Translations under genes and position numbers: made by a program
Part shown: positions 1 through 64,000 of the stretch, one piece after another
Position numbering within the stretch: the first letter of the stretch is position 1
How the letters are laid out: each line of letters starts with the position of its first letter
NCBI GenBank assembly: GCA_018335585.1
Contig: JAGXRZ010000052.1
Span: forward strand, 1-64,000
DNA length: 64,000 nucleotides
From: Selenomonadales bacterium
GTDB lineage: Bacteria; Bacillota; UBA994
Reading direction: 5' to 3'
The notes under the pieces: model-generated
The model's database searches: none
Told to the model about the DNA's origin: nothing
What the model saw: the letters and a program-made list of their open reading frames with translations, nothing else

Positions 1-635
1 GCTCGCGCCTTGGGGCTGCCGATAAACTGCGCACAGTGGTTAGCGAGCACGGTAGTCGCCGAGGCCACGCCGGGCATAACGCTCTTGCGTCCGCCGGAAA
101 AGCCGGCGAAGAAGTGCGGCTCAATAAACCCTTCGGATATTAACAGGTCGGCTTCGACGGCAAGCCTGTTCAGCACTAGCCTACCGCCGGAAGGGAGAGT
201 TCCTACCTCGACTAAGCTCGCCTCGTCCCTGCAGTCGTGGTTTACCAAGCGCTCATTTTGTACAATCGTTTCGCCAAACTTGTTAAGCATCTCTGCGGGC
301 GTAGTCAGCCTGTGAAAACCTGTCGCAATCAAGATAGTGATGTCTGCCTGCGGGTTCCCCTCCCGCACCTCAGCCAAAAGGAGCGGCAAGGTGATTTTGC
401 TTGGCACCGGTCTGGTGTGATCACTTGTAATAATCACTATGCGGGCCTTGCCCTTGGCCAGCTCGCGCAAGCGCGGCGAACCTATGGGGTGCTCTAGAGC
501 TTGCCTGACCAAGTCAGCTTGGCTGGCGGCTGGCGTATAGTGATGCGCCTGTGATTCCAGCACTCCGACAAGGTTCTGGTCATCTACCGTAAGGTCAACA
601 AAGCCCCTAGAGTAAGGTATTTTTACTACGGCCAT
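1..635 (-). CDS. larA: Nickel-dependent lactate racemase LarA (3' end cut by window start)
   Basis: The first 211 residues are present and the gene runs off the left edge. LarA interconverts D- and L-lactate with a nickel pincer cofactor. The SDHTRP motif (His73 region) and the stretch EPHFFAGFSGGRK are seen. The residues His108, His174, Lys184 and His200 fall at the same numbers as the catalytic and cofactor/nickel-binding residues known in the Lactiplantibacillus enzyme, so the protein should be active. Start: ATG at 635 preceded by a GA-rich ribosome site (GGAGGGGGAG). It lies 22 bp downstream of the lactate dehydrogenase gene on the same strand, so it is probably the last or next-to-last gene of the lactate operon, as lctF is in Acetobacterium. 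The maturation genes larBCE are not in the window. Confidence 0.93.
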   Translation of the reverse strand, partial: MAVVKIPYSRGFVDLTVDDQNLVGVLESQAHHYTPAASQADLVRQALEHPIGSPRLRELAKGKARIVIITSDHTRPVPSKITLPLLLAEVREGNPQADITILIATGFHRLTTPAEMLNKFGETIVQNERLVNHDCRDEASLVEVGTLPSGGRLVLNRLAVEADLLISEGFIEPHFFAGFSGGRKSVMPGVASATTVLANHCAQFIGSPKAR

Positions 636-657
636 CTCTCCCCCTCCTCTTAACAAA

Positions 658-2073
658 CTACGCGAGGTCAAAGATTTTGCCTGGGTTCATAATGTTGTTG
701 GGATCCCAAGCACTCTTGATGGCTTTCATTAAGTTAAGCTCAACCGGGTCCATGTTCTCGAGCATATATTCTTTGCGCTTTAACCCAATGCCATGCTCGC
801 CGCTAATCTTGCCGCCCAAGGCTTTTGTCGCGGCGTACAGCTCACGCAACGCCTGCGGCAGCATTTCGCGCCAATGCTCCATTGTGTGTGCTGGGTTCTT
901 CACCAGCGTCGCATGCAGGTTCCCATCACCGGCGTGCCCATAGCACGGAATCTTAATGTCGTACTTCGCCTGGAGCCGCTCTAGCTCCGGTATCAGGTCA
1001 GGAATCGCGGCAATGGGCACTACGATGTCTTCAAGGCTCTGCACCGGCGACACCACTTTGAAAGCCTCGGCAATGTTGCGGCGCACACTCCAGATGCGCT
1101 CTTGCGTAGTGTAATTATCGGCGACGTAGACTTCGATAGCGCCGTGCTCCATGCACAAGTCGCCGACTGCCTCTGTTTCTAGGTCGACTTGCTCTTGGTT
1201 TGTCCCGTCGATTTCAAACAGCAGCATGGCCCCGGCTTGCTGGTAAGGCAGGCTCTCATTTAAGTAGTTGCACGATGTCTGTACGGAAAGTTTGTCCATA
1301 AACTCTATTCCGGTTGGGATGGTCCCTTTTGCCATAACAACCGGCACTGTGTCGATAGCTTCCTTAGGCGTCTTGTAGAGCACCAGTAGGTTCGACTTAG
1401 CGGTCGGCAGGCCGGTCAGCTTAAGCGTCGCACTGGTGACGATGCCTAAAGTTCCTTCCGAGCCTACCACGAGCTGCTTTAGGTCGTAGCCGGTTACGTC
1501 CTTAGTGAGCTTGCCGCCTAGCTTGACCACGTCGCCTAACGGCGTAACCAACTCCATGCCCATGACATACCGTCCGGTTACCCCGTACTTAACAGCCTTG
1601 CCTCCGCCGGCATTTTCGGCAATGTTCCCGCCCAAGAAGCAGGTTTCTAGGCTCATCGGGTATCCCGCATAGAACAGCCCTTTCTCTTTGATCAGGGCGT
1701 TGATGTCATTCGTTACGATACCGGCTTCGGCCGTAATCGTCATGTTAGCATAGTCTATGTCTAGGACCTTGTTCATTTTCTCAACCGACAGCAAGATGCC
1801 CCCGAAAACAGGGATTGCCCCGCCGGAGAGACCGCTGCCCGCGCCGCGCGGCGTAATGGGGATGAGTTCACGATTCGCGAGCTTAACAATGGCGGCAATT
1901 TCCGCGGTAGTGCTTGGCGTTACCACCACGTCGGGCATGCGTCCGTACTCCGCCTTGTTAGTTTCATCGTGCGAGTAGGCCTCCATCCGCTCCTCGTCGG
2001 TAATTACGTTCTTGGCCCCGACAATTCGCCTAAGCTCGTCTACGACCTTGGCTGTAACAGCATTGTAGCGCAC
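658..2073 (-). CDS. lctD: FAD-linked lactate dehydrogenase (GlcD/LctD family)
   Basis: A 471-residue FAD-binding oxidoreductase that oxidises a 2-hydroxyacid, here very probably lactate to pyruvate. The FAD-binding domain is marked by PRGAGSGLSGGAIP (about residues 95-110) and VGSEGTLGIVT; the C-terminal FAD-oxidase domain by CYGHAGDGNLH and SGEHGIGLKRK. Start is GTG at 2073, directly abutting the TAG of etfA, with AAGGAGGG upstream. Its place after etfB-etfA and before larA matches the lct operon of Acetobacterium woodii, where the enzyme passes electrons to an ETF that couples NAD+ reduction to ferredoxin oxidation. Glycolate dehydrogenase is the alternative by sequence alone, but the LarA neighbour argues for lactate. 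Confidence 0.9.
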   Translation of the reverse strand: MRYNAVTAKVVDELRRIVGAKNVITDEERMEAYSHDETNKAEYGRMPDVVVTPSTTAEIAAIVKLANRELIPITPRGAGSGLSGGAIPVFGGILLSVEKMNKVLDIDYANMTITAEAGIVTNDINALIKEKGLFYAGYPMSLETCFLGGNIAENAGGGKAVKYGVTGRYVMGMELVTPLGDVVKLGGKLTKDVTGYDLKQLVVGSEGTLGIVTSATLKLTGLPTAKSNLLVLYKTPKEAIDTVPVVMAKGTIPTGIEFMDKLSVQTSCNYLNESLPYQQAGAMLLFEIDGTNQEQVDLETEAVGDLCMEHGAIEVYVADNYTTQERIWSVRRNIAEAFKVVSPVQSLEDIVVPIAAIPDLIPELERLQAKYDIKIPCYGHAGDGNLHATLVKNPAHTMEHWREMLPQALRELYAATKALGGKISGEHGIGLKRKEYMLENMDPVELNLMKAIKSAWDPNNIMNPGKIFDLA

Positions 2074-3075
2074 CTACTTGCCCTCCTTTTTGCAGTTTTC
2101 TAGCTTGGCGTTAAGCAGCGGCACAACCTCAAATAGGTTGCCAACGATGCCAAAGTCTGCGACTTGGAATATATTCGCATCCGGGTCTTGGTTAATCGCG
2201 ACAATGCACTCCGAGGTCTTGATACCCGCTAAGTGCTGAATGGAGCCTGATACCCCGGCACAAACGTAGAGCTTCGGCGAGATGGTCTTGCCGCTTAGCC
2301 CGATTTGATGTGGGTACGTGAGCCAGCCGCGGTCTACGGCATCGCGTGTGCCGCCGATTGCGCCCCCTAATTGACGAGCTAGCTCGCGCAGCAGGCCAAA
2401 GTTCTCGGCCTTCTTCATGCCTTTTCCGCCGGCCACTACCACGTCGGCTTCCTCTATACCTGCCAAACCTTCTTCATAAGGCCTTAGCCCCAAGACTTTG
2501 ACGCGGTCGTCGTAGTGCTCATCGAGCATGGTGATGCGCGTAATGTGGCCTTGCCGGGTGGAATCTAGCGGTAAAGGCTTGCTCGACTTCGGCCGTACAG
2601 TGGCCATCTGCGGCCAATGGTTAGGAGACTTAATCGTCGCCATAATGTTGCCGCCAATCGCCGGGCGAGTTTGGAGCAGGAGCCTTGTGCCCTCTTCAAT
2701 ATCGAGTTCGGTGCAGTCGGCCGTAAGACCCGCGGTAACCTTTATCGCCACATGGGGCATTAAGGTGCGGCCGGTAGAGGTAGCTGCGGCCAAGATGGTG
2801 TGCGGTTTGTACCGCCTGATTAGGTCTGCCAGGACGTTGCTATGCGTTTCTACGACAAACTTGTTCAGCCGCGGGTCGTCGACGACGTATACCTCATCCG
2901 CGCCACGAGCTATGAGTTCGCGGAGCGCTTCGTCACTGACGTTACCTGCTAATAACAGCGAGCATAGCTTCGTCTCCAGCTTATCGGCGAGCTTGCGGCC
3001 GCGACTTAGCAGTTCGAAAGAGACCTCCCGCAGGCGTCCATTGCTTTGCTCGGCTAGCGTCCAAACGTAGGGCAT
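2074..3075 (-). CDS. etfA: Electron transfer flavoprotein alpha subunit (EtfA/LctC)
   Basis: 333 residues. The C-terminal FAD domain is clear (VVAGGKGMKKAENFGLL, then GATRDAVD-like GTRDAVDRGW, then VGVSG-like CAGVSGSIQHL and AINQDPDANIFQVADFGI). The N-terminal domain carries the Rossmann-like alpha fold. It pairs with EtfB to take electrons from the lactate dehydrogenase. Compared with the longer LctC of A. woodii there is no N-terminal ferredoxin-type CxxCxxC domain, so ferredoxin contact, if any, must be through another route. Start ATG at 3075 with AGGAGGAAGAG upstream; 12 bp behind etfB. Confidence 0.93.
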   Translation of the reverse strand: MPYVWTLAEQSNGRLREVSFELLSRGRKLADKLETKLCSLLLAGNVSDEALRELIARGADEVYVVDDPRLNKFVVETHSNVLADLIRRYKPHTILAAATSTGRTLMPHVAIKVTAGLTADCTELDIEEGTRLLLQTRPAIGGNIMATIKSPNHWPQMATVRPKSSKPLPLDSTRQGHITRITMLDEHYDDRVKVLGLRPYEEGLAGIEEADVVVAGGKGMKKAENFGLLRELARQLGGAIGGTRDAVDRGWLTYPHQIGLSGKTISPKLYVCAGVSGSIQHLAGIKTSECIVAINQDPDANIFQVADFGIVGNLFEVVPLLNAKLENCKKEGK

Positions 3076-3087
3076 GTTCTCTTCCTC

Positions 3088-3885
3088 CTAAACCAGCTTC
3101 TTTTCTTTGAGAAAGTCAAGCAAAGTGTCGACGGCGCTGTTTAGCGCTTCTTCGCCTACAGCCTTTACCAGCTTACCGCCACGCGTTACTTTTGGATAGC
3201 CAATGCGGACAACTTTTGTGGGCGAACCGCGCAGGCCTAGCTTGCCTTCGTCTAAGGCGAGCGCTTCTGCCGATATGGTGCGCAGAGTATAGGCTCGCGC
3301 CTTCTTCTTGCCCCGCAGCGTCGGCAAGCGAGGATTGCTAATCTCTTTAACGACCGTAAGCAGCGCCGGTAAGGGCATTTCTAAAATTTGGTACCCCTCT
3401 TCAACCAGCCGTTCTACTACGATGCCCTCTGCGCTGATTGAGTCAATCCTGCTGACGTAAGTGGCTAATGGTAAGTCTAACCAAGCGGCGATGCCCGGGC
3501 CGACCTGCCCGGTGTCGCCGTCCGTCGCCCTCTCGCCGGTGAGGATAAGGTCAAAGCTACCAACTTGCTTAATTGCTTCGGATAAAGTATACGAAGTCGC
3601 CCAAGTATCGGCCCCGGCAAATTTCTTATCGGTGATTAAAACTGCTTCGTCGCAACCCATAGCAATAGCCTCTTTTAGCGCCTTGGCCGCGGCCGGAGGG
3701 CCCATTGTGCAGACAGTGACACTGCCGCCGTGCTGCTCTCTTAGTAGCAAGCCGGTTTCAATGGCATACAAGTCGAGTGGGTTGATGACGCTGGCTACGC
3801 CTTCGCGAATCATCGTCCCGGTTTCCTTGTCCATTTTGACGTCGCTAGTTTCCGGCACTTGTTTAATTGGAATACAAATGTTCAC
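3088..3885 (-). CDS. etfB: Electron transfer flavoprotein beta subunit (EtfB/LctB)
   Basis: 265 residues, the usual EtfB length. The motif ATDGDTGQVGPGIA (about residues 119-132) corresponds to the flavin-binding DGDTAQVGP signature known for the bifurcating group of ETFs, not to the AMP-binding DDDxNQTGQ of respiratory ETFs. This supports, but does not prove, a second redox-active FAD and lactate oxidation driven by electron confurcation. ATG at 3885; the gene starts 11 bp after the GntR regulator, so regulator and enzyme genes look co-transcribed. Confidence 0.93.
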   Translation of the reverse strand: MNICIPIKQVPETSDVKMDKETGTMIREGVASVINPLDLYAIETGLLLREQHGGSVTVCTMGPPAAAKALKEAIAMGCDEAVLITDKKFAGADTWATSYTLSEAIKQVGSFDLILTGERATDGDTGQVGPGIAAWLDLPLATYVSRIDSISAEGIVVERLVEEGYQILEMPLPALLTVVKEISNPRLPTLRGKKKARAYTLRTISAEALALDEGKLGLRGSPTKVVRIGYPKVTRGGKLVKAVGEEALNSAVDTLLDFLKEKKLV

Positions 3886-3896
3886 TACTATGCCTC

Positions 3897-4628
3897 CTAT
3901 GCAGTAGAATCGGCATCACTTCGGGAAATCTCGTCCCGCAAGAGCTCTGCTTCGACAAACTCGAGGTGCGCAATCATAGCTAGGCGGGCCCCTGCGCTGT
4001 CGGAACGTCTTACGGCATTAAACACATTCTGGTGCTGCTCATACAGCAGTTGGCGATTATGCGGGTTATGAAACAGGTGCTGCCTGCTAGTGCGCATGTT
4101 GTGCACGACTAAGTCGTAGATGAGACTCATAGTTTTTGACAACATGGTGTTTCGCGCGGCTTCCACTATAGCGCGATGAAACAAGCCGTCATTCTCCTCA
4201 CCTAGGACGTCGCGCTCTAGGTCACGCTGCATCTGCAAAAGCGCATGTTCAATCTTCTCGAGGTCGTGGCGGTCAGCCCGCTGTGCGGCCAGTTCTGCCG
4301 CAGCTACTTCAAGGATTTTGCGCATCTCCAGCATATCAAGGCTTGTTCGGCGCTCGAAGGCTAGGAGTAAAGCCAAGTGCTCGGCAAAAGCGTGTTCGCT
4401 GACCTCTGCCACAAATGTCCCTTCGCCCTGTCTGCTCTCGACCACGCCCACAAACTCGAGCGCGCTTAAGGCCTCACGTACGGCAGCCCGACTCACTTGC
4501 AGTAGGTCTGCCAGTTCGCGCTCAGACACCAGCCTGTCGCCCGGTCTGAGGTTGCCTGCCCGTATGTGCGCCTGAATTTGCTCAGCCACTTGTCTGTAGA
4601 CACGCTTCGTTTTAATGGGCTTAAACAC
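3897..4628 (-). CDS. GntR/FadR-family transcriptional regulator of the lactate operon
   Basis: 243 residues. N-terminal winged helix (about 10-75) with the GntR signature GDRLVSERELADLLQVSRAAVREAL, then an all-alpha FCD effector domain with the spaced acidic and His residues typical of metal-dependent FadR/LldR proteins. GTG start at 4628 with GGGAG six bases upstream. As first gene of the lactate operon it is likely an LldR/LctA-type sensor of lactate that controls its own operon; a perfect palindrome lies between its promoter and start codon. The effector is inferred from context only. Confidence 0.88.
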   Translation of the reverse strand: MFKPIKTKRVYRQVAEQIQAHIRAGNLRPGDRLVSERELADLLQVSRAAVREALSALEFVGVVESRQGEGTFVAEVSEHAFAEHLALLLAFERRTSLDMLEMRKILEVAAAELAAQRADRHDLEKIEHALLQMQRDLERDVLGEENDGLFHRAIVEAARNTMLSKTMSLIYDLVVHNMRTSRQHLFHNPHNRQLLYEQHQNVFNAVRRSDSAGARLAMIAHLEFVEAELLRDEISRSDADSTA

Positions 4629-4670
4629 CGCTACTCCCGCCTTCTTGGTTCATGGCGATACGCCATATCA

Positions 4671-4683
4671 TCAGGTGGCCTGA
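4671..4683. promoter_or_regulatory. Candidate operator palindrome of the lactate operon
   Basis: TCAGGTGGCCTGA is a perfect inverted repeat (TCAGG/CCTGA with TGG centre). It lies 15 bp downstream of the -10 box of the minus-strand promoter and about 45 bp before the GntR start codon, a position suited to autoregulation by the adjacent FadR-family protein. Binding is inferred. Confidence 0.5.
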
Positions 4684-4698
4684 CCATTTTACGCAACA

Positions 4699-4727
4699 AT
4701 TTTATCTGACTGCCTTGTTCCCGTCAA
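4699..4727 (-). promoter_or_regulatory. Sigma-A-type promoter of the gntR-etfBA-lctD-larA operon
   Basis: On the minus strand TTGACG (4727-4722), a 17-bp spacer and TAAAAT (4704-4699). Both boxes match the vegetative consensus closely and point into the regulator gene 70 bp away. Confidence 0.75.
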
Positions 4728-4842
4728 CAGCACCTCGGAGCCATTGTGAACACAATACGTGTGTAATACTGCTTTAACATCTAATCGATAAAATGCAGAA
4801 GGCTGTGATAAGGGCCTATATTTGCAGGAAAGAAGGAAGCAT

Positions 4843-6414
4843 ATGCGACACTCGGTTATTACTAAAGTGGTTAGTGCTACGCTGCTGGTGCTTACGGCTA
4901 TTTTATTGGTTGCTTATTACCGCGTGAGTGTGGTAGGGAGTAAAGATGCCAAAGCGCGGCAGTTAACCTCCAACAGCTTGGAGGCACTACACGAACTGCA
5001 GGGGGCCGGCTTTACTCTTACGCGCATTAAGGTCGATATTCGTGACGCCATCCTCGATCCGCAGCGGTTTACGTTCTATGAAAGCCGGATCTTGACACAG
5101 GCTGAGGACTTAACCAACCACATAGCACGACTAGAAGGGCACGTCCTGACACCGGAAGTTGCCGCTCTTACCTCAACCCTGCAGAGTGAACTGGCTGCTT
5201 TTCATGATCTAGGCGGGCGCATCCTCGCTTACGGTCGTGCCCGCAACATGCGTGCAGCCACGTCTCTGCTCCTTGCGGAGTATATCCCGGCCGGCGAGAG
5301 CATCCTTGAGTCGTTACAGCTAATTGAGGGTCACTATAAACATGCTTCCGCCGCAGCTTTAGCCAGCCTGCGCACCTCCGCTGCCACCGCTAACCGTATG
5401 ACATATCTGAATGTAGTTTTCAGCTGCCTAGCGGCGCTGGCGGTAATTATCTACATATATGCAAGCATAGTGCGGCCGGTCATTCGGATTAAGAACGAAG
5501 TCGGCAGATTAGCGGCAGGCGACCTGACTTCCACCTATCAGGCGTTAAGCGATCGCAGCGAAATTGGCGACCTCTCGCGCTCGCTATGCGCGACAATCAC
5601 AAATCTACGAGCTCTTGTCTCTTCCGTGCAGACCGCGAGTCAGTCAGTTGCGGCCAGCGCCTTAGGCCTAAGTAGCTCCATTAAAGAAGTAGCCACCGGC
5701 AATGACAACCAAGTCGGTATCACTAAAGAGATATCTCAAACCATAGAGCACTTGGCGGGCGCAACGCAAGAGATCGCCGCTAATGCCCAGAACGCCGCGG
5801 CTGCCGGAGCAACGGCAAGAGAGGTTGCCCAAGCGGGTACCCTGAAGATTGGCAAGGCTATCGACACGCTTAAAACTGTACAGGAGAGTGTGCTCAGCCT
5901 TTCCTCTGTTTCCAACCAAATTGGGGGCATGGCGGCAGTCATCGGCGATATCGCCGACCAGACCAATCTGCTCTCTCTTAACGCCGCGATTGAGGCCGCG
6001 CGCGCGGGTGAGCACGGGCGCAGCTTCGCCGTGGTTGCCGACGCAGTGCGCAGCTTAGCTGAACAGAGCCGTCGGTCCACGAAAGAGATAAGAGACTTGA
6101 CGAGTACCATCCTCCAGCAAATCGACGCCGCTATCGCGCTGAGTACGCAAGGGGCCGAAGGTGCTACAGGGGCGCAAGCAGCGTTAACGGGCATTATCAC
6201 CAACATTAACGACATTGCGTTGACCATCGAGGGCATATCTGCGGTGAGCGAAGAACAGGCTGCCGCTGCTAACGAAGTAGCAGCTTCTATGGATAATTTC
6301 AGCTCCATAACCCACCAAGTTGCCTCATCTTCGCGGGAGACCTCGCTTGCGGCACAACAACTAAGCGCCTTGGCCGACGAGCTACAGCAGACAGCCGACC
6401 AATTTCGCCTGTAG
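4843..6414 (+). CDS. Methyl-accepting chemotaxis protein
   Basis: A transmembrane chemoreceptor of 523 residues. There is a first membrane helix at about residues 4-25, an extracytoplasmic helical sensor of the four-helix-bundle kind, a second helix near 185-205, a HAMP region (PVIRIKNEVGRLAAGDLT), and the signalling coiled coil with the hairpin tip DQTNLLSLNAAIEAARAGE that contacts CheW/CheA. I chose ATG 4843, which has AGGAAAGAAGGAAG just upstream, over an in-frame TTG at 4822. It is divergent from the lactate operon; a role in lactate or redox taxis is possible but not shown. Confidence 0.92.
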   Translation: MRHSVITKVVSATLLVLTAILLVAYYRVSVVGSKDAKARQLTSNSLEALHELQGAGFTLTRIKVDIRDAILDPQRFTFYESRILTQAEDLTNHIARLEGHVLTPEVAALTSTLQSELAAFHDLGGRILAYGRARNMRAATSLLLAEYIPAGESILESLQLIEGHYKHASAAALASLRTSAATANRMTYLNVVFSCLAALAVIIYIYASIVRPVIRIKNEVGRLAAGDLTSTYQALSDRSEIGDLSRSLCATITNLRALVSSVQTASQSVAASALGLSSSIKEVATGNDNQVGITKEISQTIEHLAGATQEIAANAQNAAAAGATAREVAQAGTLKIGKAIDTLKTVQESVLSLSSVSNQIGGMAAVIGDIADQTNLLSLNAAIEAARAGEHGRSFAVVADAVRSLAEQSRRSTKEIRDLTSTILQQIDAAIALSTQGAEGATGAQAALTGIITNINDIALTIEGISAVSEEQAAAANEVAASMDNFSSITHQVASSSRETSLAAQQLSALADELQQTADQFRL

Positions 6415-6489
6415 TTCTCGGGAACGCGTGAAACTCCCGCCCTGCTCCTGCGTATAGCAAGGTGAATTCAGAAAGGCAAGGTGATAGGC

Positions 6490-8172
6490 ATGGCAGAAGT
6501 ATTGCTGTGGATGTGTCTTGGGTTAATTAACTTGCGTATTGATCTGCTCAGGTCGCGCCCGTTGCAGTTTTTGCGCGGGCAGGTATGGCGGTTAGCGGTC
6601 GGGGTACCGTTATGCTGGCTATGGGTGTATTTGACGTTGCCCGCTTTGGTCCCGTGGGTGGGCTACACGGTGGTCCTGCTCCCCTTGACTATCAACGCTT
6701 TCTATACACTGCTAGAGGTCCTCGTAGGCGGGGCGAAAAAAGACAAGGCCACCGCGCGCTTTACGGGAGCGCTACTGACGGCCTCCCTCCTTGTGACCCT
6801 ATATCTTAACTTTCTTGTCGTGCCGCATAGGGCAACGGACTTGCGCGATGTGCCCGTCGTCACTGTGTCCGACGTGCCAGCGCCTGTTATGAACCTTGAG
6901 CATATCAGACTCGTGCCCTACGAAAACGCGCTGTGGCGCGCACAGAAGGTGCTCGGAGCCATGGGTGCGGGGTTTGAGATCGGGCACCTAAACATCCAGC
7001 TTGTCGACGGCGAGTTGTATTGGGTAGGACCCGTGGACTTTCGCGGCCTCTTACGCTGGTTTAACTTCCGCGAAGCACCCGGATACGTTATAGTAGATGC
7101 AGAAGATGCTGGGGTGCCAGCAGAGTTTCGAGCCTCGCCCATGCGCTACACTGTCGGCGCGTACTTTGGCAGCGATTTGCGCCGACACATCTATGGTCAA
7201 CACAGAGATGTACTGCTGCTTGACCCAAGCTTTGAGCTAGATGACGAGGCAAATCCGCGCTGGGTAATGAGCATTGGCAAGCCGACCGTCGGGAAAACCG
7301 GCACTGTAGTAACCGGGGTTGTCATAGTAGACCCGGCTACCGGCGAAATGCAGGAGTATGCCCTAGATGCTGTGCCGACGTGGGTAGACCAGGTAATCCC
7401 TGAGTTCATTGCCGAAAAGCATAACGATTGGTTCGGTCGTTTCGTGCATGGCTACTGGAACTCCCTCTTCACGAAGCGCGACATGCACCTGCCCACTGCT
7501 TGGGAAGGTGCCAGCGACGTGTTCGGCGTGGTTGGGCCCGACGGGAGATTTTATTGGTTTACCGGTCACACGGCAGCCGCAGGCCGCGATGATTCGCTGA
7601 TGGGCTACACTATGATGGACGGGCGCACGGGCGAAATCACCTACTATCGCTATGCCGTCGGCTTCTTTAACGAAGCAGCGGCAGTATCATCGGTTAATGC
7701 CGCAGTAGCTGACTTTGTGGGCTGGCATGGCTCGCAGCCCCTCTTGTATAACCTTTACGGAGCCGAGTCGTACGTGGTACCGGTGCTCTCTGACACCAAC
7801 ATCTTAAAGGCCGTGGGTATAGTGAATGCCCGCACCGGACGGACCATTGTCGAGCCGACCTTGCTAAGAGCCGTGCTGGCCTACAAGCAGTATCTGGGGC
7901 AAGGTTTAGGTGCGGTGGTGCCCACCGATGTCGCGCTCCTTGAGAGCTTAGAGGGGAAAGTTTTGCGTGTCGGTGCAGCCACAACCGAAGGTACCACGTT
8001 GTTCTACTTCCGCTTGGAAGCCTCCGGCCGCACATTTACCGCAACTGCAGCCCTTAGCCCTCACGTAGCTTTGACGCAGCCCGGTGACCGCGTGGCGATT
8101 TCATATCTCGACACTGCCGAAGAAGCTGTCCCCTTGGCTGCGTTTCGTAACCTAGAACTAAGTAGGCCCTGA
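6490..8172 (+). CDS. Membrane-anchored protein of unknown function
   Basis: 560 residues. Three to four membrane helices occupy the first 120 residues (LLWMCLGLINL; AVGVPLCWLWVYLTL; LVPWVGYTVVLLPLTI; GALLTASLLVTLYLNFLVV). The rest is a large soluble part with two PepSY-like strand turns around VIVDPATGEMQEYALD and GIVNARTGRTIVEPTL, and a small beta-rich C-terminal domain. I do not recognise the family. ATG 6490 is preferred to the in-frame GTG at 6481 because of the AAGG/AGG spacing. Its TGA stop is formed with the first two bases of a repeat arm that follows at once. No operon partner is evident. Confidence 0.7.
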   Translation: MAEVLLWMCLGLINLRIDLLRSRPLQFLRGQVWRLAVGVPLCWLWVYLTLPALVPWVGYTVVLLPLTINAFYTLLEVLVGGAKKDKATARFTGALLTASLLVTLYLNFLVVPHRATDLRDVPVVTVSDVPAPVMNLEHIRLVPYENALWRAQKVLGAMGAGFEIGHLNIQLVDGELYWVGPVDFRGLLRWFNFREAPGYVIVDAEDAGVPAEFRASPMRYTVGAYFGSDLRRHIYGQHRDVLLLDPSFELDDEANPRWVMSIGKPTVGKTGTVVTGVVIVDPATGEMQEYALDAVPTWVDQVIPEFIAEKHNDWFGRFVHGYWNSLFTKRDMHLPTAWEGASDVFGVVGPDGRFYWFTGHTAAAGRDDSLMGYTMMDGRTGEITYYRYAVGFFNEAAAVSSVNAAVADFVGWHGSQPLLYNLYGAESYVVPVLSDTNILKAVGIVNARTGRTIVEPTLLRAVLAYKQYLGQGLGAVVPTDVALLESLEGKVLRVGAATTEGTTLFYFRLEASGRTFTATAALSPHVALTQPGDRVAISYLDTAEEAVPLAAFRNLELSRP

Positions 8173-8209
8173 AGCAAAAGGAAGCAAAAGGGACGGAGCT
8201 TTTTGCTTC
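8171..8209 (+). repeat. 29-bp hairpin repeat (GGGACGGAGC core), left member of an inverted pair
   Basis: At 8181-8209 the arm GAAGCAAAA, the core GGGACGGAGC and the arm TTTTTGCTTC; one extra arm GAAGCAAAAG stands in tandem at 8171-8180. It is the exact reverse complement of 8948-8976. The arms can pair into a 9-bp stem, so it may also end transcription of the preceding gene. Confidence 0.9.
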
Positions 8210-8251
8210 GCGAGGAACGTGCGGACAGTGAAAGTGAAGGAGGACCCTAAC

Positions 8252-8707
8252 GTGGATAAGTCAAACCGGCCGCCTGATGCTCCATGGTTTGTAGGATTTG
8301 GAGCGTTCTTAATCGCATTGTCTCTTCATGTCTTCGTATCAAACCAGCTGAGAGGGCAGGCAGAACTTCTTAGCGCGTCAATATTTAGTGCCCTCGCAAT
8401 CATGCTATCGTCTGCCATGCTCGCTGGAAGATGCCATTGGCGTCATCCTCGTCGAACAATGGTGTCTGTGCTTCTGTTTGCTTTCGTTGGAGCCAGCCTG
8501 TTCGTAGTGGATTCGCCGGTTTTGTGGTGGGTTTGGGTTGGTCTTGGAGCATTTGCGGGAACCTCGTTTGTCCTGATGCTCCAAGCAATAGGGGATTGCA
8601 TGCAAAGCGATGATCCAAATGCTGTCCCGATGGACGATGCTTTAGGGATAGCAGACGACAGCGGCAGGACTTTGGATGAAAGTAGCAGTCCCGATAGGGC
8701 TAATTAA
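8252..8707 (+). CDS. Small four-helix membrane protein, unknown function
   Basis: 151 residues from GTG 8252, which has AAGGAGGA seven bases upstream; an upstream in-frame GTG at 8219 lies against the repeat and has no ribosome site. Four hydrophobic helices are visible (around WFVGFGAFLIALSLHVFV, ASIFSALAIMLSSAML, VLLFAFVGASLFVV, WVWVGLGAFAGTSFVLML) followed by a polar, acidic tail. No family recognised. The stop overlaps the ATG of the DUF1858 gene by one base, so the two form a translationally coupled pair, and the pair is enclosed by an inverted copy of the 29-bp repeat. Confidence 0.7.
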   Translation: MDKSNRPPDAPWFVGFGAFLIALSLHVFVSNQLRGQAELLSASIFSALAIMLSSAMLAGRCHWRHPRRTMVSVLLFAFVGASLFVVDSPVLWWVWVGLGAFAGTSFVLMLQAIGDCMQSDDPNAVPMDDALGIADDSGRTLDESSSPDRAN

Positions 8708-8934
8708 TGAAGCAGATTAAAGCTAGCGACAGCATCTATAAACTTGCTACCGACCACCCGGAAATCGTCCATATCATGGTCGAGCTCGGCTTTAAGGACA
8801 TCACCCTGCCGGGCATGTTGCAGACGGTAGGACGCATAATGACCTTGGAGAAAGGCTCCAAGGTCAAGAGGATACCCATGTCGCACATCAGAGAGTGCTT
8901 CAGGCAACGTGGTTTCGAGCTGAACGAAGAATGA
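8707..8934 (+). CDS. DUF1858 domain protein
   Basis: 75 residues, essentially one DUF1858 domain (IKASDSIYKLATDHPEIVHIMVELGF, then PGMLQTVGRIMTLEKG). DUF1858 is a small helical domain also found at the N terminus of ScdA/RIC-type iron-sulfur repair proteins and in hybrid-cluster contexts, but its own role is not known. ATG 8707 overlaps the previous stop. No separate ribosome site is visible, so expression should depend on the upstream membrane gene. A diverged copy of its last codons is found at 9592-9621. Confidence 0.85.
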   Translation: MKQIKASDSIYKLATDHPEIVHIMVELGFKDITLPGMLQTVGRIMTLEKGSKVKRIPMSHIRECFRQRGFELNEE

Positions 8935-8947
8935 GAAGAAAAGGGAT

Positions 8948-8976
8948 GAAGCAAAAAGCTCCGTCCCTTTTGCTTC
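8948..8976 (-). repeat. 29-bp hairpin repeat, right member of an inverted pair
   Basis: Exact reverse complement of 8181-8209. It sits 13 bp after the DUF1858 stop and touches the TAG stop of the convergent membrane gene (8976-8978), so it lies between two gene 3' ends, as a bidirectional terminator or mobile REP-like unit would. Confidence 0.9.
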
Positions 8977-9566
8977 TACGGTGCCCTCACTGCGAACCGG
9001 TATAAACCCCGAGTCTCACAGTAGTAATAGCATATCCATGCTATGATCTGTGACGCGTGAAAGAACAGATTCCTATAGTGAAGGATTGGTCCTGCCGTAA
9101 AGAACGCCCCCACTAGCAGTAGCAGCGTTATGAGGAACATGCCTTTATGCAGAGACCTGTCAGTCCTGAGGAAAGCGCTAACGTAAACCGTCAGAGACAT
9201 AAAGATATGTGATAAGGGAATCATAAACAGCAATGCGTTCCCCTGGATCTGTGAGTAGGTGCTCAGGCTAGTTATGAGCCCAAACAGCAAGATAACCTTA
9301 GCGCGAAATCGATACCTTGCTACAAAGGTAGAGGCGTCTGCCTCTGGTCCTAGTTGTCCTAGCACCAACAAGAATATGGACGCAAAAGCTAAAACAAAGA
9401 TGGGGCCAGCTAACATGCTGATTAGGAAGGGACCCGATAAATCACCAAATCCTCTCAATAATGCCGATAAAAAACCATCGAGTAATGCGAGGGAATAGTT
9501 GCTGAGGAGAACCACAGCAATGAGGGCTACTGCAAATACTCTCCTCCATGAACTTCTAGTACTCAT
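8976..9566 (-). CDS. Integral membrane protein, unknown function
   Basis: 196 residues with five to six hydrophobic helices (VFAVALIAVVLLSNYSLAL; GPFLISMLAGPIFVLAF with LASIFLLVLG; VILLFGLITSLSTY; LLFMIPLSHIFMSLTVYV; MFLITLLLLVGAFFTAG; IIAWICYYYC). Positive residues at the N terminus suggest the N-in orientation. Family not recognised. It stands alone on the minus strand between two copies of the hairpin repeat, both of which also carry DUF1858-tail sequence, which suggests it arrived by, or was trapped in, recombination between these copies. Confidence 0.65.
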   Translation of the reverse strand: MSTRSSWRRVFAVALIAVVLLSNYSLALLDGFLSALLRGFGDLSGPFLISMLAGPIFVLAFASIFLLVLGQLGPEADASTFVARYRFRAKVILLFGLITSLSTYSQIQGNALLFMIPLSHIFMSLTVYVSAFLRTDRSLHKGMFLITLLLLVGAFFTAGPILHYRNLFFHASQIIAWICYYYCETRGLYRFAVRAP

Positions 9567-9591
9567 ACAACACCTCTAATGTTTCTTTAGT

Positions 9592-9621
9592 CAACGCGAT
9601 TTTGAGCTGAATGAAGAATGA
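9592..9621 (+). pseudogene. Relic 3' end of a second DUF1858 gene
   Basis: The frame reads QRDFELNEE-stop and matches the last codons of the intact DUF1858 gene (QRGFELNEE). Together with the following repeat, 9592-9662 aligns with 8905-8976 with about six substitutions and one missing base; most coding differences are silent. Nothing of the gene upstream remains. Confidence 0.7.
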
Positions 9622-9634
9622 GAAGAAGAGGGAT

Positions 9635-9662
9635 GAAGCAAAAGCTCCGTCCCTTTTGCTTC
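9635..9662 (-). repeat. Hairpin repeat copy (28 bp) after korB
   Basis: Same arms and core as 8948-8976 but one A shorter. Read on the minus strand it starts GAAGC right after a T, so the korB TGA stop codon is partly made from the repeat. Confidence 0.9.
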
Positions 9663-10503
9663 AGCGGAAGTCGTCCATGAATCTTTTGGCACTCTGGGGG
9701 TCGAGCGGCAAGTCGGCGAGTGGTGGATTGGCGCAGAGCATCGGGTGCAGAGCGGCATATTCTGCTTGCTCCCTCCTGTATATGACACCGAGCGGGATAC
9801 GCTCGCCCCACTCCTCGGCGGTCTGACGCGCTTGTGCGATATCCGTGGGGTCGTACTGGGGGAGCACATAATAGACCCTCTCTTTGTACCACTTGAAGGT
9901 GTTCACCTTGTTAAATGAAGGGCACGTCTGGAGGATGTCTAGCAGAGCGTAACCGCGATAGGAGATGGCCTCTGCGATAAGTGAGGCAAGCTGCTTTTTG
10001 TCGGCGAAAAAACCGCGCGCCACAAACCCCGCACCAAGACTTAAGGCCACGGCTAGGGGGTTAAGCGGCTGCATTTGCACGCCGTCAAATTGTAGCTCGG
10101 TCTTTTGTTGCTTGGCGGTAGTGGGCGAAGCCTGACCTTTCGTCAAGCCATAGACTTGGTTATTGTGGACAATATGCGTAATATCTAGGTTGCGGCGCAC
10201 GGCATGGATAAAATGGTTGCCGCCTTCGCCATAGGAACAGCCGTCACCACTTTCGACTATGACCGTAAGCTCCTTGTTGGCTAGCTTAATGCCTATACCT
10301 GCGGGGAGGGAACGTCCGTGGAGGCCGTTAAACATATTGGCCGTGATGTACTGCGGGGTTTTGGCCGCCTGCCCGATGCCTGAAGCTATAACTACCCGAT
10401 GCGGTTCTAGATTAAGAGAGATTAGCGCGTCTCTTAGCGCTTCGAGTATGCCAAAATTCCCGCAGCCGGGGCACCACGCCGTGTCCTTACTGACAGTAAA
10501 CAC
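9661..10503 (-). CDS. korB: 2-oxoacid:ferredoxin oxidoreductase beta subunit
   Basis: 280 residues. It binds thiamine diphosphate and a [4Fe-4S] cluster: CPGCGNFG at residues 11-18, GDGCSYGEGGNHF (near 85-97) and NNQVYGLTKGQASPTT are the classic KorB/PorB motifs. With the fused alpha-gamma subunit just upstream it makes a two-subunit enzyme that oxidises 2-oxoglutarate or a related 2-oxoacid to the acyl-CoA while reducing ferredoxin. Start ATG 10503 directly follows the alpha gene stop. The stop falls at a hairpin repeat. Confidence 0.92.
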   Translation of the reverse strand: MFTVSKDTAWCPGCGNFGILEALRDALISLNLEPHRVVIASGIGQAAKTPQYITANMFNGLHGRSLPAGIGIKLANKELTVIVESGDGCSYGEGGNHFIHAVRRNLDITHIVHNNQVYGLTKGQASPTTAKQQKTELQFDGVQMQPLNPLAVALSLGAGFVARGFFADKKQLASLIAEAISYRGYALLDILQTCPSFNKVNTFKWYKERVYYVLPQYDPTDIAQARQTAEEWGERIPLGVIYRREQAEYAALHPMLCANPPLADLPLDPQSAKRFMDDFR

Positions 10504-12186
10504 TTACAGCACCTCCCTTTTCAACGCGGCTAGCACTTCGTCTTTACTCCACTGCCTGCCGTCGTACTTAAGCAGGCTTACGTTGCAGATTAGCCCGGCG
10601 TACTGCTTAATTAAGCCGGCGAGCTGACCTGTTGAGTTCTGCTCGAGGTTTACTAGCTTCTCCGCTCTGCGCGCGTAAAGCGCAAGCAACTTAGTTGGCA
10701 GCGGATATATGTCCCCGAAGACCAAGGCCCCCAAAGCATGCCCTGCTTTGTTTAGTGTCAACACTGCTTCCTTTACCGCCCCATACGTCGAACCCCAGCA
10801 CACAAGCAAGGTTCTTGGCTCCTCACAGCCGATATACTCAGGCTCCAAGTGATCGGCGGCTAAGCAAGCTACCTTTCTTTGTCGCTTTTCCACCATTGCT
10901 TGCCGCACGGCGGCAGCTTCCGTTATCCGTCCGGCTTCGTCGTGCTCGTCGCTGTCGAGGTACACGAGCTTACCCGCAAATCTTCCTGGTACAATGCGCG
11001 GCGATAAGCCGCTTGCCGTCAACTCGTAGCGCAAATATTCCCCGACAGCAGGCTCGCTGACCAAATGCCGTTCGATGCTTACCGCGGAAAAGTCGAATGG
11101 CTCTACGGTCTCTGTGTAGTCCGCCAAGTATTGGTCGGTCAACAGGAACACCGGTATTTGATACTTCTCTGCTAGGTTAAAGGCTCTAACCGTCTGGTAA
11201 AACGCATCCGCCGGGTGCCGCAGGGCAGTTACTAGGCGCGGAAACTCACCGTGTCCCGCGTGTATGACAAAGTTTAGGTCGCTCTGTTCGGTGCGGGTGG
11301 GTAGACCTGTAGCGGGGCCGGGCCTTTGCGCCACGGCAATTACCAGCGGTGTTTCGGTGATGCCTGCCAAGCTGACGCCTTCCGCCATAAGCGCAAAGCC
11401 GCCGCCGGAGCTGCCTGTCATCGCCCTGACGCCCGCATAGGAGGCTCCGAGCGCCATGTTGATCGCGGCCAGCTCGTCCTCGGCCTGCTCGACAAGAATC
11501 GGAGCTTGACTGGATTTCTTGGCCAAATAGGTCATAATACCGGTGGCTGGGGTCATGGGGTAGCCCGCGTAGAACTTGCAGCCGGCGGCTAACGCGCCTA
11601 AAGCTATCGCTTCATTCCCGTTGATAAAGATGTTGTCCCATGGCGCGACCTCATCCACCTTGGTTATCGGCTCCACGGCGTCATACCCTATTTCAGCCGC
11701 AACTTTGTTGGCCACATAGGCTTCCTGCGAAAAGGTGCTGCGCGCTGTAGCTACCAGAGCGTCTAGGGGCAAGGCAAACAGCTTAAACACGCACCCTAGC
11801 GCCGCAGTCCCGACAACTAACCTATTACCTGCCTGCCGGACAATCTCCGTGGACGGCAGGGGTATCGTCCTCTGTTTGAGTGCGCTGTCTATTTTATCTG
11901 CGTCCTCTAAAGAGATAATTTTACCCACATTTGCGAGCTTGTCACTATGTAGCTCGACTGTCTCAAGATTTAGCGCTACAATCACTGCTAGTTCATCCGC
12001 GTGGGCATAAATGGGGCGGTCGGAGAAACGCACTTTGACAAAGTTATGACCGCCTCTGATGCGCGACATATAGTCCTTGTGCAGGGAAACACAAAAGCCT
12101 AGCTCCTTAAGTGCCTTGGCCAGCAAGTGGCCGATGGTGTCCATGCCCTGCCCGGCTGCACCGCCGATGAGAATCGTATGGTCCAA
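10504..12186 (-). CDS. korA: 2-oxoacid:ferredoxin oxidoreductase, fused gamma-alpha subunit
   Basis: Gamma domain first (about residues 1-190, GGAAGQGMDTIGHLLAKAL and YMSRIRGGHNF), then the alpha pyrimidine-binding domain (GNEAIALGALAAGCKFYAGYPMTPATG and EQAEDELAAINMALGASYAG with the GSSGGGFALMAEG loop), then the C-terminal domains. TTG 12186 is chosen over a longer frame from 12261 because GGGAGGGG lies six bases upstream and the protein then begins at the conserved LDHTILIGG strand. Fused KorA of this kind usually acts on 2-oxoglutarate or branched-chain 2-oxoacids; the substrate cannot be fixed here. Confidence 0.9.
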   Translation of the reverse strand: MDHTILIGGAAGQGMDTIGHLLAKALKELGFCVSLHKDYMSRIRGGHNFVKVRFSDRPIYAHADELAVIVALNLETVELHSDKLANVGKIISLEDADKIDSALKQRTIPLPSTEIVRQAGNRLVVGTAALGCVFKLFALPLDALVATARSTFSQEAYVANKVAAEIGYDAVEPITKVDEVAPWDNIFINGNEAIALGALAAGCKFYAGYPMTPATGIMTYLAKKSSQAPILVEQAEDELAAINMALGASYAGVRAMTGSSGGGFALMAEGVSLAGITETPLVIAVAQRPGPATGLPTRTEQSDLNFVIHAGHGEFPRLVTALRHPADAFYQTVRAFNLAEKYQIPVFLLTDQYLADYTETVEPFDFSAVSIERHLVSEPAVGEYLRYELTASGLSPRIVPGRFAGKLVYLDSDEHDEAGRITEAAAVRQAMVEKRQRKVACLAADHLEPEYIGCEEPRTLLVCWGSTYGAVKEAVLTLNKAGHALGALVFGDIYPLPTKLLALYARRAEKLVNLEQNSTGQLAGLIKQYAGLICNVSLLKYDGRQWSKDEVLAALKREVL

Positions 12187-12265
12187 TAGTATCCCCTCCC
12201 AAGTATTCTTTCGCCGCAAACATCTCGTTACCTGCAATAGAATCCCTATACAGCAGCGCAAGCAT

Positions 12266-12290
12266 AGCCCGCCAATAATATTGGCGGGCT
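12266..12290. terminator. Strong stem-loop downstream of ypeB
   Basis: AGCCCGCCAAT and its complement are separated by only a few bases, giving an 11-bp GC-rich stem. There is no clear T run on either side, so it may be a terminator assisted by another factor or an RNA-stabilising hairpin at the 3' end of the sleB-ypeB transcript. Confidence 0.5.
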
Positions 12291-12322
12291 TAATAGGTCA
12301 TTGATGATTGGCGCGTCAGCTG

Positions 12323-13684
12323 TTAACGAGCATGGGCCGGAGGCATAATTGCCGGTTTTGCGTCTAACCGCACGATATTCTCCTCTCGCCCGGTAACGGC
12401 ATTAATGTACACCAAGAACTGCTCTGTGCCCCCACGGCGCTGCACCGTAAACTCCCAACACAGCACTTCTACACCGCGGCGGTCAAACAACACCACACGC
12501 TGCGGTCCCGCAATTACCTCAAGGGTTTCGTTAAGCTTAGCAGTAGCGGCGGCTATGCCTACTACTTCGCTGAAGTTGCCCCGCTCGCGGTGATACTTCA
12601 CATACCCGTTGCCCTCAAAGCTCAGTATTTCGCCGTTGTCCTGCGCCACTCGCACCCGCAGCAGGTCTGGATAGAAGAGGATGCCATCGGCCGCATAGCA
12701 GTAGGTGAAGATTACCGAGCCTCCCCACTCTTCCACGCCGAGAAGCTTCATGTTCGCGATGCCGCGCTCATACAGGAACCTGTCGGCTCTGGCCTGCAAC
12801 TCGGCTCCGGGCAGCACAGGTGCTGCAGTAGCGCGCTCGGCAAACATCTGAAATACTCGCCCGCCGTTTCTTACCACTTCCACTGTTACGCGGCGGTTTG
12901 CGTCTTCGGGATGTGCAAAGACAAAGGAGTAGTGTGGGACGACTGCGTCCGTCACAGTCACTTGGCTCTGTAAACGTAAGTCCGCGCCAATATGGCGAAC
13001 AAACTGCCGTGCATTGGCCTCGGCCGTAGCGATTGGAGTAGGAGCTACGGTCACGGCGAGCGGTGGCGGTACGGCAATGTTCACGTGGTCGCCCATCGGC
13101 ACTTCCGGAAATTGCTGCACTTGTTCCTCCACTTGGCGAAATTGCCCAAGCACTGCGCTGTCGCGAGGTGCACGATCCCCTAATGTCCGCAGTTCAAGGT
13201 CTGTAAAGCGCACGTTTTCGGCAAGCACTGTAGATTGCAGCACAAGTAGAGAGTTAGAGAGCTCCCGGGCCTGCCTGCTTAGTTTGTCAAGCATTTTTCG
13301 CTCCTGTGCCGTGGGCATAACGCCTGTAGAGGCAACGGACAGCACGGCATCCCCAAGGCGGGCGAGAAAACGCTCTGTGTTTTCGAACTCCGCTACCCCT
13401 AGCGGCACTTGACCCATCTTCTCTTGGGCAGCGTAAGCTTGACGCCATACTGCCGCGAGGCGAATCATCGTCTGCTCTGCGGTGCTGGCCACTGTCGCTT
13501 TGGCCAGCTCAGCCTCGATGGCCCCCATATTGAAATTTAGTTCGTGGAAAGCCCGCTGGTAAGTGTTTTCGAGCCGCGTCTGCAGTCGGTTGCGAATGCC
13601 AAGTTGATGCAGACCCCAAAACACACTACCTGCCGCAACACTGCCAAGCAGAGCTATTGCGACCCAAAAGGTCCTCCTGTGCAT
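12323..13684 (-). CDS. ypeB: Germination protein YpeB
   Basis: 453 residues from ATG 13684 (AGGAGG six bases upstream). There is a membrane anchor near residues 5-22 (FWVAIALLGSVAAGSVFWGL), a long helical region, then PepSY-type domains toward the C terminus (VLLGV-like strands; the last around VFDRRGVEVLCWEFTVQ and INAVTGRE). In Bacillus YpeB is needed to bring SleB to, and hold it in, the spore. Here it directly follows sleB, overlapping none but with 20 bp between them, as in other spore formers. Expected to be made in the forespore. Confidence 0.9.
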   Translation of the reverse strand: MHRRTFWVAIALLGSVAAGSVFWGLHQLGIRNRLQTRLENTYQRAFHELNFNMGAIEAELAKATVASTAEQTMIRLAAVWRQAYAAQEKMGQVPLGVAEFENTERFLARLGDAVLSVASTGVMPTAQERKMLDKLSRQARELSNSLLVLQSTVLAENVRFTDLELRTLGDRAPRDSAVLGQFRQVEEQVQQFPEVPMGDHVNIAVPPPLAVTVAPTPIATAEANARQFVRHIGADLRLQSQVTVTDAVVPHYSFVFAHPEDANRRVTVEVVRNGGRVFQMFAERATAAPVLPGAELQARADRFLYERGIANMKLLGVEEWGGSVIFTYCYAADGILFYPDLLRVRVAQDNGEILSFEGNGYVKYHRERGNFSEVVGIAAATAKLNETLEVIAGPQRVVLFDRRGVEVLCWEFTVQRRGGTEQFLVYINAVTGREENIVRLDAKPAIMPPAHAR

Positions 13685-13704
13685 ACTTGTCCTCCTGTTC
13701 GCCG

Positions 13705-14412
13705 TCAACGCAGGAAGCGATGTTGGCCAATGGTCTTGATGTAGGGGCGCGTCCATATCCAAGGCGAAGTAGCGGTGCGTGGGTTGAAGTAGTACAGCGC
13801 CCCGCCGCTCGGGTCCCACCCGTTGACGGCTAATTGGGCGGCGCGGAAAGCTTCCTGATTAGGGGTAAGATAAAACTGGCCGTCGGCTACCGCGGTAAAA
13901 GCCAAGGGCTGAAAAATTACTCCGCTGATTGTATTAGGGAACAAGGGACTCCGGATACGGTTCATAATCACTGCCGCCACAGCTACCTGCCCTTCAAATG
14001 GCTCACCGCGCGCCTCGCTGTAGACAGCACGCGCGAGCAGCTGCATATCGTTTGGGCTAACGCCGCGAGTGGGAGTTACCGCTGCCGCCCTGTTAGGAGC
14101 TACTGCCGCCGGGCGCATGGTTATGCCTAGCGCGGCAAAAGTGCGGCTAGCGATAATCCCCGTTACGGGCAGACCATGGCGGCGCTGAAACGCCTGCACC
14201 GCCGCAAGTGTTTGGGGGCCGAACGTACCGCTGATAGGCCCCTGGTAGTAGCCCCAGCGCTGTAATCGACGCTGCACTTCAGTCACATCCGGACCAGAAT
14301 CGCCTTGCCGTAGGTTACGGCTGCCGGGTGCCTGCGCAAGGCTCGTCAGAGGGAGCAGAACCATGAGCACGACGACGATGCTTGCACATATCAGTTTGCG
14401 CAATTCATTCAC
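13705..14412 (-). CDS. sleB: Spore cortex-lytic enzyme SleB
   Basis: 235 residues. Signal peptide (first 26, cleaved after SLAQA), a peptidoglycan-binding domain (LRQGDSGPDVTEVQRRL to VTGIIASRTF) and the hydrolase_2 catalytic domain (LLARAVYSEARGEPFEGQVAVAAVIMNR, with the catalytic Glu in YSEARGE). It is a lytic transglycosylase that depolymerises spore cortex during germination. ATG 14412 with GAGGTG upstream. First gene of the sleB-ypeB pair. Confidence 0.94.
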   Translation of the reverse strand: MNELRKLICASIVVVLMVLLPLTSLAQAPGSRNLRQGDSGPDVTEVQRRLQRWGYYQGPISGTFGPQTLAAVQAFQRRHGLPVTGIIASRTFAALGITMRPAAVAPNRAAAVTPTRGVSPNDMQLLARAVYSEARGEPFEGQVAVAAVIMNRIRSPLFPNTISGVIFQPLAFTAVADGQFYLTPNQEAFRAAQLAVNGWDPSGGALYYFNPRTATSPWIWTRPYIKTIGQHRFLR

Positions 14413-14445
14413 CTCGGACCTAGTTTGTCCAAGTTCGGGGCAAAT

Positions 14446-14472
14446 AGTTAAGAGGGCTCATAGCGAGCCCTC
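14446..14472 (-). terminator. Hairpin after comEA
   Basis: GAGGGCTC at 14452-14459 pairs perfectly with GAGCCCTC at 14465-14472 across a 5-base loop. On the minus strand it follows comEA by about 37 bp and is followed by a weak T-rich stretch (TTAACTATTT). Confidence 0.6.
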
Positions 14473-14508
14473 CGGCGCAAACATCCCCATTGCCTTGGCA
14501 CGACGACT

Positions 14509-15084
14509 TTACCGCACGCGAATCAAGCTCTTTAGGCTCTCAAATGTCTTCTCCCCTATGCCGGTCACGTTCTGGATGTCTTCAATACGCGCAAAGGGAC
14601 CATGCTGCGTACGATGCGCGATGATTGCTCGCGCCCTAGTTGGCCCAATGCCGGGAAGTGTCTCAAGCTCGGACTGCGAAGCGGTATTGATATTGACGGT
14701 GCCCCCTCTCGCCTGCCCTGACCCTGTGGGTGCTCCGGCAGGCGGAGCTGTCTCGCCCATAGCGGCAATATGCAGTTGCTCGCCGTCAGTTAACACTCTC
14801 GCAAGGTTTATGGCCGAAAGGTTGGCTGTGGCCAAGGCACCGCCTGCCGCTTCCACTGCAGTGTGGGCACGACTGCCTGCCGGCAGTGTGTACACGGCTG
14901 GCTTTGCCACTGCACCGCTGACATGTATAACCACAAACTGCGGCGCGGTGGGAGCCTCGTTTGTGGGGACTTCCTTCTCTATGTAGACAACTTCCGGCGT
15001 CTGCATAGCTAGGCTGTACAAATAGGCGTTTGCGCCTAGCGACACTGCCAGTGCAACGCCTAATCCAATCAATACCGTCCGCAT
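14509..15084 (-). CDS. comEA: ComEA-family DNA-binding competence protein
   Basis: 191 residues. N-terminal membrane anchor (VLIGLGVALAVSLGANAYLYSL), an SLBB beta-grasp region (FVVIHVSGAVAKPAVYTLPAG), a Gly/Pro linker, and a C-terminal helix-hairpin-helix pair (ETLPGIGPTRARAII and VTGIGEKTFESL). ComEA holds incoming DNA on the outer face of the membrane during transformation. The channel gene comEC is not next to it, which is a little unusual. Start ATG 15084. Confidence 0.9.
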   Translation of the reverse strand: MRTVLIGLGVALAVSLGANAYLYSLAMQTPEVVYIEKEVPTNEAPTAPQFVVIHVSGAVAKPAVYTLPAGSRAHTAVEAAGGALATANLSAINLARVLTDGEQLHIAAMGETAPPAGAPTGSGQARGGTVNINTASQSELETLPGIGPTRARAIIAHRTQHGPFARIEDIQNVTGIGEKTFESLKSLIRVR

Positions 15085-15267
15085 ACTTCGCCATCACCTC
15101 AAGGCTCATTACGACATCAGTAGTCGCGATTCCTGCAAGTCCTATGGATTCACCCAAACGATGGCAAAACCGAATATCACTATTGCCGATTATCTGGTAG
15201 CAAGCTGCAAGGATTCACGCTATTGGTGGAGAATTTACTGTCAGACCCAAAATCAGGAGGTGCAAGT

Positions 15268-16169
15268 GTGATAGGCCAACGCATAAGAGAGGCCCGCAAG
15301 GCCAAGGGACTATCTCAAGGGCAACTAGCTCAGGGCATGGTCTCGCGGTCATACATCACAGCTCTAGAAAATGGGAGAATCAGACCAACTGCTTGCTTCG
15401 GATGCGTTTCAAGTGTGCACCGCGTTGTTTAGTGGCACGTTCCCGCCCGCCACGTTGGCGTTGTACTACGAAATACAGGCAGAGGTTGAGGGGAGAAATG
15501 GCGCCTTAATCAAGTCTGTCATGGCTTACATGTTGTCGGCCAAGGAATACGCCGCTTTCAACAACCACACCAAGGCGTGGGAGTGCAGATACACCGCAGC
15601 CTACGATCTGTACAACGCCGGTCATATAGATCATGCAATCCATGTTGCCGTAGACGCGGCCAAGAACCTTGCTCCTTGCACCGGCAGCGTGGAATTTCTA
15701 GCCCTTACGCATTACTTAATTGGCTGTGCCTACTCCGCCAAAGGCGATGTGGCAGCCGCGCAAAGCTAAAAGCGTTGCAGACGTCGCGAGAGGCAGCCGA
15801 GCTAGCGGATAAATCCAGCCGAGAGCATCTCAAGGCAGAGGCGCTAATAGCAGCTGCGGTCTGTCTCGTAAAAATGGGAGATGTCGATAGTGTCAGTGGA
15901 GTTATCGCTCGAGCTCTATCTAAGGTGTCAAGAGTCTTTGGGCGCTCGAGAAATGCAGATTGAAGAAGGACTCGAATAACGCTAGAGAGGAAATTACCCG
16001 GTTCGCCAATGCGTTCCGGGACCTAGGGAGACACAAAGACGCTGCAGATGTCCTGCTGTTCGGCGCGGAAATCATGAAAAGCCAAGGATGCTTTGCAGAA
16101 GCAATTGAGCTAGTGGAAGCAGCCGTAGGCCCCTCAAGGGGAAGGCTTGATTACCACATGCTAGTATAA
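15268..16169 (+). pseudogene. Decayed HTH-Xre plus TPR regulator
   Basis: A GTG at 15268 with AGGAGGT upstream opens a normal Xre helix-turn-helix (IGQRIREARKAKGLSQGQLAQ through SYITALENGRIRPT). After about 15393 the frame breaks. The TPR-rich remainder continues in three other frame segments: about 15410-15769, about 15770-15920 (ALQTSREAAELADKSSREHLKAE) and about 15925-16169 (KDAADVLLFGAEIMKSQG). At least three frameshifts and some loss after the HTH are needed. Intact relatives are peptide- or signal-responsive regulators (HTH plus TPR). It stands just upstream of the ABC exporter genes it may once have controlled. Confidence 0.75.
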
Positions 16170-16281
16170 TGTCCTTGTGATACTAACAAGCCTCCTTTAT
16201 AATTGGTGTGAATTGAGGGAGGTGTGAGAGTATTATAGGTACTTATCAATAGTAGGACACGGAGGGGAACTAGGTCTTAGC

Positions 16282-16304
16282 ACGCGGCTGCGGAAAAGGC
16301 AGCT
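16282..16304 (+). other. Hairpin in the leader of the ABC exporter genes
   Basis: GCGGCTGC and GCAGCTGC can pair as an eight-base stem with one G-U pair around a 7-base purine-rich loop, in the 200-bp gap ahead of the ATPase gene. No T run follows. The rest of 16170-16378 shows nothing I recognise. Confidence 0.3.
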
Positions 16305-16378
16305 GCTGTGTGGGAAAACCGAAGTAGCAGGTTACCAGTACATGAGAACCAGACTTGCTTTGTTGGAGGGAAGCTATC

Positions 16379-17326
16379 GTGAGTAAGAATATCTACGAGC
16401 TCTCTGGGGTTACTAAGATTTATGACAACGGCACAAAGGCTAACGATAATATCAGTCTGTGCGTAGCCAAAGGCGAAATCTTAGGGGTGTTTGGCCCCAA
16501 TGGCGCAGGCAAAACCACTATGATTAAGCAGATGGTGGGCCTGCTTAGGCCGACTGCGGGAACCATCACCCTCTACGGACGCTCGCTGCAGGCCTGCCCT
16601 AGTATGGCCCCACACTACGTCGCTTACCTAGGTCAGACTGTCGCAGCCTTTGGTTCGTTTACTTTCGCCGAGGTGATAGTCCATGCGGGGATTCACCGTG
16701 GCTTAAGTAAGGCACAAGCGCTTGCCGACGCCAAGAGCCTGATCGCACGTTTTGGGCTGCAGGCTAAAGCATCACGGCTGCGCTATCAATTGTCCGGCGG
16801 GGAGCTAAAGCTCTCCATCCTGCTAAGTGTCCTTATCGGCGAAAAGCCGATTCTGATCCTCGATGAACCGACGAATGATTTAGACCCCGAGCATCGGCGC
16901 CAAGTATGGGAGTATCTACTTGAGCTCTGCAAGAACAAAGGGACGACCATCGTCTTGGTCACGCACAACGTAGATGAAGCCGACTCTGTCGTCGACCAAG
17001 TAGCGGTAATTGACCGCGGTACCCTGTGCGCGCTGGGCACGGCAGGACAATTAAAGAGCGCTCTTGGCGATGTGGTTAAGATTATCATTACGCTAAAGCC
17101 CGGGCACACCATGGGAGCAACGCCGTTCCCCGGAGCACACCTGCACGGTCAGCGATGGTGCTTTACTGTGCCAAGTGGGGAAACCTTGTACGCCCTAGGG
17201 CAGCTTCAGGCGATGCTAGGGGACAGCGCGATAGATGACTTCAAGGTGGCAAGACCTACGTTAGCAGACGTCTACACACAACTGACGCGGAGGGAGTGGG
17301 ATGAAAACAGTGGGCAACCTACGTAA
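16379..17326 (+). CDS. ABC-2 type exporter ATP-binding protein
   Basis: 315 residues from GTG 16379 (GGAGGG eight bases upstream). Walker A GPNGAGKTT, the Q-loop YLGQTVAAFG, signature LSGGE and Walker B LILDEPTNDLDPE are all intact, and a C-terminal extension follows. It energises the membrane protein encoded next, with which it overlaps by 26 bp. The substrate is unknown; drug, peptide or lipid export are all possible. The broken HTH-TPR gene just upstream suggests loss of the former regulation. Confidence 0.9.
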   Translation: MSKNIYELSGVTKIYDNGTKANDNISLCVAKGEILGVFGPNGAGKTTMIKQMVGLLRPTAGTITLYGRSLQACPSMAPHYVAYLGQTVAAFGSFTFAEVIVHAGIHRGLSKAQALADAKSLIARFGLQAKASRLRYQLSGGELKLSILLSVLIGEKPILILDEPTNDLDPEHRRQVWEYLLELCKNKGTTIVLVTHNVDEADSVVDQVAVIDRGTLCALGTAGQLKSALGDVVKIIITLKPGHTMGATPFPGAHLHGQRWCFTVPSGETLYALGQLQAMLGDSAIDDFKVARPTLADVYTQLTRREWDENSGQPT

Positions 17327-18080
17327 AGCACTGGTGGATTTCTGGTGGATTACCAAAGGACAGCTCTATAGTATGCGCACCCAGTGGTCTTGGTACGTCA
17401 TATTACTTACCATCTCTCCCCTTAGCTACTTGTTTTTCCTGAGTTTCTTTGCCGACCTGTCGGACCCGTCCGTAGCCTTATTTGTTGTGACTGGCTCCGT
17501 GGCCAGTAGCACCGTAACGGCCGCTATGCTGGGCTTAGGCCAGACTATATCTGGCCTGAGAGCGGCTAATGTCCTAGAGGTGTATGCCACCCTGCCCATT
17601 TCCAAGCTGGCCTTTGTTATGGCTCTAACCGCAAGAGGCGTGGCCTTTTCCGCGCCCTCCGCATTTATCGTGCTGATCGTGGGCAGCATCAGTCTAGGCC
17701 TGCCGCTGCTCCCCGCGCTGCTGCCGACGATTATCGTTTATGTGTTGGGTGCCTTTAGCTTGGCAGGACTAGGAGCCATCATTGGGTTCTACTCCCCTAC
17801 CCCCGACGCCGCTAGTCTGGCCACGCAAGTTGTAGCCCCGCTGGTGACTCTCTTTGCTCCAGTCTTTATGCCGATGGAACGACTGCCGTTCTTCCTGCAA
17901 GTTACCTCGCGCTTTATCCCGACCACCTACGTGGCCGCAGCTCTACGGGAAGCCCTTACTCAGCCCTTTTCGCCGCTCTATTGGTCTAGCGTCGCTGTCA
18001 TTACACTCTTTGGAGTCATAGGTCTTGCTGCCAGCGTCTATAAAGCCGACTGGCGCGTCACAGCCTCGGAGGCAAGGTAG
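17301..18080 (+). CDS. ABC-2 type exporter permease
   Basis: 259 residues with six predicted membrane helices, typical of ABC2_membrane proteins (SWYVILLTISPLSYLFFLSFF; VTGSVASSTVTAAMLGLG; SAFIVLIVGSISLGLP; LLPTIIVYVLGAFSLAGLGAI; VVAPLVTLFAPVFM; VAVITLFGVIGLAASVY). ATG 17301 lies inside the ATPase gene with GGAGGGAGTGGG upstream. Works with the preceding ATPase. Confidence 0.88.
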   Translation: MKTVGNLRKALVDFWWITKGQLYSMRTQWSWYVILLTISPLSYLFFLSFFADLSDPSVALFVVTGSVASSTVTAAMLGLGQTISGLRAANVLEVYATLPISKLAFVMALTARGVAFSAPSAFIVLIVGSISLGLPLLPALLPTIIVYVLGAFSLAGLGAIIGFYSPTPDAASLATQVVAPLVTLFAPVFMPMERLPFFLQVTSRFIPTTYVAAALREALTQPFSPLYWSSVAVITLFGVIGLAASVYKADWRVTASEAR

Positions 18081-18260
18081 GCTTCCCCAAAACACATTTG
18101 CAGCTCGTTAGCCAACTCGCGGACTGTCGTTTAGACCAAGGCGATCCTTCACTGCCTCTTGGAGAGCTAGCGATGCAAAAGGTGTTTCCAAAGAGAGTTG
18201 GCCAAATCGCTTGTTGAAACTCATGGTAGAACTTTTGCGATTTAAAGGCAAAATTCACGG

Positions 18261-18298
18261 AAAAACTAAAATACCAAGGGCGCAAAACCCTTGGTATT
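18261..18298 (-). terminator. Intrinsic terminator of tRNA-Ala
   Basis: On the minus strand ATACCAAGGG, a 7-base loop and CCCTTGGTAT, followed by TTTAGTTTTT. It begins 12 bp past the tRNA 3' end. The gap 18081-18260 to its left, downstream of the exporter genes, shows no gene. Confidence 0.85.
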
Positions 18299-18309
18299 CC
18301 TCATTCTTT

Positions 18310-18385
18310 TGGTGGAGCTAAGCGGGATCGAACCGCTGACCTCTTGACTGCCAGTCAAGCGCTCTCCCAGCTGAGCTATAGCCCC
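18310..18385 (-). tRNA. tRNA-Ala (anticodon GGC), CCA encoded
   Basis: The minus strand folds as a full cloverleaf: acceptor GGGGCTA/TAGCTCC with the G3-U70 pair that marks tRNA-Ala, D arm AGCTCAGCTGGGAGAGC, anticodon stem CTTGA/TCAAG with loop CTGGCAG, T arm with GGTTCGATCC. The discriminator is A and CCA is encoded (18312-18310). It reads GCC/GCU codons. Confidence 0.96.
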
Positions 18386-18421
18386 ACGTGTTAAGTGCCG
18401 CCCTCGGCAGGTACGTTTTCT

Positions 18422-18450
18422 ATTATACTGAGGGCAAACGGAGCTGTCAA
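18422..18450 (-). promoter_or_regulatory. Consensus promoter of tRNA-Ala
   Basis: TTGACA (18450-18445), a 17-bp spacer and TATAAT (18427-18422) on the minus strand: a perfect match to the vegetative consensus. It sits against the end of the nnr gene. Confidence 0.92.
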
Positions 18451-18456
18451 TGAAAA

Positions 18457-20004
18457 TCAACGTCCTAAGTCGCGCCAGACTTGCGGCAAGGCCGCCACTA
18501 CGTCGCTCGCCGTGAGACCCATAAACCCTTTGGCGCGGGCGGCGGCATCGCCTGCCGTGCCGTGGGCGTAGACGCCTAACGCTGCGGCTAACGAAGGGGA
18601 CAGCCGGTGCGCAATCAGCGCGGCTATTACGCCGGCAAGCACGTCTCCCATACCTGCGGTGGCCATGCCGGGGTTACCGCTCTGGTTAAGGTAGATTTCT
18701 CCGCCGGGGTCAGCCACCACGGTGCGCGCACCCTTCAGCACAACGGTGCATTGCCATTCCATGGCGTAATGCTTGGCCACATCCACGCGCCGACGCTGAA
18801 TCTCGTCAACCGTCAGCCCGGTTAAGCGCGACATCTCGCCCGGGTGAGGAGTAACCACTATCGCCCCCCGATGCCCGGCAAGAAGAGCTGTGTCGCCCAG
18901 AAGTGCATATAGGGCATCCGCGTCCAGAACAAGAGGTACGCGCACTTCCGGCAAGACTTGGCGGAGCCAGTTGATGGTTTCTGGCTGTCTGCCTAACCCC
19001 ATGCCCAGTGCTACCGCCGAGGCGCGCGAAGCTAGGCCCAGAAACGCCTCTGTCGCGCCGGTGGCGATATACCCCGTATCGTTGTCATCTAGGGCATGGG
19101 TGATGACTTCACTGGTCCTTCCGGCTACAGCTTTTTCAAGTGATTTTGGCAGCGCGGCCTCGACTAGTCCCGCCCCGCTACGCAAGGCCGCCTCTGCGGC
19201 TAAACACACTGCGCCGGTCATGCCTGTGGAACCCCCGACTGCCAAGACGCGGCCAAAGGTTCCTTTGTGGCTGTCGGGCGAGCGTGCCGGCAGCAGCCCT
19301 TGGCACCATTCCGCCGTAATGAGATTGTGACGGAAACGGCTAGCGGCGACTAAGTGCTGCGGCAGCGAAATATCCGCTAGCCTGACAGCGCCAGCATAGC
19401 GTGCGCCGGGTTCGAGATACAGCCCAAGCTTAGGTAACCCAAATGTTACCGTCATCGTAGCCTGCACGCAGGGACCTAAGACCTCGCCCGTGTCAGCCAA
19501 GAGCCCCGATGGGACATCTACCGCCAACACAGGGCGACCTGAATCGTTAACGAGACGCACAACAACAGCCGCGAGGTCTGTAATTTGCCCGGCAAAACCC
19601 GTGCCGTAAAGAGCATCGATAATCAGAGGTGCACTCTTAAGCAAATCCGCTAACGAAGGCAAGGCATCCTCACTGAGTTCGCGTATAGAGACACCCATCG
19701 AAACAAGTATGTCGTAGTTAGTGCGAGCGTCGCTGCGCAACGCGTCTGGCGTACCTAGCAGAAACACCCTCGCCTCCCCGCCACGATTCGCAATGTGGCG
19801 CGCCGCAACAAGGCCATCTCCGCCGTTGTTGCCTATGCCGGCCAACACGACAACAAGCTTGCCACGATAATCCCCTAGCATCTCCTGTCCGGCCGCCACC
19901 ACGGCGAGGCCGGCGTTCTCCATGAGGACAACGCCAAGCAGGCCGCATTGCGACATAGCCTGTGTTTCAAGTGCTCGCATTTCTTTTGAGGTGACGAGTT
20001 TCAT
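18457..20004 (-). CDS. nnr: Bifunctional NAD(P)H-hydrate epimerase / ADP-dependent dehydratase
   Basis: 515 residues. The N-terminal YjeF_N epimerase domain (about 1-215) shows LAGIGNNGGDGLVAARHI and LIIDALYGTGF; the C-terminal ribokinase-like dehydratase domain shows VGGSTGMTGAVCLAAEAALRSGAG, LDADAL, VTPHPGEMSRL and the catalytic-loop NQSGNPGMATAGMGDVLAG. It repairs hydrated, inactive NAD(P)H. ATG 20004 with GGGGAG upstream is chosen over an upstream frame opening at 20142 that lacks a ribosome site. It follows rsfS by 26 bp. Confidence 0.94.
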   Translation of the reverse strand: MKLVTSKEMRALETQAMSQCGLLGVVLMENAGLAVVAAGQEMLGDYRGKLVVVLAGIGNNGGDGLVAARHIANRGGEARVFLLGTPDALRSDARTNYDILVSMGVSIRELSEDALPSLADLLKSAPLIIDALYGTGFAGQITDLAAVVVRLVNDSGRPVLAVDVPSGLLADTGEVLGPCVQATMTVTFGLPKLGLYLEPGARYAGAVRLADISLPQHLVAASRFRHNLITAEWCQGLLPARSPDSHKGTFGRVLAVGGSTGMTGAVCLAAEAALRSGAGLVEAALPKSLEKAVAGRTSEVITHALDDNDTGYIATGATEAFLGLASRASAVALGMGLGRQPETINWLRQVLPEVRVPLVLDADALYALLGDTALLAGHRGAIVVTPHPGEMSRLTGLTVDEIQRRRVDVAKHYAMEWQCTVVLKGARTVVADPGGEIYLNQSGNPGMATAGMGDVLAGVIAALIAHRLSPSLAAALGVYAHGTAGDAAARAKGFMGLTASDVVAALPQVWRDLGR

Positions 20005-20030
20005 AAGGCTTCTCCCCTCGCTAGATTTGC

Positions 20031-20366
20031 TTATAGCGCGACTACCTTCGCCCCGCCCCACAAGCGTTCTAACGCGTAGAACTCGCGTGCTTCCTCGCGG
20101 AAAATGTGTATCACCACGGCACCAAAGTCTAGAAGTATCCACTGGCCTTCTTGGTCACCCTCGCGTCCGAGAAAAGGCTTGCCGCTTAAGACAAGCTCCT
20201 TCTCGATGTGGTCAGCTATGGTTAGCGCATGCGTGCGCGACGTGGCGGTGACTATTAGAAAGTAGTCGGTCGCGTGAGCAAGCAAAGAGAGGTCGAGCAG
20301 AACCGGACGAAGCGCCTTCTTGTCGGCAGCTAACGCTGCCGCCTGGTATGCTAGTTGCAGTACAAT
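20031..20366 (-). CDS. rsfS: Ribosome silencing factor RsfS, non-canonical start codon
   Basis: 111 residues. RsfS binds L14 and keeps the subunits apart in starvation. The conserved core is complete (LAYQAAALAADKKALRPVLLDLS, then ATDYFLIVTATSRTHALTIADHIE and WILLDFGAVVIHIF). The N-terminal conserved part lies upstream of the first in-frame TTG (20285), so the true start must be further up. After GGAGG and the LCP stop codon the in-frame candidates are ATT at 20366 or CTG at 20360; the ATG seen there is out of frame. Either a rare start codon is used (as in infC) or there is a one-base sequence error. Genes nadD-LCP-rsfS are a standard neighbourhood. Confidence 0.85.
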   Translation of the reverse strand: MVLQLAYQAAALAADKKALRPVLLDLSLLAHATDYFLIVTATSRTHALTIADHIEKELVLSGKPFLGREGDQEGQWILLDFGAVVIHIFREEAREFYALERLWGGAKVVAL

Positions 20367-20374
20367 CCATCCTC

Positions 20375-21550
20375 CTATCGCCAGAAATCTTGACCAAGCA
20401 CGATGGTAACTTTGACGTCGCGTGTGGCCCGCTCACTGAACACGTTGCCTTGTCTGAGTACGCGATAGACCGTGTGGCCCATTTCGTCATAGCCGTTGTG
20501 CACGGTTATGCGTGTTTTCTCTGTCACCTCGGACGCCGCCCGCACGTCTAAAACCTGAAAGCCACGCCGCGTAAGAACCTCGGCCGCACGTGCGCCTAGG
20601 TTGTTGCCACTGGCATCTTCCACACGTACGGTAATTTCCGACGGCTCGCTCGTTAAAGTGTCCCAGAAGTGCTCGCGCAGCATGGCATCCATGGCCTGCT
20701 CCTCGACTAGCCAGTAACTTACTCCGCCTATCCAACCGTCAATGCCGGGTAACGTGAGCATGGTCACCTTCTCGGGGCTAATGTTATCTAATAGCGGCAG
20801 ATGCTTAAGAATAGCTTGCGGGTCGATGTTAGTGCGCACGCTGCTTAGGGCGATATCGACAATGGAGTTTATACGCATGATATTAGCAGGACGAAGCATA
20901 GTGCGCAGTGCCGCGAGCATAAAGCGCTGTTGACGGGCAATGCGGCCGATGTCCCCGTCGCTGCCGCGGTATCTTACGTATTGCTCAGCCTTACTGCCGT
21001 CTAGGATTTGTTGTCCACGACGAAGGTTAATCACGAGGTCTTGGTAAGGGTCCTCGTAGAACATGTTCTTCTCTACGTAGTAATCTACCCCACCGATGGC
21101 ATCAATTAAGCGCCTAAACGCGCGGTGCTCAAGGCGCACGTAGTAGTGGAGTGGAATATCTAACAATCGCTCTACGGTGTCGACGGCGAGTCGAATGCCG
21201 CCGTAAGCGTGCGCGGCGTTTATTTTATCGGGGTGTCGGCGTCCGGGGATAGACACGCGGCTATCGCGGGGTAGCGACAAGACCCTTACCTCATAGGTCA
21301 CGGGGTCTAGGCTTACAACTAACATGGTATCCGTCCGCAGCGCACCCTGCTTTCCCCCGTCAAGTAAGCCGGCGTCTGTCCCGAGTACCAGGACGTTCAC
21401 CTTGGCGTTAACCCACGGAGGCGTAAGCGTAACAGGTCCTTCATCGAGCGGTACTGGCGCAAGGCCGTTGAGCACAAGCACGGTCGAGCCTACCGCAACG
21501 CTTAGTATAAGAAAGACTGCGGCCACCAAATAGCGCATAGCAGTATGCAT
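20375..21550 (-). CDS. LytR-CpsA-Psr (LCP) family protein
   Basis: 391 residues. N-terminal membrane helix (LVAAVFLILSVAVGSTVLVL), then the LCP domain (VNVLVLGTDAG, TDTMLVVSLDP, LSLPRDSRVSIPG with its catalytic Arg/Asp residues, DKINAAHAYGG, RYRGSDGDIGRIARQQRF) and a C-terminal LytR_C domain (about 300-391). LCP enzymes transfer lipid-linked polymers such as teichoic acids or capsule to peptidoglycan outside the cell. ATG 21550 with AAAGGAGGC upstream. Between nadD and rsfS as in many Clostridia. Confidence 0.93.
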   Translation of the reverse strand: MHTAMRYLVAAVFLILSVAVGSTVLVLNGLAPVPLDEGPVTLTPPWVNAKVNVLVLGTDAGLLDGGKQGALRTDTMLVVSLDPVTYEVRVLSLPRDSRVSIPGRRHPDKINAAHAYGGIRLAVDTVERLLDIPLHYYVRLEHRAFRRLIDAIGGVDYYVEKNMFYEDPYQDLVINLRRGQQILDGSKAEQYVRYRGSDGDIGRIARQQRFMLAALRTMLRPANIMRINSIVDIALSSVRTNIDPQAILKHLPLLDNISPEKVTMLTLPGIDGWIGGVSYWLVEEQAMDAMLREHFWDTLTSEPSEITVRVEDASGNNLGARAAEVLTRRGFQVLDVRAASEVTEKTRITVHNGYDEMGHTVYRVLRQGNVFSERATRDVKVTIVLGQDFWR

Positions 21551-21585
21551 TTGCCGCCTCCTTTTCGTATGTTCAAGCTAATTAC

Positions 21586-21608
21586 ATTATAGGACGAAAC
21601 AGAAGTTG
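21586..21608 (-). promoter_or_regulatory. Probable promoter of the LCP-rsfS-nnr genes
   Basis: A perfect TATAAT on the minus strand (21591-21586) 36 bp before the start codon. The -35 region near 21609-21614 does not match the consensus well. Confidence 0.45.
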
Positions 21609-21621
21609 TGGATAGTGGAAG

Positions 21622-22248
21622 CTAGAGGGACCCGCCGCTGACGTTGTCTAAATACAGGCCATGCTCGTGGATGTAGTTTTCTACTGATTCTGGCACTAAG
21701 TATCGAATTGGCTCTCCGGCGCGGACTCGTCGGCGCAAGTCGGTCGAGGAAATGGCCATTGCCGGAACTTCTAGGAGCTGAATGTGTCCATTGCCGCGAA
21801 ATCTCTCGATGTCGGTTTGAGCTATATAATCGCTTAACGTGTAGCCGGGGCGGCTGGCCGCGATAAAATGACACAGTGTCAGCAGTTCCTCGGCGCGGTG
21901 CCACGTGTGTATGTCCCGCATAACGTCAGCGCCTGTAATAAAATACAGCTCACAGCCAGGCCCGTAGACTTCGCCTAGCGCAAGCATCGTGTCAAAGGTG
22001 TAGGAGTATCCGGGGCGGTCTATCTCTACACGCGAAACACTAAATTCTGGGTTGCTGACGACGGCCAGGAAGGTCATGACATAACGGTGCTCAGCACTTG
22101 ATACGTTATCCCCCTTTTTATGGGGTGGCCGCCCGGTCGGCACAAATACCACCTGGTGCAGGCCGAAACGATGCCGCACGGCTTCTGCGGTGACAAGGTG
22201 GCCGAGGTGAATCGGGTCAAACGTACCTCCCATTACGCCGATACGCAT
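21622..22248 (-). CDS. nadD: Nicotinate-nucleotide adenylyltransferase
   Basis: 208 residues. NadD makes deamido-NAD from nicotinate mononucleotide. The nucleotidyltransferase signature GGTFDPIHLGHL (residues 7-18) and the SSTDLRRRVRAG motif (the ISSTxIR element) near the C terminus are intact. ATG 22248 is four bases after the obgE stop, so it is co-transcribed with obgE. Confidence 0.95.
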   Translation of the reverse strand: MRIGVMGGTFDPIHLGHLVTAEAVRHRFGLHQVVFVPTGRPPHKKGDNVSSAEHRYVMTFLAVVSNPEFSVSRVEIDRPGYSYTFDTMLALGEVYGPGCELYFITGADVMRDIHTWHRAEELLTLCHFIAASRPGYTLSDYIAQTDIERFRGNGHIQLLEVPAMAISSTDLRRRVRAGEPIRYLVPESVENYIHEHGLYLDNVSGGSL

Positions 22249-22252
22249 GGAA

Positions 22253-23533
22253 TCACTCCTCTCGCGGCTCCTCGTCGTAGAATGAGAACTGCTTGTTGCC
22301 GATTATCACTTGGGCACCCTCGGGAACATGCGCCCCCCTTAACAGGGCAAAAACGCCTAGGCGTTTCAGCGCGAGCTGCATTCTGTGCACGGCTTCGTCG
22401 TTATCTAGGTCGACGCGACTAACCAAACGCTCTACCTCGGTGCCGCTGACGATGTAGACGTCGCCCTCTTTTACGACACTTAACGGCACTACGTCGGATT
22501 CAACAGGCAAACTCTCGATAACGTGCACAGGAGGCAACGGCAGCGTAAGCACAAGCTCTAGGGCGCGATGCAGTAAGGCGGAAACTCCTTCGCCTGTAAC
22601 CGCCGAGATGGGAAAAACCTCACACCCCGCTCGCCTAAGCTTGTCTACTAAGAGTGCAAGCTGCTCCCGCTCGGGCATGGCATCGACTTTGTTTAACGCC
22701 AAGAGCTGTGGGCGCTCGGCTAAGATGCGAGAATAACCGGCCAGTTCGCTGTTAATTATCTCAATGTCTCGCAGTGGCTCGCGTCCCTCTGTCCCTGCCG
22801 CATCTACGACGTGAATCAACACACGCGTGCGCTCTACATGCCGCAAAAAGGCGTGCCCTAGTCCTTGCCCGAGATGTGCCCCCTCAATGAGTCCGGGAAT
22901 GTCAGCCATGACGAAACTCTGCCCTGCGAGGTATACGACGCCAAGATGCGGCTCTAATGTAGTAAAGGGGTAGTCGGCGACGCGCGGGCGAGCAGCCGAA
23001 ACGGCGGCCAAGAGCGTAGACTTGCCGGCATTAGGAAACCCTACTAATCCGACGTCGGCAATGACCTTTAGTTCCAAGCGAACTTCGCGCTCGACCCCGG
23101 GTTTGCCCTTCTCGGCGTATGTCGGAGCTTGCCTTACCGGCGTGGCAAAGTGGGCGTTACCGCGGCCGCCGCGGCCGCCGGGAAACAGCAACACCTTGTC
23201 GCCCGCGTTTACGAGGTCTGCCAAGACACGATTCGTTTTTACATCTATAATGACGGTGCCGGGTGCAACTTTAAGCACGAGGTCTTCACCGGCTTGTCCA
23301 TGTCTGTTTCTGTAAGCTCCGTTGTCCCCGTCGCCAGCCGCGAAACGCTTGCGAAAGCGATAGGCCATCAGGGTATGAGCCTCCGGGTCAGCCATGACAT
23401 ATACATCGCCGCCCTTGCCGCCGTCTCCGCCGGAAGGTCCGCCATAGGGGACGTACTTTTCACGGCGAAAAGTCGCCGCACCGTTGCCGCCATTGCCTGA
23501 CCTGACAGTTATTACGACGCTGTCTATAAACAC
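22253..23533 (-). CDS. obgE: GTPase ObgE/CgtA
   Basis: 426 residues. Glycine-rich Obg fold first (RSGNGGNGAATFRREKYVPYGGPSGGDGGKGG), then the G domain (G1 GFPNAGKST, G3 DIPGL, G4 NKVD) and the C-terminal OCT domain. A ribosome-assembly and stress GTPase, essential in most bacteria and involved in sporulation control in Bacillus. Overlaps the end of the Spo0B-like gene by ten bases. Confidence 0.96.
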   Translation of the reverse strand: MFIDSVVITVRSGNGGNGAATFRREKYVPYGGPSGGDGGKGGDVYVMADPEAHTLMAYRFRKRFAAGDGDNGAYRNRHGQAGEDLVLKVAPGTVIIDVKTNRVLADLVNAGDKVLLFPGGRGGRGNAHFATPVRQAPTYAEKGKPGVEREVRLELKVIADVGLVGFPNAGKSTLLAAVSAARPRVADYPFTTLEPHLGVVYLAGQSFVMADIPGLIEGAHLGQGLGHAFLRHVERTRVLIHVVDAAGTEGREPLRDIEIINSELAGYSRILAERPQLLALNKVDAMPEREQLALLVDKLRRAGCEVFPISAVTGEGVSALLHRALELVLTLPLPPVHVIESLPVESDVVPLSVVKEGDVYIVSGTEVERLVSRVDLDNDEAVHRMQLALKRLGVFALLRGAHVPEGAQVIIGNKQFSFYDEEPREE

Positions 23534-24240
23534 AGGTCTTCCTCCTCGCTAGGGCTCTCTTTCTGTACCTCGAGCGTGACACTGTGCTCCTGATGACTCC
23601 ATTTAACGCGTGCGCCTGAAACCAAGGCGATATCTAGTTTTTTCGGCAGTGCTGAGCCTGTGACGGGTGATTTGGGAGCGGCAAACTGCAACTTCCAAGC
23701 GCGCGGCTCCTCGCGGAGTTCGAGCTCTACCTCAGTTAGGCCCGTAGCCTCGGCTAGACCGCGGTAGTATGCCCATACAGCCGTGATGCCGTCAGCCCAA
23801 GCGGGCCACTTCGCTGTTGCCCCCCCAAAGTCTCCGGATGCCGAGAAGGCAAGTCTGATACCAGAAAGCTCCGCCTCCTCCCACACGTCAAAAAGGCAGC
23901 AACTCAACTCCCAGTTACGAATACCAAAGATGAGGCCAGCCGCCCGAATTCGCCAAATCGCCTTGTCGATGCGCTGCAGCACTTCCGGAGCCGGTTTATG
24001 TAGCTGCACGGCACCGTACACTAACTGCAGGTCATTAAGGAGGTCGTGGCGAAACCTGCCAAAGCGTGGGCCGAAAGCATCGCCCCGAGGCTCCGCGGGC
24101 TCGGTGGGCGTTGGGCGTGGAACGGTTAGTAGTGCAAGCAAGGCAATCGCCGCAATGAGGCGCAGCGGCCAAGACGGCAGGAGGACCAGTGCGGTCACCC
24201 CTGCTGCCAGAATAAGTCGTTTTCTTATGGCAAACACCAC
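23524..24240 (-). CDS. Spo0B-like sporulation phosphotransferase with membrane anchor
   Basis: 238 residues. Hydrophobic N-terminus (about 8-40, LILAAGVTALVLLPSWPLRLIAAIALLALL), then a Spo0B helical-hairpin motif FRHDLLNDLQLVYGAVQL whose His (near residue 64) matches the phosphorylated His of Spo0B, then a degenerate kinase-like C-terminal domain. The position between rpmA and obgE is the place of spo0B in Bacillus. Spo0B relays phosphate to Spo0A. The start is weak: GTG 24240 or GTG 24237, with AGGTGG partly overlapping and a terminator T run just before. Confidence 0.78.
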   Translation of the reverse strand: MVFAIRKRLILAAGVTALVLLPSWPLRLIAAIALLALLTVPRPTPTEPAEPRGDAFGPRFGRFRHDLLNDLQLVYGAVQLHKPAPEVLQRIDKAIWRIRAAGLIFGIRNWELSCCLFDVWEEAELSGIRLAFSASGDFGGATAKWPAWADGITAVWAYYRGLAEATGLTEVELELREEPRAWKLQFAAPKSPVTGSALPKKLDIALVSGARVKWSHQEHSVTLEVQKESPSEEEDLCL

Positions 24241-24245
24241 CTAAG

Positions 24246-24268
24246 AAAAAAACCCGGAAGCCCGGGTT
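24246..24268 (-). terminator. Intrinsic terminator between rpmA and spo0B-like gene
   Basis: On the minus strand AACCCGG, loop GCTT, CCGGGTT and then a T run. It lies between the ribosomal protein genes and the Spo0B-like/obgE genes, so most ribosomal-protein transcripts should stop here and the downstream genes receive read-through. Confidence 0.85.
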
Positions 24269-24277
24269 TGGGTTGTG

Positions 24278-24541
24278 TTAGTTGGCCGGGGCTGCGTAGA
24301 CACTGACCTTAGTGCGATCTCTGCCTAACCGCTCGAAAGCGACCTTACCCTCAATCAGCGCGAATAGTGTGTCGTCCCCGCCGATGCCGACGTTTTGTCC
24401 TGGGTGAATCTTGGTGCCACGCTGTCTAACGAGGATAGAACCTGCGTTCACCAGCTGGCCGTCTTGACGCTTAACACCGAGACGCTGCGAGTGAGAGTCC
24501 CGACCGTTGCGTGAACTACCTACGCCTTTCTTAGAAGCCAT
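24278..24541 (-). CDS. rpmA: 50S ribosomal protein L27
   Basis: 87 residues. Conserved [22 protein letters not shown] and the [29 protein letters not shown] core. The N terminus begins MASKKG, so it lacks the cleavable extension (MLKLNLQLFA type) seen in many Firmicutes. In agreement, the protease gene prp usually found between rplU and rpmA is absent: only 13 bp separate the two here. Confidence 0.97.
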
Positions 24542-24554
24542 TTTCTACACCTCC

Positions 24555-24869
24555 TTAGTTAGCGACGATGGATTCAATAACAACTTTGGTAAATGGCTGC
24601 CTGTGGCCGTTCTTTTTGCGGTAGCGCGACTTGGCCTTGTAGCGGAAGACAATAACCTTCTTCTCTTTGCCGTGCTCGATAGCTTTAGCCACGACGCACG
24701 CGTTAGGAAGGAGTGGCGCGCCGAATGTAACATTGCTACCCTCGCCGATGGCCAGCACTTCCTTAAACTCGACTTGGTCGCCTACGTTGACGCTGAGTTT
24801 CTCCACCCGAATAGTGTCGCCCTGCTTGACGCGGTACTGCTTACCGCCCGTTTCGATGATTGCAAACAT
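24555..24869 (-). CDS. rplU: 50S ribosomal protein L21
   Basis: 104 residues, full length (MFAIIETGGKQYRVKQGD, then GAPLLPNACV, VFRYKAKSRYRKKNGHRQPFT). ATG 24869 with GGAGGCC upstream. First gene of the minus-strand rplU-rpmA-spo0B-obgE-nadD run. Confidence 0.97.
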   Translation of the reverse strand: MFAIIETGGKQYRVKQGDTIRVEKLSVNVGDQVEFKEVLAIGEGSNVTFGAPLLPNACVVAKAIEHGKEKKVIVFRYKAKSRYRKKNGHRQPFTKVVIESIVAN

Positions 24870-24981
24870 TGTCAGGCCTCCTGTATTCTAGACTCGCCGT
24901 CCTGCGGGGGCTTTCGCACTTTCTTCCCTAGACGAGCGGTTGGGGACTACCGCAAGCAGGCAACTCGCAGTAATCCTACGA
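24870..24981 (-). promoter_or_regulatory. Possible L21 leader (structured 5' UTR of rplU)
   Basis: About 110 nt lie between the predicted start of transcription and the rplU start codon. ACTCG/CGAGT and GACGGCGAGTC segments could pair. Firmicutes often carry an autoregulatory L21 leader here; I cannot confirm the consensus fold by eye. Confidence 0.4.
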
Positions 24982-24987
24982 GTGTTA

Positions 24988-25016
24988 ATTGTAGCACAGA
25001 ACCCTAGGCGCGTCAA
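24988..25016 (-). promoter_or_regulatory. Promoter of the rplU operon
   Basis: TTGACG (25016-25011), 17-bp spacer, TACAAT (24993-24988) on the minus strand. Confidence 0.85.
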
Positions 25017-25033
25017 ATTGGTTTTTAGCTTTG

Positions 25034-25062
25034 TTGCGTTACGGTAGACAAATCTGTATACT
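25034..25062 (+). promoter_or_regulatory. Promoter of the toxin-antitoxin pair
   Basis: TTGCGT, a 17-bp spacer and TATACT on the plus strand, 22 bp before the antitoxin ATG. Its -35 box is 17 bp from the -35 box of the divergent rplU promoter. Confidence 0.65.
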
Positions 25063-25084
25063 AGAGCGTAGAGGAGGTGCAACC

Positions 25085-25336
25085 ATGTCCAGCACAACCA
25101 TAAGATTAAGCCTAGAGCATGCAAAAATTCTACGCGATTTGTCACGCACTGTCAATCTGCCTATGCACGTAATTGCTGGCCAAGCAATCGAGGACTATCG
25201 CAGAAAAGTCTTGCTTGAGGCCACAAATGAAGCGTTTCAGGCCTTAAGAGGCAATCCTCTACAATGGGCAGAAGAAGTCGCCGAACGAAAGGCATGGGAA
25301 GCTACCCTAGGAGATGAATGGGAGAATCGGCCGTGA
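25085..25336 (+). CDS. Antitoxin of a MazEF-type pair (ribbon-helix-helix-like)
   Basis: 83 residues. The N-terminal part (TTIRLSLEHAKILRDLSRTVNLPMHVIAGQAIEDY) has the strand-helix-helix pattern of small RHH antitoxins; the C-terminal half is helical, Trp-rich and acidic (WAEEVAERKAWEATLGDEW), as toxin-wrapping tails are. ATG 25085 follows GAGGAGGTG. The stop overlaps the GTG start of the toxin gene. It should bind the toxin and repress the pair's promoter; this is inferred from family and layout. Confidence 0.8.
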   Translation: MSSTTIRLSLEHAKILRDLSRTVNLPMHVIAGQAIEDYRRKVLLEATNEAFQALRGNPLQWAEEVAERKAWEATLGDEWENRP

Positions 25337-25638
25337 GGCCGTCGCGAGGCCAGATATGGCTAGTTGGGAAGCGCCCTGCACTGATAGTATCGGTCGACTT
25401 GTTTAACCATGGACCCGCCGACCTGGTTGTACTTGTGCCAATTACCACAAAGGCCAAGGGCGTTCCGCTACACGTGGAACTAAGCCCACAGGAAACGGGT
25501 CTAACTTACCTTAGCTACGCGAAGTGTGAGGACGTTAGATCTGTTTCCATAGAGAGACTATATCGTCCGTTAGGGGTGGTCGGCATCGGTACCATGGAAC
25601 TAGTCGAAGACCGACTAAGGATACTGCTCGGCCTGTAA
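25333..25638 (+). CDS. PemK/MazF-family mRNA interferase toxin
   Basis: 101 residues from GTG 25333. The SH3-like PemK fold is recognisable: RPSRGQIWLV, then RPALIVSVDLFN, LVVLVPITTKAKGVPLHVEL and YAKCEDVRSVSIERL. The loop before RPALIV is shorter than usual. MazF toxins cleave single-stranded RNA at short motifs. An in-frame ATG 15 bp upstream is possible, but GTG gives the four-base overlap (GTGA) with the antitoxin stop and a GGAG spaced eight bases. Confidence 0.85.
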   Translation: MRPSRGQIWLVGKRPALIVSVDLFNHGPADLVVLVPITTKAKGVPLHVELSPQETGLTYLSYAKCEDVRSVSIERLYRPLGVVGIGTMELVEDRLRILLGL

Positions 25639-25650
25639 GAGGACAGGCGC

Positions 25651-26172
25651 TTATGGCTTAACGCCAGCTAGCGGAACGATGCGGTAGAGGTAGGCGCCTT
25701 CTGCGTGTAGTTGAAGATAGATGGCTGTGGAACCGACTTCAACGCGATAGTCAGTCAAGTTGCCATTGTGCGCCAAAGCGTGTACCCAGTCGGCCATCTC
25801 GCGATAATCCCCGTTCCTTGCCGCTTGGTGCAGCGCAAAGTGCATGTCGTAATAGAGCGCCTCGAGCGCTGTATTGCTCTGGTCCTTATACGTTATGCGT
25901 GCCACGCGCGGGTAGGCCTGCCTCACTAAGCTACCTATGCGCTCGGTTGTGGTGGCTAACCTAGGCACGGCCTTAAGCAGAACCAGAACGGCAAGGCGGC
26001 CATTTTCATTGCGCAGCGTTACACTGCTTACGTCTGGGTCCTGTCTCAGCCTTTCTACCAATGGTTTTTCCACTGCCGTACGCTGCCACAAGTAATGGGC
26101 AGACACCAACAGCCCCAGGCCGACAAGAAAACTTATCGCTACCACTGGCCATTTCAGCTTGTGCCAGTCCAC
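25651..26172 (-). CDS. Single-pass membrane protein, unknown function
   Basis: 173 residues from GTG 26172 (GGAGG nine bases upstream). One N-terminal membrane helix (WPVVAISFLVGLGLLVSAHYLW), then a soluble domain of mixed alpha/beta pattern with DPDVSSVTLRNENGRLAVLVLLKAVP and a helical part rich in His/Asp (DMHFALHQAARNGDYREMADWVHALAHNG). Not recognised. It converges on the toxin gene with 12 bp between stops. Confidence 0.6.
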   Translation of the reverse strand: MDWHKLKWPVVAISFLVGLGLLVSAHYLWQRTAVEKPLVERLRQDPDVSSVTLRNENGRLAVLVLLKAVPRLATTTERIGSLVRQAYPRVARITYKDQSNTALEALYYDMHFALHQAARNGDYREMADWVHALAHNGNLTDYRVEVGSTAIYLQLHAEGAYLYRIVPLAGVKP

Positions 26173-26206
26173 TGCCCTAACCTCCAACTTTACATAATCT
26201 AATGGC

Positions 26207-26235
26207 AGTATAGCACAAACTTGTAACATGTTTAA
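26207..26235 (-). promoter_or_regulatory. Promoter candidate for the 25651-26172 gene
   Basis: TATACT (26212-26207) with TTAAAC 17 bp upstream on the minus strand; -10 good, -35 poor. Confidence 0.45.
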
Positions 26236-26334
26236 CCAGTAAAATATGTAATCAAAGACGCAGGAGACTGCGGAGCTATCACGAAAGACTTTGTTAGCGG
26301 TCGGTGGAGCAGTCCTATTAAGGGGGATAAGTGT

Positions 26335-27288
26335 ATGCGAGCATCAATCAGCGAAGAAAGTAGCGGGATAGAGTTTTCGCGTGCGGAGCGCATCTTAGCG
26401 CTAGGCATGGTCATCTTCTTGCTGGTAGGCGGAGCTTGGGTGTTTAACCGCATCCAGCGCATACCTGCGCGGCCGGACTACCATGCTATCGAACAGCGCT
26501 ATATCAGCAGCGAACTTCAGAATGAGTACTGGCAGGCGCAGAACACCCTGAATGCGGCTAGAGCGGCGACAGAGCGACTGCGTCAAGAACTAGCAGTTGC
26601 CACGACAGAATACGAGTTTAGGCGGGAAGAGTTCCGCGTTATGAATGAACGCGGCATCCTAGATCCTGCGCGCGAAAAAGCATACCTTGATGCTCTGGCT
26701 GCGTTTGAGCGCTTGCGCCGGGAAATTGGCTTGGCCATGGCCGTGGAAGAGAGCGCGCACGAGCGACTGCGACCGCTTGAGACACAGTGGAAGACTCTGC
26801 ACACGCAGATAGGTGAAGAACATGCACGTCGGTTGCGTGCCTTTGAACTGCAGTTGTTTGGGCTACGCCTGTTTTACGCTGTGCCTGTCTTTTTGTTGGC
26901 GCTTCTGTTGTTCTTGCGGCTGCGCAAACAAAACAGCAACTACCTAGTTTTCGCCACCGCTCTAATCGGCGCTGGCACACTGCAGCTCGTGTATCTTGTC
27001 GCGCTGTACTCGTGGCATCTCTTGCGCGATATCGCCCAAATCGCCATTGCCGTCATCGGCACGGCGCTGTGCATGTTTGGCATCGTCCTGATAAGGCGAT
27101 ACTGGCTTGACCCGGAGCGCGTTATAAGGACACGCGTCCGCCGCGGGCAGTGTTTTAGCTGCGGTGCCGCGGCGGAAGACAATGTGTACTGCCCCTCATG
27201 CGGAGAGGAACTGCAGAAGCGGTGCTTAGGCTGCGGCGCCAATCGTCCGGTTAAGGCGGCTTTCTGCCCGCACTGCCGCTATCAGTAG
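26335..27288 (+). CDS. Membrane protein with coiled coil and C-terminal double zinc ribbon
   Basis: 317 residues. First membrane helix (about 22-42), a long heptad-rich helical region (about 55-165), then three helices (LFYAVPVFLLALLLFLRL; YLVFATALIGAGTLQLVYLVAL; IAQIAIAVIGTALCMFGIVL) and two zinc ribbons at the C terminus (CFSCGAAAEDNVYCPSCG and CLGCGANRPVKAAFCPHC). ATG 26335 with AGGGGGAT upstream. The ribbon pair is usual in cytoplasmic-facing tails of Firmicute membrane proteins; no function can be assigned. Confidence 0.7.
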   Translation: MRASISEESSGIEFSRAERILALGMVIFLLVGGAWVFNRIQRIPARPDYHAIEQRYISSELQNEYWQAQNTLNAARAATERLRQELAVATTEYEFRREEFRVMNERGILDPAREKAYLDALAAFERLRREIGLAMAVEESAHERLRPLETQWKTLHTQIGEEHARRLRAFELQLFGLRLFYAVPVFLLALLLFLRLRKQNSNYLVFATALIGAGTLQLVYLVALYSWHLLRDIAQIAIAVIGTALCMFGIVLIRRYWLDPERVIRTRVRRGQCFSCGAAAEDNVYCPSCGEELQKRCLGCGANRPVKAAFCPHCRYQ

Positions 27289-27291
27289 CCT

Positions 27292-29028
27292 TTAGCGCGT
27301 CGATTCTCGCCCAAACAACCAGACACGGCGCACGAGTTCAACAATTCTCTCCCACAGCGTTGTGGTGACTTCCGGTGCGGGAGGGGTTGCCGCGCGGCGT
27401 TCAGTTTCGAGCGGCGGAGTAAAAAACACAAATTGTACTGAGCGGGCATTTGCGCGCTTAGGGTCGACAAACGAGATTACTGCTTCGTCCTGACCGTCTC
27501 CCAACAACTCACTCATCTCACTGCGCGCGTCACGCACGCCGCTAAGCATTTGGCGTTGTCCTGCAACCAGTTGCCCGATACGCTGCGGCAAAGTGCCCGT
27601 GGCAGCGTACAAAGAGCTGATGCCGTCACGCAGGACAGGGATTCCGGCTAGCAAACTTCTTCCCGAGCGAGCAATCTCGCCCCCACCCGACGCTATCTCT
27701 GTAGCTGATGTAGCCGCTCGCCCGAGGCCTTGCCTAAAGGCCTCTTTTTCCTGCGCGAGCGTAGCCTGGCCGGCTACAAGCTCTGCCATGCCTGCGTTTG
27801 CTTGGGAGAGACCCCGCTCTAGCTCCTGTGCGGCAGCGAGTTGCTGCATCGTCGCTTGGGCCAGCAGTCTGACAGCTGGGTCAGGGCTTGCTAACAGCGA
27901 ATTTGCCAGCTCGCGCACACCGCTTTGTTCTGCCGCCAGCTGGCTCAAACCGCTGCCAACAGCCGTGTACGCGTCTTGCAGAGCCGTCAAGTGCACTAGA
28001 ACCTGTTGATCTGCCTGCTGCAACTTCTGTTCTCCGGCCGCGAGTGCCTCTAGCCCCGCTGCAAAATCGCTTACGCCGACCGCATACGCCGCTAATGCCG
28101 CAGCAAACTGAGCTGCTCCGTTACTGAGAGGCACAAGCGAGGAGTCTATCTCTCCCACTCCGGTATGCAACTCGCTTAGTCCGCCTTGCAGGGCCGAACT
28201 CCCGGCGACCATCTCCGCCAAACCGTAGGTCAGACCGCTGAAGGCAGATTCAAGATTGTCGCGCCAGGCGCCCTGGGGGGCAGCCGCGCGAAACGCCATG
28301 ATTTCCAGGCGAGGAAGAGCGAAATCGCTTATGTCCGCTTCGATGACTTGCAGATGACTTTCTCCCGGTTGCACGGCAAACCCAAGCGTCAGTCGATTCC
28401 CCACCAAAAGCTCCGTTACTCCCGGCGCATGGACGGCAGCTACCCTATCTACAACCATTGGCACCGTCACTTGCACGGTGTAGCGGCCAGCAAAGTGCGA
28501 AGGGGCTGCCGGGTTCGGGCGCACGTCGATAGTCATGCGCAGCCTGCCGCTTGCGCCGAGCAGTTGCTCTGCTGTCACTTCTTCCCCGTTAAGGTGGTAC
28601 CTAATGGCAAACAACCAGGGCGTAGCGACGTTTTCGAGCCTTCCTTGGTAACGAAACACGGCGGGCTCCTCCGTCCCGGCGGCAATTTCTACCCGCCCGT
28701 TATGGACGACAATCTCGCGCTCGTCGCTTAGGTTTTGCACGGCGCTAAAGTTACCGTAGTCGGTAAGCGGCCCTGTCGGTCGGCGAAAAGTGTTGACGAC
28801 ATAGACTTCGCGCACCGCACCGTCGTGACCTAGGGTTACGTAGACCGTCTCATCCTTAGGCGATGCCGTAGTCCCTGCGACCAATGCGCCGCGGGGGACT
28901 GCGCTTTGCGCCTGCATACTGGCGGCGGTAGAGGCCAGTACTACGGCTAGCAGCCCTAATAACACTGCACCGAGGCGCCTCCGCCACGCACCTTTTTGCT
29001 TTAGGTTTCTCTGCACTCGCGTTAACAT
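27292..29028 (-). CDS. Exported coiled-coil protein partner of the MMPL exporter (YhgE/Pip-like repeats)
   Basis: 578 residues. Signal peptide or anchor (about 18-43). Then a beta-rich domain, and from about residue 260 to 500 runs of L-x-x-G-type heptads (GLAEMVAGSSALQGGLSELHTGVGEIDSSL) that recall the YhgE/Pip family periplasmic helix. A last short hydrophobic/basic segment (LWERIVELVRRVWLFGR) follows. The ATG overlaps the end of the MMPL gene by seven bases, so both are co-translated. Probably an extracytoplasmic accessory of that exporter. Confidence 0.65.
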   Translation of the reverse strand: MLTRVQRNLKQKGAWRRRLGAVLLGLLAVVLASTAASMQAQSAVPRGALVAGTTASPKDETVYVTLGHDGAVREVYVVNTFRRPTGPLTDYGNFSAVQNLSDEREIVVHNGRVEIAAGTEEPAVFRYQGRLENVATPWLFAIRYHLNGEEVTAEQLLGASGRLRMTIDVRPNPAAPSHFAGRYTVQVTVPMVVDRVAAVHAPGVTELLVGNRLTLGFAVQPGESHLQVIEADISDFALPRLEIMAFRAAAPQGAWRDNLESAFSGLTYGLAEMVAGSSALQGGLSELHTGVGEIDSSLVPLSNGAAQFAAALAAYAVGVSDFAAGLEALAAGEQKLQQADQQVLVHLTALQDAYTAVGSGLSQLAAEQSGVRELANSLLASPDPAVRLLAQATMQQLAAAQELERGLSQANAGMAELVAGQATLAQEKEAFRQGLGRAATSATEIASGGGEIARSGRSLLAGIPVLRDGISSLYAATGTLPQRIGQLVAGQRQMLSGVRDARSEMSELLGDGQDEAVISFVDPKRANARSVQFVFFTPPLETERRAATPPAPEVTTTLWERIVELVRRVWLFGRESTR

Positions 29029-31079
29029 GCCTTCGCCCGCCTTTCGTTTATGAACCCGGGATTTATGGTAGTCGCCTGAATCAGCCTGTCGCTGACCATT
29101 AAGATCTGAGGCAAAAAGACTAGCACTAGAGTGCCAGACAACACGGCACCCCGCCCGATAAGCATCCCAAGAGCAGCGATAGCCGGCACGCCCGAGACAA
29201 AACCAAGCGTAAAGCCTGCTGCGGCGAGAATCCCCGCCGATGTAACAATCGCGCTGAGGGAAAGCTGTACGGCTCTCGCAGCAGAGGCACCCACTCCCAT
29301 GTCGCGCCTAGACTCCATGTAGCGCCCCGTCAGAAGAATTGCATAGTCAATCGTCGCCCCAAGCTGCACGGCGCTCACAATCATGTAGCCGATAAAGACA
29401 AGCGGCGAGCCCGTAAAGTACGGTATGGCCATGTTGAGCCAAATGGCAGCCTGTATAGTCAGCACTAAGATAAACGGCAGGCTTAGGGAACGAAACGACA
29501 AAGCGATAACGGCCCCCACGGCTAGGATGGCGACTAAGTTTGTAATTCTAAAATCCTCTTCTACCACCGCGCGTATGTCGCTGACAGCCGGGGTTGAGCC
29601 AAGCAGCCATGCTCTGTCGCCGTAGTGCTCACTGGCGACGCGGCGGATGCCGGCAAGTGCACTCTCTGCGGCTAGGCTTTCTACGGCGGTGTCGAGAGTG
29701 AGCACTATCCGCGAGTATTCCTGGCCGACAAACTCGTCAACTACAGCCTGCGGCAACATGGCGCGCGGCACTGAGGCATCGGCTAACGTAGTTAACCCCT
29801 CTACCGCACGCACATCGGGCAGAGCACGCAAGGCATTAACCATGGAGATTTCACGCGGTATGTCGCCTTCAGGGAACATAAGCGCTATCGGGTTGTGCCA
29901 GCCAAACTGCGGATGGCGAGCGGCAACTGCGGCGGGAGTCCCTTCGCCATAGAGAAAATGATTGGCATCCTGCGCCACTATAGCTAGCGGCAGCAGAATG
30001 AGCACAAGCGGAAGAATAAGGCGCATCCTAACTATCCGACGTGCGACGGTACCTGACGCAGAGAGGAGCGGCTTGTGGTGCGTGCGTTCAATCCAGGCCG
30101 CAAAGTATATTACTAAAGCAGGGAGAAGCGTAAGCACGGTGATTAGGCTAAGCCCCACGCCCTTGGCCAGCACTAATCCTAAGTCCGGTCCAAGGCCATA
30201 TCGCATAAACATCAGCGCGACGAAGCCTGCGATAGTTGTCAGAGAGCTCGCGAGGACTGTGATGAATGAGCCGCTTAAAGCGGCGCTCATTGCGGATTCC
30301 ACAGTAAGCCCGCGGCTCCGCTCTTCGCTAAAGCGGTGCAAGAGAAAGATGGCATAATCCATAGTGACCGCAAACTGAAGGAGGCTAGCCGTTGTATGCG
30401 TGATAAAGGAAACCGACCCAAGAAAGGCGTTAGTCCCCATGTTAATTAAGATAGACACGCCAATGACGAAGCAGAATAGAAGCGGCTCGATCCATGAACT
30501 TGTGGCGAAGAACAGAATAGCCAAGAAGACTGGCAATACCAGCGCAACGATAGTCGCAATCTCCGAGGTAGCGGTGCGGCGCAAGTTCAGAGCATCAACG
30601 GCCGGTCCCCGCACCAAGATTTCGCCCCCGTTAAGCGCGCGCAAAGCATCAACTGCGTCTCCGGTAGCAGGCGCGTGGTCACCTTCCGCAAAGCTAACGC
30701 TAAAACGCAATACACCATCGGCAAAGTACGGTGCCACGTCGGCGGGCGACAGCATGGCCAAGGGCTGGGTTGTGTCGGCGATGTCGCCGAGCCAGACAAC
30801 GGTGCGCACGCCGTCAATGGCGCCTATAGCATCGCGGAGACGCTTTGCGGCCACAATGTCGAGACCACTAACTAAGACCTCGGCCGAGCCATGCAGTCCA
30901 AACTCTCGCTCCATTACCGCAATGGCTCGGCGCGTGGGCATGTCGGCAGGCAGATAGGCGGTTTGATCGTAGTTAATGACTACCTGCGGCAGCAGCATCA
31001 GCGCTGCGAGTGTGGCAAGGGCAAAGACACCGACAACCAGCTTGCGGCCCGCCACGATGGACTCAGACAATCGTTTCAC
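29022..31079 (-). CDS. MMPL/RND-family exporter
   Basis: 685 residues with twelve membrane helices arranged as one helix, a large outer loop, five helices, and the same again: the two-fold RND/MMPL pattern. The conserved helix-4 acidic pair region is seen as TMDYAIFLLHRFSEERSRG in the first half and TIDYAILLTGRYMESRRD in the second; both Asp-Tyr pairs that relay protons are kept. Exports lipids or drugs in relatives. The gene lies between an operator-like palindrome and its accessory gene, and behind a TetR repressor gene. Confidence 0.9.
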   Translation of the reverse strand: MKRLSESIVAGRKLVVGVFALATLAALMLLPQVVINYDQTAYLPADMPTRRAIAVMEREFGLHGSAEVLVSGLDIVAAKRLRDAIGAIDGVRTVVWLGDIADTTQPLAMLSPADVAPYFADGVLRFSVSFAEGDHAPATGDAVDALRALNGGEILVRGPAVDALNLRRTATSEIATIVALVLPVFLAILFFATSSWIEPLLFCFVIGVSILINMGTNAFLGSVSFITHTTASLLQFAVTMDYAIFLLHRFSEERSRGLTVESAMSAALSGSFITVLASSLTTIAGFVALMFMRYGLGPDLGLVLAKGVGLSLITVLTLLPALVIYFAAWIERTHHKPLLSASGTVARRIVRMRLILPLVLILLPLAIVAQDANHFLYGEGTPAAVAARHPQFGWHNPIALMFPEGDIPREISMVNALRALPDVRAVEGLTTLADASVPRAMLPQAVVDEFVGQEYSRIVLTLDTAVESLAAESALAGIRRVASEHYGDRAWLLGSTPAVSDIRAVVEEDFRITNLVAILAVGAVIALSFRSLSLPFILVLTIQAAIWLNMAIPYFTGSPLVFIGYMIVSAVQLGATIDYAILLTGRYMESRRDMGVGASAARAVQLSLSAIVTSAGILAAAGFTLGFVSGVPAIAALGMLIGRGAVLSGTLVLVFLPQILMVSDRLIQATTINPGFINERRAKAC

Positions 31080-31096
31080 ATGCTTCCCCCTATAAT

Positions 31097-31114
31097 AGTG
31101 AACGTTGGTTCACT
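31097..31114. promoter_or_regulatory. TetR operator candidate upstream of the MMPL gene
   Basis: AGTGAAC and GTTCACT form a perfect inverted repeat with a GTTG centre, 18 bp before the MMPL start. The half site AGTGAA recurs at the predicted start of transcription of the tetR gene itself (about 31767-31773). Confidence 0.65.
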
Positions 31115-31161
31115 TTTAGTTCAATAAGATACATAGCCAAGAGCTATGTTCTTACGTGCGC

Positions 31162-31755
31162 TTATTGTTGCTCTGTCAACCTTTTCTCAAGGTCGTCAAA
31201 GAAGAACACTAACATGCGGCTGATAAGTTCGTGCAAGCGCTTAGGCTCCTGCACGGAACGCAGTAGGGCGACCATGCCTGCAAAGAAACCTGCCGCAATT
31301 AAGCCCAGCAGCGTGTCATCGGCGTTGATGCCCTCGCGCGCGAGTTCTGTCCGCATGCGTTCGTGAATCATCGCGGTTACGGTGGGGAAAAAATCCTCGT
31401 GCTTAGAACCGACGCTCTTCTCGTGGATAATGGCGAGTTGGCGGCCGTGTGTGGCATACACCTCCATGATTCCCGCCGCAAGATGCCGGGCTAAGCTGCG
31501 TATACCCCTAGTTTGATGGCCACTGCAAAAGCTCGCCGCATCGGCCATCAGAGCGGCAATGCGCTCGTAGCTCGCGCGGACTATCGTATCAAAGATGTCG
31601 TCCTTGCTGGCAAAGTACCGATAGAGGTTCCCAGTAGAGACCCCTGCCCGCTCTGCTATGCGGCGCACTTGCGCCCCTAGGTACCCGTACTCCTCAAACT
31701 CGTCAAGAGCCGCAGCTAATATCCGCGCGCGCACTTCCTCTTTTTGGTATTGCAT
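31162..31755 (-). CDS. TetR/AcrR-family repressor
   Basis: 197 residues from ATG 31755 (GAGG seven bases upstream; an in-frame GTG at 31773 is less likely). N-terminal HTH (RARILAAALDEFEEYGYLGAQVRRIAERAGVSTGNLYRYFASKDDIF) is a textbook TetR sequence; the rest is a helical ligand domain. It should control the MMPL exporter operon and itself through the AGTGAAC sites. The ligand is unknown. Confidence 0.92.
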   Translation of the reverse strand: MQYQKEEVRARILAAALDEFEEYGYLGAQVRRIAERAGVSTGNLYRYFASKDDIFDTIVRASYERIAALMADAASFCSGHQTRGIRSLARHLAAGIMEVYATHGRQLAIIHEKSVGSKHEDFFPTVTAMIHERMRTELAREGINADDTLLGLIAAGFFAGMVALLRSVQEPKRLHELISRMLVFFFDDLEKRLTEQQ

Positions 31756-31781
31756 TAGCGAACCTCGATTCACTTTTGTCT

Positions 31782-31811
31782 AGTATAGCCCTTTGCGCAG
31801 CAAGGCGTCAA
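31782..31811 (-). promoter_or_regulatory. Promoter of the tetR gene
   Basis: TTGACG (31811-31806), 18-bp spacer, TATACT (31787-31782) on the minus strand, 27 bp before the ATG. Confidence 0.75.
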
Positions 31812-31861
31812 GATAGCAGGCCGTCTACTCCCCCACCCGCAGGATATGCCCACGCCGTGGG

Positions 31862-32116
31862 CTACGGCCGCTGAAGTACATTGGTATCCCTGCCCAATAA
31901 CCACCGTAGTCCTATAGTTGCAGTCCTGACCCATAGACCAATACGCCACCAAGGATACATTACGTTGAGCGCCATCGCGAAGCCCACAGAAAACGCAGAC
32001 TGAGCTGCCCACTCAGCTGGAACGATCGCACGGTATCGCACTAATTTGACTATTACTTCGGCTAGGGTGCCTAATGCCACTCCTAAAATAAATACCGTTT
32101 CAAGCAACACGCTCAC
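31862..32116 (-). CDS. Small membrane protein, unknown function
   Basis: 84 residues from GTG 32116, which has AGGAGGT ten bases upstream. A hydrophobic helix at about 3-22 (VLLETVFILGVALGTLAEVIV) and a weaker second one (FSVGFAMALNVMYPWWRIGLWV). Basic C terminus. No family recognised. It may be a short holin-like or regulatory membrane peptide, but nothing nearby supports a phage origin. Confidence 0.5.
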   Translation of the reverse strand: MSVLLETVFILGVALGTLAEVIVKLVRYRAIVPAEWAAQSAFSVGFAMALNVMYPWWRIGLWVRTATIGLRWLLGRDTNVLQRP

Positions 32117-32230
32117 TGTACATTTACCTCCTAGCTTCTTACGCCCGACCATCTCCTCAGTGACTTGGGCGAAAAAGTACTCTCTTGCATTTTCGACAAG
32201 GTTTAACAAGTTCCTGCTGTATTACCTGGA

Positions 32231-32270
32231 TGTCGCACTCCTCCGTCCCAAAACGACACTCCTCCGTCCC
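32231..32270. repeat. Tandem pair of the CACTCCTCCGTCCC repeat
   Basis: The 14-mer occurs at 32236-32249 and 32257-32270. TGTCG (32231-32235) and CGACA (32254-32258) bracket the first copy as an inverted repeat. The CCGTCCC core is the same as in the GAAGCAAAA hairpin repeat. The rest of 32117-32341 holds the exporter leader and nothing else I recognise. Confidence 0.75.
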
Positions 32271-32341
32271 CAACCCTCGGAACTCCGCGCTCGCTCTTGC
32301 GTAATAGAATGTGGTGTGCTAAACAAGGTGAGAAGGGACTG

Positions 32342-33262
32342 ATGCGCTTGAACGAACTGCTAAGCGTAAAGGGTATCAATAAGACCTTTGGCGCGACGAA
32401 GGCTGTGCGCGACCTCTCTTTTGCGGTGCGGGAGGGGGAAATATTCGGCTTGCTCGGGCCTAACGGCGCGGGCAAATCAACTACGATTAGGTGCATTCTC
32501 GGCATCATTCTGCCGGACGGCGGCGAGATTAGTTTCAGCTTTGCCGAGAAGGGCACCTCACGCCGACACATTGGCTATCTCCCGGAAGAGCGCGGCCTCT
32601 ACAAGGATGTGCCGGTGCTTGACATTATCCTGTACTTAGCAAGCCTCAAGAACTATCCTCTCGACAAAGCCAAACAGCGCGCAGAAGTGCTGTTAGAGAG
32701 GTTTGGCTTATCAAAGAAGGGCAAGGCCAAAGTAGAAGAGCTCTCCAAGGGTATGGCGCAGAAAGTGCAGTTTATCGCTTCGATTATTCACGAGCCAAAG
32801 CTGTTAATCCTTGATGAGCCGTTCTCGGGCTTAGACCCCGTAAGCCAGGACGTGCTTAAGGCGGAGGTGCGTGCCTTAGCCGCGCAGGGAACGGCAATCC
32901 TCTTATCGGCACATCAAATGCACCTTGTAGAAGAGCTATGCGACCGCATCTCGCTCATTAACCAAGGGCAACAGGCTGTGTATGGCCGTATGAGTGAGAT
33001 TAAAGCGCGCTATGCCGAGCAAAAGTGCATTATCCACGGCGACAACTCGCGCGTGAACTTCGAGCGACTACCGGGAGTCCGGCGCGTAGAGCGCGATACC
33101 GCCAGGACGACGCTGTACTTGCAGGGGGGCTTAGACGTACCAGACCTGCTTAAGGCGTTGCCAGTGGGTACAGAGATTTCGGAGATGCGTATAGAGCGCA
33201 TTTCGCTGCACGATATCTTCGTTAACGTAGCCCAAGGAGGTGCCGCACATGTGGCGCGATAG
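32342..33262 (+). CDS. natA: NatA-like ABC exporter ATP-binding protein
   Basis: 306 residues from ATG 32342 (GAGAAGGG upstream). Walker A GPNGAGKST, the NatA-type LPEERGLYKDVPVLDIILYLA segment, signature LSKGMAQ and Walker B LLILDEPFSGLDP are intact, with a C-terminal DUF4162-type domain. Relatives drive sodium or drug efflux with a NatB permease, encoded next with an overlap of 14 bases. Confidence 0.88.
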   Translation: MRLNELLSVKGINKTFGATKAVRDLSFAVREGEIFGLLGPNGAGKSTTIRCILGIILPDGGEISFSFAEKGTSRRHIGYLPEERGLYKDVPVLDIILYLASLKNYPLDKAKQRAEVLLERFGLSKKGKAKVEELSKGMAQKVQFIASIIHEPKLLILDEPFSGLDPVSQDVLKAEVRALAAQGTAILLSAHQMHLVEELCDRISLINQGQQAVYGRMSEIKARYAEQKCIIHGDNSRVNFERLPGVRRVERDTARTTLYLQGGLDVPDLLKALPVGTEISEMRIERISLHDIFVNVAQGGAAHVAR

Positions 33263-34445
33263 CCTAAAAGTCGCTCGTTGGGAAGCTCTCAAGATGCTAA
33301 AAAATCCGTCGTTTATAATTTCGATTCTGCTGACACCTATCATCATGCTTGTGTTTGGTGGCATCCCGGCCTTGTTAGAAAGGATTGATGCGGAGCAGCC
33401 GTTCCGTCTGTTTGTCATTGATCAACTCGGCGTCTATAGTACGCTTAGGGAAATGAGCCCGCCTGATCTAAACATTGAGCTAGTTCGCTATGACGGTAGT
33501 GTAGCAACATTGACGGAGGAAGTTCGCGGTGCGAGCACACAGGGATTTGTCGTGCTCGACCAGGCAGCGCTAGCCGCACGCACGGCCACAATAACCCTCG
33601 GCGGCGACGGTACGCCGCCTCTACATGGCTTTTCTCTCTTGCTATCGTCGGTGCTGCGCTTTCACGCCTTGCAGGCACATGGCGTATCGAACGAGGTGAT
33701 GAGTTTGGCACTCGCTCCCTTTCACGTCGCCACAGCCTCACTCACGCAGCAGGCTGATCCGTATGCACGTATTGTTCCTCTTATATTTGGAGGACTCATC
33801 CTCATGACCATTTTTATCACAGGCATCATGACGCTCCAGAGCGCGGTAACGGAGAAAAAGGACCGCATGGCCGAAGTCTTGCTTTCGTCGGTGACTCCGG
33901 ACAATCTCATGCAGGGGAAGATTCTCGGCAACTGCGTGCTAGGCATAGTACAAGTTACCGCGTGGTTAGTTTTTGGCATCGCAGCCGCTCATTTCTTCTA
34001 TGATATTCCGGTGCTCCGCTACCTAGCGACACCTAATCTGCCACTAATAATCTTCTTCGCCCTAGGAGGCTATGTTCTCTCGGCCTCTGTGCTGGTGGCG
34101 ATGGGAGCAACTATCGAGGATATGGCCACCGCTACGAACTTTCAGAGCATGGTGTTTCTATTGCCGATGTTGCCGGTGCTGTTCATTGGCCCTGTTATCG
34201 CTAACCCGAATGGTTTGGTGGCGGCAATAGGCTCTTACTTCCCCTTCGCCGCGCCCGGAGTTATGGTGATGCGCTTAGCGCTCTCTACTACCCTGACGGC
34301 GATAGACATTGCGCTGCCCGCCCTCGCCATGTTAGTTTTGACTGGACTAATGATGAAACTCGCAGGCAAAGTGTTTCGCGTCGCCATGCTAATGTACGGC
34401 AAAAATCCAACGTCTGCCGAAATGTGGCGTTGGATAAGGCAATAA
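33249..34445 (+). CDS. natB: NatB-like ABC exporter permease
   Basis: 398 residues from ATG 33249, which has AAGGAGGT seven bases upstream inside the natA gene. First helix near residues 22-42, a long outer domain (about 45-160), then five C-terminal helices (VPLIFGGLILMTIFITGIM; NCVLGIVQVTAWLVFGIAA; LPLIIFFALGGYVLSASVLVA; FLLPMLPVLFIGPVI; IDIALPALAMLVLTGLMM), the ABC-2 NatB layout. The motif EKKDRMAEVLLSSVTPDNLMQGKILG is the family's coupling segment. Confidence 0.88.
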   Translation: MWRDSLKVARWEALKMLKNPSFIISILLTPIIMLVFGGIPALLERIDAEQPFRLFVIDQLGVYSTLREMSPPDLNIELVRYDGSVATLTEEVRGASTQGFVVLDQAALAARTATITLGGDGTPPLHGFSLLLSSVLRFHALQAHGVSNEVMSLALAPFHVATASLTQQADPYARIVPLIFGGLILMTIFITGIMTLQSAVTEKKDRMAEVLLSSVTPDNLMQGKILGNCVLGIVQVTAWLVFGIAAAHFFYDIPVLRYLATPNLPLIIFFALGGYVLSASVLVAMGATIEDMATATNFQSMVFLLPMLPVLFIGPVIANPNGLVAAIGSYFPFAAPGVMVMRLALSTTLTAIDIALPALAMLVLTGLMMKLAGKVFRVAMLMYGKNPTSAEMWRWIRQ

Positions 34446-34468
34446 AGGCAAGGAGGGTAACGATTACT

Positions 34469-34996
34469 ATGAAGATCTACACTAAGACCGGCGATAAAGG
34501 CGACACCAGCCTCTATGACGGGACGCGCGTGGCGAAAGACGACGTGCGGGTCGAGAGCTACGGCACTATAGATGAACTGACCTCTGTCATTGGCCTAGCC
34601 AAGACCTTTGTCGAAGATGAACAAATACAGCGCTTGCTCCATGCTTGGCAGAAAGACCTCTTTCGCGTAGCGGGAGAACTGGCGACAACCGATGCCTCAA
34701 AGTTCCCGCATAGAATTAGCGAGGCGGAAACCGCCTCGCTCGAAGTCGCCATTGACGAATACATCGCCCGCATGCCGCAGGTCGACAAGTTTATCGTGCC
34801 GGGCAACACGCAAGCATCGGCAGCGCTACACGTCGCCCGCACGGTCTGCCGCCGCGCGGAAAGGCGCATCCTCACACTTAGTCGCCATACGGCCGTGAGT
34901 GCCGAGTTAATCAAATACGTGAACAGGCTGTCGGATGCCCTCTACGCCGTAGCGCGCTTCTTAGAAGGACAGCAAATTTACGTCGATTGGAAATAA
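34469..34996 (+). CDS. Cob(I)yrinic acid a,c-diamide adenosyltransferase (PduO type)
   Basis: 175 residues. The N-terminal KIYTKTGDKGDTSLYDGTRV binds ATP in this family; ESYGTIDELTSVIGLA and the C-terminal ARTVCRRAERR and YVNRLSDALYAVARF are also conserved. It makes adenosylcobalamin. ATG 34469 with AGGAGGG upstream. It ends by overlapping the 3' end of the convergent rng gene by 19 bases, so the two mRNAs are complementary at their tails. Confidence 0.94.
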   Translation: MKIYTKTGDKGDTSLYDGTRVAKDDVRVESYGTIDELTSVIGLAKTFVEDEQIQRLLHAWQKDLFRVAGELATTDASKFPHRISEAETASLEVAIDEYIARMPQVDKFIVPGNTQASAALHVARTVCRRAERRILTLSRHTAVSAELIKYVNRLSDALYAVARFLEGQQIYVDWK

Positions 34997-36678
34997 AGCT
35001 TGGCCTTGGCAAAGGTGCGGTGTACCTTAGTGACTTCGAAGGTTGCTTTTTGGCCGACGAGTGTCCCTGCTTGTTCGACCTGAATCACATAGCCTTCAAC
35101 CCGCGCAACGCCGTCTTGCGGGCGGGTGTTGTGTGCGCTGTCGATTAGCAGGGTATGGATCTCCCCCACACTCACAGGAATGGCGGCACGCTCTACCTCC
35201 AGAACTGAGCCGGACAGGGTAATTTTGTACTCGTCCGGCTTCATCTGTATAGAGCCCCGGATAAAAATACGCTTGCCGCTTTCTTTTTCCAGCCGCTCAA
35301 GGTTGGCGGCGTTCACGCCAATGAGGTTACCGGCAGTCATCGGGTGCACCTGCACGAGGACGGCCGGCTCCTCGGACGTCTCCAGGAAGCGCTTAAGCTC
35401 GCCTTCTATGCGGCTACCCGCTACGTCCTCCGCCAACACGCGACCGCTGCCGTCACAACACGGGCACGGCCTAAGCAGCGAATCAGCCAGCCCCAGCCGG
35501 GCTTTCTGGCGCGTCATCTCGACCAGACCAAGCTGTGTTAAGCCCAGTATGGAAGACTTCACTTTATCGCCGGCGGCCGCCTCACCGAGGGCGGCTAATA
35601 CCTTCTTCTGGTGTTCCGCGCTCTCCATGTCGATAAAGTCAATTATAATGATGCCGCCAATGTTGCGCAGCCTAAGTTGCCTCGCAATCTCACGTGCTGC
35701 TTCTAGGTTTGTCTTTAGTACTGTGTCGGCTAAGTTAGTCGAGCCCACAAACTTTCCGGTATTGACGTCAACAGAGGTAAGAGCTTCGGTTTGGTCAATC
35801 ACAATATAGCCGCCGCACTTTAGCCATACCTTCTTCTCAACTATCTTATCGATTTGTGGTTCAATGCCAAAGACTTCAAAGACAGGCCGATTCTGCTGGA
35901 AGAGAAACACGCGGTCTTTAAGCTGCGGCAAAGTGTCCTCAAGGAGACCGAGCACTACTTCATACGCTTGTGCATTGTCGACGACGACGCGTGCTACGTC
36001 GTGGTCAAACGAGTCGCGCACAATACGGTAGAGCAAATCGAAGTCTTTGTGTAGAAGAGACGGTGCCTTGGCAGTTTTGCCGCGCGTGCGGATGCGCTTC
36101 CACAGCCTAGCTAAGGCGTCTATATCTTTCTTTAGTTCTTCGCCTTCCACACCTTCGGCCATGGTGCGCACAATTAGCCCCGTGCCTGCGGGCTTATGTT
36201 CGTGGGCAAGCTTGCGCAGGCGGTCGCGTTCGTCACCCTCGGCAATGCGGCGCGATATACCTACGTAGTCGACAGTGGGCATAAAAACGAGGAACCGGCC
36301 GGGAATAGTGATGTGACGTGTAACCCTTGCACCTTTTGTGCCGAAGGGCTCTTTTGCTACCTGCACGATAATTGATTGCCCCGGCTTTAGAACGTCCTTA
36401 ATTGTCGTCTTGTTGTTGATCTTCTCGGGAAGTTCGTCAACCCCGACGACGTTTTCCAACGCGTCATCGACATAGAGAAAAGCATTCTTAGGCAAACCCA
36501 CGTCGATAAACGCGGCCTGCATCCCGGGGAGTATGTTCGAGACCTTGCCCTTGTAGATATTACCGACTAGGCGCTGCTCGCTCTGGTTTTCCAGGTAGAG
36601 CTCCACCAGTTCGCCGTTCTCTAGTACTGCGACGCGTGTGTCCCTAGGCCCGCAGTTGATGATGATGTCTTTAGACAT
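34978..36678 (-). CDS. rng: Ribonuclease E/G family protein
   Basis: 566 residues. S1 domain near 35-115 (GNIYKGKVSNILPGMQAAFIDVG), the RNase E/G core with the DFIDME metal site (IIIDFIDMESAEHQKKV), and the zinc-link RPCPCCDGSGRV, followed by the C-terminal part with a TRAM/S1-like end. It matures rRNA and turns over mRNA at 5' monophosphates. ATG 36678 is chosen over ATG 36696; GGGGTGAG lies upstream. It continues the TIGR03960-TIGR03936-rng set. Confidence 0.93.
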   Translation of the reverse strand: MSKDIIINCGPRDTRVAVLENGELVELYLENQSEQRLVGNIYKGKVSNILPGMQAAFIDVGLPKNAFLYVDDALENVVGVDELPEKINNKTTIKDVLKPGQSIIVQVAKEPFGTKGARVTRHITIPGRFLVFMPTVDYVGISRRIAEGDERDRLRKLAHEHKPAGTGLIVRTMAEGVEGEELKKDIDALARLWKRIRTRGKTAKAPSLLHKDFDLLYRIVRDSFDHDVARVVVDNAQAYEVVLGLLEDTLPQLKDRVFLFQQNRPVFEVFGIEPQIDKIVEKKVWLKCGGYIVIDQTEALTSVDVNTGKFVGSTNLADTVLKTNLEAAREIARQLRLRNIGGIIIIDFIDMESAEHQKKVLAALGEAAAGDKVKSSILGLTQLGLVEMTRQKARLGLADSLLRPCPCCDGSGRVLAEDVAGSRIEGELKRFLETSEEPAVLVQVHPMTAGNLIGVNAANLERLEKESGKRIFIRGSIQMKPDEYKITLSGSVLEVERAAIPVSVGEIHTLLIDSAHNTRPQDGVARVEGYVIQVEQAGTLVGQKATFEVTKVHRTFAKAKLYFQST

Positions 36679-36682
36679 TTGC

Positions 36683-37354
36683 TCACCCCTTCCCATCTAG
36701 TCGGAGCACTAGCGGCGCGACTAGCTGCTCAGTGTAGAGCTCTCGCCGCACAATTGCATCTGTTTTCCATGTCTCCTGACCCGGAGCCAGAATGTGCAGC
36801 AGTTCCTCCGGGCGAAGGACTGCCGGCTCGGCCATGCTCAACACGCAGTTAAGGCCGAGGTCGGTGCGAGTAAGACGGCGTACCAAACCCTTAGCGTCGA
36901 CTGTGCGGCTCCCCCGCTTTGTTTCTTTGACGAAGGGCACAGCAGTCTTGGCAGAGAACTCCCAAACCGCACTTTCTAGCGTATCTTTGCTGACGCTAAG
37001 TTCAATTGTGTACTCCGCCCATTTTACTAGTGCTGCTAGAGCGGGCGTCCGCTCGGGGACTGCCCGCAGACCCACAAGCTTGAGCACTTCGCTGCCTGTA
37101 GAGCTGCGCAAGGCGTTGGCGATATCCTCTAGAGGCATGGCCACGGCCAGCGTTACATCAAGGTAGTCGGCCTCACTGCCGAAACCTAACGGGAGCGGAG
37201 CACCTAGTGACAGCAGCGGATGCGGGTTAAAGCCACGGCTGTAGGCCAAGGGAAGAGAGGCGCGACGCAACAGGCGGGTAAAGGCGCGCTGGGCATCAAG
37301 ATGAGAGATATAGGACAACTCAGTCGCACGCGCAAACTTAAGCCATACTCTCAT
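36683..37354 (-). CDS. TIGR03936/DUF2344 radical-SAM-associated protein
   Basis: 223 residues. Family hallmarks WLKFARATELSYISHLDAQRAFTRLLRR and YSRGFNPHPLLSLGAPLPLGF are clear. Members are encoded with, or fused to, the TIGR03960 radical SAM protein; the reaction is not known, though tRNA or ribosome-related work is suspected from the rng neighbours. ATG 37354 overlaps the radical SAM gene by four bases (ATGA). Confidence 0.9.
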   Translation of the reverse strand: MRVWLKFARATELSYISHLDAQRAFTRLLRRASLPLAYSRGFNPHPLLSLGAPLPLGFGSEADYLDVTLAVAMPLEDIANALRSSTGSEVLKLVGLRAVPERTPALAALVKWAEYTIELSVSKDTLESAVWEFSAKTAVPFVKETKRGSRTVDAKGLVRRLTRTDLGLNCVLSMAEPAVLRPEELLHILAPGQETWKTDAIVRRELYTEQLVAPLVLRLDGKG

Positions 37355-39180
37355 TGCGCGCGCTCCCGTTCCGTGTGCGTTCTCACCTGTAGCGTCGGGC
37401 ACACTCCACAAACCGTGCAGCTCGCGCGGGCGCAATCTACGGTATGACTAAGCGTCAGCGCGTGTTCACGCTCCTGCCAGAGAAACGACCGCTCCACCCC
37501 TGCATGGAGGCGCTCCCACGGGAACAGCTCGCCTGCGCCGCGTTCGCGGTTAGCATAAAAGCAAGGGTCCACTCCCGCTTCCGCAAAGGCGTCCATCCAC
37601 AGGTCGAACCTAAAGTGTTCACTCCAACCATCTAGCTTGCACCCGCGGCGATATGCGTCTATGATGACCGCCCCAAGCCGCCTGTCCCCGCGGCTGAAAA
37701 TCGCTTCGAGAAAGCTCGTGTCAGGGTCATGGTAGTTAAAGGTCACGCGCCTTTGCGCGCGCAGCCTATCGCGCAGGTAGCGCTGCCGTGCCTCAAGTTC
37801 GTACATCGAACACTGTGCTTCCCACTGGAAGGGCGTATGAGGCTTGGGCACAAACGATGAAACACTGACGGTAAGGGGTAAAATCCTTGCCGCCTTAAGG
37901 ATAAGCTCGACCATTTCCGCGAGGTCTTGTTCCGTCTCGGTGGGCAAGCCAATCATAAAGTAGAGCTTGATGCTCTTAAACCCAAGATTAGCCGCGGCCC
38001 GACAAGCGGCGAGCAGGTCTTCTTCTGTTACCTGTTTGTTTATGCAGTCGCGCAGGCGCTGTGAACCGGCTTCCGGAGCTAGGGTTAGCCCGGACTTCTT
38101 GCGTTTCGCGACTTGACTGGCTAGATCTACGGAAAAGCTGTCCACCCGCAGGGACGGAAGGGAAAGGTTTACGCCGTGGCAGTCCATCCTCTTCACCAGT
38201 TCGGGGAGCAAGACCTGTATATTGCTGTAATCCATAGTGGAGAGCGAGGTTAAGGATACTTCCTCGTAGCCGGTGCTTCTTACGGCTAAGTCTGCAGCCG
38301 TACTGATGTCCACACTCGCAAACTCGCGCACGGGGCGATAGAGCATGCCTGCCTGACAAAAGCGGCAGCCCCGTGTGCAGCCGCGAAAAAGCTCCAGCAT
38401 AATCCTATCGTGTACTATATCGGCAAACGGCACTACGGGAGACGTCACTAGGTACTCCGGCTTAAGCTCCTGCTGTACGCGCTTGTGTACGCGTGGCTTG
38501 GCGACAGCGTCTGTGGGTAGGAGGCTCGCGAATGTCCCGTCGTCATGGTAGGCGGCACGGTACAGGCTAGGCACATACACTCCGGGCACATCTGCCAAAA
38601 GGCGCAGGGTTTCCTGCCGACTAAGACTGCGCTTTTTCCTTATGCGCAGCACTTCTACTATATCAAGAATGACTTCTTCTCCCTCGCCTAAAGCGAAAGC
38701 ATCAAACATGTCCGCGACAGGCTCGGCGTTAAACGCACAGGGACCTCCACCGATAATGAGCGGATGATGTTCGGCGCGCTCGCGGTTAGTTAAAGGGATA
38801 CCTCCGAGGTCAAGCATCCACAAGATAGTGGTGTAACTAAGCTCATACTGCAGGGTGAACCCAATTGCGTCAAACTCCGTCAATGGGCTGTAGTTTTCGA
38901 GTGAATACAGCTTAACTCCGCGCGAAAACATCAGCTCGCCCATATCTGCATGCGGCGCGCACACGCGTTCTGCGGCGACATCAGGCAGGGCGTTGACGAT
39001 TTGGTAAAGAATCTTAAGCCCTAAGTGGCTCATCCCTACTTCATATGTATCGGGGAAGGCTAGAGCCAGGCGCAAGCCTACTGCGGCAGGGTCCTTGCGC
39101 ACCGCATTGACTTCGCCCCCGATGTAGCGAGCGGGCTTGTCCACGTGTGGCAATAGATCACGAATGTGCTGTGGAATCAT
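37351..39180 (-). CDS. TIGR03960-family radical SAM protein
   Basis: 609 residues. N-terminal B12-binding-like fold (LALAFPDTYEVGMSHLGLKILY), the radical SAM core with RGCTRGCRFCQAG (Cys-x3-Cys-x2-Cys, about residues 268-275) and an APEAGSQRLRD motif (LAPEAGSQRLRDCINK), then a C-terminal domain. It likely carries out an uncharacterised modification together with the TIGR03936 partner. ATG 39180 with AGGAGGCC upstream. First gene of the set with rng. Confidence 0.9.
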   Translation of the reverse strand: MIPQHIRDLLPHVDKPARYIGGEVNAVRKDPAAVGLRLALAFPDTYEVGMSHLGLKILYQIVNALPDVAAERVCAPHADMGELMFSRGVKLYSLENYSPLTEFDAIGFTLQYELSYTTILWMLDLGGIPLTNRERAEHHPLIIGGGPCAFNAEPVADMFDAFALGEGEEVILDIVEVLRIRKKRSLSRQETLRLLADVPGVYVPSLYRAAYHDDGTFASLLPTDAVAKPRVHKRVQQELKPEYLVTSPVVPFADIVHDRIMLELFRGCTRGCRFCQAGMLYRPVREFASVDISTAADLAVRSTGYEEVSLTSLSTMDYSNIQVLLPELVKRMDCHGVNLSLPSLRVDSFSVDLASQVAKRKKSGLTLAPEAGSQRLRDCINKQVTEEDLLAACRAAANLGFKSIKLYFMIGLPTETEQDLAEMVELILKAARILPLTVSVSSFVPKPHTPFQWEAQCSMYELEARQRYLRDRLRAQRRVTFNYHDPDTSFLEAIFSRGDRRLGAVIIDAYRRGCKLDGWSEHFRFDLWMDAFAEAGVDPCFYANRERGAGELFPWERLHAGVERSFLWQEREHALTLSHTVDCARASCTVCGVCPTLQVRTHTERERAQ

Positions 39181-39244
39181 GAGGCCTCCTGAATTTCGAT
39201 ATGCGTTGGAGTTATTATATCACGACGTAGAGGGATGTCGCGTA

Positions 39245-39258
39245 GGGACGGAGGAGTG
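39245..39258. repeat. Third copy of the CACTCCTCCGTCCC repeat (inverted)
   Basis: GGGACGGAGGAGTG is the exact reverse complement of the 14-mer at 32236 and 32257, seven kilobases away. It lies 36 bp before two copies of the 29-bp hairpin repeat. Confidence 0.75.
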
Positions 39259-39293
39259 CATGCCTTCCCTCTCGTCGCACCTTGGGCTCGTGT

Positions 39294-39322
39294 GAAGCAA
39301 AAGGCTCCGTCCCTTTTGCTTC
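39294..39322 (-). repeat. 29-bp hairpin repeat at the spoIVFB stop codon
   Basis: Arms GAAGCAAAA and TTTTGCTTC around GGCTCCGTCCC; identical to 39358-39386 and in the same direction, 64 bp apart. The spoIVFB TGA stop (39323-39321) is completed by its first bases. Confidence 0.92.
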
Positions 39323-40232
39323 AGCTGGTCGCTTGTCGCTGGTGGGGTGGCGTGTGTGAAGCAAAAGGCTCCGTCCCTTTTGCTTCGGCTTCGGCGAAGG
39401 TTATTGTTGAGCCGTGGGTTACTAGCGCGGCGAAAAGGGCTTCTTCGGTTATGGTGGCGACTGCGCCTCCCTGATGCACGACTTGAAATAAGTGGTAGCA
39501 TCCCGGCACCATGTCTTTAAGGGCCTTAGTTACCTGGGTCTCGGGCAAGACCACGATTAATCTCCCGACTAACGAGCCAGCTGCGGCAAGCTCTCCCTGC
39601 TTGCCCCCGACATAGCTCATAAACAAGTAGGGCATCATTTTCTTCTCTTGTGCTACCGCATAGACCAGAAAAACCGCCAACACTACCGCATTCACGCTCG
39701 CCATGCCGTAGATGTTGAGCAGGATAACCGCTCCAAGCAGCCCAAAAGCGGCCGCGTCCATAAAACGCACTAGGCTACCCCCGCCGGCGCTAAGTCCTAG
39801 CCGCTTTACTACCTCGCTTCTGATTACCCTACCGCCGTCAAGCGGCAATATGGGCAGCAAGTTGACGGCTAAGAGCAGTAGATTTACCTCTAACAGCTTA
39901 TCCCCTAGCATACCATCCCCTAGCAGGAGCCCTACTACGCAGAGGACTAGGCTGTTGGCCGGACCGGCAAGCGCGATGATAGCTTCGGTCTTTGGCTCGG
40001 TACCTAGCCAGCGCCCAAGCTTAGCCACGCTGCCAAAGGGCATCAGCACAACTTCCTCCACGCTCGTACGGCAGTTTGCGGCGGCCAAGATGTGACCTAG
40101 CTCGTGAAAGCAAACGGAAACAACCAACACGACGGTGTAAACCCAGTCGCCAAGTGTAGCCGAAACAAAGAGCCACAACAAAAAAAGGTAGTGAACCTTG
40201 AGGCTCACTCCGAGAACTTGGCCCAGATACAT
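39321..40232 (-). CDS. spoIVFB: Stage IV sporulation protein FB (site-2 protease), repeat-extended C terminus
   Basis: 303 residues. Intramembrane metalloprotease that cuts pro-sigma-K in the mother cell. HELGH at 43-47 and NLLPILPLDGG near 124-134 (metal-binding Asp132) agree with the Bacillus enzyme. About 180-265 is a CBS-like soluble tail. The last 20 or so residues (EAKGTEPFAS onward) are translated from the 29-bp repeat at 39358-39386 and the spacer; the stop is made by the second repeat, so the original end is probably lost. Start ATG 40232 has no strong ribosome site; it follows spoIVFA by five bases and may be coupled. Confidence 0.93.
   Translation of the reverse strand: MYLGQVLGVSLKVHYLFLLWLFVSATLGDWVYTVVLVVSVCFHELGHILAAANCRTSVEEVVLMPFGSVAKLGRWLGTEPKTEAIIALAGPANSLVLCVVGLLLGDGMLGDKLLEVNLLLLAVNLLPILPLDGGRVIRSEVVKRLGLSAGGGSLVRFMDAAAFGLLGAVILLNIYGMASVNAVVLAVFLVYAVAQEKKMMPYLFMSYVGGKQGELAAAGSLVGRLIVVLPETQVTKALKDMVPGCYHLFQVVHQGGAVATITEEALFAALVTHGSTITFAEAEAKGTEPFASHTPPHQRQATS
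39358..39386 (-). repeat. 29-bp hairpin repeat inside the spoIVFB coding sequence
   Basis: Identical to 39294-39322. Read in the gene's frame it encodes EAKGTEPFAS. Confidence 0.92.
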
Positions 40233-40237
40233 CGGCG

Positions 40238-40852
40238 TTAGGGTGAACGCACGCGTGTAGTGGGGTCAACTAGCCTGTTCGCGAGGCTAAGGGCAAAAAA
40301 GAGGCGCTCGCTTGGGCCTACTCTGCCCAACACATGGCCTACTTCGACTCTGTCGCCTTGACTCACCAATAGCTCCCCTAGGCCCCTGTACACAGTGCGC
40401 ATGCCGCTGCCGTGATCAAGCGTCACTTGTCCTAGCTGCTCATCAACTTCAGCAACAGCGCCCGCCAGCACGGCCTGCACAGCGGCGCCGCGCGCACTCG
40501 CGAGGTACACCCCGCCCTCCGCGGCGGTGTAAGACGCATGCGCTACGGGCCAAGCGAAGGTCAATGAGTCCTGCCGGCCGGTAAGTGCTACCCACACCGG
40601 CACAACAGCCTCCTCGCGCGGCTGCCAATCTAGCCACCCAGACCAAGGGGTCCCTGCCGCCGCCCCGGGGACGAAGACAAACCGGAGGTACTCGCGCAGT
40701 TCCGCAAATTGCGAGCCTAACCACGTCATCACTACAAACAGAGCCGCCAAAACTCCGCGCGTGACCCACAGCGTGAGCGCGCGTCGAGCTTCGCCCCGCT
40801 TCTGTCGCCAGGGCTTACGCGGTCGCCCTTTCTTCCACCACTGCCTAGCCAC
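40238..40852 (-). CDS. spoIVFA: Stage IV sporulation protein FA-like (LytM domain)
   Basis: 204 residues. Basic N-terminus, one membrane helix (TRGVLAALFVVMTWLGSQFA, about 30-50), and a C-terminal M23/LytM-like domain (GGVYLASARGAAVQAVLAGAV, VTLDHGSGMRTVYRGL, VEVGHVLGRVG) in which the zinc ligands of active endopeptidases are not preserved as a full HxxxD/HxH set. SpoIVFA holds SpoIVFB inactive until the forespore signal arrives. The gene order spoIVFA-spoIVFB is as in Bacillus. Confidence 0.85.
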   Translation of the reverse strand: MARQWWKKGRPRKPWRQKRGEARRALTLWVTRGVLAALFVVMTWLGSQFAELREYLRFVFVPGAAAGTPWSGWLDWQPREEAVVPVWVALTGRQDSLTFAWPVAHASYTAAEGGVYLASARGAAVQAVLAGAVAEVDEQLGQVTLDHGSGMRTVYRGLGELLVSQGDRVEVGHVLGRVGPSERLFFALSLANRLVDPTTRVRSP

Positions 40853-40914
40853 ACGGTCACCTCCCGGAGCATCATTAATGTATACTCCGCTCTCCGGTGA
40901 ACTATGTCCGAGTC

Positions 40915-42018
40915 CTAGAACAAGATTTTCCTGTGGCGCATACCTACGTTTAAGACTAAGCCGATGCCCAGCGATAGCGCTAGGTACGAACTGCCGCCAT
41001 AACTTAATAAAGGCAACGGCAAGCCTGTCACCGGCATCATGCCTACAGTCATGCCGGTATTGACGATTAACTGAAAAGCAATCCAGCTGGCGACGCCAAC
41101 CGCAATGTAGCGCCCGCAGTCGTCTTTAGCTATCGCGGCAATCTGGATACAGCGATACACGACAAAGAACATGGCCAGCACCACGCCTACCGCTCCTAGA
41201 AAGCCAAGTTCCTCTCCGATAACCGAAAAAATAAAGTCGGTATGCTGCTCCGGCAGGAAGTTGAGTTCGCTTTGCGGTCCTCTAAAGAAGCCGCGTCCGA
41301 GAAACATACCGGAACCGACGGCGATTATCGATTGTGAGAGATGATAACCTATCCCCATGCGGTCAAGCGACGGGTCAAGGAAAACCAAGAGGCGCGCTCG
41401 CTGGTAAGCTTTGAGGCCAAAGGACCACACTACAGGCGCAACCGCTATCGCTCCGGCTCCCAAGAACAATATGAGCTGCCGGGGGATCTCCGCCGCATAC
41501 AGCACAGCAGCTAGCACACCGAGAAAGACCAACCCCGTGCCAAGATCCGGCTGCGCAATGATTAGGAGCATAGGCACCGCCACATGCAAGAGCACCAGTG
41601 CCAGTCTAACGAAGGTGTCTACCCGGCGGAGTTTTTCGACGTGCGTAGCCAAGGTGACGATTACCGCGATTTTGGCAAACTCGGACGGCTGCAGAGTAAA
41701 TGCGCCGAGGTCAATCCAGCGCTGTGCACCACCACCCTCTACGCCTACTGCCAGAACCCCAAGCAGCAGACCAAGATTAAGCACATAGATGGGGATAGCC
41801 AAGTTAGCAAAGAACCGATAGTCAAACAGGAGCGCAACCAAAAGGACTGCCTGTCCGATTACTACCCACTGCAACTGCTTCGTCCAAAAGAATGCCGGAT
41901 CACCTAGCTCGTTGTTCTGCGACGCACTGGCAATCATCAAGACGCCAAACAGCGACAGCCCAAGATACGCCAAATACAGCGACCAGTCTACTGTGCGGAG
42001 TAGTTTTCTATCCACCAT
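40915..42018 (-). CDS. rodA: Rod-shape peptidoglycan glycosyltransferase RodA (SEDS)
   Basis: 367 residues with ten membrane helices. SEDS motifs PSEFAKIAVIVTLA, AQPDLGTGLVFLGVL (with the essential Asp) and GMMPVTGLPLPLLSYGGSS are present. It polymerises glycan strands with the class B PBP encoded nearby (mrdA). The start codon shares one base with the minE stop (TAATG), giving coupled translation. Confidence 0.95.
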   Translation of the reverse strand: MVDRKLLRTVDWSLYLAYLGLSLFGVLMIASASQNNELGDPAFFWTKQLQWVVIGQAVLLVALLFDYRFFANLAIPIYVLNLGLLLGVLAVGVEGGGAQRWIDLGAFTLQPSEFAKIAVIVTLATHVEKLRRVDTFVRLALVLLHVAVPMLLIIAQPDLGTGLVFLGVLAAVLYAAEIPRQLILFLGAGAIAVAPVVWSFGLKAYQRARLLVFLDPSLDRMGIGYHLSQSIIAVGSGMFLGRGFFRGPQSELNFLPEQHTDFIFSVIGEELGFLGAVGVVLAMFFVVYRCIQIAAIAKDDCGRYIAVGVASWIAFQLIVNTGMTVGMMPVTGLPLPLLSYGGSSYLALSLGIGLVLNVGMRHRKILF

Positions 42019-42296
42019 TAGCTCTCGTCGCCTCGCTCGCCTGTTGTCACGTGGTTAGTTACACGCGTCGCCTCACGCAAAATGGGCAAACGCACAGTGA
42101 GTATAACCTCGCCATCCTTGTACTCCACCGCTCTGGCGATATCGCTCTCCGCCAAATCCACATGAGCGCGCGCCACCCGCACGAGAGATTCCGTCAAGGC
42201 ATCAAGGCATTCCTGCGAAACAGGAGAACGGTCTTGCACCAAGACCTTACGCAGGCGGTCGCGCCCTACCAGGATACTGCGGCTTCCGCTACTCAT
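42018..42296 (-). CDS. minE: Cell division topological specificity factor MinE
   Basis: 92 residues. ARDRLRKVLVQDR-type N-terminal MinD-activating segment (GRDRLRKVLVQDRSPV), then the anti-MinCD/dimer part (VEYKDGEVILTVRLPILRE). Stimulates MinD ATPase and drives pole-to-pole oscillation. 17 bp behind minD. Confidence 0.92.
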   Translation of the reverse strand: MSSGSRSILVGRDRLRKVLVQDRSPVSQECLDALTESLVRVARAHVDLAESDIARAVEYKDGEVILTVRLPILREATRVTNHVTTGERGDES

Positions 42297-42313
42297 GGCT
42301 CTCCCTCCTGTAC

Positions 42314-43105
42314 CTACGCTTCACCCAAAAACTTCTGCAGGAACCCAAGCATGCCGCGCCGCTCCGCGGTGAGCCGCAGGGGCACCGCTTCCCCTAACAT
42401 GCGGCGGGCCATGTCGCGGTAGCTCTGTCCTGCCTTGCTCTCCGGCAACAACACGCAAGGCTGCCCCTTATTGGTGGCGACAATGGTAACTTCGTCCTCT
42501 TGTACAATGCCCAACAAATCTAACCCAAGGAAGCCAAGTACGTCGCTCTGGCTCAACATATCTCCGCGGCGCACCAAATCAAGCCGCAACCGATTTAGCA
42601 CTAGTTTAGGCGACTTAATGCCTTTGCTGCGAATCAGTCCTACTACCTTATCGGCATCGCGTACGGCGGGTAGCTCAGGTGTGGTCACAATGATGGCGTC
42701 CTCCGCTCCGGCGGCGGCGAGGTGAAAGCCGTGGTCAATGCCCGCAGGCGAGTCAATCAGTACGAAATCGAACTGCTTGGCTAAGTCCTCCATCACACGC
42801 TTCATGTCGCGTTCGGTAGCACGTGAGCTAGGCTGCCCCGCTGCGGGCAACAGACTCATGTTGGCAAAGCGTTTGTCTCGCACCAACGCCTTGTCTAGCT
42901 TGACGCGCTTCTCCAACACGTCAGTCAGGTGATAGACAATGCGATTTTCGAGGCCAAGAAACAGGTCTAAGTTGCGCAGCCCGGTATCACCATCTACCAA
43001 AGCCACGCTCTTACCTAGGTGCGCAAGCGCTGCCCCAAGATTTGCGGTGGTCGTAGTCTTGCCGACGCCACCCTTCCCGGAAGTTACGACATAAACTTTG
43101 CCCAA
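42314..43105 (-). CDS. minD: Septum site-determining ATPase MinD
   Basis: 263 residues. Deviant Walker A GKGGVGKT (residues 10-17), DGDTGLRNLDLFLGLE, DSPAGID and the C-terminal amphipathic helix (LTAERRGMLGFLQKFLG) for membrane binding. It normally recruits MinC to block FtsZ at the poles. No minC is encoded just upstream, where Clostridia usually keep it: the mrdA stop is 77 bp away. Confidence 0.96.
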   Translation of the reverse strand: MGKVYVVTSGKGGVGKTTTTANLGAALAHLGKSVALVDGDTGLRNLDLFLGLENRIVYHLTDVLEKRVKLDKALVRDKRFANMSLLPAAGQPSSRATERDMKRVMEDLAKQFDFVLIDSPAGIDHGFHLAAAGAEDAIIVTTPELPAVRDADKVVGLIRSKGIKSPKLVLNRLRLDLVRRGDMLSQSDVLGFLGLDLLGIVQEDEVTIVATNKGQPCVLLPESKAGQSYRDMARRMLGEAVPLRLTAERRGMLGFLQKFLGEA

Positions 43106-43182
43106 GCGCCTCCCCTCCTTTAGGGAAACATTCTAGGCTAACTTTCGCTGTCAAGGCAGTGAATTCCTCCTGCCCAAACATA

Positions 43183-45204
43183 TTACTGGTTTGCCCGCTC
43201 TGCCCTGAGGTTAAAGTACGTGTCGAGCACATGGCGGGCGATAGGCGCAGCCGCGAGGCTTCCGCCCCGGCCGTGACGCACAAACACTGAGACTACAATT
43301 TCCGGCTCGCGTGTGACTGGGTCTGCCCCCCAACCGGTAAACCAGCCGTGGGATGGCAGCTGGACCCGACCCCGGTAGACTTCGGCCGTACCAGTTTTGC
43401 CAGCGGCAAAATAGGTCGCGCCGCGAAACGCACCCACGGCTGTCCCGCTGTTAAGCCCTAGTCCTCCCACTTGGGTCACTTGCCGCAGCCCTTCCTGAAT
43501 CCTAGAGAGCTCCGCCGCACTGACTATGCCGCTTGGGTTATCAGGCGTACGCACCAAGGAAGCAAGTCGCCTCGGTTGCGTCTGGCTGACAACCTCGCCA
43601 AAGGGACTTACCACTCTGTCGACAATAAAGTTCTCGTAGCGATGCCCCGTGGCCAGCATAGCCATCATATTGGCCATCTGCAAGGGAGTATAGGTCTGAA
43701 TACCTTGGCCGATGGTGATGTCGGCCACTTCGCCGGGGTACGGGTTTGCTGGGCGTGGCTCGCCGGTTCTGCGGATGACGGCGCGAAAGGTTTCGCTGGT
43801 AGGCAGCACCCCGGTCTGGCCGCCGAACCCGAATAGCTCGGTTTGCAGCGGAGTAGGTGCGCCTAGTCCCAACACTGCTGCCACATTGGCAAAGGCATCG
43901 AGGACGGTAGCGTTGCCGAGCTGCCTAATCAGTTGCAGACCTATCTGGTAGTAGTAAATGTTGCAGGATACACGCATCGCCGTGACGTCGTCAACGCTGC
44001 CATGCGCGGTGCGATAGTGCTCAATCCAGCACGGTTTGCCCCGCTCTCCCAGCCAACCATCCATTAGGCGTCCGGTACACACAACGCGCGGCATTGCCCT
44101 CTGCGCGCCATGCTGTAACCCGGCAATCTCCGTGACCGGCTTAAAGATAGAGCCCGGGACAAACGCCGCAAATGTCTTGTTATCTAGCGGACGACTAGGG
44201 TCGGCGGCGAGCACCCCGAAGTTCTTCGCAAGCTCCGCAGGAGAAAAGGCTGGGTGACTCACCATAGCTAGCACCGCACCCGTGCGGGGGTCGATAGCCA
44301 CAACCGCTGCCTCGCGTGCCACCAAATCCAAATCGTTCCCGACGACCCCTGCGGCACGCGCCGCCACACGCACGCGCTCTAGGTGCCCCGGTAGCCAAGC
44401 TTCAATCTGCTGCTGCAAGGCCGCGTCTAAGGTGAGGTGCAAGTTATTGCCGGGGATAGGCTCTTGCACACCTACCTCCCTGACGGGGCGACTCAGGTGG
44501 TCGACTTCCACGAGCTGAAAGCCGTCCACGCCTCTTAGCGAAAGGTGGCGCGGGGCGAACTCATGTGACTGCTCTAAACCCCACCTTCCGACTACGCTGT
44601 CGAGCCGGTAGCGGCTAAATCCGATTCGCTCGTTTTCCGCCCTTATCTGTGCTGCATTAAGGAGGATACGTCCCATACCGCCTAAGACATGCGCGGCACT
44701 TTGACCAAACGGATAGCTCCTCACCGGTTGCACTTCCACAATAACCCCGGGTAGTTCCATGCGACGTTCCTCAATCTGTATGAGCCTGGCGTCGCCAAAG
44801 GTGAGAGGTTCATCGATCAGCCGGACGGGACGCCACCGGCGAAAACGCGCCGCCTGCAGGCGCCGCCTAAACTCAGTCACCGAGACTTGCTCCGGTTGTT
44901 CACCCAAGGGGTCAAGTATGGTGACTAGGCGCGCCAGAATATCGTCTAGTTCCGGGCTGCGGGTATGATGCATTGAGACAAAGTACCCCGGTTGGTTTGC
45001 AGCCAAGATTACTCCATGTGCATCGACAATTTTGCCGCGAGGAGCTTCCTGCACAACCTCCCGTAAGCGATTGTTGTCCGCGTCCCTCCGGTAATCGGCC
45101 CCATGCACAATCTGGATGTAAGCTAAGCGAAAAATGACTACGCTGATGGCCACAACTACTGCCATAGTCATTCCGTTTAAGCGCTTGTGAAAGAAACTCT
45201 CCAC
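43183..45204 (-). CDS. mrdA: Penicillin-binding protein 2 (class B, elongation)
   Basis: 673 residues. N-terminal membrane helix (about 12-32), PBP dimer domain (about 55-245), transpeptidase domain with SIFK at 352-355 (active Ser352), the SCN motif and GKTGTAE near the C terminus. It crosslinks side-wall peptidoglycan with RodA. Its start overlaps the mreD stop by one base. Confidence 0.95.
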   Translation of the reverse strand: MESFFHKRLNGMTMAVVVAISVVIFRLAYIQIVHGADYRRDADNNRLREVVQEAPRGKIVDAHGVILAANQPGYFVSMHHTRSPELDDILARLVTILDPLGEQPEQVSVTEFRRRLQAARFRRWRPVRLIDEPLTFGDARLIQIEERRMELPGVIVEVQPVRSYPFGQSAAHVLGGMGRILLNAAQIRAENERIGFSRYRLDSVVGRWGLEQSHEFAPRHLSLRGVDGFQLVEVDHLSRPVREVGVQEPIPGNNLHLTLDAALQQQIEAWLPGHLERVRVAARAAGVVGNDLDLVAREAAVVAIDPRTGAVLAMVSHPAFSPAELAKNFGVLAADPSRPLDNKTFAAFVPGSIFKPVTEIAGLQHGAQRAMPRVVCTGRLMDGWLGERGKPCWIEHYRTAHGSVDDVTAMRVSCNIYYYQIGLQLIRQLGNATVLDAFANVAAVLGLGAPTPLQTELFGFGGQTGVLPTSETFRAVIRRTGEPRPANPYPGEVADITIGQGIQTYTPLQMANMMAMLATGHRYENFIVDRVVSPFGEVVSQTQPRRLASLVRTPDNPSGIVSAAELSRIQEGLRQVTQVGGLGLNSGTAVGAFRGATYFAAGKTGTAEVYRGRVQLPSHGWFTGWGADPVTREPEIVVSVFVRHGRGGSLAAAPIARHVLDTYFNLRAERANQ

Positions 45205-45701
45205 TAGATCACCTCACGCTTGCGGCGCGGTAAAATCCTAAAAAGCCAGAAGATAAGAACAGGCATAAACGCTCCGTTCACTAACACCGTCGGGACAAAG
45301 GCGCGGTAAAACGCGCCGCCCCACCAAACTCCAAACGCATGGCGGGACAACAGAAGAACGAGGAGCTCGAACCCCACTATCGAGATGAAGCCTACCGCGA
45401 CCGTAACTAGCAGCTCGTCGCGGAAAAACTGCCTTTCTACTTGACCTGCCAGGTAGCCGATAACCACTAACGGAATTGCCGTAAGCCCGAAGGCACCTGC
45501 GAAAAGCGCATCGGCCAAAAGACCCGCCGCAAGACCGATAGTCATGCCGGTGGTCGTCCCGTAATGCAGTGCAGTCCCGGCGACTAAAGCTACCAATAGA
45601 TTAAGCCTGCCGCCAAAGAGGGCTAAGCTCGGCATAAGGGCGCCATGCAAGATGACGCAGGCTCCGGTAAGGACGCCTAGTATTAGCGTGGCGCGGCTCA
45701 C
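45204..45701 (-). CDS. mreD: Rod shape-determining protein MreD
   Basis: 165 residues, five to six membrane helices, usual length for MreD. Start overlaps the mreC end by four bases. Part of the mreB-mreC-mreD-mrdA operon. Confidence 0.92.
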   Translation of the reverse strand: MSRATLILGVLTGACVILHGALMPSLALFGGRLNLLVALVAGTALHYGTTTGMTIGLAAGLLADALFAGAFGLTAIPLVVIGYLAGQVERQFFRDELLVTVAVGFISIVGFELLVLLLSRHAFGVWWGGAFYRAFVPTVLVNGAFMPVLIFWLFRILPRRKREVI

Positions 45702-46531
45702 GGCTGCCCTCGCCGCACTACGAGTACTTCCTCTAGCCGGCCAAAGTCTACCGCCGGTTCAATGCGGGCTTGCTTTAGCAGACCGTCGGCGCTGACGACA
45801 ATTTCGCTCACCACGCCGATGACGAAAGCATGGTCACGGGGAAACACGTCGCCTAACCGGCTGGTGAGCACTAGGTCGCCCTCAGCAATAGGAAAGTCCC
45901 ACGGTAAGCGGGCAATTCTAACCATGCCCAACACAGCGCTGTCCCCTTCTGCTATGGCACCGTCTCGCCCGTTTTGCACTACTGCGGCTACCGCACTCCG
46001 CGGGTCAGTGATTAGCAGCACCCGCGCAGACATGCTAAAGACCTCGATTATTCGTCCCACGGCTCCGCGGTGGGTGACTACTGCGTCACCCGCCTGCAAA
46101 CCATGCGCCAACCCGCGGTCAATAACTACTTCGTGGTGCCAAGTAGTTATGCCGCGGGAGATGACGCGCGCCATAACAAGGTCAAGCGCTACCTGTTGCT
46201 CGCGATACCCGAGTAAAGCCCGCACTCGCTCTAGTTCGAGCTTTGCTTCCACCAAGTTTTGATACTTAAAGTCGAGCTCCGCTAGCTCGCGGCGTAACCG
46301 CTCATTGTCACGTCGCAGCGTACCTAGCTCCCGCACAGATTCCGCCGTTTCGCGACCAAATGACACAACGGCGGCGATGGCGCGGGAGATAGGAGCACCT
46401 ACGCGGTGAAGTGCGCGCTCTACCCAGGTCACGCCAACTACTTCCCTCGCCGAGAAGCTAAGCAGCACTAGGAGCACGAACACAGCAAGCAACAAGGTGA
46501 TAAAGGAGCGATTTCTACCTAAAAACCCCAT
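45698..46531 (-). CDS. mreC: Rod shape-determining protein MreC
   Basis: 277 residues from ATG 46531 (GGAGG seven bases upstream; GTG codons at 46540 and 46537 overlap that site). Membrane helix (about 9-28), coiled coil (LGTLRRDNERLRRELAEL), then the two six-stranded barrels (VMARVISRGITTWHHEVVIDRG, VTHRGAVGRIIEVFS). Links MreB filaments to PBP2-RodA outside the membrane. Confidence 0.93.
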   Translation of the reverse strand: MGFLGRNRSFITLLLAVFVLLVLLSFSAREVVGVTWVERALHRVGAPISRAIAAVVSFGRETAESVRELGTLRRDNERLRRELAELDFKYQNLVEAKLELERVRALLGYREQQVALDLVMARVISRGITTWHHEVVIDRGLAHGLQAGDAVVTHRGAVGRIIEVFSMSARVLLITDPRSAVAAVVQNGRDGAIAEGDSAVLGMVRIARLPWDFPIAEGDLVLTSRLGDVFPRDHAFVIGVVSEIVVSADGLLKQARIEPAVDFGRLEEVLVVRRGQP

Positions 46532-46551
46532 CCCCACCACCTCCGCTTGTT

Positions 46552-47580
46552 CTATCTTCGCCTAGGCGACGCGTCTAACCTGCGCAGCAAATCGATGTGT
46601 TCGAAGGTGCGCCCGGCACCCTGTACAACCGATGTCAAAGGGTCGTCCGCTATGACCGTCGGCATGCTTGTCTCTTCTGCGATTAGCTTGTCTAAGCCTC
46701 GCAACAATGAGCCGCCGCCGGTCAGAACGATGCCGCGGTCAAAGACATCGGCCGCTAACTCCGGCGGAGTGCGCTCGAGCGTTGCTTTAACCGCTTCCAC
46801 TATCGCTCGCACGGGCTCCGCTAAGGCTTGGCGCACTTCGGTGCCTGTCAGTTTAAGCGTCTTTGGGAGACCGCTGACTAGGTCGCGGCCGCGCACGTCC
46901 ATTTCTTCTTCCGGCAGAGCGTAAGCTGAGCCGATGGCAATCTTGACATCCTCGGCAGTGCGTTCACCGATAAGTAAATTATAATGTTTCTTGACATAAC
47001 CAACAATGGCTTCGTCCATTTCGTCGCCGCCGACGCGGATAGACTTGTGCGTCACAATGCCACCGAGGCTGATAATAGCAACTTCCGTGGTTCCGCCGCC
47101 GATATCGACAATCATGTTGCCAATCGGCTCCGTCACCGGCAGCCCCGCCCCGATAGCCGCGGCCATGGGCTCTTCAATCGTGTAGGCCTCACGCGCTCCG
47201 GCCGAGAGCGCCGCGTCTTTCACCGCCCTCTTCTCAACCTCAGTCACGCCCGCCGGCACGCACACTACCACGCGCGGACGCAGGAAACTTGAGCCCGGCA
47301 AAGCGCGTTTGATGAAGGCCTTAAGCATTTTTTGTGTTACGTCAAAGTCGGCAATCACTCCGTCGCGCAAGGGGCGGACGGCGATTATGTGCCCGGGGGT
47401 ACGGCCAATCATAGCCTTCGCTGCGTCGCCGACTTCCAGCACTTCGTGGTTGTCGCGCTGGATGGCTACTACGGACGGTTCCCGCAGCACGATGCCCTTA
47501 CCCTTAACAAAGACCAAGGTGTTTGCCGTGCCGAGGTCAATGCCCATGTCGCGGGTAAAGTAGCGAGTAAGAAAGTTCAT
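46552..47580 (-). CDS. mreB: Rod shape-determining actin MreB
   Basis: 342 residues. Phosphate 1 motif [32 protein letters not shown] and [15 protein letters not shown] define the actin-like ATPase. ATG 47580. First gene of the mre operon, 17 bp after radC. Confidence 0.97.
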
Positions 47581-47597
47581 TTAACGCTTCGACTCCT

Positions 47598-48272
47598 TTA
47601 CATGAGGCCCTTTTCCTTAAAACTTAGTATAACCCCGTCGCCAAAAATAACGTGGTCCAAGACGTCGATGCCTAGCAACCGACCTGCTTCCGTGAGGCGG
47701 CGCGTCACTTCCATGTCCTCGCGCGACGGCGTGCAATCCCCGCTTGGGTGATTGTGGGCGATAATCAGAGCTGCGGCGCTACGCTTGATGGCTGCGCGAA
47801 AGACTTCTCGCGGGTGCACAATAGAGGAGTTTAGGCTGCCGACGGAGACTTCCTCGATGCCGAGGCAGTGATTCTTGGTGTTAAGCAAGACGGTAAAGAA
47901 ATGCTCGCGCTCTTCATGGCGCAGCCGCTCCAAGAGGAGACTTCGCACATCCTCGGGTGAACGAATGGAGCGAGGCGGGGCGCCTTGTACAGATAAGCGC
48001 CGCGACAGCTCGACCATGGCCAAAATTTGCACCGCTTTGGCGGGACCGATACCCTTTATTTCACAGAGCTCATCACTGGTGAGCCGTGTGAGACTGCTGA
48101 TATCCCCCGCCTTTGCCAGCACCTTGCCGGCAAGCTCGAGTACGCTTTCCCCTCTTTGACCTGACGTACCCATTAAGATAGCTAACAGCTCGGCGTTTGA
48201 CATGTGATGCGCGCCGCGGTTTAGCAGCCTCTCCCGCGGCCTTTCGCGTTCCGGCAACGCACGAATCGTCAC
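47598..48272 (-). CDS. radC: RadC-family JAMM/MPN domain protein
   Basis: 224 residues. HhH region near 60-80 (CEIKGIGPAKAVQILAM) and the JAMM metal site EVSVGSLNSSIVHPREVFRAA then IIAHNHPSGDCTPSREDMEVTRRL. Exact role unknown despite the name. Its start overlaps the maf end by four bases. Confidence 0.94.
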   Translation of the reverse strand: MTIRALPERERPRERLLNRGAHHMSNAELLAILMGTSGQRGESVLELAGKVLAKAGDISSLTRLTSDELCEIKGIGPAKAVQILAMVELSRRLSVQGAPPRSIRSPEDVRSLLLERLRHEEREHFFTVLLNTKNHCLGIEEVSVGSLNSSIVHPREVFRAAIKRSAAALIIAHNHPSGDCTPSREDMEVTRRLTEAGRLLGIDVLDHVIFGDGVILSFKEKGLM

Positions 48273-48856
48273 CTACTCGCCCCCATTCCCATAAGGTCAA
48301 CGCCGAGCTCCTGTAGCATTTCGTAGAGGAGCGACAGCGGCAACCCTACAACATTGCTGTAGCAGCCGGCGATGCCGCGCACAAACACTGCCGCCGCGCC
48401 TTGTATGGCGTAGCCCCCGGCTTTGTCTAGAGGCTCGCCGGTGGCCACATAGTTGCGAATCTCAGCAGGCGAAAGCGCTCTAAAGTCTACACGTGTAGTG
48501 GCGTGGCGCACTATGCAACGCTCGGCGCTCCGGAGGACGGCGACGCCCGTTACTACTTCGTGAGACTCCCCGGAAAGGAGCCCTAGCATCCAAGCGGCAT
48601 GCTCCGGCGTTTCGGGCTTGCCAAGCAAGCGGCCGTGCAGGTGCACGACCGTATCGGCAGCGATGCAGACGCCCGCGCTAGGCAGTGGCAAGGCCCCTAA
48701 CGCCTTCATTTCGGCATACTCACGCGCGCAAGCTACGGGGTCGCCAGACAACTCTGTGCCCTCGACAAACGAGGATGACACGACAACAGGCTCTACGCCG
48801 ATTTGCCTAAGCAGTAGAAGCCGCCTAGGTGAAGCGGAGGCCAAGAAGATGGTCAT
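48269..48856 (-). CDS. maf: Maf-family nucleotide pyrophosphatase
   Basis: 195 residues. FLASASPRRLLLLRQIG at the N terminus, AADTVVHLHGRLLGKPETPEHA and AGGYAIQGAAAVFVRGIAGCYSNVVGLPL are the family signatures. Hydrolyses dTTP/UTP or modified nucleotides and restrains septation. In the usual maf-radC-mreBCD order. Confidence 0.95.
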   Translation of the reverse strand: MTIFLASASPRRLLLLRQIGVEPVVVSSSFVEGTELSGDPVACAREYAEMKALGALPLPSAGVCIAADTVVHLHGRLLGKPETPEHAAWMLGLLSGESHEVVTGVAVLRSAERCIVRHATTRVDFRALSPAEIRNYVATGEPLDKAGGYAIQGAAAVFVRGIAGCYSNVVGLPLSLLYEMLQELGVDLMGMGASR

Positions 48857-48859
48857 GCG

Positions 48860-49111
48860 TTAGAGGGCACGGTAGGCCAAGTAGGCGAGCATCAGTCCGA
48901 AGACCATCGCGACCGACACCTGCAGGGTAACCCCAAAGACAAGCGTCAGGGGGCCGAGTGTCAAGGTGAGGGGCGGATAGAGACCGTAGGTCGGACTCGA
49001 TAAGGCGAGGAACGGCAGTACGGGAGTAGCCAGTTCGCCTAGGAGGCCACCCAGGAAAAGACCTACGATGAGGAACACCAAGAGCATCCAAGTATTGCGC
49101 TTAGACTTCAC
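48860..49111 (-). CDS. DUF4321 membrane protein
   Basis: 83 residues from GTG 49111 (AAGGGTGGG upstream). Two membrane helices (MLLVFLIVGLFLGGLLGEL and LVFGVTLQVSVAMVFGLMLAY) separated by a Pro/Tyr-rich loop. A conserved clostridial small protein found beside maf/radC. Overlaps the Gx transporter stop by eleven bases. Confidence 0.8.
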   Translation of the reverse strand: MKSKRNTWMLLVFLIVGLFLGGLLGELATPVLPFLALSSPTYGLYPPLTLTLGPLTLVFGVTLQVSVAMVFGLMLAYLAYRAL

Positions 49112-49640
49112 GCGGCCCACCCTTTCGCATGTTACTTTGGGCAAGATAGCGACCTAACAGTGCACCTATTACACCTACAAAATACCCGGTGGGAATCGCC
49201 ATCAACATCAGGTAAGGCAGGTGCACAAAGAGACCGAAATGACGCGCCAAAAGCGACGCGACTGTCAGCTGAGCGAGGTTGTGGAGAAGCGCTCCAAGCA
49301 GACTAAGTCCTACCGCGCTGAGCCGACTACCAAAAATCAGATAAGCAAGCCCCATTCCGGCTGCGCTGACTACCGCACCGCTTAGGCTCAGGAAGAAACC
49401 CAAAGTGAGAAAAGTGCCACCGAGCAGGCTGCCCAGTAGCGCACGCAAAACCGCTACTACCAGTGCGTCGCGCAAGCCGTAGCGCATAACTACTGCTACC
49501 GTTACTACGTTCGCTAATCCCAGCTTGGCACCTGGTCCTAGCGTGACAATTAGGGGATTTGGCATCGCGCCTTCTACCGCGTGCAGCGCCGCAGCTCCTG
49601 CCACAAGTAACGCCAAGCGCACCATCCTGTTTGCCTGCAT
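49101..49640 (-). CDS. Gx transporter family membrane protein (Hpre_diP_synt_I)
   Basis: 179 residues, five to six membrane helices. The GPGAKLGLANVVTVAVVMRYG segment and PYLMLMAIPTGYFVG are typical of this family, earlier named heptaprenyl diphosphate synthase component I and now viewed as ECF-S-like. It commonly stands beside apbE in Rnf clusters, as here, which suggests flavin or cofactor handling. Confidence 0.82.
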   Translation of the reverse strand: MQANRMVRLALLVAGAAALHAVEGAMPNPLIVTLGPGAKLGLANVVTVAVVMRYGLRDALVVAVLRALLGSLLGGTFLTLGFFLSLSGAVVSAAGMGLAYLIFGSRLSAVGLSLLGALLHNLAQLTVASLLARHFGLFVHLPYLMLMAIPTGYFVGVIGALLGRYLAQSNMRKGGPREV

Positions 49641-49645
49641 GTCGG

Positions 49646-50680
49646 TTACCTACCCGTAAGCTCAGTTATGGCTGACATGCCTTGTGACATCACCACGGTG
49701 CCGTCTTCTGTTACCAGTAGTCCCATTACACCGGGAAAAGACTCAATCAGAGCTATTCCCTGCTCGACATTTAGCACCATGGCTGCCGTAGCTATCGCAT
49801 CGGCTAGCGCGGCCTCCGGGGCTACAATCGTTGCACTAGCGATACCGCGCACTGTCATCCCGGTGCGCGGGTCTACGATATGCGTGTAACGTACGCCGTC
49901 TTGGATAAAGTAGCGCTCGTAATCGCCCGAGGTCAGGACAGCGCCGCCATAGGTAGAAACGACGGCGATTAACGCGTCCGGTTGTGTCGGATGCTGCACG
50001 CCGATTCTCACGGCACGCGGCTTCTCCCAAATAAACTGCCCCGGGAAGCCACCTAGAACGCGCACGTCTCCGCCGGCTTCGACAAAAGCATTGGTGATGC
50101 CGCGCTGTGCCAGAAACAGAATGGCTTGGTCGACAATATAGCCTTTGGCGACGCCGCCAAGGTCAAGCTGAGTGTTGGGGTGAGTTAGCCGTACGGTGCG
50201 CTGCGACACGTCCATCTCTACGTGTTCAAAACCTACCCCGGGCAAAGCCTCTGCCAAGGCTGCAGGCGTTGGCACGGCACGCGCGTCAGTGCCAAACCCC
50301 CACGCTCGCATCAGTGCGCCGATGGTTACATCAAAGGCACCCTGACTGCGTTCGTAAACTTGCTTAGCCCGCTCCAGCACGGCGATAGTCTCGTCACTAA
50401 CCACGCGCGGTGCGGTGGCTGCGGTGTTAAGCTTGTCCACGTCACTCCCCGCCGCATGAGCCGACAGAACGCTCTCTAAGCGTGCCATTTCCTTGACCGT
50501 GGCGTCTATTATATCATCCAGAGCAGCCTGCGATTGGCGCCCGTGCACTACGAGCCGCACAAAGGTATCCATAAGCAGCACTTCTCGCTCTGCGCGCCGC
50601 ACTATAACCCTAGTTTGTCCGACCCAGGCGACAGCTACCAAAAGTATAGCCAGGGCCAGCACTACAGCGATATTCTTCAT
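49646..50680 (-). CDS. apbE: FAD:protein FMN transferase ApbE
   Basis: 344 residues. Signal-anchor (about 3-20), then MDTFVRLVVHG, LDLGGVAKGYIVDQA, EAGGDVRVLGG and HIVDPRTGMTV, the standard ApbE motifs. It attaches FMN to Thr/Ser of RnfD and RnfG on the outer side of the membrane. It follows rnfB by about 50 bp. RnfD with its acceptor Thr is present; RnfG is not. Confidence 0.95.
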   Translation of the reverse strand: MKNIAVVLALAILLVAVAWVGQTRVIVRRAEREVLLMDTFVRLVVHGRQSQAALDDIIDATVKEMARLESVLSAHAAGSDVDKLNTAATAPRVVSDETIAVLERAKQVYERSQGAFDVTIGALMRAWGFGTDARAVPTPAALAEALPGVGFEHVEMDVSQRTVRLTHPNTQLDLGGVAKGYIVDQAILFLAQRGITNAFVEAGGDVRVLGGFPGQFIWEKPRAVRIGVQHPTQPDALIAVVSTYGGAVLTSGDYERYFIQDGVRYTHIVDPRTGMTVRGIASATIVAPEAALADAIATAAMVLNVEQGIALIESFPGVMGLLVTEDGTVVMSQGMSAITELTGR

Positions 50681-50729
50681 TCATCCTCCTAGAGAGAGGG
50701 CCGAGCACGCGGCCCGGCCAATTCGGTGA

Positions 50730-51539
50730 CTAAAGTCCGGAGTGGATTGTCTTAGTTGGGCACTTTTCTACACAACGACCGCAGTTAATGCATTTCTCGT
50801 AGTCGATTTCCGCTAGGAAATTGTTCATGGTAATGGCATCTACCGGGCATACTTTCACGCACTGTGAGCAGGCAATGCACCCGACGGAACAGACTTTGCG
50901 CACTACCGCCCCCTTGTCGTGCGAACGACAGCGAATATGCACGTGCTTCCCACTTGGCCGTAGGCTGAAAATGTCTTTGGGACATCCCGCCACACACAAG
51001 CCACACGCGGTGCACTTCTCCGTATTCACTACCGGGATACGGTTATCATCCATGGTAATGGCGCCAAACTTACATAACTTGACACAAGTGCCGTAGCCCA
51101 CACAGCCATACTGGCAGGCTTTATCTCCGCCGGAGAGAGCAACGACCGCCACGCAATCCTGTATGCCCTCGTAGTTAAAGCGCGTAGGGGCCTCGGCACA
51201 CCCGCCATCGCAGTAGGGTGTAGCTACGAGACGGTCGGCTGTGAGCTTAGCTTCGATTCCCATTAGGCGCCCCAAGTTACTCAGCAAGTCGTTGCCGCCG
51301 ACAGGACACTTGTCAATCGCGACTAATCGCTTGGAAACAGCTCCGGCGTACCCTGCACAGCCCGGATAGCCGCAGGCGCCGCAGTTAGCACCGGGCAGCA
51401 CCGCCAACACCTCTGTGTACAGCGGGTCGGCCTGCACGGCGAACTTCTTGGCGGCTATGGCCAGACCTGCGCCAAAAAGCAGCCCTAGCGCACCTAACGA
51501 ACCAAGTGCGAGCAAAACGGAACGTAGATCTATCTGCAT
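50730..51539 (-). CDS. rnfB: Rnf complex subunit RnfB
   Basis: 269 residues. N-terminal membrane helix (VLLALGSLGALGLLFGAGLAIA), the CGACGYPGCAGYAGAV cluster-binding domain, and several CxxCxxCxxxCP ferredoxin motifs in the C-terminal half (CTACGLCVAGCP, CIACSQCVKVCP, CINCGRCVEKCP). It takes electrons from ferredoxin. Last gene of the rnf run before apbE. Confidence 0.95.
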   Translation of the reverse strand: MQIDLRSVLLALGSLGALGLLFGAGLAIAAKKFAVQADPLYTEVLAVLPGANCGACGYPGCAGYAGAVSKRLVAIDKCPVGGNDLLSNLGRLMGIEAKLTADRLVATPYCDGGCAEAPTRFNYEGIQDCVAVVALSGGDKACQYGCVGYGTCVKLCKFGAITMDDNRIPVVNTEKCTACGLCVAGCPKDIFSLRPSGKHVHIRCRSHDKGAVVRKVCSVGCIACSQCVKVCPVDAITMNNFLAEIDYEKCINCGRCVEKCPTKTIHSGL

Positions 51540-51551
51540 GGCCCGGCCTCC

Positions 51552-52127
51552 CTATAGCAAGCCCTGAAATCCGAAGAAGGAAATCGACAACAGCCCCGCG
51601 ATAATTAGAGCAATGGGAAAGCCCTGCAGTGCCTCCGGAATCTCGGCGAGCTCTAGTCTTTCCCTAATGCCGGCAAACACCACGATGGCCAACCCAAACC
51701 CCACCGCCGCCGCAAACCCATGCACTAGCGCTTCAACGAGGTTATAGGCCTCGTTAAGGTTAAGAATGGTGACACCGAGCACCGCGCAATTGGTCGTAAT
51801 GAGAGGAAGATAGACGCCTAACGCTTGGTAAAGCGTCGGGCTGCTCTTTTGAATAACCATCTCCACAAACTGCACCAACACGGCGATGACCAAAATAAAG
51901 ACAATCGTCCGCAAGTACACGAGGTCATAGGGCAGCAAGAGATAGGTCTGCACTATCCACGTGGCTAAGGAAGCAACGGTCATTACGAAGACGACGGCAA
52001 GGCTCATGCCCAGTGCGGTCTCTATCTTTTGCGAGATACCCAAGAAGGGGCATATTCCTAGGAAGCGAATCAGGACAAAGTTGTTGATGAGAATCGCACT
52101 AAAGAAGATAACGGCAATTTGATTCAT
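51552..52127 (-). CDS. rnfA: Rnf complex subunit RnfA
   Basis: 191 residues with six membrane helices; [16 protein letters not shown] and [16 protein letters not shown] carry the conserved Cys residues that hold the intramembrane Fe-S cluster shared with RnfE. Confidence 0.95.
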
Positions 52128-52138
52128 GCTCCCACCCC

Positions 52139-52738
52139 CTACGCCTTACGCAGGCTAAGAAAGTTGATAAGTCCGATTAAGAGGCCAAGCACTATGAAGG
52201 CACCCGGCGGAGAGACCATAATCCCCATCGGCTCAAACGACTGCCAGAACCCAAGAATCTCTAGCCCAAAAAGCGTTCCGGAACCGAGGATTTCTCTGAT
52301 AGCTGAGACCAAGACCAGCGCGAGCGTAAACCCTACCCCCATACCTAGGCCGTCGAGCGTCGACCGCCATACGCCGTTCTTAGAAGCGAAAGCCTCGGCG
52401 CGCTGCAGAATAATGCAGTTAACAACAATAAGCGGGATAAAGATGCCTAGCACCTCGTGCAACCCAGGTACAAACGCCGCCATAATCAGGTCGACCATGG
52501 TGACAAATGTGGCGATGACAACGATAAAACACGGGATACGGATTTTGTCGGGTATAACAGACCGCAGGAGGGAAATAAGGATATTGCTAGCTACGAGCAC
52601 CGCCGTCGCCGCCAACCCCATGCCTAGTCCTTGTCCGGCAGCAATGGACACGGCTAGCGTAGGGCACATGCCGAGGAGTAGCCTAAAGGTCGGGTTCTCG
52701 TCGAAAATACCGCGCCAAAATACTCTTAGGTCGTTCAT
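52139..52738 (-). CDS. rnfE: Rnf complex subunit RnfE
   Basis: 199 residues from ATG 52738 (a longer frame to 52792 overlaps rnfD and is not needed). Six membrane helices; [12 protein letters not shown] and [14 protein letters not shown] carry the paired Cys motifs. The ATG comes one base after the rnfD stop, leaving no room for the rnfG gene that normally separates them. Confidence 0.94.
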
Positions 52739-52739
52739 T

Positions 52740-53693
52740 TTACGCTGCCCCCCGTACAGAGCCAAAGCTCTTCCCGAGTGTGTAACGGTCAATCAGTGGT
52801 GTACAGGCATTCATAATCAAGATAGCGAAAGTTACTCCCTCCGGCAAGCCGCCGTAAAGCCTAATGATAGCCGTTATAATGCCGGCACCGACACCCATCA
52901 CAATGCGCCCCCGCTTAGTAATAGGTGAGGTTGTCCAGTCCGTGGCCATAAAAAACGCGCCGAGTATGAGTCCGCCGGATAGCACATGAAAGATTGGGTC
53001 GCCGGCAAAGAACGCGGTTTGCCCTTCCCGCGGCAATATCCATGTTAAGAGCGCCACGGTACCTATGAAGGAGGCCGGTATTTTCCAATCAATGATCTTG
53101 AGATTAATGAGCAGCAGACCCCCAACTAACAGAAGAAAGACCGACATTTCGCCAAGACTCCCGGGCCTAAACCCAAGGAACAAGTCAAAATGGGAGGGCA
53201 CGGCATTCCCTGCGCGGTAGGCAGCCAGCGGCGTTGCGGCTGAAACTAACCCCGGCCCGACCCAGCTAGTCATGCGTGCCGGCCAGGAAACGACGAGAAT
53301 TGCACGCGCCGCCAAGGCTGGGTTAAAGGGGTTGTGTCCGATGCCGCCAAAGACCTGTTTTCCAATGCCGATGGCTAAAACCGCGCCAATGGCCACCAAC
53401 CACCAAGGTGCGCCGGCGGGGACGTTAAGCGCCAAGAGCAGGCCTGTCACGGCGGCACTGCCGTCGAAAGCAGGCGAGATGGGTTTATGCCGCAGTTTAA
53501 GAATTAACGCTTCGCAAAGAACGGCAGACGCAATTCCTGCAACTAAGAGCAGCAGGACGTAAGCGCCATAGTAGTAGACGGCGAACAGAGAGGCCGGCGC
53601 TAACGCAGCTAACACCCAAAGCATGGCCCGCCGCACGCTGTTTTGGCTGTGTACATGAGGAGAGGACGATACCAGAAGCTTTTTAATCTCCAT
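52740..53693 (-). CDS. rnfD: Rnf complex subunit RnfD
   Basis: 317 residues, about nine membrane helices. The flavinylation motif SAATPLA with Thr154 is intact, so covalent FMN from ApbE is expected. GIGHNPFNPALAAR is a strong family signature. 17 bp behind rnfC. Confidence 0.94.
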   Translation of the reverse strand: MEIKKLLVSSSPHVHSQNSVRRAMLWVLAALAPASLFAVYYYGAYVLLLLVAGIASAVLCEALILKLRHKPISPAFDGSAAVTGLLLALNVPAGAPWWLVAIGAVLAIGIGKQVFGGIGHNPFNPALAARAILVVSWPARMTSWVGPGLVSAATPLAAYRAGNAVPSHFDLFLGFRPGSLGEMSVFLLLVGGLLLINLKIIDWKIPASFIGTVALLTWILPREGQTAFFAGDPIFHVLSGGLILGAFFMATDWTTSPITKRGRIVMGVGAGIITAIIRLYGGLPEGVTFAILIMNACTPLIDRYTLGKSFGSVRGAA

Positions 53694-53710
53694 TTTGTGT
53701 GCTTCCTCCT

Positions 53711-55027
53711 CTAGCTACCGCGGTTGCGCTCTGCGTAAATGTCTGACTTCGCACGCCGTATCCACTGTACCAAAGGAATGCGCGACGGGCAAACATAGGT
53801 GCAGGCCCCGCACTCATGGCATTCTAAGGCGCCGTACTTCTCTGCTTCCTCCGTACGGCCGCGCTCACCATACTGCGCAATGAGGGTTGGGTAAATGAGC
53901 ATCGGACAGGCGTCTATACATGCAGCACAGCGCACGCAGGTCATGGCCTCGGCAGCAGGAGACTCGGCACGGGACAACGCGAGAATGCCCGAGGTGCACT
54001 TGCATACCGGTACGTTTGGCGTATACATGGCCATACCCATCATCGGGCCGCCGGAAAGCAGCTTGTGTGGCTCGCCCACGAGGCCCCTCGCTGCCAATAT
54101 GTCGCCGAAAGTAGTGCCGATGCGCACTAAGACATTGCCCGGGCGCTCTACGCAGGCTCCGTCAACCGTTACCACGCGTTCGATGGAAGGCCACCCTGTG
54201 CGCAGACTCGCGGCTATGGCCTGTGCCGTATGCACGTTGTTTACGATCACGCCGATATGGACAGGACGCTTGCCCTTAGGAACCCGGCGCCCCAGGCAGG
54301 CGGCAATCAGTTGCTGCTCGGCCCCTTGGGGGTACTTTACCGCTAGGGGAACAATGCTAATATTAGGGTCGTTCGCTATCGCCCCGCGGAGCTCGGCAAT
54401 AGCGTCTTGCTTGTTAAGCTCAATCCCGATAAAGCCACGCGCAACGCCGGTTGCTTTCATCAGGCACTTTAACCCGAGCACCACGTCTTGTGCCCACTCC
54501 ACCATAATGCGGTGGTCTGTAGTGAGATACGGTTCGCACTCGGCTCCGTTAAGCAGCACAGCGTCTAAAGTCACTCCGGCCGGAGGGGTGAGCTTAATAT
54601 GCGTAGGGAAGCCGCCGCCCCCCATGCCGACAATCCCGGCTTCGCGAATCCAGGTCACTAAGTCGGCCGGGGACAAATCCTCTAAGCGCTTCGGCTCTAT
54701 TGACGGATGCACTTCATCGGCATAATCATTCTCAATGACTACCGACAGCACCTCGCGCCCGTTTGGGTGCGCCCGCTTCTCTATGGCCGTAACGCGGCCG
54801 GAAACCGAAGCATGCACGGGACAGGCAATTGCTGCCTCGCTCTCGCCAATTTTCTGCCCTAACAGCACTCTGTCACCTACTGCCACGAGTGAAGCATTTG
54901 TCGCTCCGATATGCTGCAGCAAAGGGATGACCACGGTCTTAGGCGCAGGCAGGCGTTCAATAGGTAGGGAACACGTCCTGTCCTTCCGACAGGGAGGATG
55001 TACTCCCCCAGTATAAGATCTAGCCAC
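53711..55027 (-). CDS. rnfC: Rnf complex subunit RnfC
   Basis: 438 residues from GTG 55027 (AGGAG nine bases upstream). N-terminal barrel-sandwich domain, the NADH/FMN-binding NuoF-like part (MGGGGFPTHIKL, NGAECEPYLTTDHRIM), SLBB region and two [4Fe-4S] motifs (CVRCAACIDACP, CHECGACTYVCP). It carries the NAD+ site. First gene of rnfCDEAB. A weak promoter (TTGTTT-17-TAGACT) is visible upstream. Confidence 0.94.
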   Translation of the reverse strand: MARSYTGGVHPPCRKDRTCSLPIERLPAPKTVVIPLLQHIGATNASLVAVGDRVLLGQKIGESEAAIACPVHASVSGRVTAIEKRAHPNGREVLSVVIENDYADEVHPSIEPKRLEDLSPADLVTWIREAGIVGMGGGGFPTHIKLTPPAGVTLDAVLLNGAECEPYLTTDHRIMVEWAQDVVLGLKCLMKATGVARGFIGIELNKQDAIAELRGAIANDPNISIVPLAVKYPQGAEQQLIAACLGRRVPKGKRPVHIGVIVNNVHTAQAIAASLRTGWPSIERVVTVDGACVERPGNVLVRIGTTFGDILAARGLVGEPHKLLSGGPMMGMAMYTPNVPVCKCTSGILALSRAESPAAEAMTCVRCAACIDACPMLIYPTLIAQYGERGRTEEAEKYGALECHECGACTYVCPSRIPLVQWIRRAKSDIYAERNRGS

Positions 55028-55127
55028 TCTCAGTCACTCCTAGAATGCAGAGTAAACGCGTAACACTCTTTTCAGTCTACACGACTGAGCTTGACAAAAC
55101 AATAACTTGCGACATCTTTATCGACGG

Positions 55128-55154
55128 AAAAAAAGAGCGGTTTCGACACCGCTC
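55128..55154 (-). terminator. Intrinsic terminator of the hydrogenase operon
   Basis: On the minus strand GAGCGGT, loop GTCGAA, ACCGCTC and seven T. It lies 26 bp past the hydA stop and separates the hyd and rnf operons. Confidence 0.9.
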
Positions 55155-55179
55155 CAGAGATTTTGTCTCTACTATTATC

Positions 55180-56931
55180 CTACTGCTTTCTCCACGGGAA
55201 ACGACCGCGCGCCGTATACGAAGTATGCAAGAGGTGATGCGCTTTTTCGCCGCCTACTTCACCGAGGTAGACTTCGTAGAGACGTTGCACCGCAGGATTC
55301 TCATGGCTCTTGCGCAGCTTCTGCCCCTTGTCAATCGCGTAGATACTGCTTTGGCGAGCCTGCTTCGCTTCCATAGCGTCTTCGCGCCGCGTACGAGGCT
55401 GACCGCCGCCGCCGAGACACCCGCTAGGACAGCCCATGATTTCGATAAAGTGATAGCTCTCACCTGACTCAATGCGCGAGAGCAGCTCGCGGGCATTAGC
55501 GAGGCCGCTGACGACGGCTACCCTAATCGTGCCAAGCCGTGGGATATCGACTGTAGCCTCCCGCACGCCATGCATGCCGCGGACTTGTACAAAGTCAAGC
55601 TGCTCGAGCGGTTCTTTAGCTATCCATTCGTAAGCGGTGCGCAAGGCTGCCTCCATTACGCCGCCGCTCGCGCCGAAGATAACCCCGGCACCTGTCGACA
55701 AGCCGAGCGGTGCATCAAACTCCGACGTGGGGAGACTGGCTAGATCTATACCTGCCGTACGGAACATACGCGCTAGCTCGCGCGTCGTCAGTACTGCGTC
55801 TAAATCCCGCTGTCCGTCGTGTCCCATTTCGCTGCGAGCCGCCTCGTATTTCTTAGCCGTACAAGGCATAACAGAGACCGAGAAGATTTTTTCTGCCGGT
55901 AGTTTCACTACCTTCTCCGCGTAATAGCTCTTAATTAGCGCGGCCATCATCTGCTGCGGTGACTTACAGGTAGAGAGATGCGGCAGGAACTCGGGGAAAT
56001 AATGCTCCGCAAACTTAACCCACCCGGGGCTGCACGAGGTAACGAGCGGCAGCACGCCGCCGTGCGTTATTCTGTGAATCAACTCGTTGGCCTCTTCCAA
56101 GATAGTAAGGTCGGCCGCGAAATCGGTATCGAAGACGGCCGAGAAGCCGAGCATGCGCAGGCCCGTGACCATTTGGCCCGTGGTAACTGCGCCGCGGGGC
56201 AAGCCAAATTCCTCGCCAATCGCTACGCGCACAGCCGGGGCAACCTGCACGACTGTGTGTTTCCCCGTGCCGATGGCACTGAACACGGGTTCGATAGCGT
56301 CTACTTCGGTGATTGCGCCGGTCGGACAAACTGCGGAACACTGCCCGCAGAAGACGCAGGCAGCCTGTCCGAGCGGCCTGTTCGCATCCGGGCTGACCAC
56401 TGTCTCAAAGCCTCTGGCCACTGTGGAAAGAACGCCTACACCTTGCACGGCGTGGCAAACTGCCATGCAGCGCCGACATAGGATACACTTGTTGGGGTCG
56501 CGAAAGAGGGCGGGGTTCGACAGGTCAAGCGGCCAGTCAGACTTCTCGCCGACCCACGGTACCGCTGTCACGCCGAGGTCGTGTGATAACTTCTGCAATT
56601 CGCAGTTGGTATTGCGGGCACAGGTAAGGCAGGTGGTGGGATGGTTAGAGAGCAAGAGCTCTACATTCATCTTGCGCGCCTTGCGTACCGCGGGAGTGTT
56701 TGTGCGCACAGACATGCCCGTTGTAGCCGGCAGGACGCAGGCAGCCTGCAATCCGCGCCCTCCTTCGAGTTCCACCAAACAGACGCGGCACGCGCCAATT
56801 TCATTAATGCCTTCCATGTAGCAGAGTGTGGGAATGTCTACGCCGGCTGCGCGAGCGGCCTGCAGTACAGTGCTGCCCTCCGCAACCTCAACCACGCGGC
56901 CGTCTATGGTTACTTTAATCATTTCCTGCAT
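55180..56931 (-). CDS. hydA: NADH-dependent [FeFe] hydrogenase catalytic subunit HydA
   Basis: 583 residues. [2Fe-2S] domain (Cys37, 48, 51, 65), His-ligated cluster (His97, Cys101, 104, 110), two [4Fe-4S] clusters (Cys149-159 and 192-202), then the H-cluster domain: TSCSPGW at 298-304, MPCTAKKYE near 355-363, and EIMGCPSGCLGGGGQP near the C terminus. The layout matches the A-group catalytic subunit of bifurcating HydABC, making or using H2 with ferredoxin and NADH. Last gene of the operon, 15 bp after hydB. Confidence 0.95.
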   Translation of the reverse strand: MQEMIKVTIDGRVVEVAEGSTVLQAARAAGVDIPTLCYMEGINEIGACRVCLVELEGGRGLQAACVLPATTGMSVRTNTPAVRKARKMNVELLLSNHPTTCLTCARNTNCELQKLSHDLGVTAVPWVGEKSDWPLDLSNPALFRDPNKCILCRRCMAVCHAVQGVGVLSTVARGFETVVSPDANRPLGQAACVFCGQCSAVCPTGAITEVDAIEPVFSAIGTGKHTVVQVAPAVRVAIGEEFGLPRGAVTTGQMVTGLRMLGFSAVFDTDFAADLTILEEANELIHRITHGGVLPLVTSCSPGWVKFAEHYFPEFLPHLSTCKSPQQMMAALIKSYYAEKVVKLPAEKIFSVSVMPCTAKKYEAARSEMGHDGQRDLDAVLTTRELARMFRTAGIDLASLPTSEFDAPLGLSTGAGVIFGASGGVMEAALRTAYEWIAKEPLEQLDFVQVRGMHGVREATVDIPRLGTIRVAVVSGLANARELLSRIESGESYHFIEIMGCPSGCLGGGGQPRTRREDAMEAKQARQSSIYAIDKGQKLRKSHENPAVQRLYEVYLGEVGGEKAHHLLHTSYTARGRFPWRKQ

Positions 56932-56946
56932 GCTTGCACCTCCACG

Positions 56947-58740
56947 TTAAGCCCGCACTACTGCGCCAAACGGACACTTTTCTAGACAGGCGCTACACTT
57001 GACACACTTCTGGCGTTCGATGCGATATAGCTCTTTAGGCTTACCCTTAATCGCGGCAGTCGGGCAAACTCTTGCGCAGAGACCGCAACCGCGACACTTG
57101 TCCGGGATAATATTAAAGTTTAGCAACGCTTGACATGCTCCTGCCGGGCAGCGCTTATCGTAGATATGCGCCTCGTACTCGGCGCGGAACTGCTTAAGCA
57201 TGGAGAGCACCGGATTCGGTGCAGACTGCCCGAGCCCGCACAGCGAGGTCGACTTGATGTTTTCGGCTAGAGCTAGCAGTGCGGGAATATCGCTTTCGCG
57301 CCCTTCCCCTGCCGTGATGCGGTCTAGTATCTCTAGCATGCGCTTAGTGCCGATACGACACGGCGTGCATTTACCACAGGATTCATCGCGCGTAAAATCT
57401 AAGAAGAAGCGCGCCATATCCACCATGCAGGCGTTCTCATCCATGACAATCAGACCGCCTGAACCCATCATACTGCCGGCCTGCAGGAGCGTCTCGTATT
57501 CCATAGGAATCTCTAGGTGTTCCTTCGTCAGGCAGCCGCCCGAAGGACCGCCCGTCTGTGCCGCCTTAAACTCCTTGCCGCCGGGAATGCCGCCGCACAC
57601 ATCGAACACTAACTGCCTGAGCGTAATGCCCATGGGAACTTCCACTAAGCCGGTATTGTTGATGTTGCCGGCCACAGCGAAGACCTTTGTGCCTTTGCTT
57701 TTTTCGGTGCCGATGCGCGCGTACCAGGCCGCGCCGTGCAAAATGATGGGACAGATGTTGGCAAAGGTTTCGACGTTGTTAATGAGAGTAGGCTTGCCCC
57801 ACAACCCCTTGGCGGCTGGGTAGGGCGGACGGGGCCGCGGCTCACCGCGCCTTCCTTCGATGGAAGCGATGAGCGCAGTTTCTTCACCGCAGACAAAGGC
57901 TCCGGCGCCGACGCGTATCTCTAGGTCAAACCTAAAGCCTGTACCAAAGATATTATCCCCAATGAAGCCATACTCACGCGCCTGTTCGATAGCGTGCTGT
58001 AGCCGCTTTACCGCTAGAGGGTACTCGGCGCGCACGTAGACGTACCCTTGGTTAGCGCCCACGGCAAAGCCCGCAATGGCCATAGCTTCAATCACGGCAT
58101 GTGGGTCGCCCTCTAAGATGCTGCGGTCCATAAAGGCACCGGGGTCGCCCTCGTCGGCATTACAGACCACGTACTTAACTTCGGAGGGAGCCTGCGCCGT
58201 GAACTGCCACTTAAGACCCGTGGGAAAGCCCGCGCCGCCCCGACCGCGTAAGCCGGAAGCCTTAATCGTCGCAATGACCTCTTCGCCGGTCATGGTCGTC
58301 AGCACGCGCGCTAGAGCTTCATAGCCGTCGCGGGCAATGTACTCCTCGATTACTTCCGGGTTGATGACGCCGGTATTACGCAGCGCGATACGCAGCTGAC
58401 GATTGAAAAACTCCATCTCGCCGTAAGTCTGAACTATTTGGCTGGTTAAGGGATCGCGGTACAAAAGGCGCTGTACCGGGCGACCTTTGAGTAAATGCTC
58501 GTTCGCGATTTCCCTGGCGTCTGCAGCGGTCACATTACGATAAAAAATTCCTTCTGGGTAAACGACCAGAACCGGGCCCAAATCGCAGGTGCCGATACAT
58601 CCCGTCTCGATTACCTTGATTTCTCGGTCAAGTCCTAGCTTAGCGATTTCGTCTACGAGCGCCTCCTCCGTCACCAAACACCCGGAGGACACGCAACCGG
58701 CCCCAGCGCACACAAGCACATGTGATCTAAACAGATTCAA
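56947..58740 (-). CDS. hydB: HydB/NuoF-like NADH-binding subunit
   Basis: 597 residues. N-terminal thioredoxin-like [2Fe-2S] domain (CAGAGCVSSGC, then ETGCIGTCDLGP), NuoF core with the FMN/NAD site (GLRGRGGAGFPTGLKW, CNADEGDPGAFMDR, GAYICGEE-like GAFVCGEETALI), the [4Fe-4S] site ESCGKCTPCRIG and a C-terminal double-ferredoxin domain. It is the bifurcation-linked flavin subunit of HydABC. Confidence 0.95.
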   Translation of the reverse strand: MNLFRSHVLVCAGAGCVSSGCLVTEEALVDEIAKLGLDREIKVIETGCIGTCDLGPVLVVYPEGIFYRNVTAADAREIANEHLLKGRPVQRLLYRDPLTSQIVQTYGEMEFFNRQLRIALRNTGVINPEVIEEYIARDGYEALARVLTTMTGEEVIATIKASGLRGRGGAGFPTGLKWQFTAQAPSEVKYVVCNADEGDPGAFMDRSILEGDPHAVIEAMAIAGFAVGANQGYVYVRAEYPLAVKRLQHAIEQAREYGFIGDNIFGTGFRFDLEIRVGAGAFVCGEETALIASIEGRRGEPRPRPPYPAAKGLWGKPTLINNVETFANICPIILHGAAWYARIGTEKSKGTKVFAVAGNINNTGLVEVPMGITLRQLVFDVCGGIPGGKEFKAAQTGGPSGGCLTKEHLEIPMEYETLLQAGSMMGSGGLIVMDENACMVDMARFFLDFTRDESCGKCTPCRIGTKRMLEILDRITAGEGRESDIPALLALAENIKSTSLCGLGQSAPNPVLSMLKQFRAEYEAHIYDKRCPAGACQALLNFNIIPDKCRGCGLCARVCPTAAIKGKPKELYRIERQKCVKCSACLEKCPFGAVVRA

Positions 58741-58751
58741 GATAACCCCTC

Positions 58752-59108
58752 CTAGTTGCGCGTAACCCAGTCTTCTATGACCCGGCCACCCTGCACGTGC
58801 TCGCGCACGATACGACGTGCTTTCTCGGCATTGACGCGCGCATACAGCGTGCGAACCCCGTTGGCGTTAACCTCCACGATAGGTTCGCGGTCGCATAGCC
58901 CCATGCAGCCCACCGGCGTCACAGAAACACCCACTAGGCCGCGCGCGGCAATCTCCTGCATAAATGCATTAAGCGTCTCGCGCGCTCCTGCGGCAATGCC
59001 ACAAGTACCCATGGTTACGTTTATCCGCACTTCGGGCTCTCCCTCGCGGAGCTTAGTCATTTGGCGAACTTCTTCACGCAGCTTGCGCAAATCGGCAACC
59101 GTCTTCAC
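58752..59108 (-). CDS. Small (2Fe-2S) ferredoxin-domain protein of the hyd operon
   Basis: 118 residues, thioredoxin-like fold. MGTCGIAAGARETLNAF and PVGCMGLCDREPIVEV are visible, giving three conserved Cys; classic members of the fold use four. Always found near hydB in such operons. Probably passes electrons or is an accessory. Its start overlaps the HATPase stop by four bases. Confidence 0.88.
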   Translation of the reverse strand: MKTVADLRKLREEVRQMTKLREGEPEVRINVTMGTCGIAAGARETLNAFMQEIAARGLVGVSVTPVGCMGLCDREPIVEVNANGVRTLYARVNAEKARRIVREHVQGGRVIEDWVTRN

Positions 59109-59647
59109 TGCTCTCCCCCCACTTGCTTCTCATGTTCCGCAATGTAATCCCTGAGCCACGCAATGATGCGCGGGTTCTTAATCTCGTCGCCACACAATTG
59201 TCTAATCTCTCTACTGTCAAGCAAAAATACTTCCCCATCTACCTCGTGCCGATAGACCACGTCGACATGGTGCACCGCAAACACGGCTGCTAGCGTGTCG
59301 GCCATGCTACCTAAGGGCGCCCTATCGATATGGTCTAGGGCAAAAATCGCGACAACTTCCGTGCCCTTTCCTGGGGACGAGGTGATGGAGAAGGAACCGT
59401 TACACTGCTCGGCGGCCGCCTTGAGCAGAGGAATGCCCAGTCCCACTTTGCGCGTAGTGCGCGTAGTGAAGAACGGGTCAGTCACAGCCGTTAACGTCGC
59501 TTGGTCCATACCTCTGCCGTTATCGCTTATCTTTACGGTCAGGCGATTCTCCTGCCTGCATTCGGTGATGGCAATGCCAACCTCCGATGCACCTGCTTCT
59601 ACGCAGTTCTGTACTAAGTCAAGGATGTGTAGCGCTATCTCTTCCAT
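59105..59647 (-). CDS. Histidine-kinase-like ATPase without a DHp domain (hyd operon)
   Basis: 180 residues. HATPase_c only: N box DLVQNCVEAGA, G1 box DNGRGM, F box DPFFTTR and G2 box VGLGIPLL. It has no sensor or phospho-His region, so it cannot act as an ordinary sensor kinase; serine-kinase or partner-switch work like RsbW/SpoIIAB is possible. Encoded between hydC and the (2Fe-2S) protein. A conserved passenger of clostridial hyd operons, role unknown. Confidence 0.85.
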   Translation of the reverse strand: MEEIALHILDLVQNCVEAGASEVGIAITECRQENRLTVKISDNGRGMDQATLTAVTDPFFTTRTTRKVGLGIPLLKAAAEQCNGSFSITSSPGKGTEVVAIFALDHIDRAPLGSMADTLAAVFAVHHVDVVYRHEVDGEVFLLDSREIRQLCGDEIKNPRIIAWLRDYIAEHEKQVGGEQ

Positions 59648-59648
59648 C

Positions 59649-60137
59649 TTAGTATTTAGTGAGGACCTCTTTTACTTTCTCTACCTGCAGACGCCCGTAC
59701 ACATCCTCATTAATTGTAATTACCGGCGCAAGGCCGCAGGCGCCGATGCAGCGCGTAACCTCGAGAGTGAACTTGCCGTCGGGAGTAGTGTCGTTTACCT
59801 TGATGCTTAGCTCTTTCTCTAGCTCGGCAAGCACTTGCGCGGCGCCGCGCACATAACATGCCGTGCCCAGACACACCCCAATTTTATACTTACCGCGCGG
59901 CTTGAGCGAGAAGAGAGAGTAAAACGTCGTTACTCCGTACACCTCACTTAGCGGTACGTTAAGAGCCTCTGCCACCTTCTCCTGCACTTCCTCTGAGACA
60001 TAGCCAAATACATCTTGCGCGGCGTGCAGCACTTGAATCAGCGCGCCGGCATTGCCGCGATGTGCGTTGAGTATATCCTCTAGGATTTCCCAACGCGGGT
60101 CGTGTTCGACGTTAGAGCCACATTTGCAGACTGACAT
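59649..60137 (-). CDS. hydC: HydC/NuoE-like [2Fe-2S] subunit
   Basis: 162 residues. Thioredoxin-like [2Fe-2S] fold with Cys in CLGTACYVRGA and CIGACGLAP and an N-terminal helical part (VLHAAQDVFGYVSEEVQEKVAEAL). Third subunit of the trimeric hydrogenase. AAGGAGGT upstream of ATG 60137. Confidence 0.94.
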   Translation of the reverse strand: MSVCKCGSNVEHDPRWEILEDILNAHRGNAGALIQVLHAAQDVFGYVSEEVQEKVAEALNVPLSEVYGVTTFYSLFSLKPRGKYKIGVCLGTACYVRGAAQVLAELEKELSIKVNDTTPDGKFTLEVTRCIGACGLAPVITINEDVYGRLQVEKVKEVLTKY

Positions 60138-60190
60138 CTAGATACCTCCTTAACTTGTCTGGTGATGATTTTCACTAGCAGCGCCATAAA

Positions 60191-60886
60191 TTAGTACTTT
60201 GAGAGCGCCATTATAACGCCTAACGGCGATGATAGTGCAATATCGAGTTCCCAAGGGGTACTCCCGGCGAGCGTTGAGAGGTTGTGTGCGTCGGAGTTGA
60301 CGACATAAGGATAGCTGCGCGTCGATGCGGGCTGCTTGCCGCGCTTAGACACCTCTACTACGCGCACTCCTAGGTGTTCAGGTACAAATCCTAGCTGCAC
60401 AGCCATGCCGTAGCTCTTATCTACATGTGCAGGTATCACTACCCCGCCGAGCCGCGCTGCCTCCCAGCAAATGTCATCTACAGAGAGCGAGGTCGGCGAC
60501 AGAAGCAGTTTGTCTTCCCAGCCAATGATTTTGCTCTCGGCATCGAACAAGTATTGCTGGCCAAACACTTCGGCGTCGCATCGCCTGCTAGGCAAAGCGT
60601 CAAATACGTAGCAGTCGAAACTCTCGGCGACAGCGAGGTTTGGAAACAAGCACAGGATATGCACGTCTTCTCGCGACCAAACTTCAAGCCCCGGGACTAC
60701 TATCAGCCGATCCCCCGCTGCCTCGGTTACGGCGCGGGCATTGCGCGCCGTATTGTGGTCGGTCACGGCAATGACCTGTGCGCCGACCAACAGGGCCATA
60801 TTGACGATGTTTCTTGGCGTCATCTCCGGCGACGCACACGGGGATAAGGCGCTGTGAATATGCAGGTCACAGCGCACCTTAGGCAC
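60191..60886 (-). CDS. PHP-domain protein of the hydrogenase cluster
   Basis: 231 residues. Metal-site motifs DLHIHSALSPC (residues 7-17), VTDHNT, GLEV, PAHVDK and NSDAH are complete, so it should be an active metallo-phosphoesterase. Its substrate is unknown. Overlaps the DRTGG gene by eight bases. Such PHP genes recur in clusters with sensory-type [FeFe] hydrogenases. Confidence 0.85.
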   Translation of the reverse strand: MPKVRCDLHIHSALSPCASPEMTPRNIVNMALLVGAQVIAVTDHNTARNARAVTEAAGDRLIVVPGLEVWSREDVHILCLFPNLAVAESFDCYVFDALPSRRCDAEVFGQQYLFDAESKIIGWEDKLLLSPTSLSVDDICWEAARLGGVVIPAHVDKSYGMAVQLGFVPEHLGVRVVEVSKRGKQPASTRSYPYVVNSDAHNLSTLAGSTPWELDIALSSPLGVIMALSKY

Positions 60887-61229
60887 GGTGACACCCCTTA
60901 ATCCCTAGGGCATACATTTTGCCGACAAGCTCAAACGCTGGCACCTCGCTAAATAGTACCACGACACTCTCCGCTTGAGCTTTACTGACTAGCTCCGGCG
61001 ACGGCTCTTTGCAGTTAACGAGGACAACCGCCGCAAGTCCGAGCAGAGAGGCCACGGCGATAACGTTGCGATGCGACTGGCGCGTCACCCATACGCAATC
61101 AAGGGCGCCGTGTGCTAAAACATCACTTAGCATATCGGAAACGTACCCGCCGGATACATGCCGCTCGAGGTGCTCCTCACCGCATACTACGCGCAAGTCG
61201 AGTGCTTCTACCAGTGCCTTGAGATTCAT
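60879..61229 (-). CDS. DRTGG-domain protein
   Basis: 116 residues covering one DRTGG domain (VSGGYVSDMLSDVLAHGALDCVWVTRQSHRNVIAVA). The domain is thought to sense ligands and occurs in phosphotransacetylase N-termini and in hydrogenase gene sets. Encoded between the PHP gene and the HydS-like gene. Confidence 0.85.
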   Translation of the reverse strand: MNLKALVEALDLRVVCGEEHLERHVSGGYVSDMLSDVLAHGALDCVWVTRQSHRNVIAVASLLGLAAVVLVNCKEPSPELVSKAQAESVVVLFSEVPAFELVGKMYALGIKGCHRA

Positions 61230-61264
61230 CGTCAGTCAGTCTCCTCTTTAGTGCAAATCGGTTA

Positions 61265-62560
61265 CTACCCGCGCCCCATGGCTGGCGGTAGTTTTCCTGC
61301 TAAGTCCATCAGCTCGCCCGCCAAAGCACTCACCTGCTTGCGCAGGACAAAAACGCAGTCACTCTGGCTAGCACTACCCCTTACTATATCTTCGGCTAGC
61401 GCTCGACAATGCGGTGCCCCGCACGCCCCACAGTCTAACATGGGCAGCTGCTCGACTAACGCTTCCAAGTCGTTTAGTTTCTGCAGTGCGACTTCGATGT
61501 TCCCGTCAAGCTGCAGGAAGGGCCGCGGGAGAAGCGTCTGCCGCAGAGCGAGCGCAGAGGGCGGTAGGTCAAGTTGTGGTAAGGATGCGCCTTCGAGGCG
61601 CTGCGCCATTCTCGCAATGCGCACGCGGGCGATAAAGGGATTCTCTACTACCAGTACCCCGCCTACACAGCCGCCGATGCAAGCCTGCCCCTCGATGTAT
61701 TTTACGGACCGCAGTCTGCCAAGCTCCACTTCCTCAAGCAGCGAAATGACATGCTGCAGGCCGTCTACCGCTAGATACTCGTCCTTGGCGATAGCTATGC
61801 CCTCCCCGCCACTCACTGCCCACGCTAACCCGCGGGCAGAACCGTACACGGGCTCCTCACGCGTTACTTTGGGCAGGGACTTAAATACATCGGCGTATAT
61901 ATCAGCCATGGAGAAGGCGCCTGTCAGCTGGGAGTGACCTTGCCCGACGGGCTGATGCACTGCCGTGACCTTAGCCGGACAAGGAGTAGTGAAGAAGACG
62001 CCTACCTCCTCGTCAGTGCACCCTGTTGCGCTCTGTATCTCCTGCCGCGCGGCATAGGCGGCTACCTCCATCGGTGCGTCGAAGGGGACGAAATGGTCGA
62101 TTAAGTCTGGAAAGCGCACTTGTACTAAGCGCACCACGGCAGGACAACTGGTGCTAAGTGCCGGATAGCGGGCGTTTCCTCTCTGTAAGTGCTTGGCCAC
62201 GGCAGATGCTACAACGTCTGCCGCGCGCGAGACTTCGAGCACATGTGAAAACCCAAGCGACTTAATGCCGGAGAGAATTTTGCCTAAGGACACTTCACTG
62301 CGAAACTGGCCAAAGAATGAAGGGGCCACTAGGCAGGCGTTGTACTTCTTGCTGTCAAGCAGTGCCCGACTGTCGGTGATTACGGATTTAGCGCGATTCG
62401 GACAGGCTCTGATGCACTCGCCACAATCTACGCACCGCGCGTCATCGATTACGGCCTTGCCCTGTCGCACGCGGATGGCTTCGGTGGGACAGCGTTTAAT
62501 GCAGTTTGTGCAGCCTTTGCACCTGTCTTCGTGCAACTTAACGGAATGAAAGTATGTCAT
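61265..62560 (-). CDS. Sensory-type [FeFe] hydrogenase (HydS-like)
   Basis: 431 residues. Two N-terminal [4Fe-4S] motifs (Cys14-24 and 43-53), then an H-cluster domain with Cys139 (STSCPAVV), Cys194 (TPCPAKV) and Cys294/298 (CIGGC), the four ligands of the cubane. The proton-relay Cys that precedes Cys139 in active enzymes is Ser138, as expected for sensory rather than fast enzymes. The C-terminal part has another Fe-S site (LDCGACGAPHCRALAED). No PAS or kinase domain is fused; separate HATPase genes flank it. ATG 62560 follows GAGGTAG. Confidence 0.88.
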   Translation of the reverse strand: MTYFHSVKLHEDRCKGCTNCIKRCPTEAIRVRQGKAVIDDARCVDCGECIRACPNRAKSVITDSRALLDSKKYNACLVAPSFFGQFRSEVSLGKILSGIKSLGFSHVLEVSRAADVVASAVAKHLQRGNARYPALSTSCPAVVRLVQVRFPDLIDHFVPFDAPMEVAAYAARQEIQSATGCTDEEVGVFFTTPCPAKVTAVHQPVGQGHSQLTGAFSMADIYADVFKSLPKVTREEPVYGSARGLAWAVSGGEGIAIAKDEYLAVDGLQHVISLLEEVELGRLRSVKYIEGQACIGGCVGGVLVVENPFIARVRIARMAQRLEGASLPQLDLPPSALALRQTLLPRPFLQLDGNIEVALQKLNDLEALVEQLPMLDCGACGAPHCRALAEDIVRGSASQSDCVFVLRKQVSALAGELMDLAGKLPPAMGRG

Positions 62561-62576
62561 ATGCTACCTCAATCAC

Positions 62577-63011
62577 TTAGGCGCGATTGGCAAAGCACAT
62601 ATAAACAACGGTGCCCTCGCCTAACACTGTCTTAATATCCAGCTCGTCGGCGTTGCGCCGCATGTTTGGCAAGCCCATGCCCGCGCCAAAGCCAAGCGCT
62701 CGCACGTGGTCCGGCGCGGTTGAGTAGCCTTCCTGCATAGCTAATTCTACATCAGGAATGCCAGGTCCTTGGTCTTCGGCCCACACTTCTACTTTGATGG
62801 GGCTCACCTTGGCCTTAAGCACGCCGCTGTAGGCGTGAATAACAATATTAAGCTCGGCTTCGTAAGCCGCGACGGCTATTCTCCTTGATAAAGCGGGAGC
62901 TAATCCGATTTGCTGCAGAACTCGCTTCAGTCGCGAGGCTCCATCTCCAGCTTGGCTGAAGTCACCGCCAACTACTTGGTATGCAACCTCAAGCACCGCC
63001 TGTTCGACCAT
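62577..63011 (-). CDS. RsbW/SpoIIAB-like anti-sigma-factor ATPase
   Basis: 144 residues, HATPase_c only (YEAELNIVIHAYSG as N box, DQGPGIPDVELAMQEG as G1, GFGAGMGLPNMRRNAD as G2). It looks like a serine kinase or anti-sigma factor. It starts the sensory-hydrogenase operon, 16 bp before the HydS-like gene. No anti-anti-sigma partner is seen in the window. Confidence 0.85.
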   Translation of the reverse strand: MVEQAVLEVAYQVVGGDFSQAGDGASRLKRVLQQIGLAPALSRRIAVAAYEAELNIVIHAYSGVLKAKVSPIKVEVWAEDQGPGIPDVELAMQEGYSTAPDHVRALGFGAGMGLPNMRRNADELDIKTVLGEGTVVYMCFANRA

Positions 63012-63056
63012 GTGCCGTCCTCCCCGCTGCCTTTTGCGGAACTAGTCCTGCTTTTC

Positions 63057-63085
63057 ATTATACAACAATTCTTGTGTGTTGAGTG
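63057..63085 (-). promoter_or_regulatory. Promoter of the sensory-hydrogenase operon, with -35 touching the tandem repeats
   Basis: On the minus strand TATAAT at 63062-63057; the -35 position (63085-63080) reads CACTCA, a poor match, and its outer two bases are the first two bases of the heptamer array starting at 63084. Confidence 0.6.
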
Positions 63086-63136
63086 TGCACTTTGCACTTT
63101 GCACTTTGCACTTGGCACTTGGCACTTGGCACTTGG
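63084..63136. repeat. Heptamer tandem repeat, TTTGCAC/TTGGCAC type
   Basis: Seven consecutive 7-bp units: one TGTGCAC, three TTTGCAC, three TTGGCAC, then a partial unit. Confidence 0.95.
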
Positions 63137-63155
63137 TGGATGACGGGGGGGTTGC

Positions 63156-63179
63156 TGGCTCCTGGCTCCTGGCTCTTGG
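63156..63179. repeat. Heptamer tandem repeat, TGGCTCC type
   Basis: Two TGGCTCC units, one TGGCTCT and a partial unit, all 7 bp, unrelated to its neighbours. Confidence 0.9.
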
Positions 63180-63187
63180 TAGAGGGG

Positions 63188-63218
63188 AGTGCCCAGTGCA
63201 CAGTGCACAGTGCCCAGT
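63188..63218. repeat. Heptamer tandem repeat, AGTGCAC type
   Basis: AGTGCCC, two AGTGCAC, AGTGCCC and a partial AGT. The units are also palindromic at their centre (GTGCAC). Confidence 0.92.
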
Positions 63219-63251
63219 AGAGCGTGTCGCGGTGGTATCCGGCTCTATTTA

Positions 63252-63277
63252 ACCTTTCCACCTTTCAACCCTTCAAG
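63252..63277. repeat. 8-bp tandem repeat, ACCTTTCC type
   Basis: ACCTTTCC, ACCTTTCA, ACCCTTCA and a partial unit; degenerate. Confidence 0.75.
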
Positions 63278-63283
63278 CTGAGC

Positions 63284-63304
63284 GCTGCGTGCTGCGTGCT
63301 GAAG
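63284..63304. repeat. Heptamer tandem repeat, GCTGCGT type
   Basis: Two GCTGCGT units and a diverged third (GCTGAAG). Confidence 0.75.
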
Positions 63305-63311
63305 CCCCCTG

Positions 63312-63341
63312 TTCACGATTCACGATTCATGATTCACGATT
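63312..63341. repeat. Heptamer tandem repeat, TTCACGA type, running into folC
   Basis: TTCACGA twice, TTCATGA, TTCACGA and a partial unit. The folC TGA stop (63322-63320) and its last codons are inside this array. Confidence 0.93.
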
Positions 63342-64000
63342 GCCCCACCGCTCAAAGCTCTCCTCGCCTCCGACACAGTGTACAAGGACCCTGCTACAAG
63401 CACGGTTTCGCCGCTTTCTCGGGCAGCGTCGATAGCGGCACTTAGGGCATCGGCCACCGAGGTGTAGGCTGCGGCGGGTAGGCCTAGAGCTTCGGCCAGC
63501 AGGCAAAGCTCGCCTGCGGGAGTAGCGCGCGGCAGCGCGGGCGCGCAGGCGTAGAGGCATTTAACGTAGGGAGAGAGAGCCGCTAACATTGCCTGCGGCT
63601 CTTTGTCTTTCATAATCCCACTTACCAGTAAAACTTTTTGCCCCGGCAGGTATTGGCGAAGCGTGGCGACAAGGGCGCTAATTCCATGCATGTTATGCGC
63701 GCCATCCATAATGACTCGTGCGCGGCTATGCTGCATAACCTCAAACCGCCCCGGCCAGCGCGCCGCCGCGACGCCCCGCCTGACGTGCTCGATGCCAATC
63801 GGCCAACCTTGCTGCCTAAGCATCAAGGCGGCGTCCACGGCGAGAGCGGCATTTTGCAGCTGGTGCGGACCAAGCAGTGATATTGAGAGCTTCTCGATGG
63901 CCTCAAGACCCCGGTAGTCGAACGTCTGCCCGGCGAGCGAGGCCGTTTGCGCAACAAAGCTGTAGTCCCGCCCCAGTAGGCGCAGGGGTGCGTTGTTCTG
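63320..64000 (-). CDS. folC: Folylpolyglutamate synthase / dihydrofolate synthase (5' part beyond the window)
   Basis: The last 226 residues are present; the frame is open to the right edge. GPHQLQNAALAVDAAL and VIMDGAHNMHGI (the Mur-ligase-type FDGAHN motif) identify FolC, which adds glutamate to folates. The C terminus AIVNHES is coded by a tandem repeat array. An internal GTG at 63838 is not the start. Confidence 0.92.
   Translation of the reverse strand, partial: QNNAPLRLLGRDYSFVAQTASLAGQTFDYRGLEAIEKLSISLLGPHQLQNAALAVDAALMLRQQGWPIGIEHVRRGVAAARWPGRFEVMQHSRARVIMDGAHNMHGISALVATLRQYLPGQKVLLVSGIMKDKEPQAMLAALSPYVKCLYACAPALPRATPAGELCLLAEALGLPAAAYTSVADALSAAIDAARESGETVLVAGSLYTVSEARRALSGGAIVNHES

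Follow-up and report, generated by a model that had tools for sequence, protein, structure and literature searches.

An ordered composite of heptanucleotide tandem arrays dispersed between genes of a Selenomonadales bacterium

Introduction

Heptamers have been called the most abundant kind of intergenic tandem repeat over a wide range of prokaryotes, where their function is without a clear clue (PMC6344855). The contact length of the polymerase has been proposed as favouring a unit of 7 (Mrazek 2007, as relayed by PMC4679880 and PMC4692102). The arrays described here resemble these prokaryotic heptanucleotide SSRs in that period 7 is dominant and most arrays are intergenic, origin and function being left unexplained in those papers (Mrazek 2007 via PMC4679880; PMC6344855). 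However, those reports deal with each array singly, whereas here unrelated arrays together with a core make up one ordered and dispersed composite.

Several heptamer families have been described individually. The tandem heptanucleotides of Calothrix and Nostoc, and the GGGAATC-type repeats of Xanthomonas and Nostoc (PMC4692102), are likewise dispersed and intergenic, vary in unit number and differ between close relatives, but the Xanthomonas/Nostoc repeats are built on one G-rich motif with a preference for four units, whereas the present arrays use many motifs, mostly not based on G-runs. The TAACTGA direct repeats of Beggiatoaceae (PMC4679880) are also intergenic heptamers with a patchy distribution over phyla; they consist of one word, with related words rare, and lie mostly just upstream of start codons, in contrast to the 50 to 92 word classes (depending on threshold) found here without orientation bias. 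Element H4 of Geobacter metallireducens (GGGACCG in four units, 49 copies; PMC2700814) shares with our arrays its dispersed, multicopy, tandem-heptamer character, but has one word per element, also occurs inside genes, and was termed a putative regulatory element. Finally, REP/RAYT systems are dispersed, intergenic and non-coding, and Y1 transposases are encoded in the genome studied here, but a REP element requires a conserved palindrome and the core of our composite has no supported stem. An excess of heptamers in bacteria is published; a composite that sets many heptamers in order did not turn up among the open-licence papers searched and appears to be new.

Results

The window, i.e. the whole 64,000-nucleotide stretch analysed (G000:C52:1-64000), belongs to a 2.34-Mb draft genome of 69 contigs that is 96% complete (G000, the source genome). 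Near its end, five arrays of period 7 and one of period 8 had been predicted, and Tandem Repeats Finder (TRF) recovers them all at 63,086-63,341 (Table 1). The first array is reported by TRF at 63087-63136 with period 7 (GCACTTG/TTTGCAC, 7.1 copies) and resolves into two overlapping runs, TTTGCAC followed by TTGGCAC. With an exact run defined as at least 10 matched steps, all six period-7 runs of the window lie in this block and there are none of periods 3-6 or 8; the chance of six such runs within 260 bp is about 1e-22 at the rate of a Markov control. The array between the heptamers does have period 8 here, as originally described, but it is not a separate kind, since the same slot elsewhere carries CCTTTAA or CACCTTT with period 7. 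Comparable substitutions are seen at slot C, which in other copies is AGTGCCC, AGTGCTC or AGTGCCT, and at the position of the GCTGCGT array, which is elsewhere GCTGAGT, GCTCACA or GCTTACA. Slot I encodes the final residues of the minus-strand FolC protein and its stop (NHES, then TGA).

Table 1. Features of the array block and its flanking genes (positions in the window).
Feature	Position	Strand	Evidence
Flanking gene, HATPase_c_2 protein, 144 aa	62577..63011	-	Pfam PF13581, E 1.9e-10
Slot A, GCACTTn array (TTTGCAC then TTGGCAC), ~7 units	63086..63136	+	TRF, exact-run scan; slot recurs in other copies
Spacer A-B, tggatgacggggggg...	63137..63154	+	recurs as tggaggacgagggg in other copies (sequence comparison)
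Slot B, TGGCTCC array, 3.6 units, period 7	63155..63179	+	TRF, exact runs, other copies
Slot C, AGTGCAC/AGTGCCC array, 4.4 units, period 7	63188..63218	+	TRF, exact runs, other copies
Core, non-repetitive, agtagagcgtgtcgcggtggtatccgg...	63216..63248	+	profile search
Slot F, CCTTT-containing array, period 8 here (AACCTTTC, 3.2 copies)	63251..63276	+	TRF, comparison of copies
GCTGCGT array, 2.6 units, period 7	63284..63301	+	TRF, comparison of copies
Slot I, TTCACGA/TTCATGA array, 4.3 units, period 7	63312..63341	+	TRF
Flanking gene, folylpolyglutamate-synthase-like (folC-like), Mur_ligase_C, continues past window end	63320..64000	-	Pfam PF02875, E 7.2e-20

The tandem-repeat scan that the original prediction had proposed was run on 864 kb of the source genome (the window and 40 further stretches of 20 kb each). 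It returned 184 exact runs of period 7 against 8 of period 8 and 5 of period 6 (15 of period 14), an excess of more than 20-fold, and the Markov control contained 2 period-7 runs. Array clusters occur at about 102 per Mb, or some 240 genome-wide by extrapolation, mostly between genes; because the sampled stretches come from seven longer contigs first noticed via repeat matches, this density may be somewhat high. By our own codon-based gene calls, under which the sample is about 90% coding, 158 of the 184 period-7 runs are intergenic, called genes hold 13% of array bases as against 90% of all bases, and arrays are present in 55 of the 165 intergenic gaps of at least 100 bp. The words fall into 92 classes at a laxer threshold and 50 at a strict one. 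The longest array (L301:6467-6790) comprises about 45 units, AAGTGC(C/T) throughout but for a few AAGAGC, and its two variants are grouped in runs. No period-7 run occurred in 344 kb sampled from other genomes of the phylum, so the abundance is a lineage trait and not general to the phylum. Of 300 genomes drawn from the phylum, 2 carry an AGTGCCC array, and both belong to this genus. The suggestion that such a mosaic is unusual in a Firmicute agrees with the phylum sample, but has to be set against the wide occurrence of heptamer excess in prokaryotes (PMC6344855).

A DNA search of the source genome with the block as query identified 72 places. When copies are read side by side, the arrays follow the order GCACTTn, TGGCTCC, AGTGCnn or CGTGCTn, core (agtagagcggtgtcgcagtgg...), CCTTTnn, GCTnACA, GCCTnAA, GATTCAy, GGCTGGC and AAGCGAC. 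Across 56 multi-slot clusters this order gave 287 concordant pairs and 27 discordant pairs, compared with a mean of 114 discordant pairs (minimum 94) for shuffled slot orders; the slots were defined by eye after viewing, partly from the same copies later tested. In 49 of the 56 all slots lie on one strand. Some spacers between slots are conserved across copies, whilst unit sequence and unit number differ; the terminal slots are not the same in all copies, many of which lack slots at either end. Within the 864 kb a profile of the core has 26 matches at E up to 1, of which 19 have E below 0.01. Slot C arrays mostly continue directly into this core, and selection on the junction could be an alternative cause of the direct join. 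With its slots recurring in fixed order around a conserved core, the block in the window represents a single copy of a composite dispersed over the genome.

Two kinds of palindrome were also noted. One, perfect-looking (GTAGGGACGTGCGTTCGCACGTCC...GGACGTGCC...GGCACGTCCCTAC), lies within two composite copies (L068:5150-5231 and L028) and is perhaps a small insertion element. The other, of type GAAGCAAAAGGGACGGAGCTTTTTGCTTC, is found repeatedly in intergenic positions and next to genes for RAYT-like Y1 transposases (L047:11380-11420, L301:1100-1130 and L027) and may be a REP-like element of these transposases.

Ten orthologous gaps, picked by their arrays in the source genome, were aligned with those of a congener (G003), one genome per species being compared. 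The gaps span 117-338 bp in the source genome and 21-215 bp in the congener; all are longer in the former, as is to be expected of sites chosen for its arrays. At one site chosen the reverse way, the congener has the longer gap with an array and the source genome a short gap. At the ten gaps the arrays of the congener are missing or mostly of other heptamers, and at several, including those at efp and gpsA, it has none; at the efp site two further congeners have arrays, a short one of AAGCGGC in the third and one of TTTGTCT in the fourth. At one site (L064/L120) the arrays of the two species, of AGTGC and AGCGGAT type, are related and stand in the same order. At the end of folC, a TTCACGA-type array is common to both species and the remaining composite is found in the source genome only; the congener's orthologue likewise terminates in an array, of ATTCATG, at that position (L088:480-512), and this array, read by eye, gives the same NHES ending. 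The core profile had no match in 496 kb of this congener. Next to a sequence resembling a tRNA gene on the opposite strand, the two species have different arrays, TTGTGAT and CCTCTTG, that end at the same base (L059:1426-1473 and L111:2770-2790).

Abutting arrays are alike. In the source genome they differ in register at 1.4 of 7 bases, as against 5.2 for random pairs, and the corresponding values for contigs from far phyla are 1.5 and 5.2. These far-phylum contigs, though chosen for one word, hold many other heptamers too. Arrays of TTCACGA (3.6 units, exact over 25 bp) are found in many bacterial phyla among the matches listed (L163-L242); no special cause need be sought for this spread, word classes numbering about 1170 and genomes 85,000. 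A vocabulary of words common across phyla was considered and rejected, since 5 of 72 classes are shared where 3.1 are expected. An exact 22-base pattern of the core had no match in viral contigs; a composite copy matched no phage, and matched a Granulicella plasmid once, over 55 bp.

The composite gave no evidence of function. Fold signals are near 0 on both strands (z-scores -0.11 and +0.10), Rfam has no match for it, and no covariation was detected in the core. A core hairpin proposed by eye was rejected, there being no changes on both sides and paired cells scoring no higher than shuffles. Relative to tandem genes, 17 composites are co-directional and 14 opposed, so that no orientation bias is evident.

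Repair genes were compared within the family. Loss of MutS as a cause was rejected, MutS being present in 8 of 8 family genomes sampled. SbcD and full-length SbcC were not found in three members of the genus (G000, G002 and G003) and are present in a further congener (G001) and in sister genera, G004-G007 included; this pattern of absence amounts to one event on the tree. Arrays are many in G000 and G003, with G002 barely sampled; the 56 kb covered of G001, in stretches picked for matches, hold a single strict period-7 run. G004, however, has SbcD yet also period-7 arrays, again in stretches picked for matches. In other phyla, SbcD passed the cut-off in 6 of 39 genomes with TTCACGA arrays, compared with phylum baselines of 32/80, 7/60 and 13/59 (pooled 52/199; p = 0.22); restricted to the three matched phyla, it did so in 0 of 13 array-bearing genomes (p = 0.017). 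A link between loss of SbcCD and array abundance is suggestive at most, a lead and not a result.

Discussion

The original prediction held that unrelated words of one period point to a mechanism that counts length and not to copies of one element. Length is indeed the common factor, given the excess of period 7 and a sharing of words with far phyla that is at chance; the second half of the statement is not supported, because slot order is fixed and the core conserved genome-wide. Our preferred reading, which we regard as probable, is that of a non-coding, intergenic, dispersed composite whose period of 7 is maintained by local unit copying, which spreads by recombination, and which most likely has no sequence-specific function. 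The composite would be made up of slots in series, with one short heptamer array per slot and with order, strand, spacers and core conserved. Within a slot, 7-bp units may be gained, lost or replaced by copying of an adjacent unit, either by slippage or by short unequal exchange; the likeness of abutting arrays fits units copied from neighbours with occasional change. Plain slippage alone gives no preference for 7 over 6 or 8. Between sites, pieces of the composite could be copied by recombination that uses shared arrays as homology, a step that is not directly visible because copies share no common ends. The composite would mainly occupy the space from one stop codon to the next start.

One competing explanation is independent slippage at each site, the mosaic being separate arrays crowded into intergenic space with no element at all. 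Different heptamers at the same orthologous sites in the congener, the single word family that makes up 40 of 84 clusters and the mosaics of independent-looking words in other phyla all agree with it, but it does not account for a fixed slot order and strand or for a conserved non-repeat core. The order test largely refutes it for multi-slot clusters, and although it may apply at single-array sites, as a general account it is unlikely. That the slots are selected as parts of a regulatory or structural element (a protein-binding array or a transcribed RNA) would explain the same order and core, and the presence of arrays in about a third of the larger intergenic gaps; we nevertheless consider it similarly unlikely, in view of the lack of fold signal, core covariation or Rfam match, the random orientation to genes, and the empty orthologous sites, efp and gpsA among them. 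An assembly artefact, for which the draft state of the genome might be cited, is very improbable: short arrays of this kind, internal to contigs, turn up at numerous loci whose flanks differ, and congeners assembled separately have heptamers too.

Two enzymatic origins were also weighed. Mobilisation in trans as a transposon-like element, with RAYT-like Y1 transposases as one possible agent, draws on the five Y1_Tnp matches of the source genome, on composites directly upstream of two of these genes and on the GTAG that adjoins slots B and C. It is very doubtful, however, since Y1_Tnp is found in 8 of 8 genomes of the family, including some with few arrays in the stretches sampled, no hairpin is conserved, start and stop slots differ among copies, and a separate GGGACGG palindrome adjoins the Y1 genes. 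Writing of heptamers by a templated reverse transcriptase (telomerase-like, retron or diversity-generating element) would suit a fixed step of 7, given a short template, but is scarcely credible: RVT_1 has no match in the 96% complete source genome and several in sister genomes, and even the strict count of word classes is far too many for one template.

A bolder reading takes these composites for protein-free dispersed elements of a new class, assembled entirely from heptamer-array modules; their own arrays would serve as portable homology for spread, and they would flourish in a lineage that has lost the SbcCD nuclease. We think this quite unlikely at present; were it true, the abundance of heptamers in a bacterial lineage would reflect the repair nuclease that the lineage is missing. 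This genus presents heptamers in a dissectable form, with many copies, a fixed order, empty orthologous sites and words that change in place. Its close relatives with and without SbcCD offer a natural comparison, through which the copying of 7-nt units and recombination between arrays become testable.
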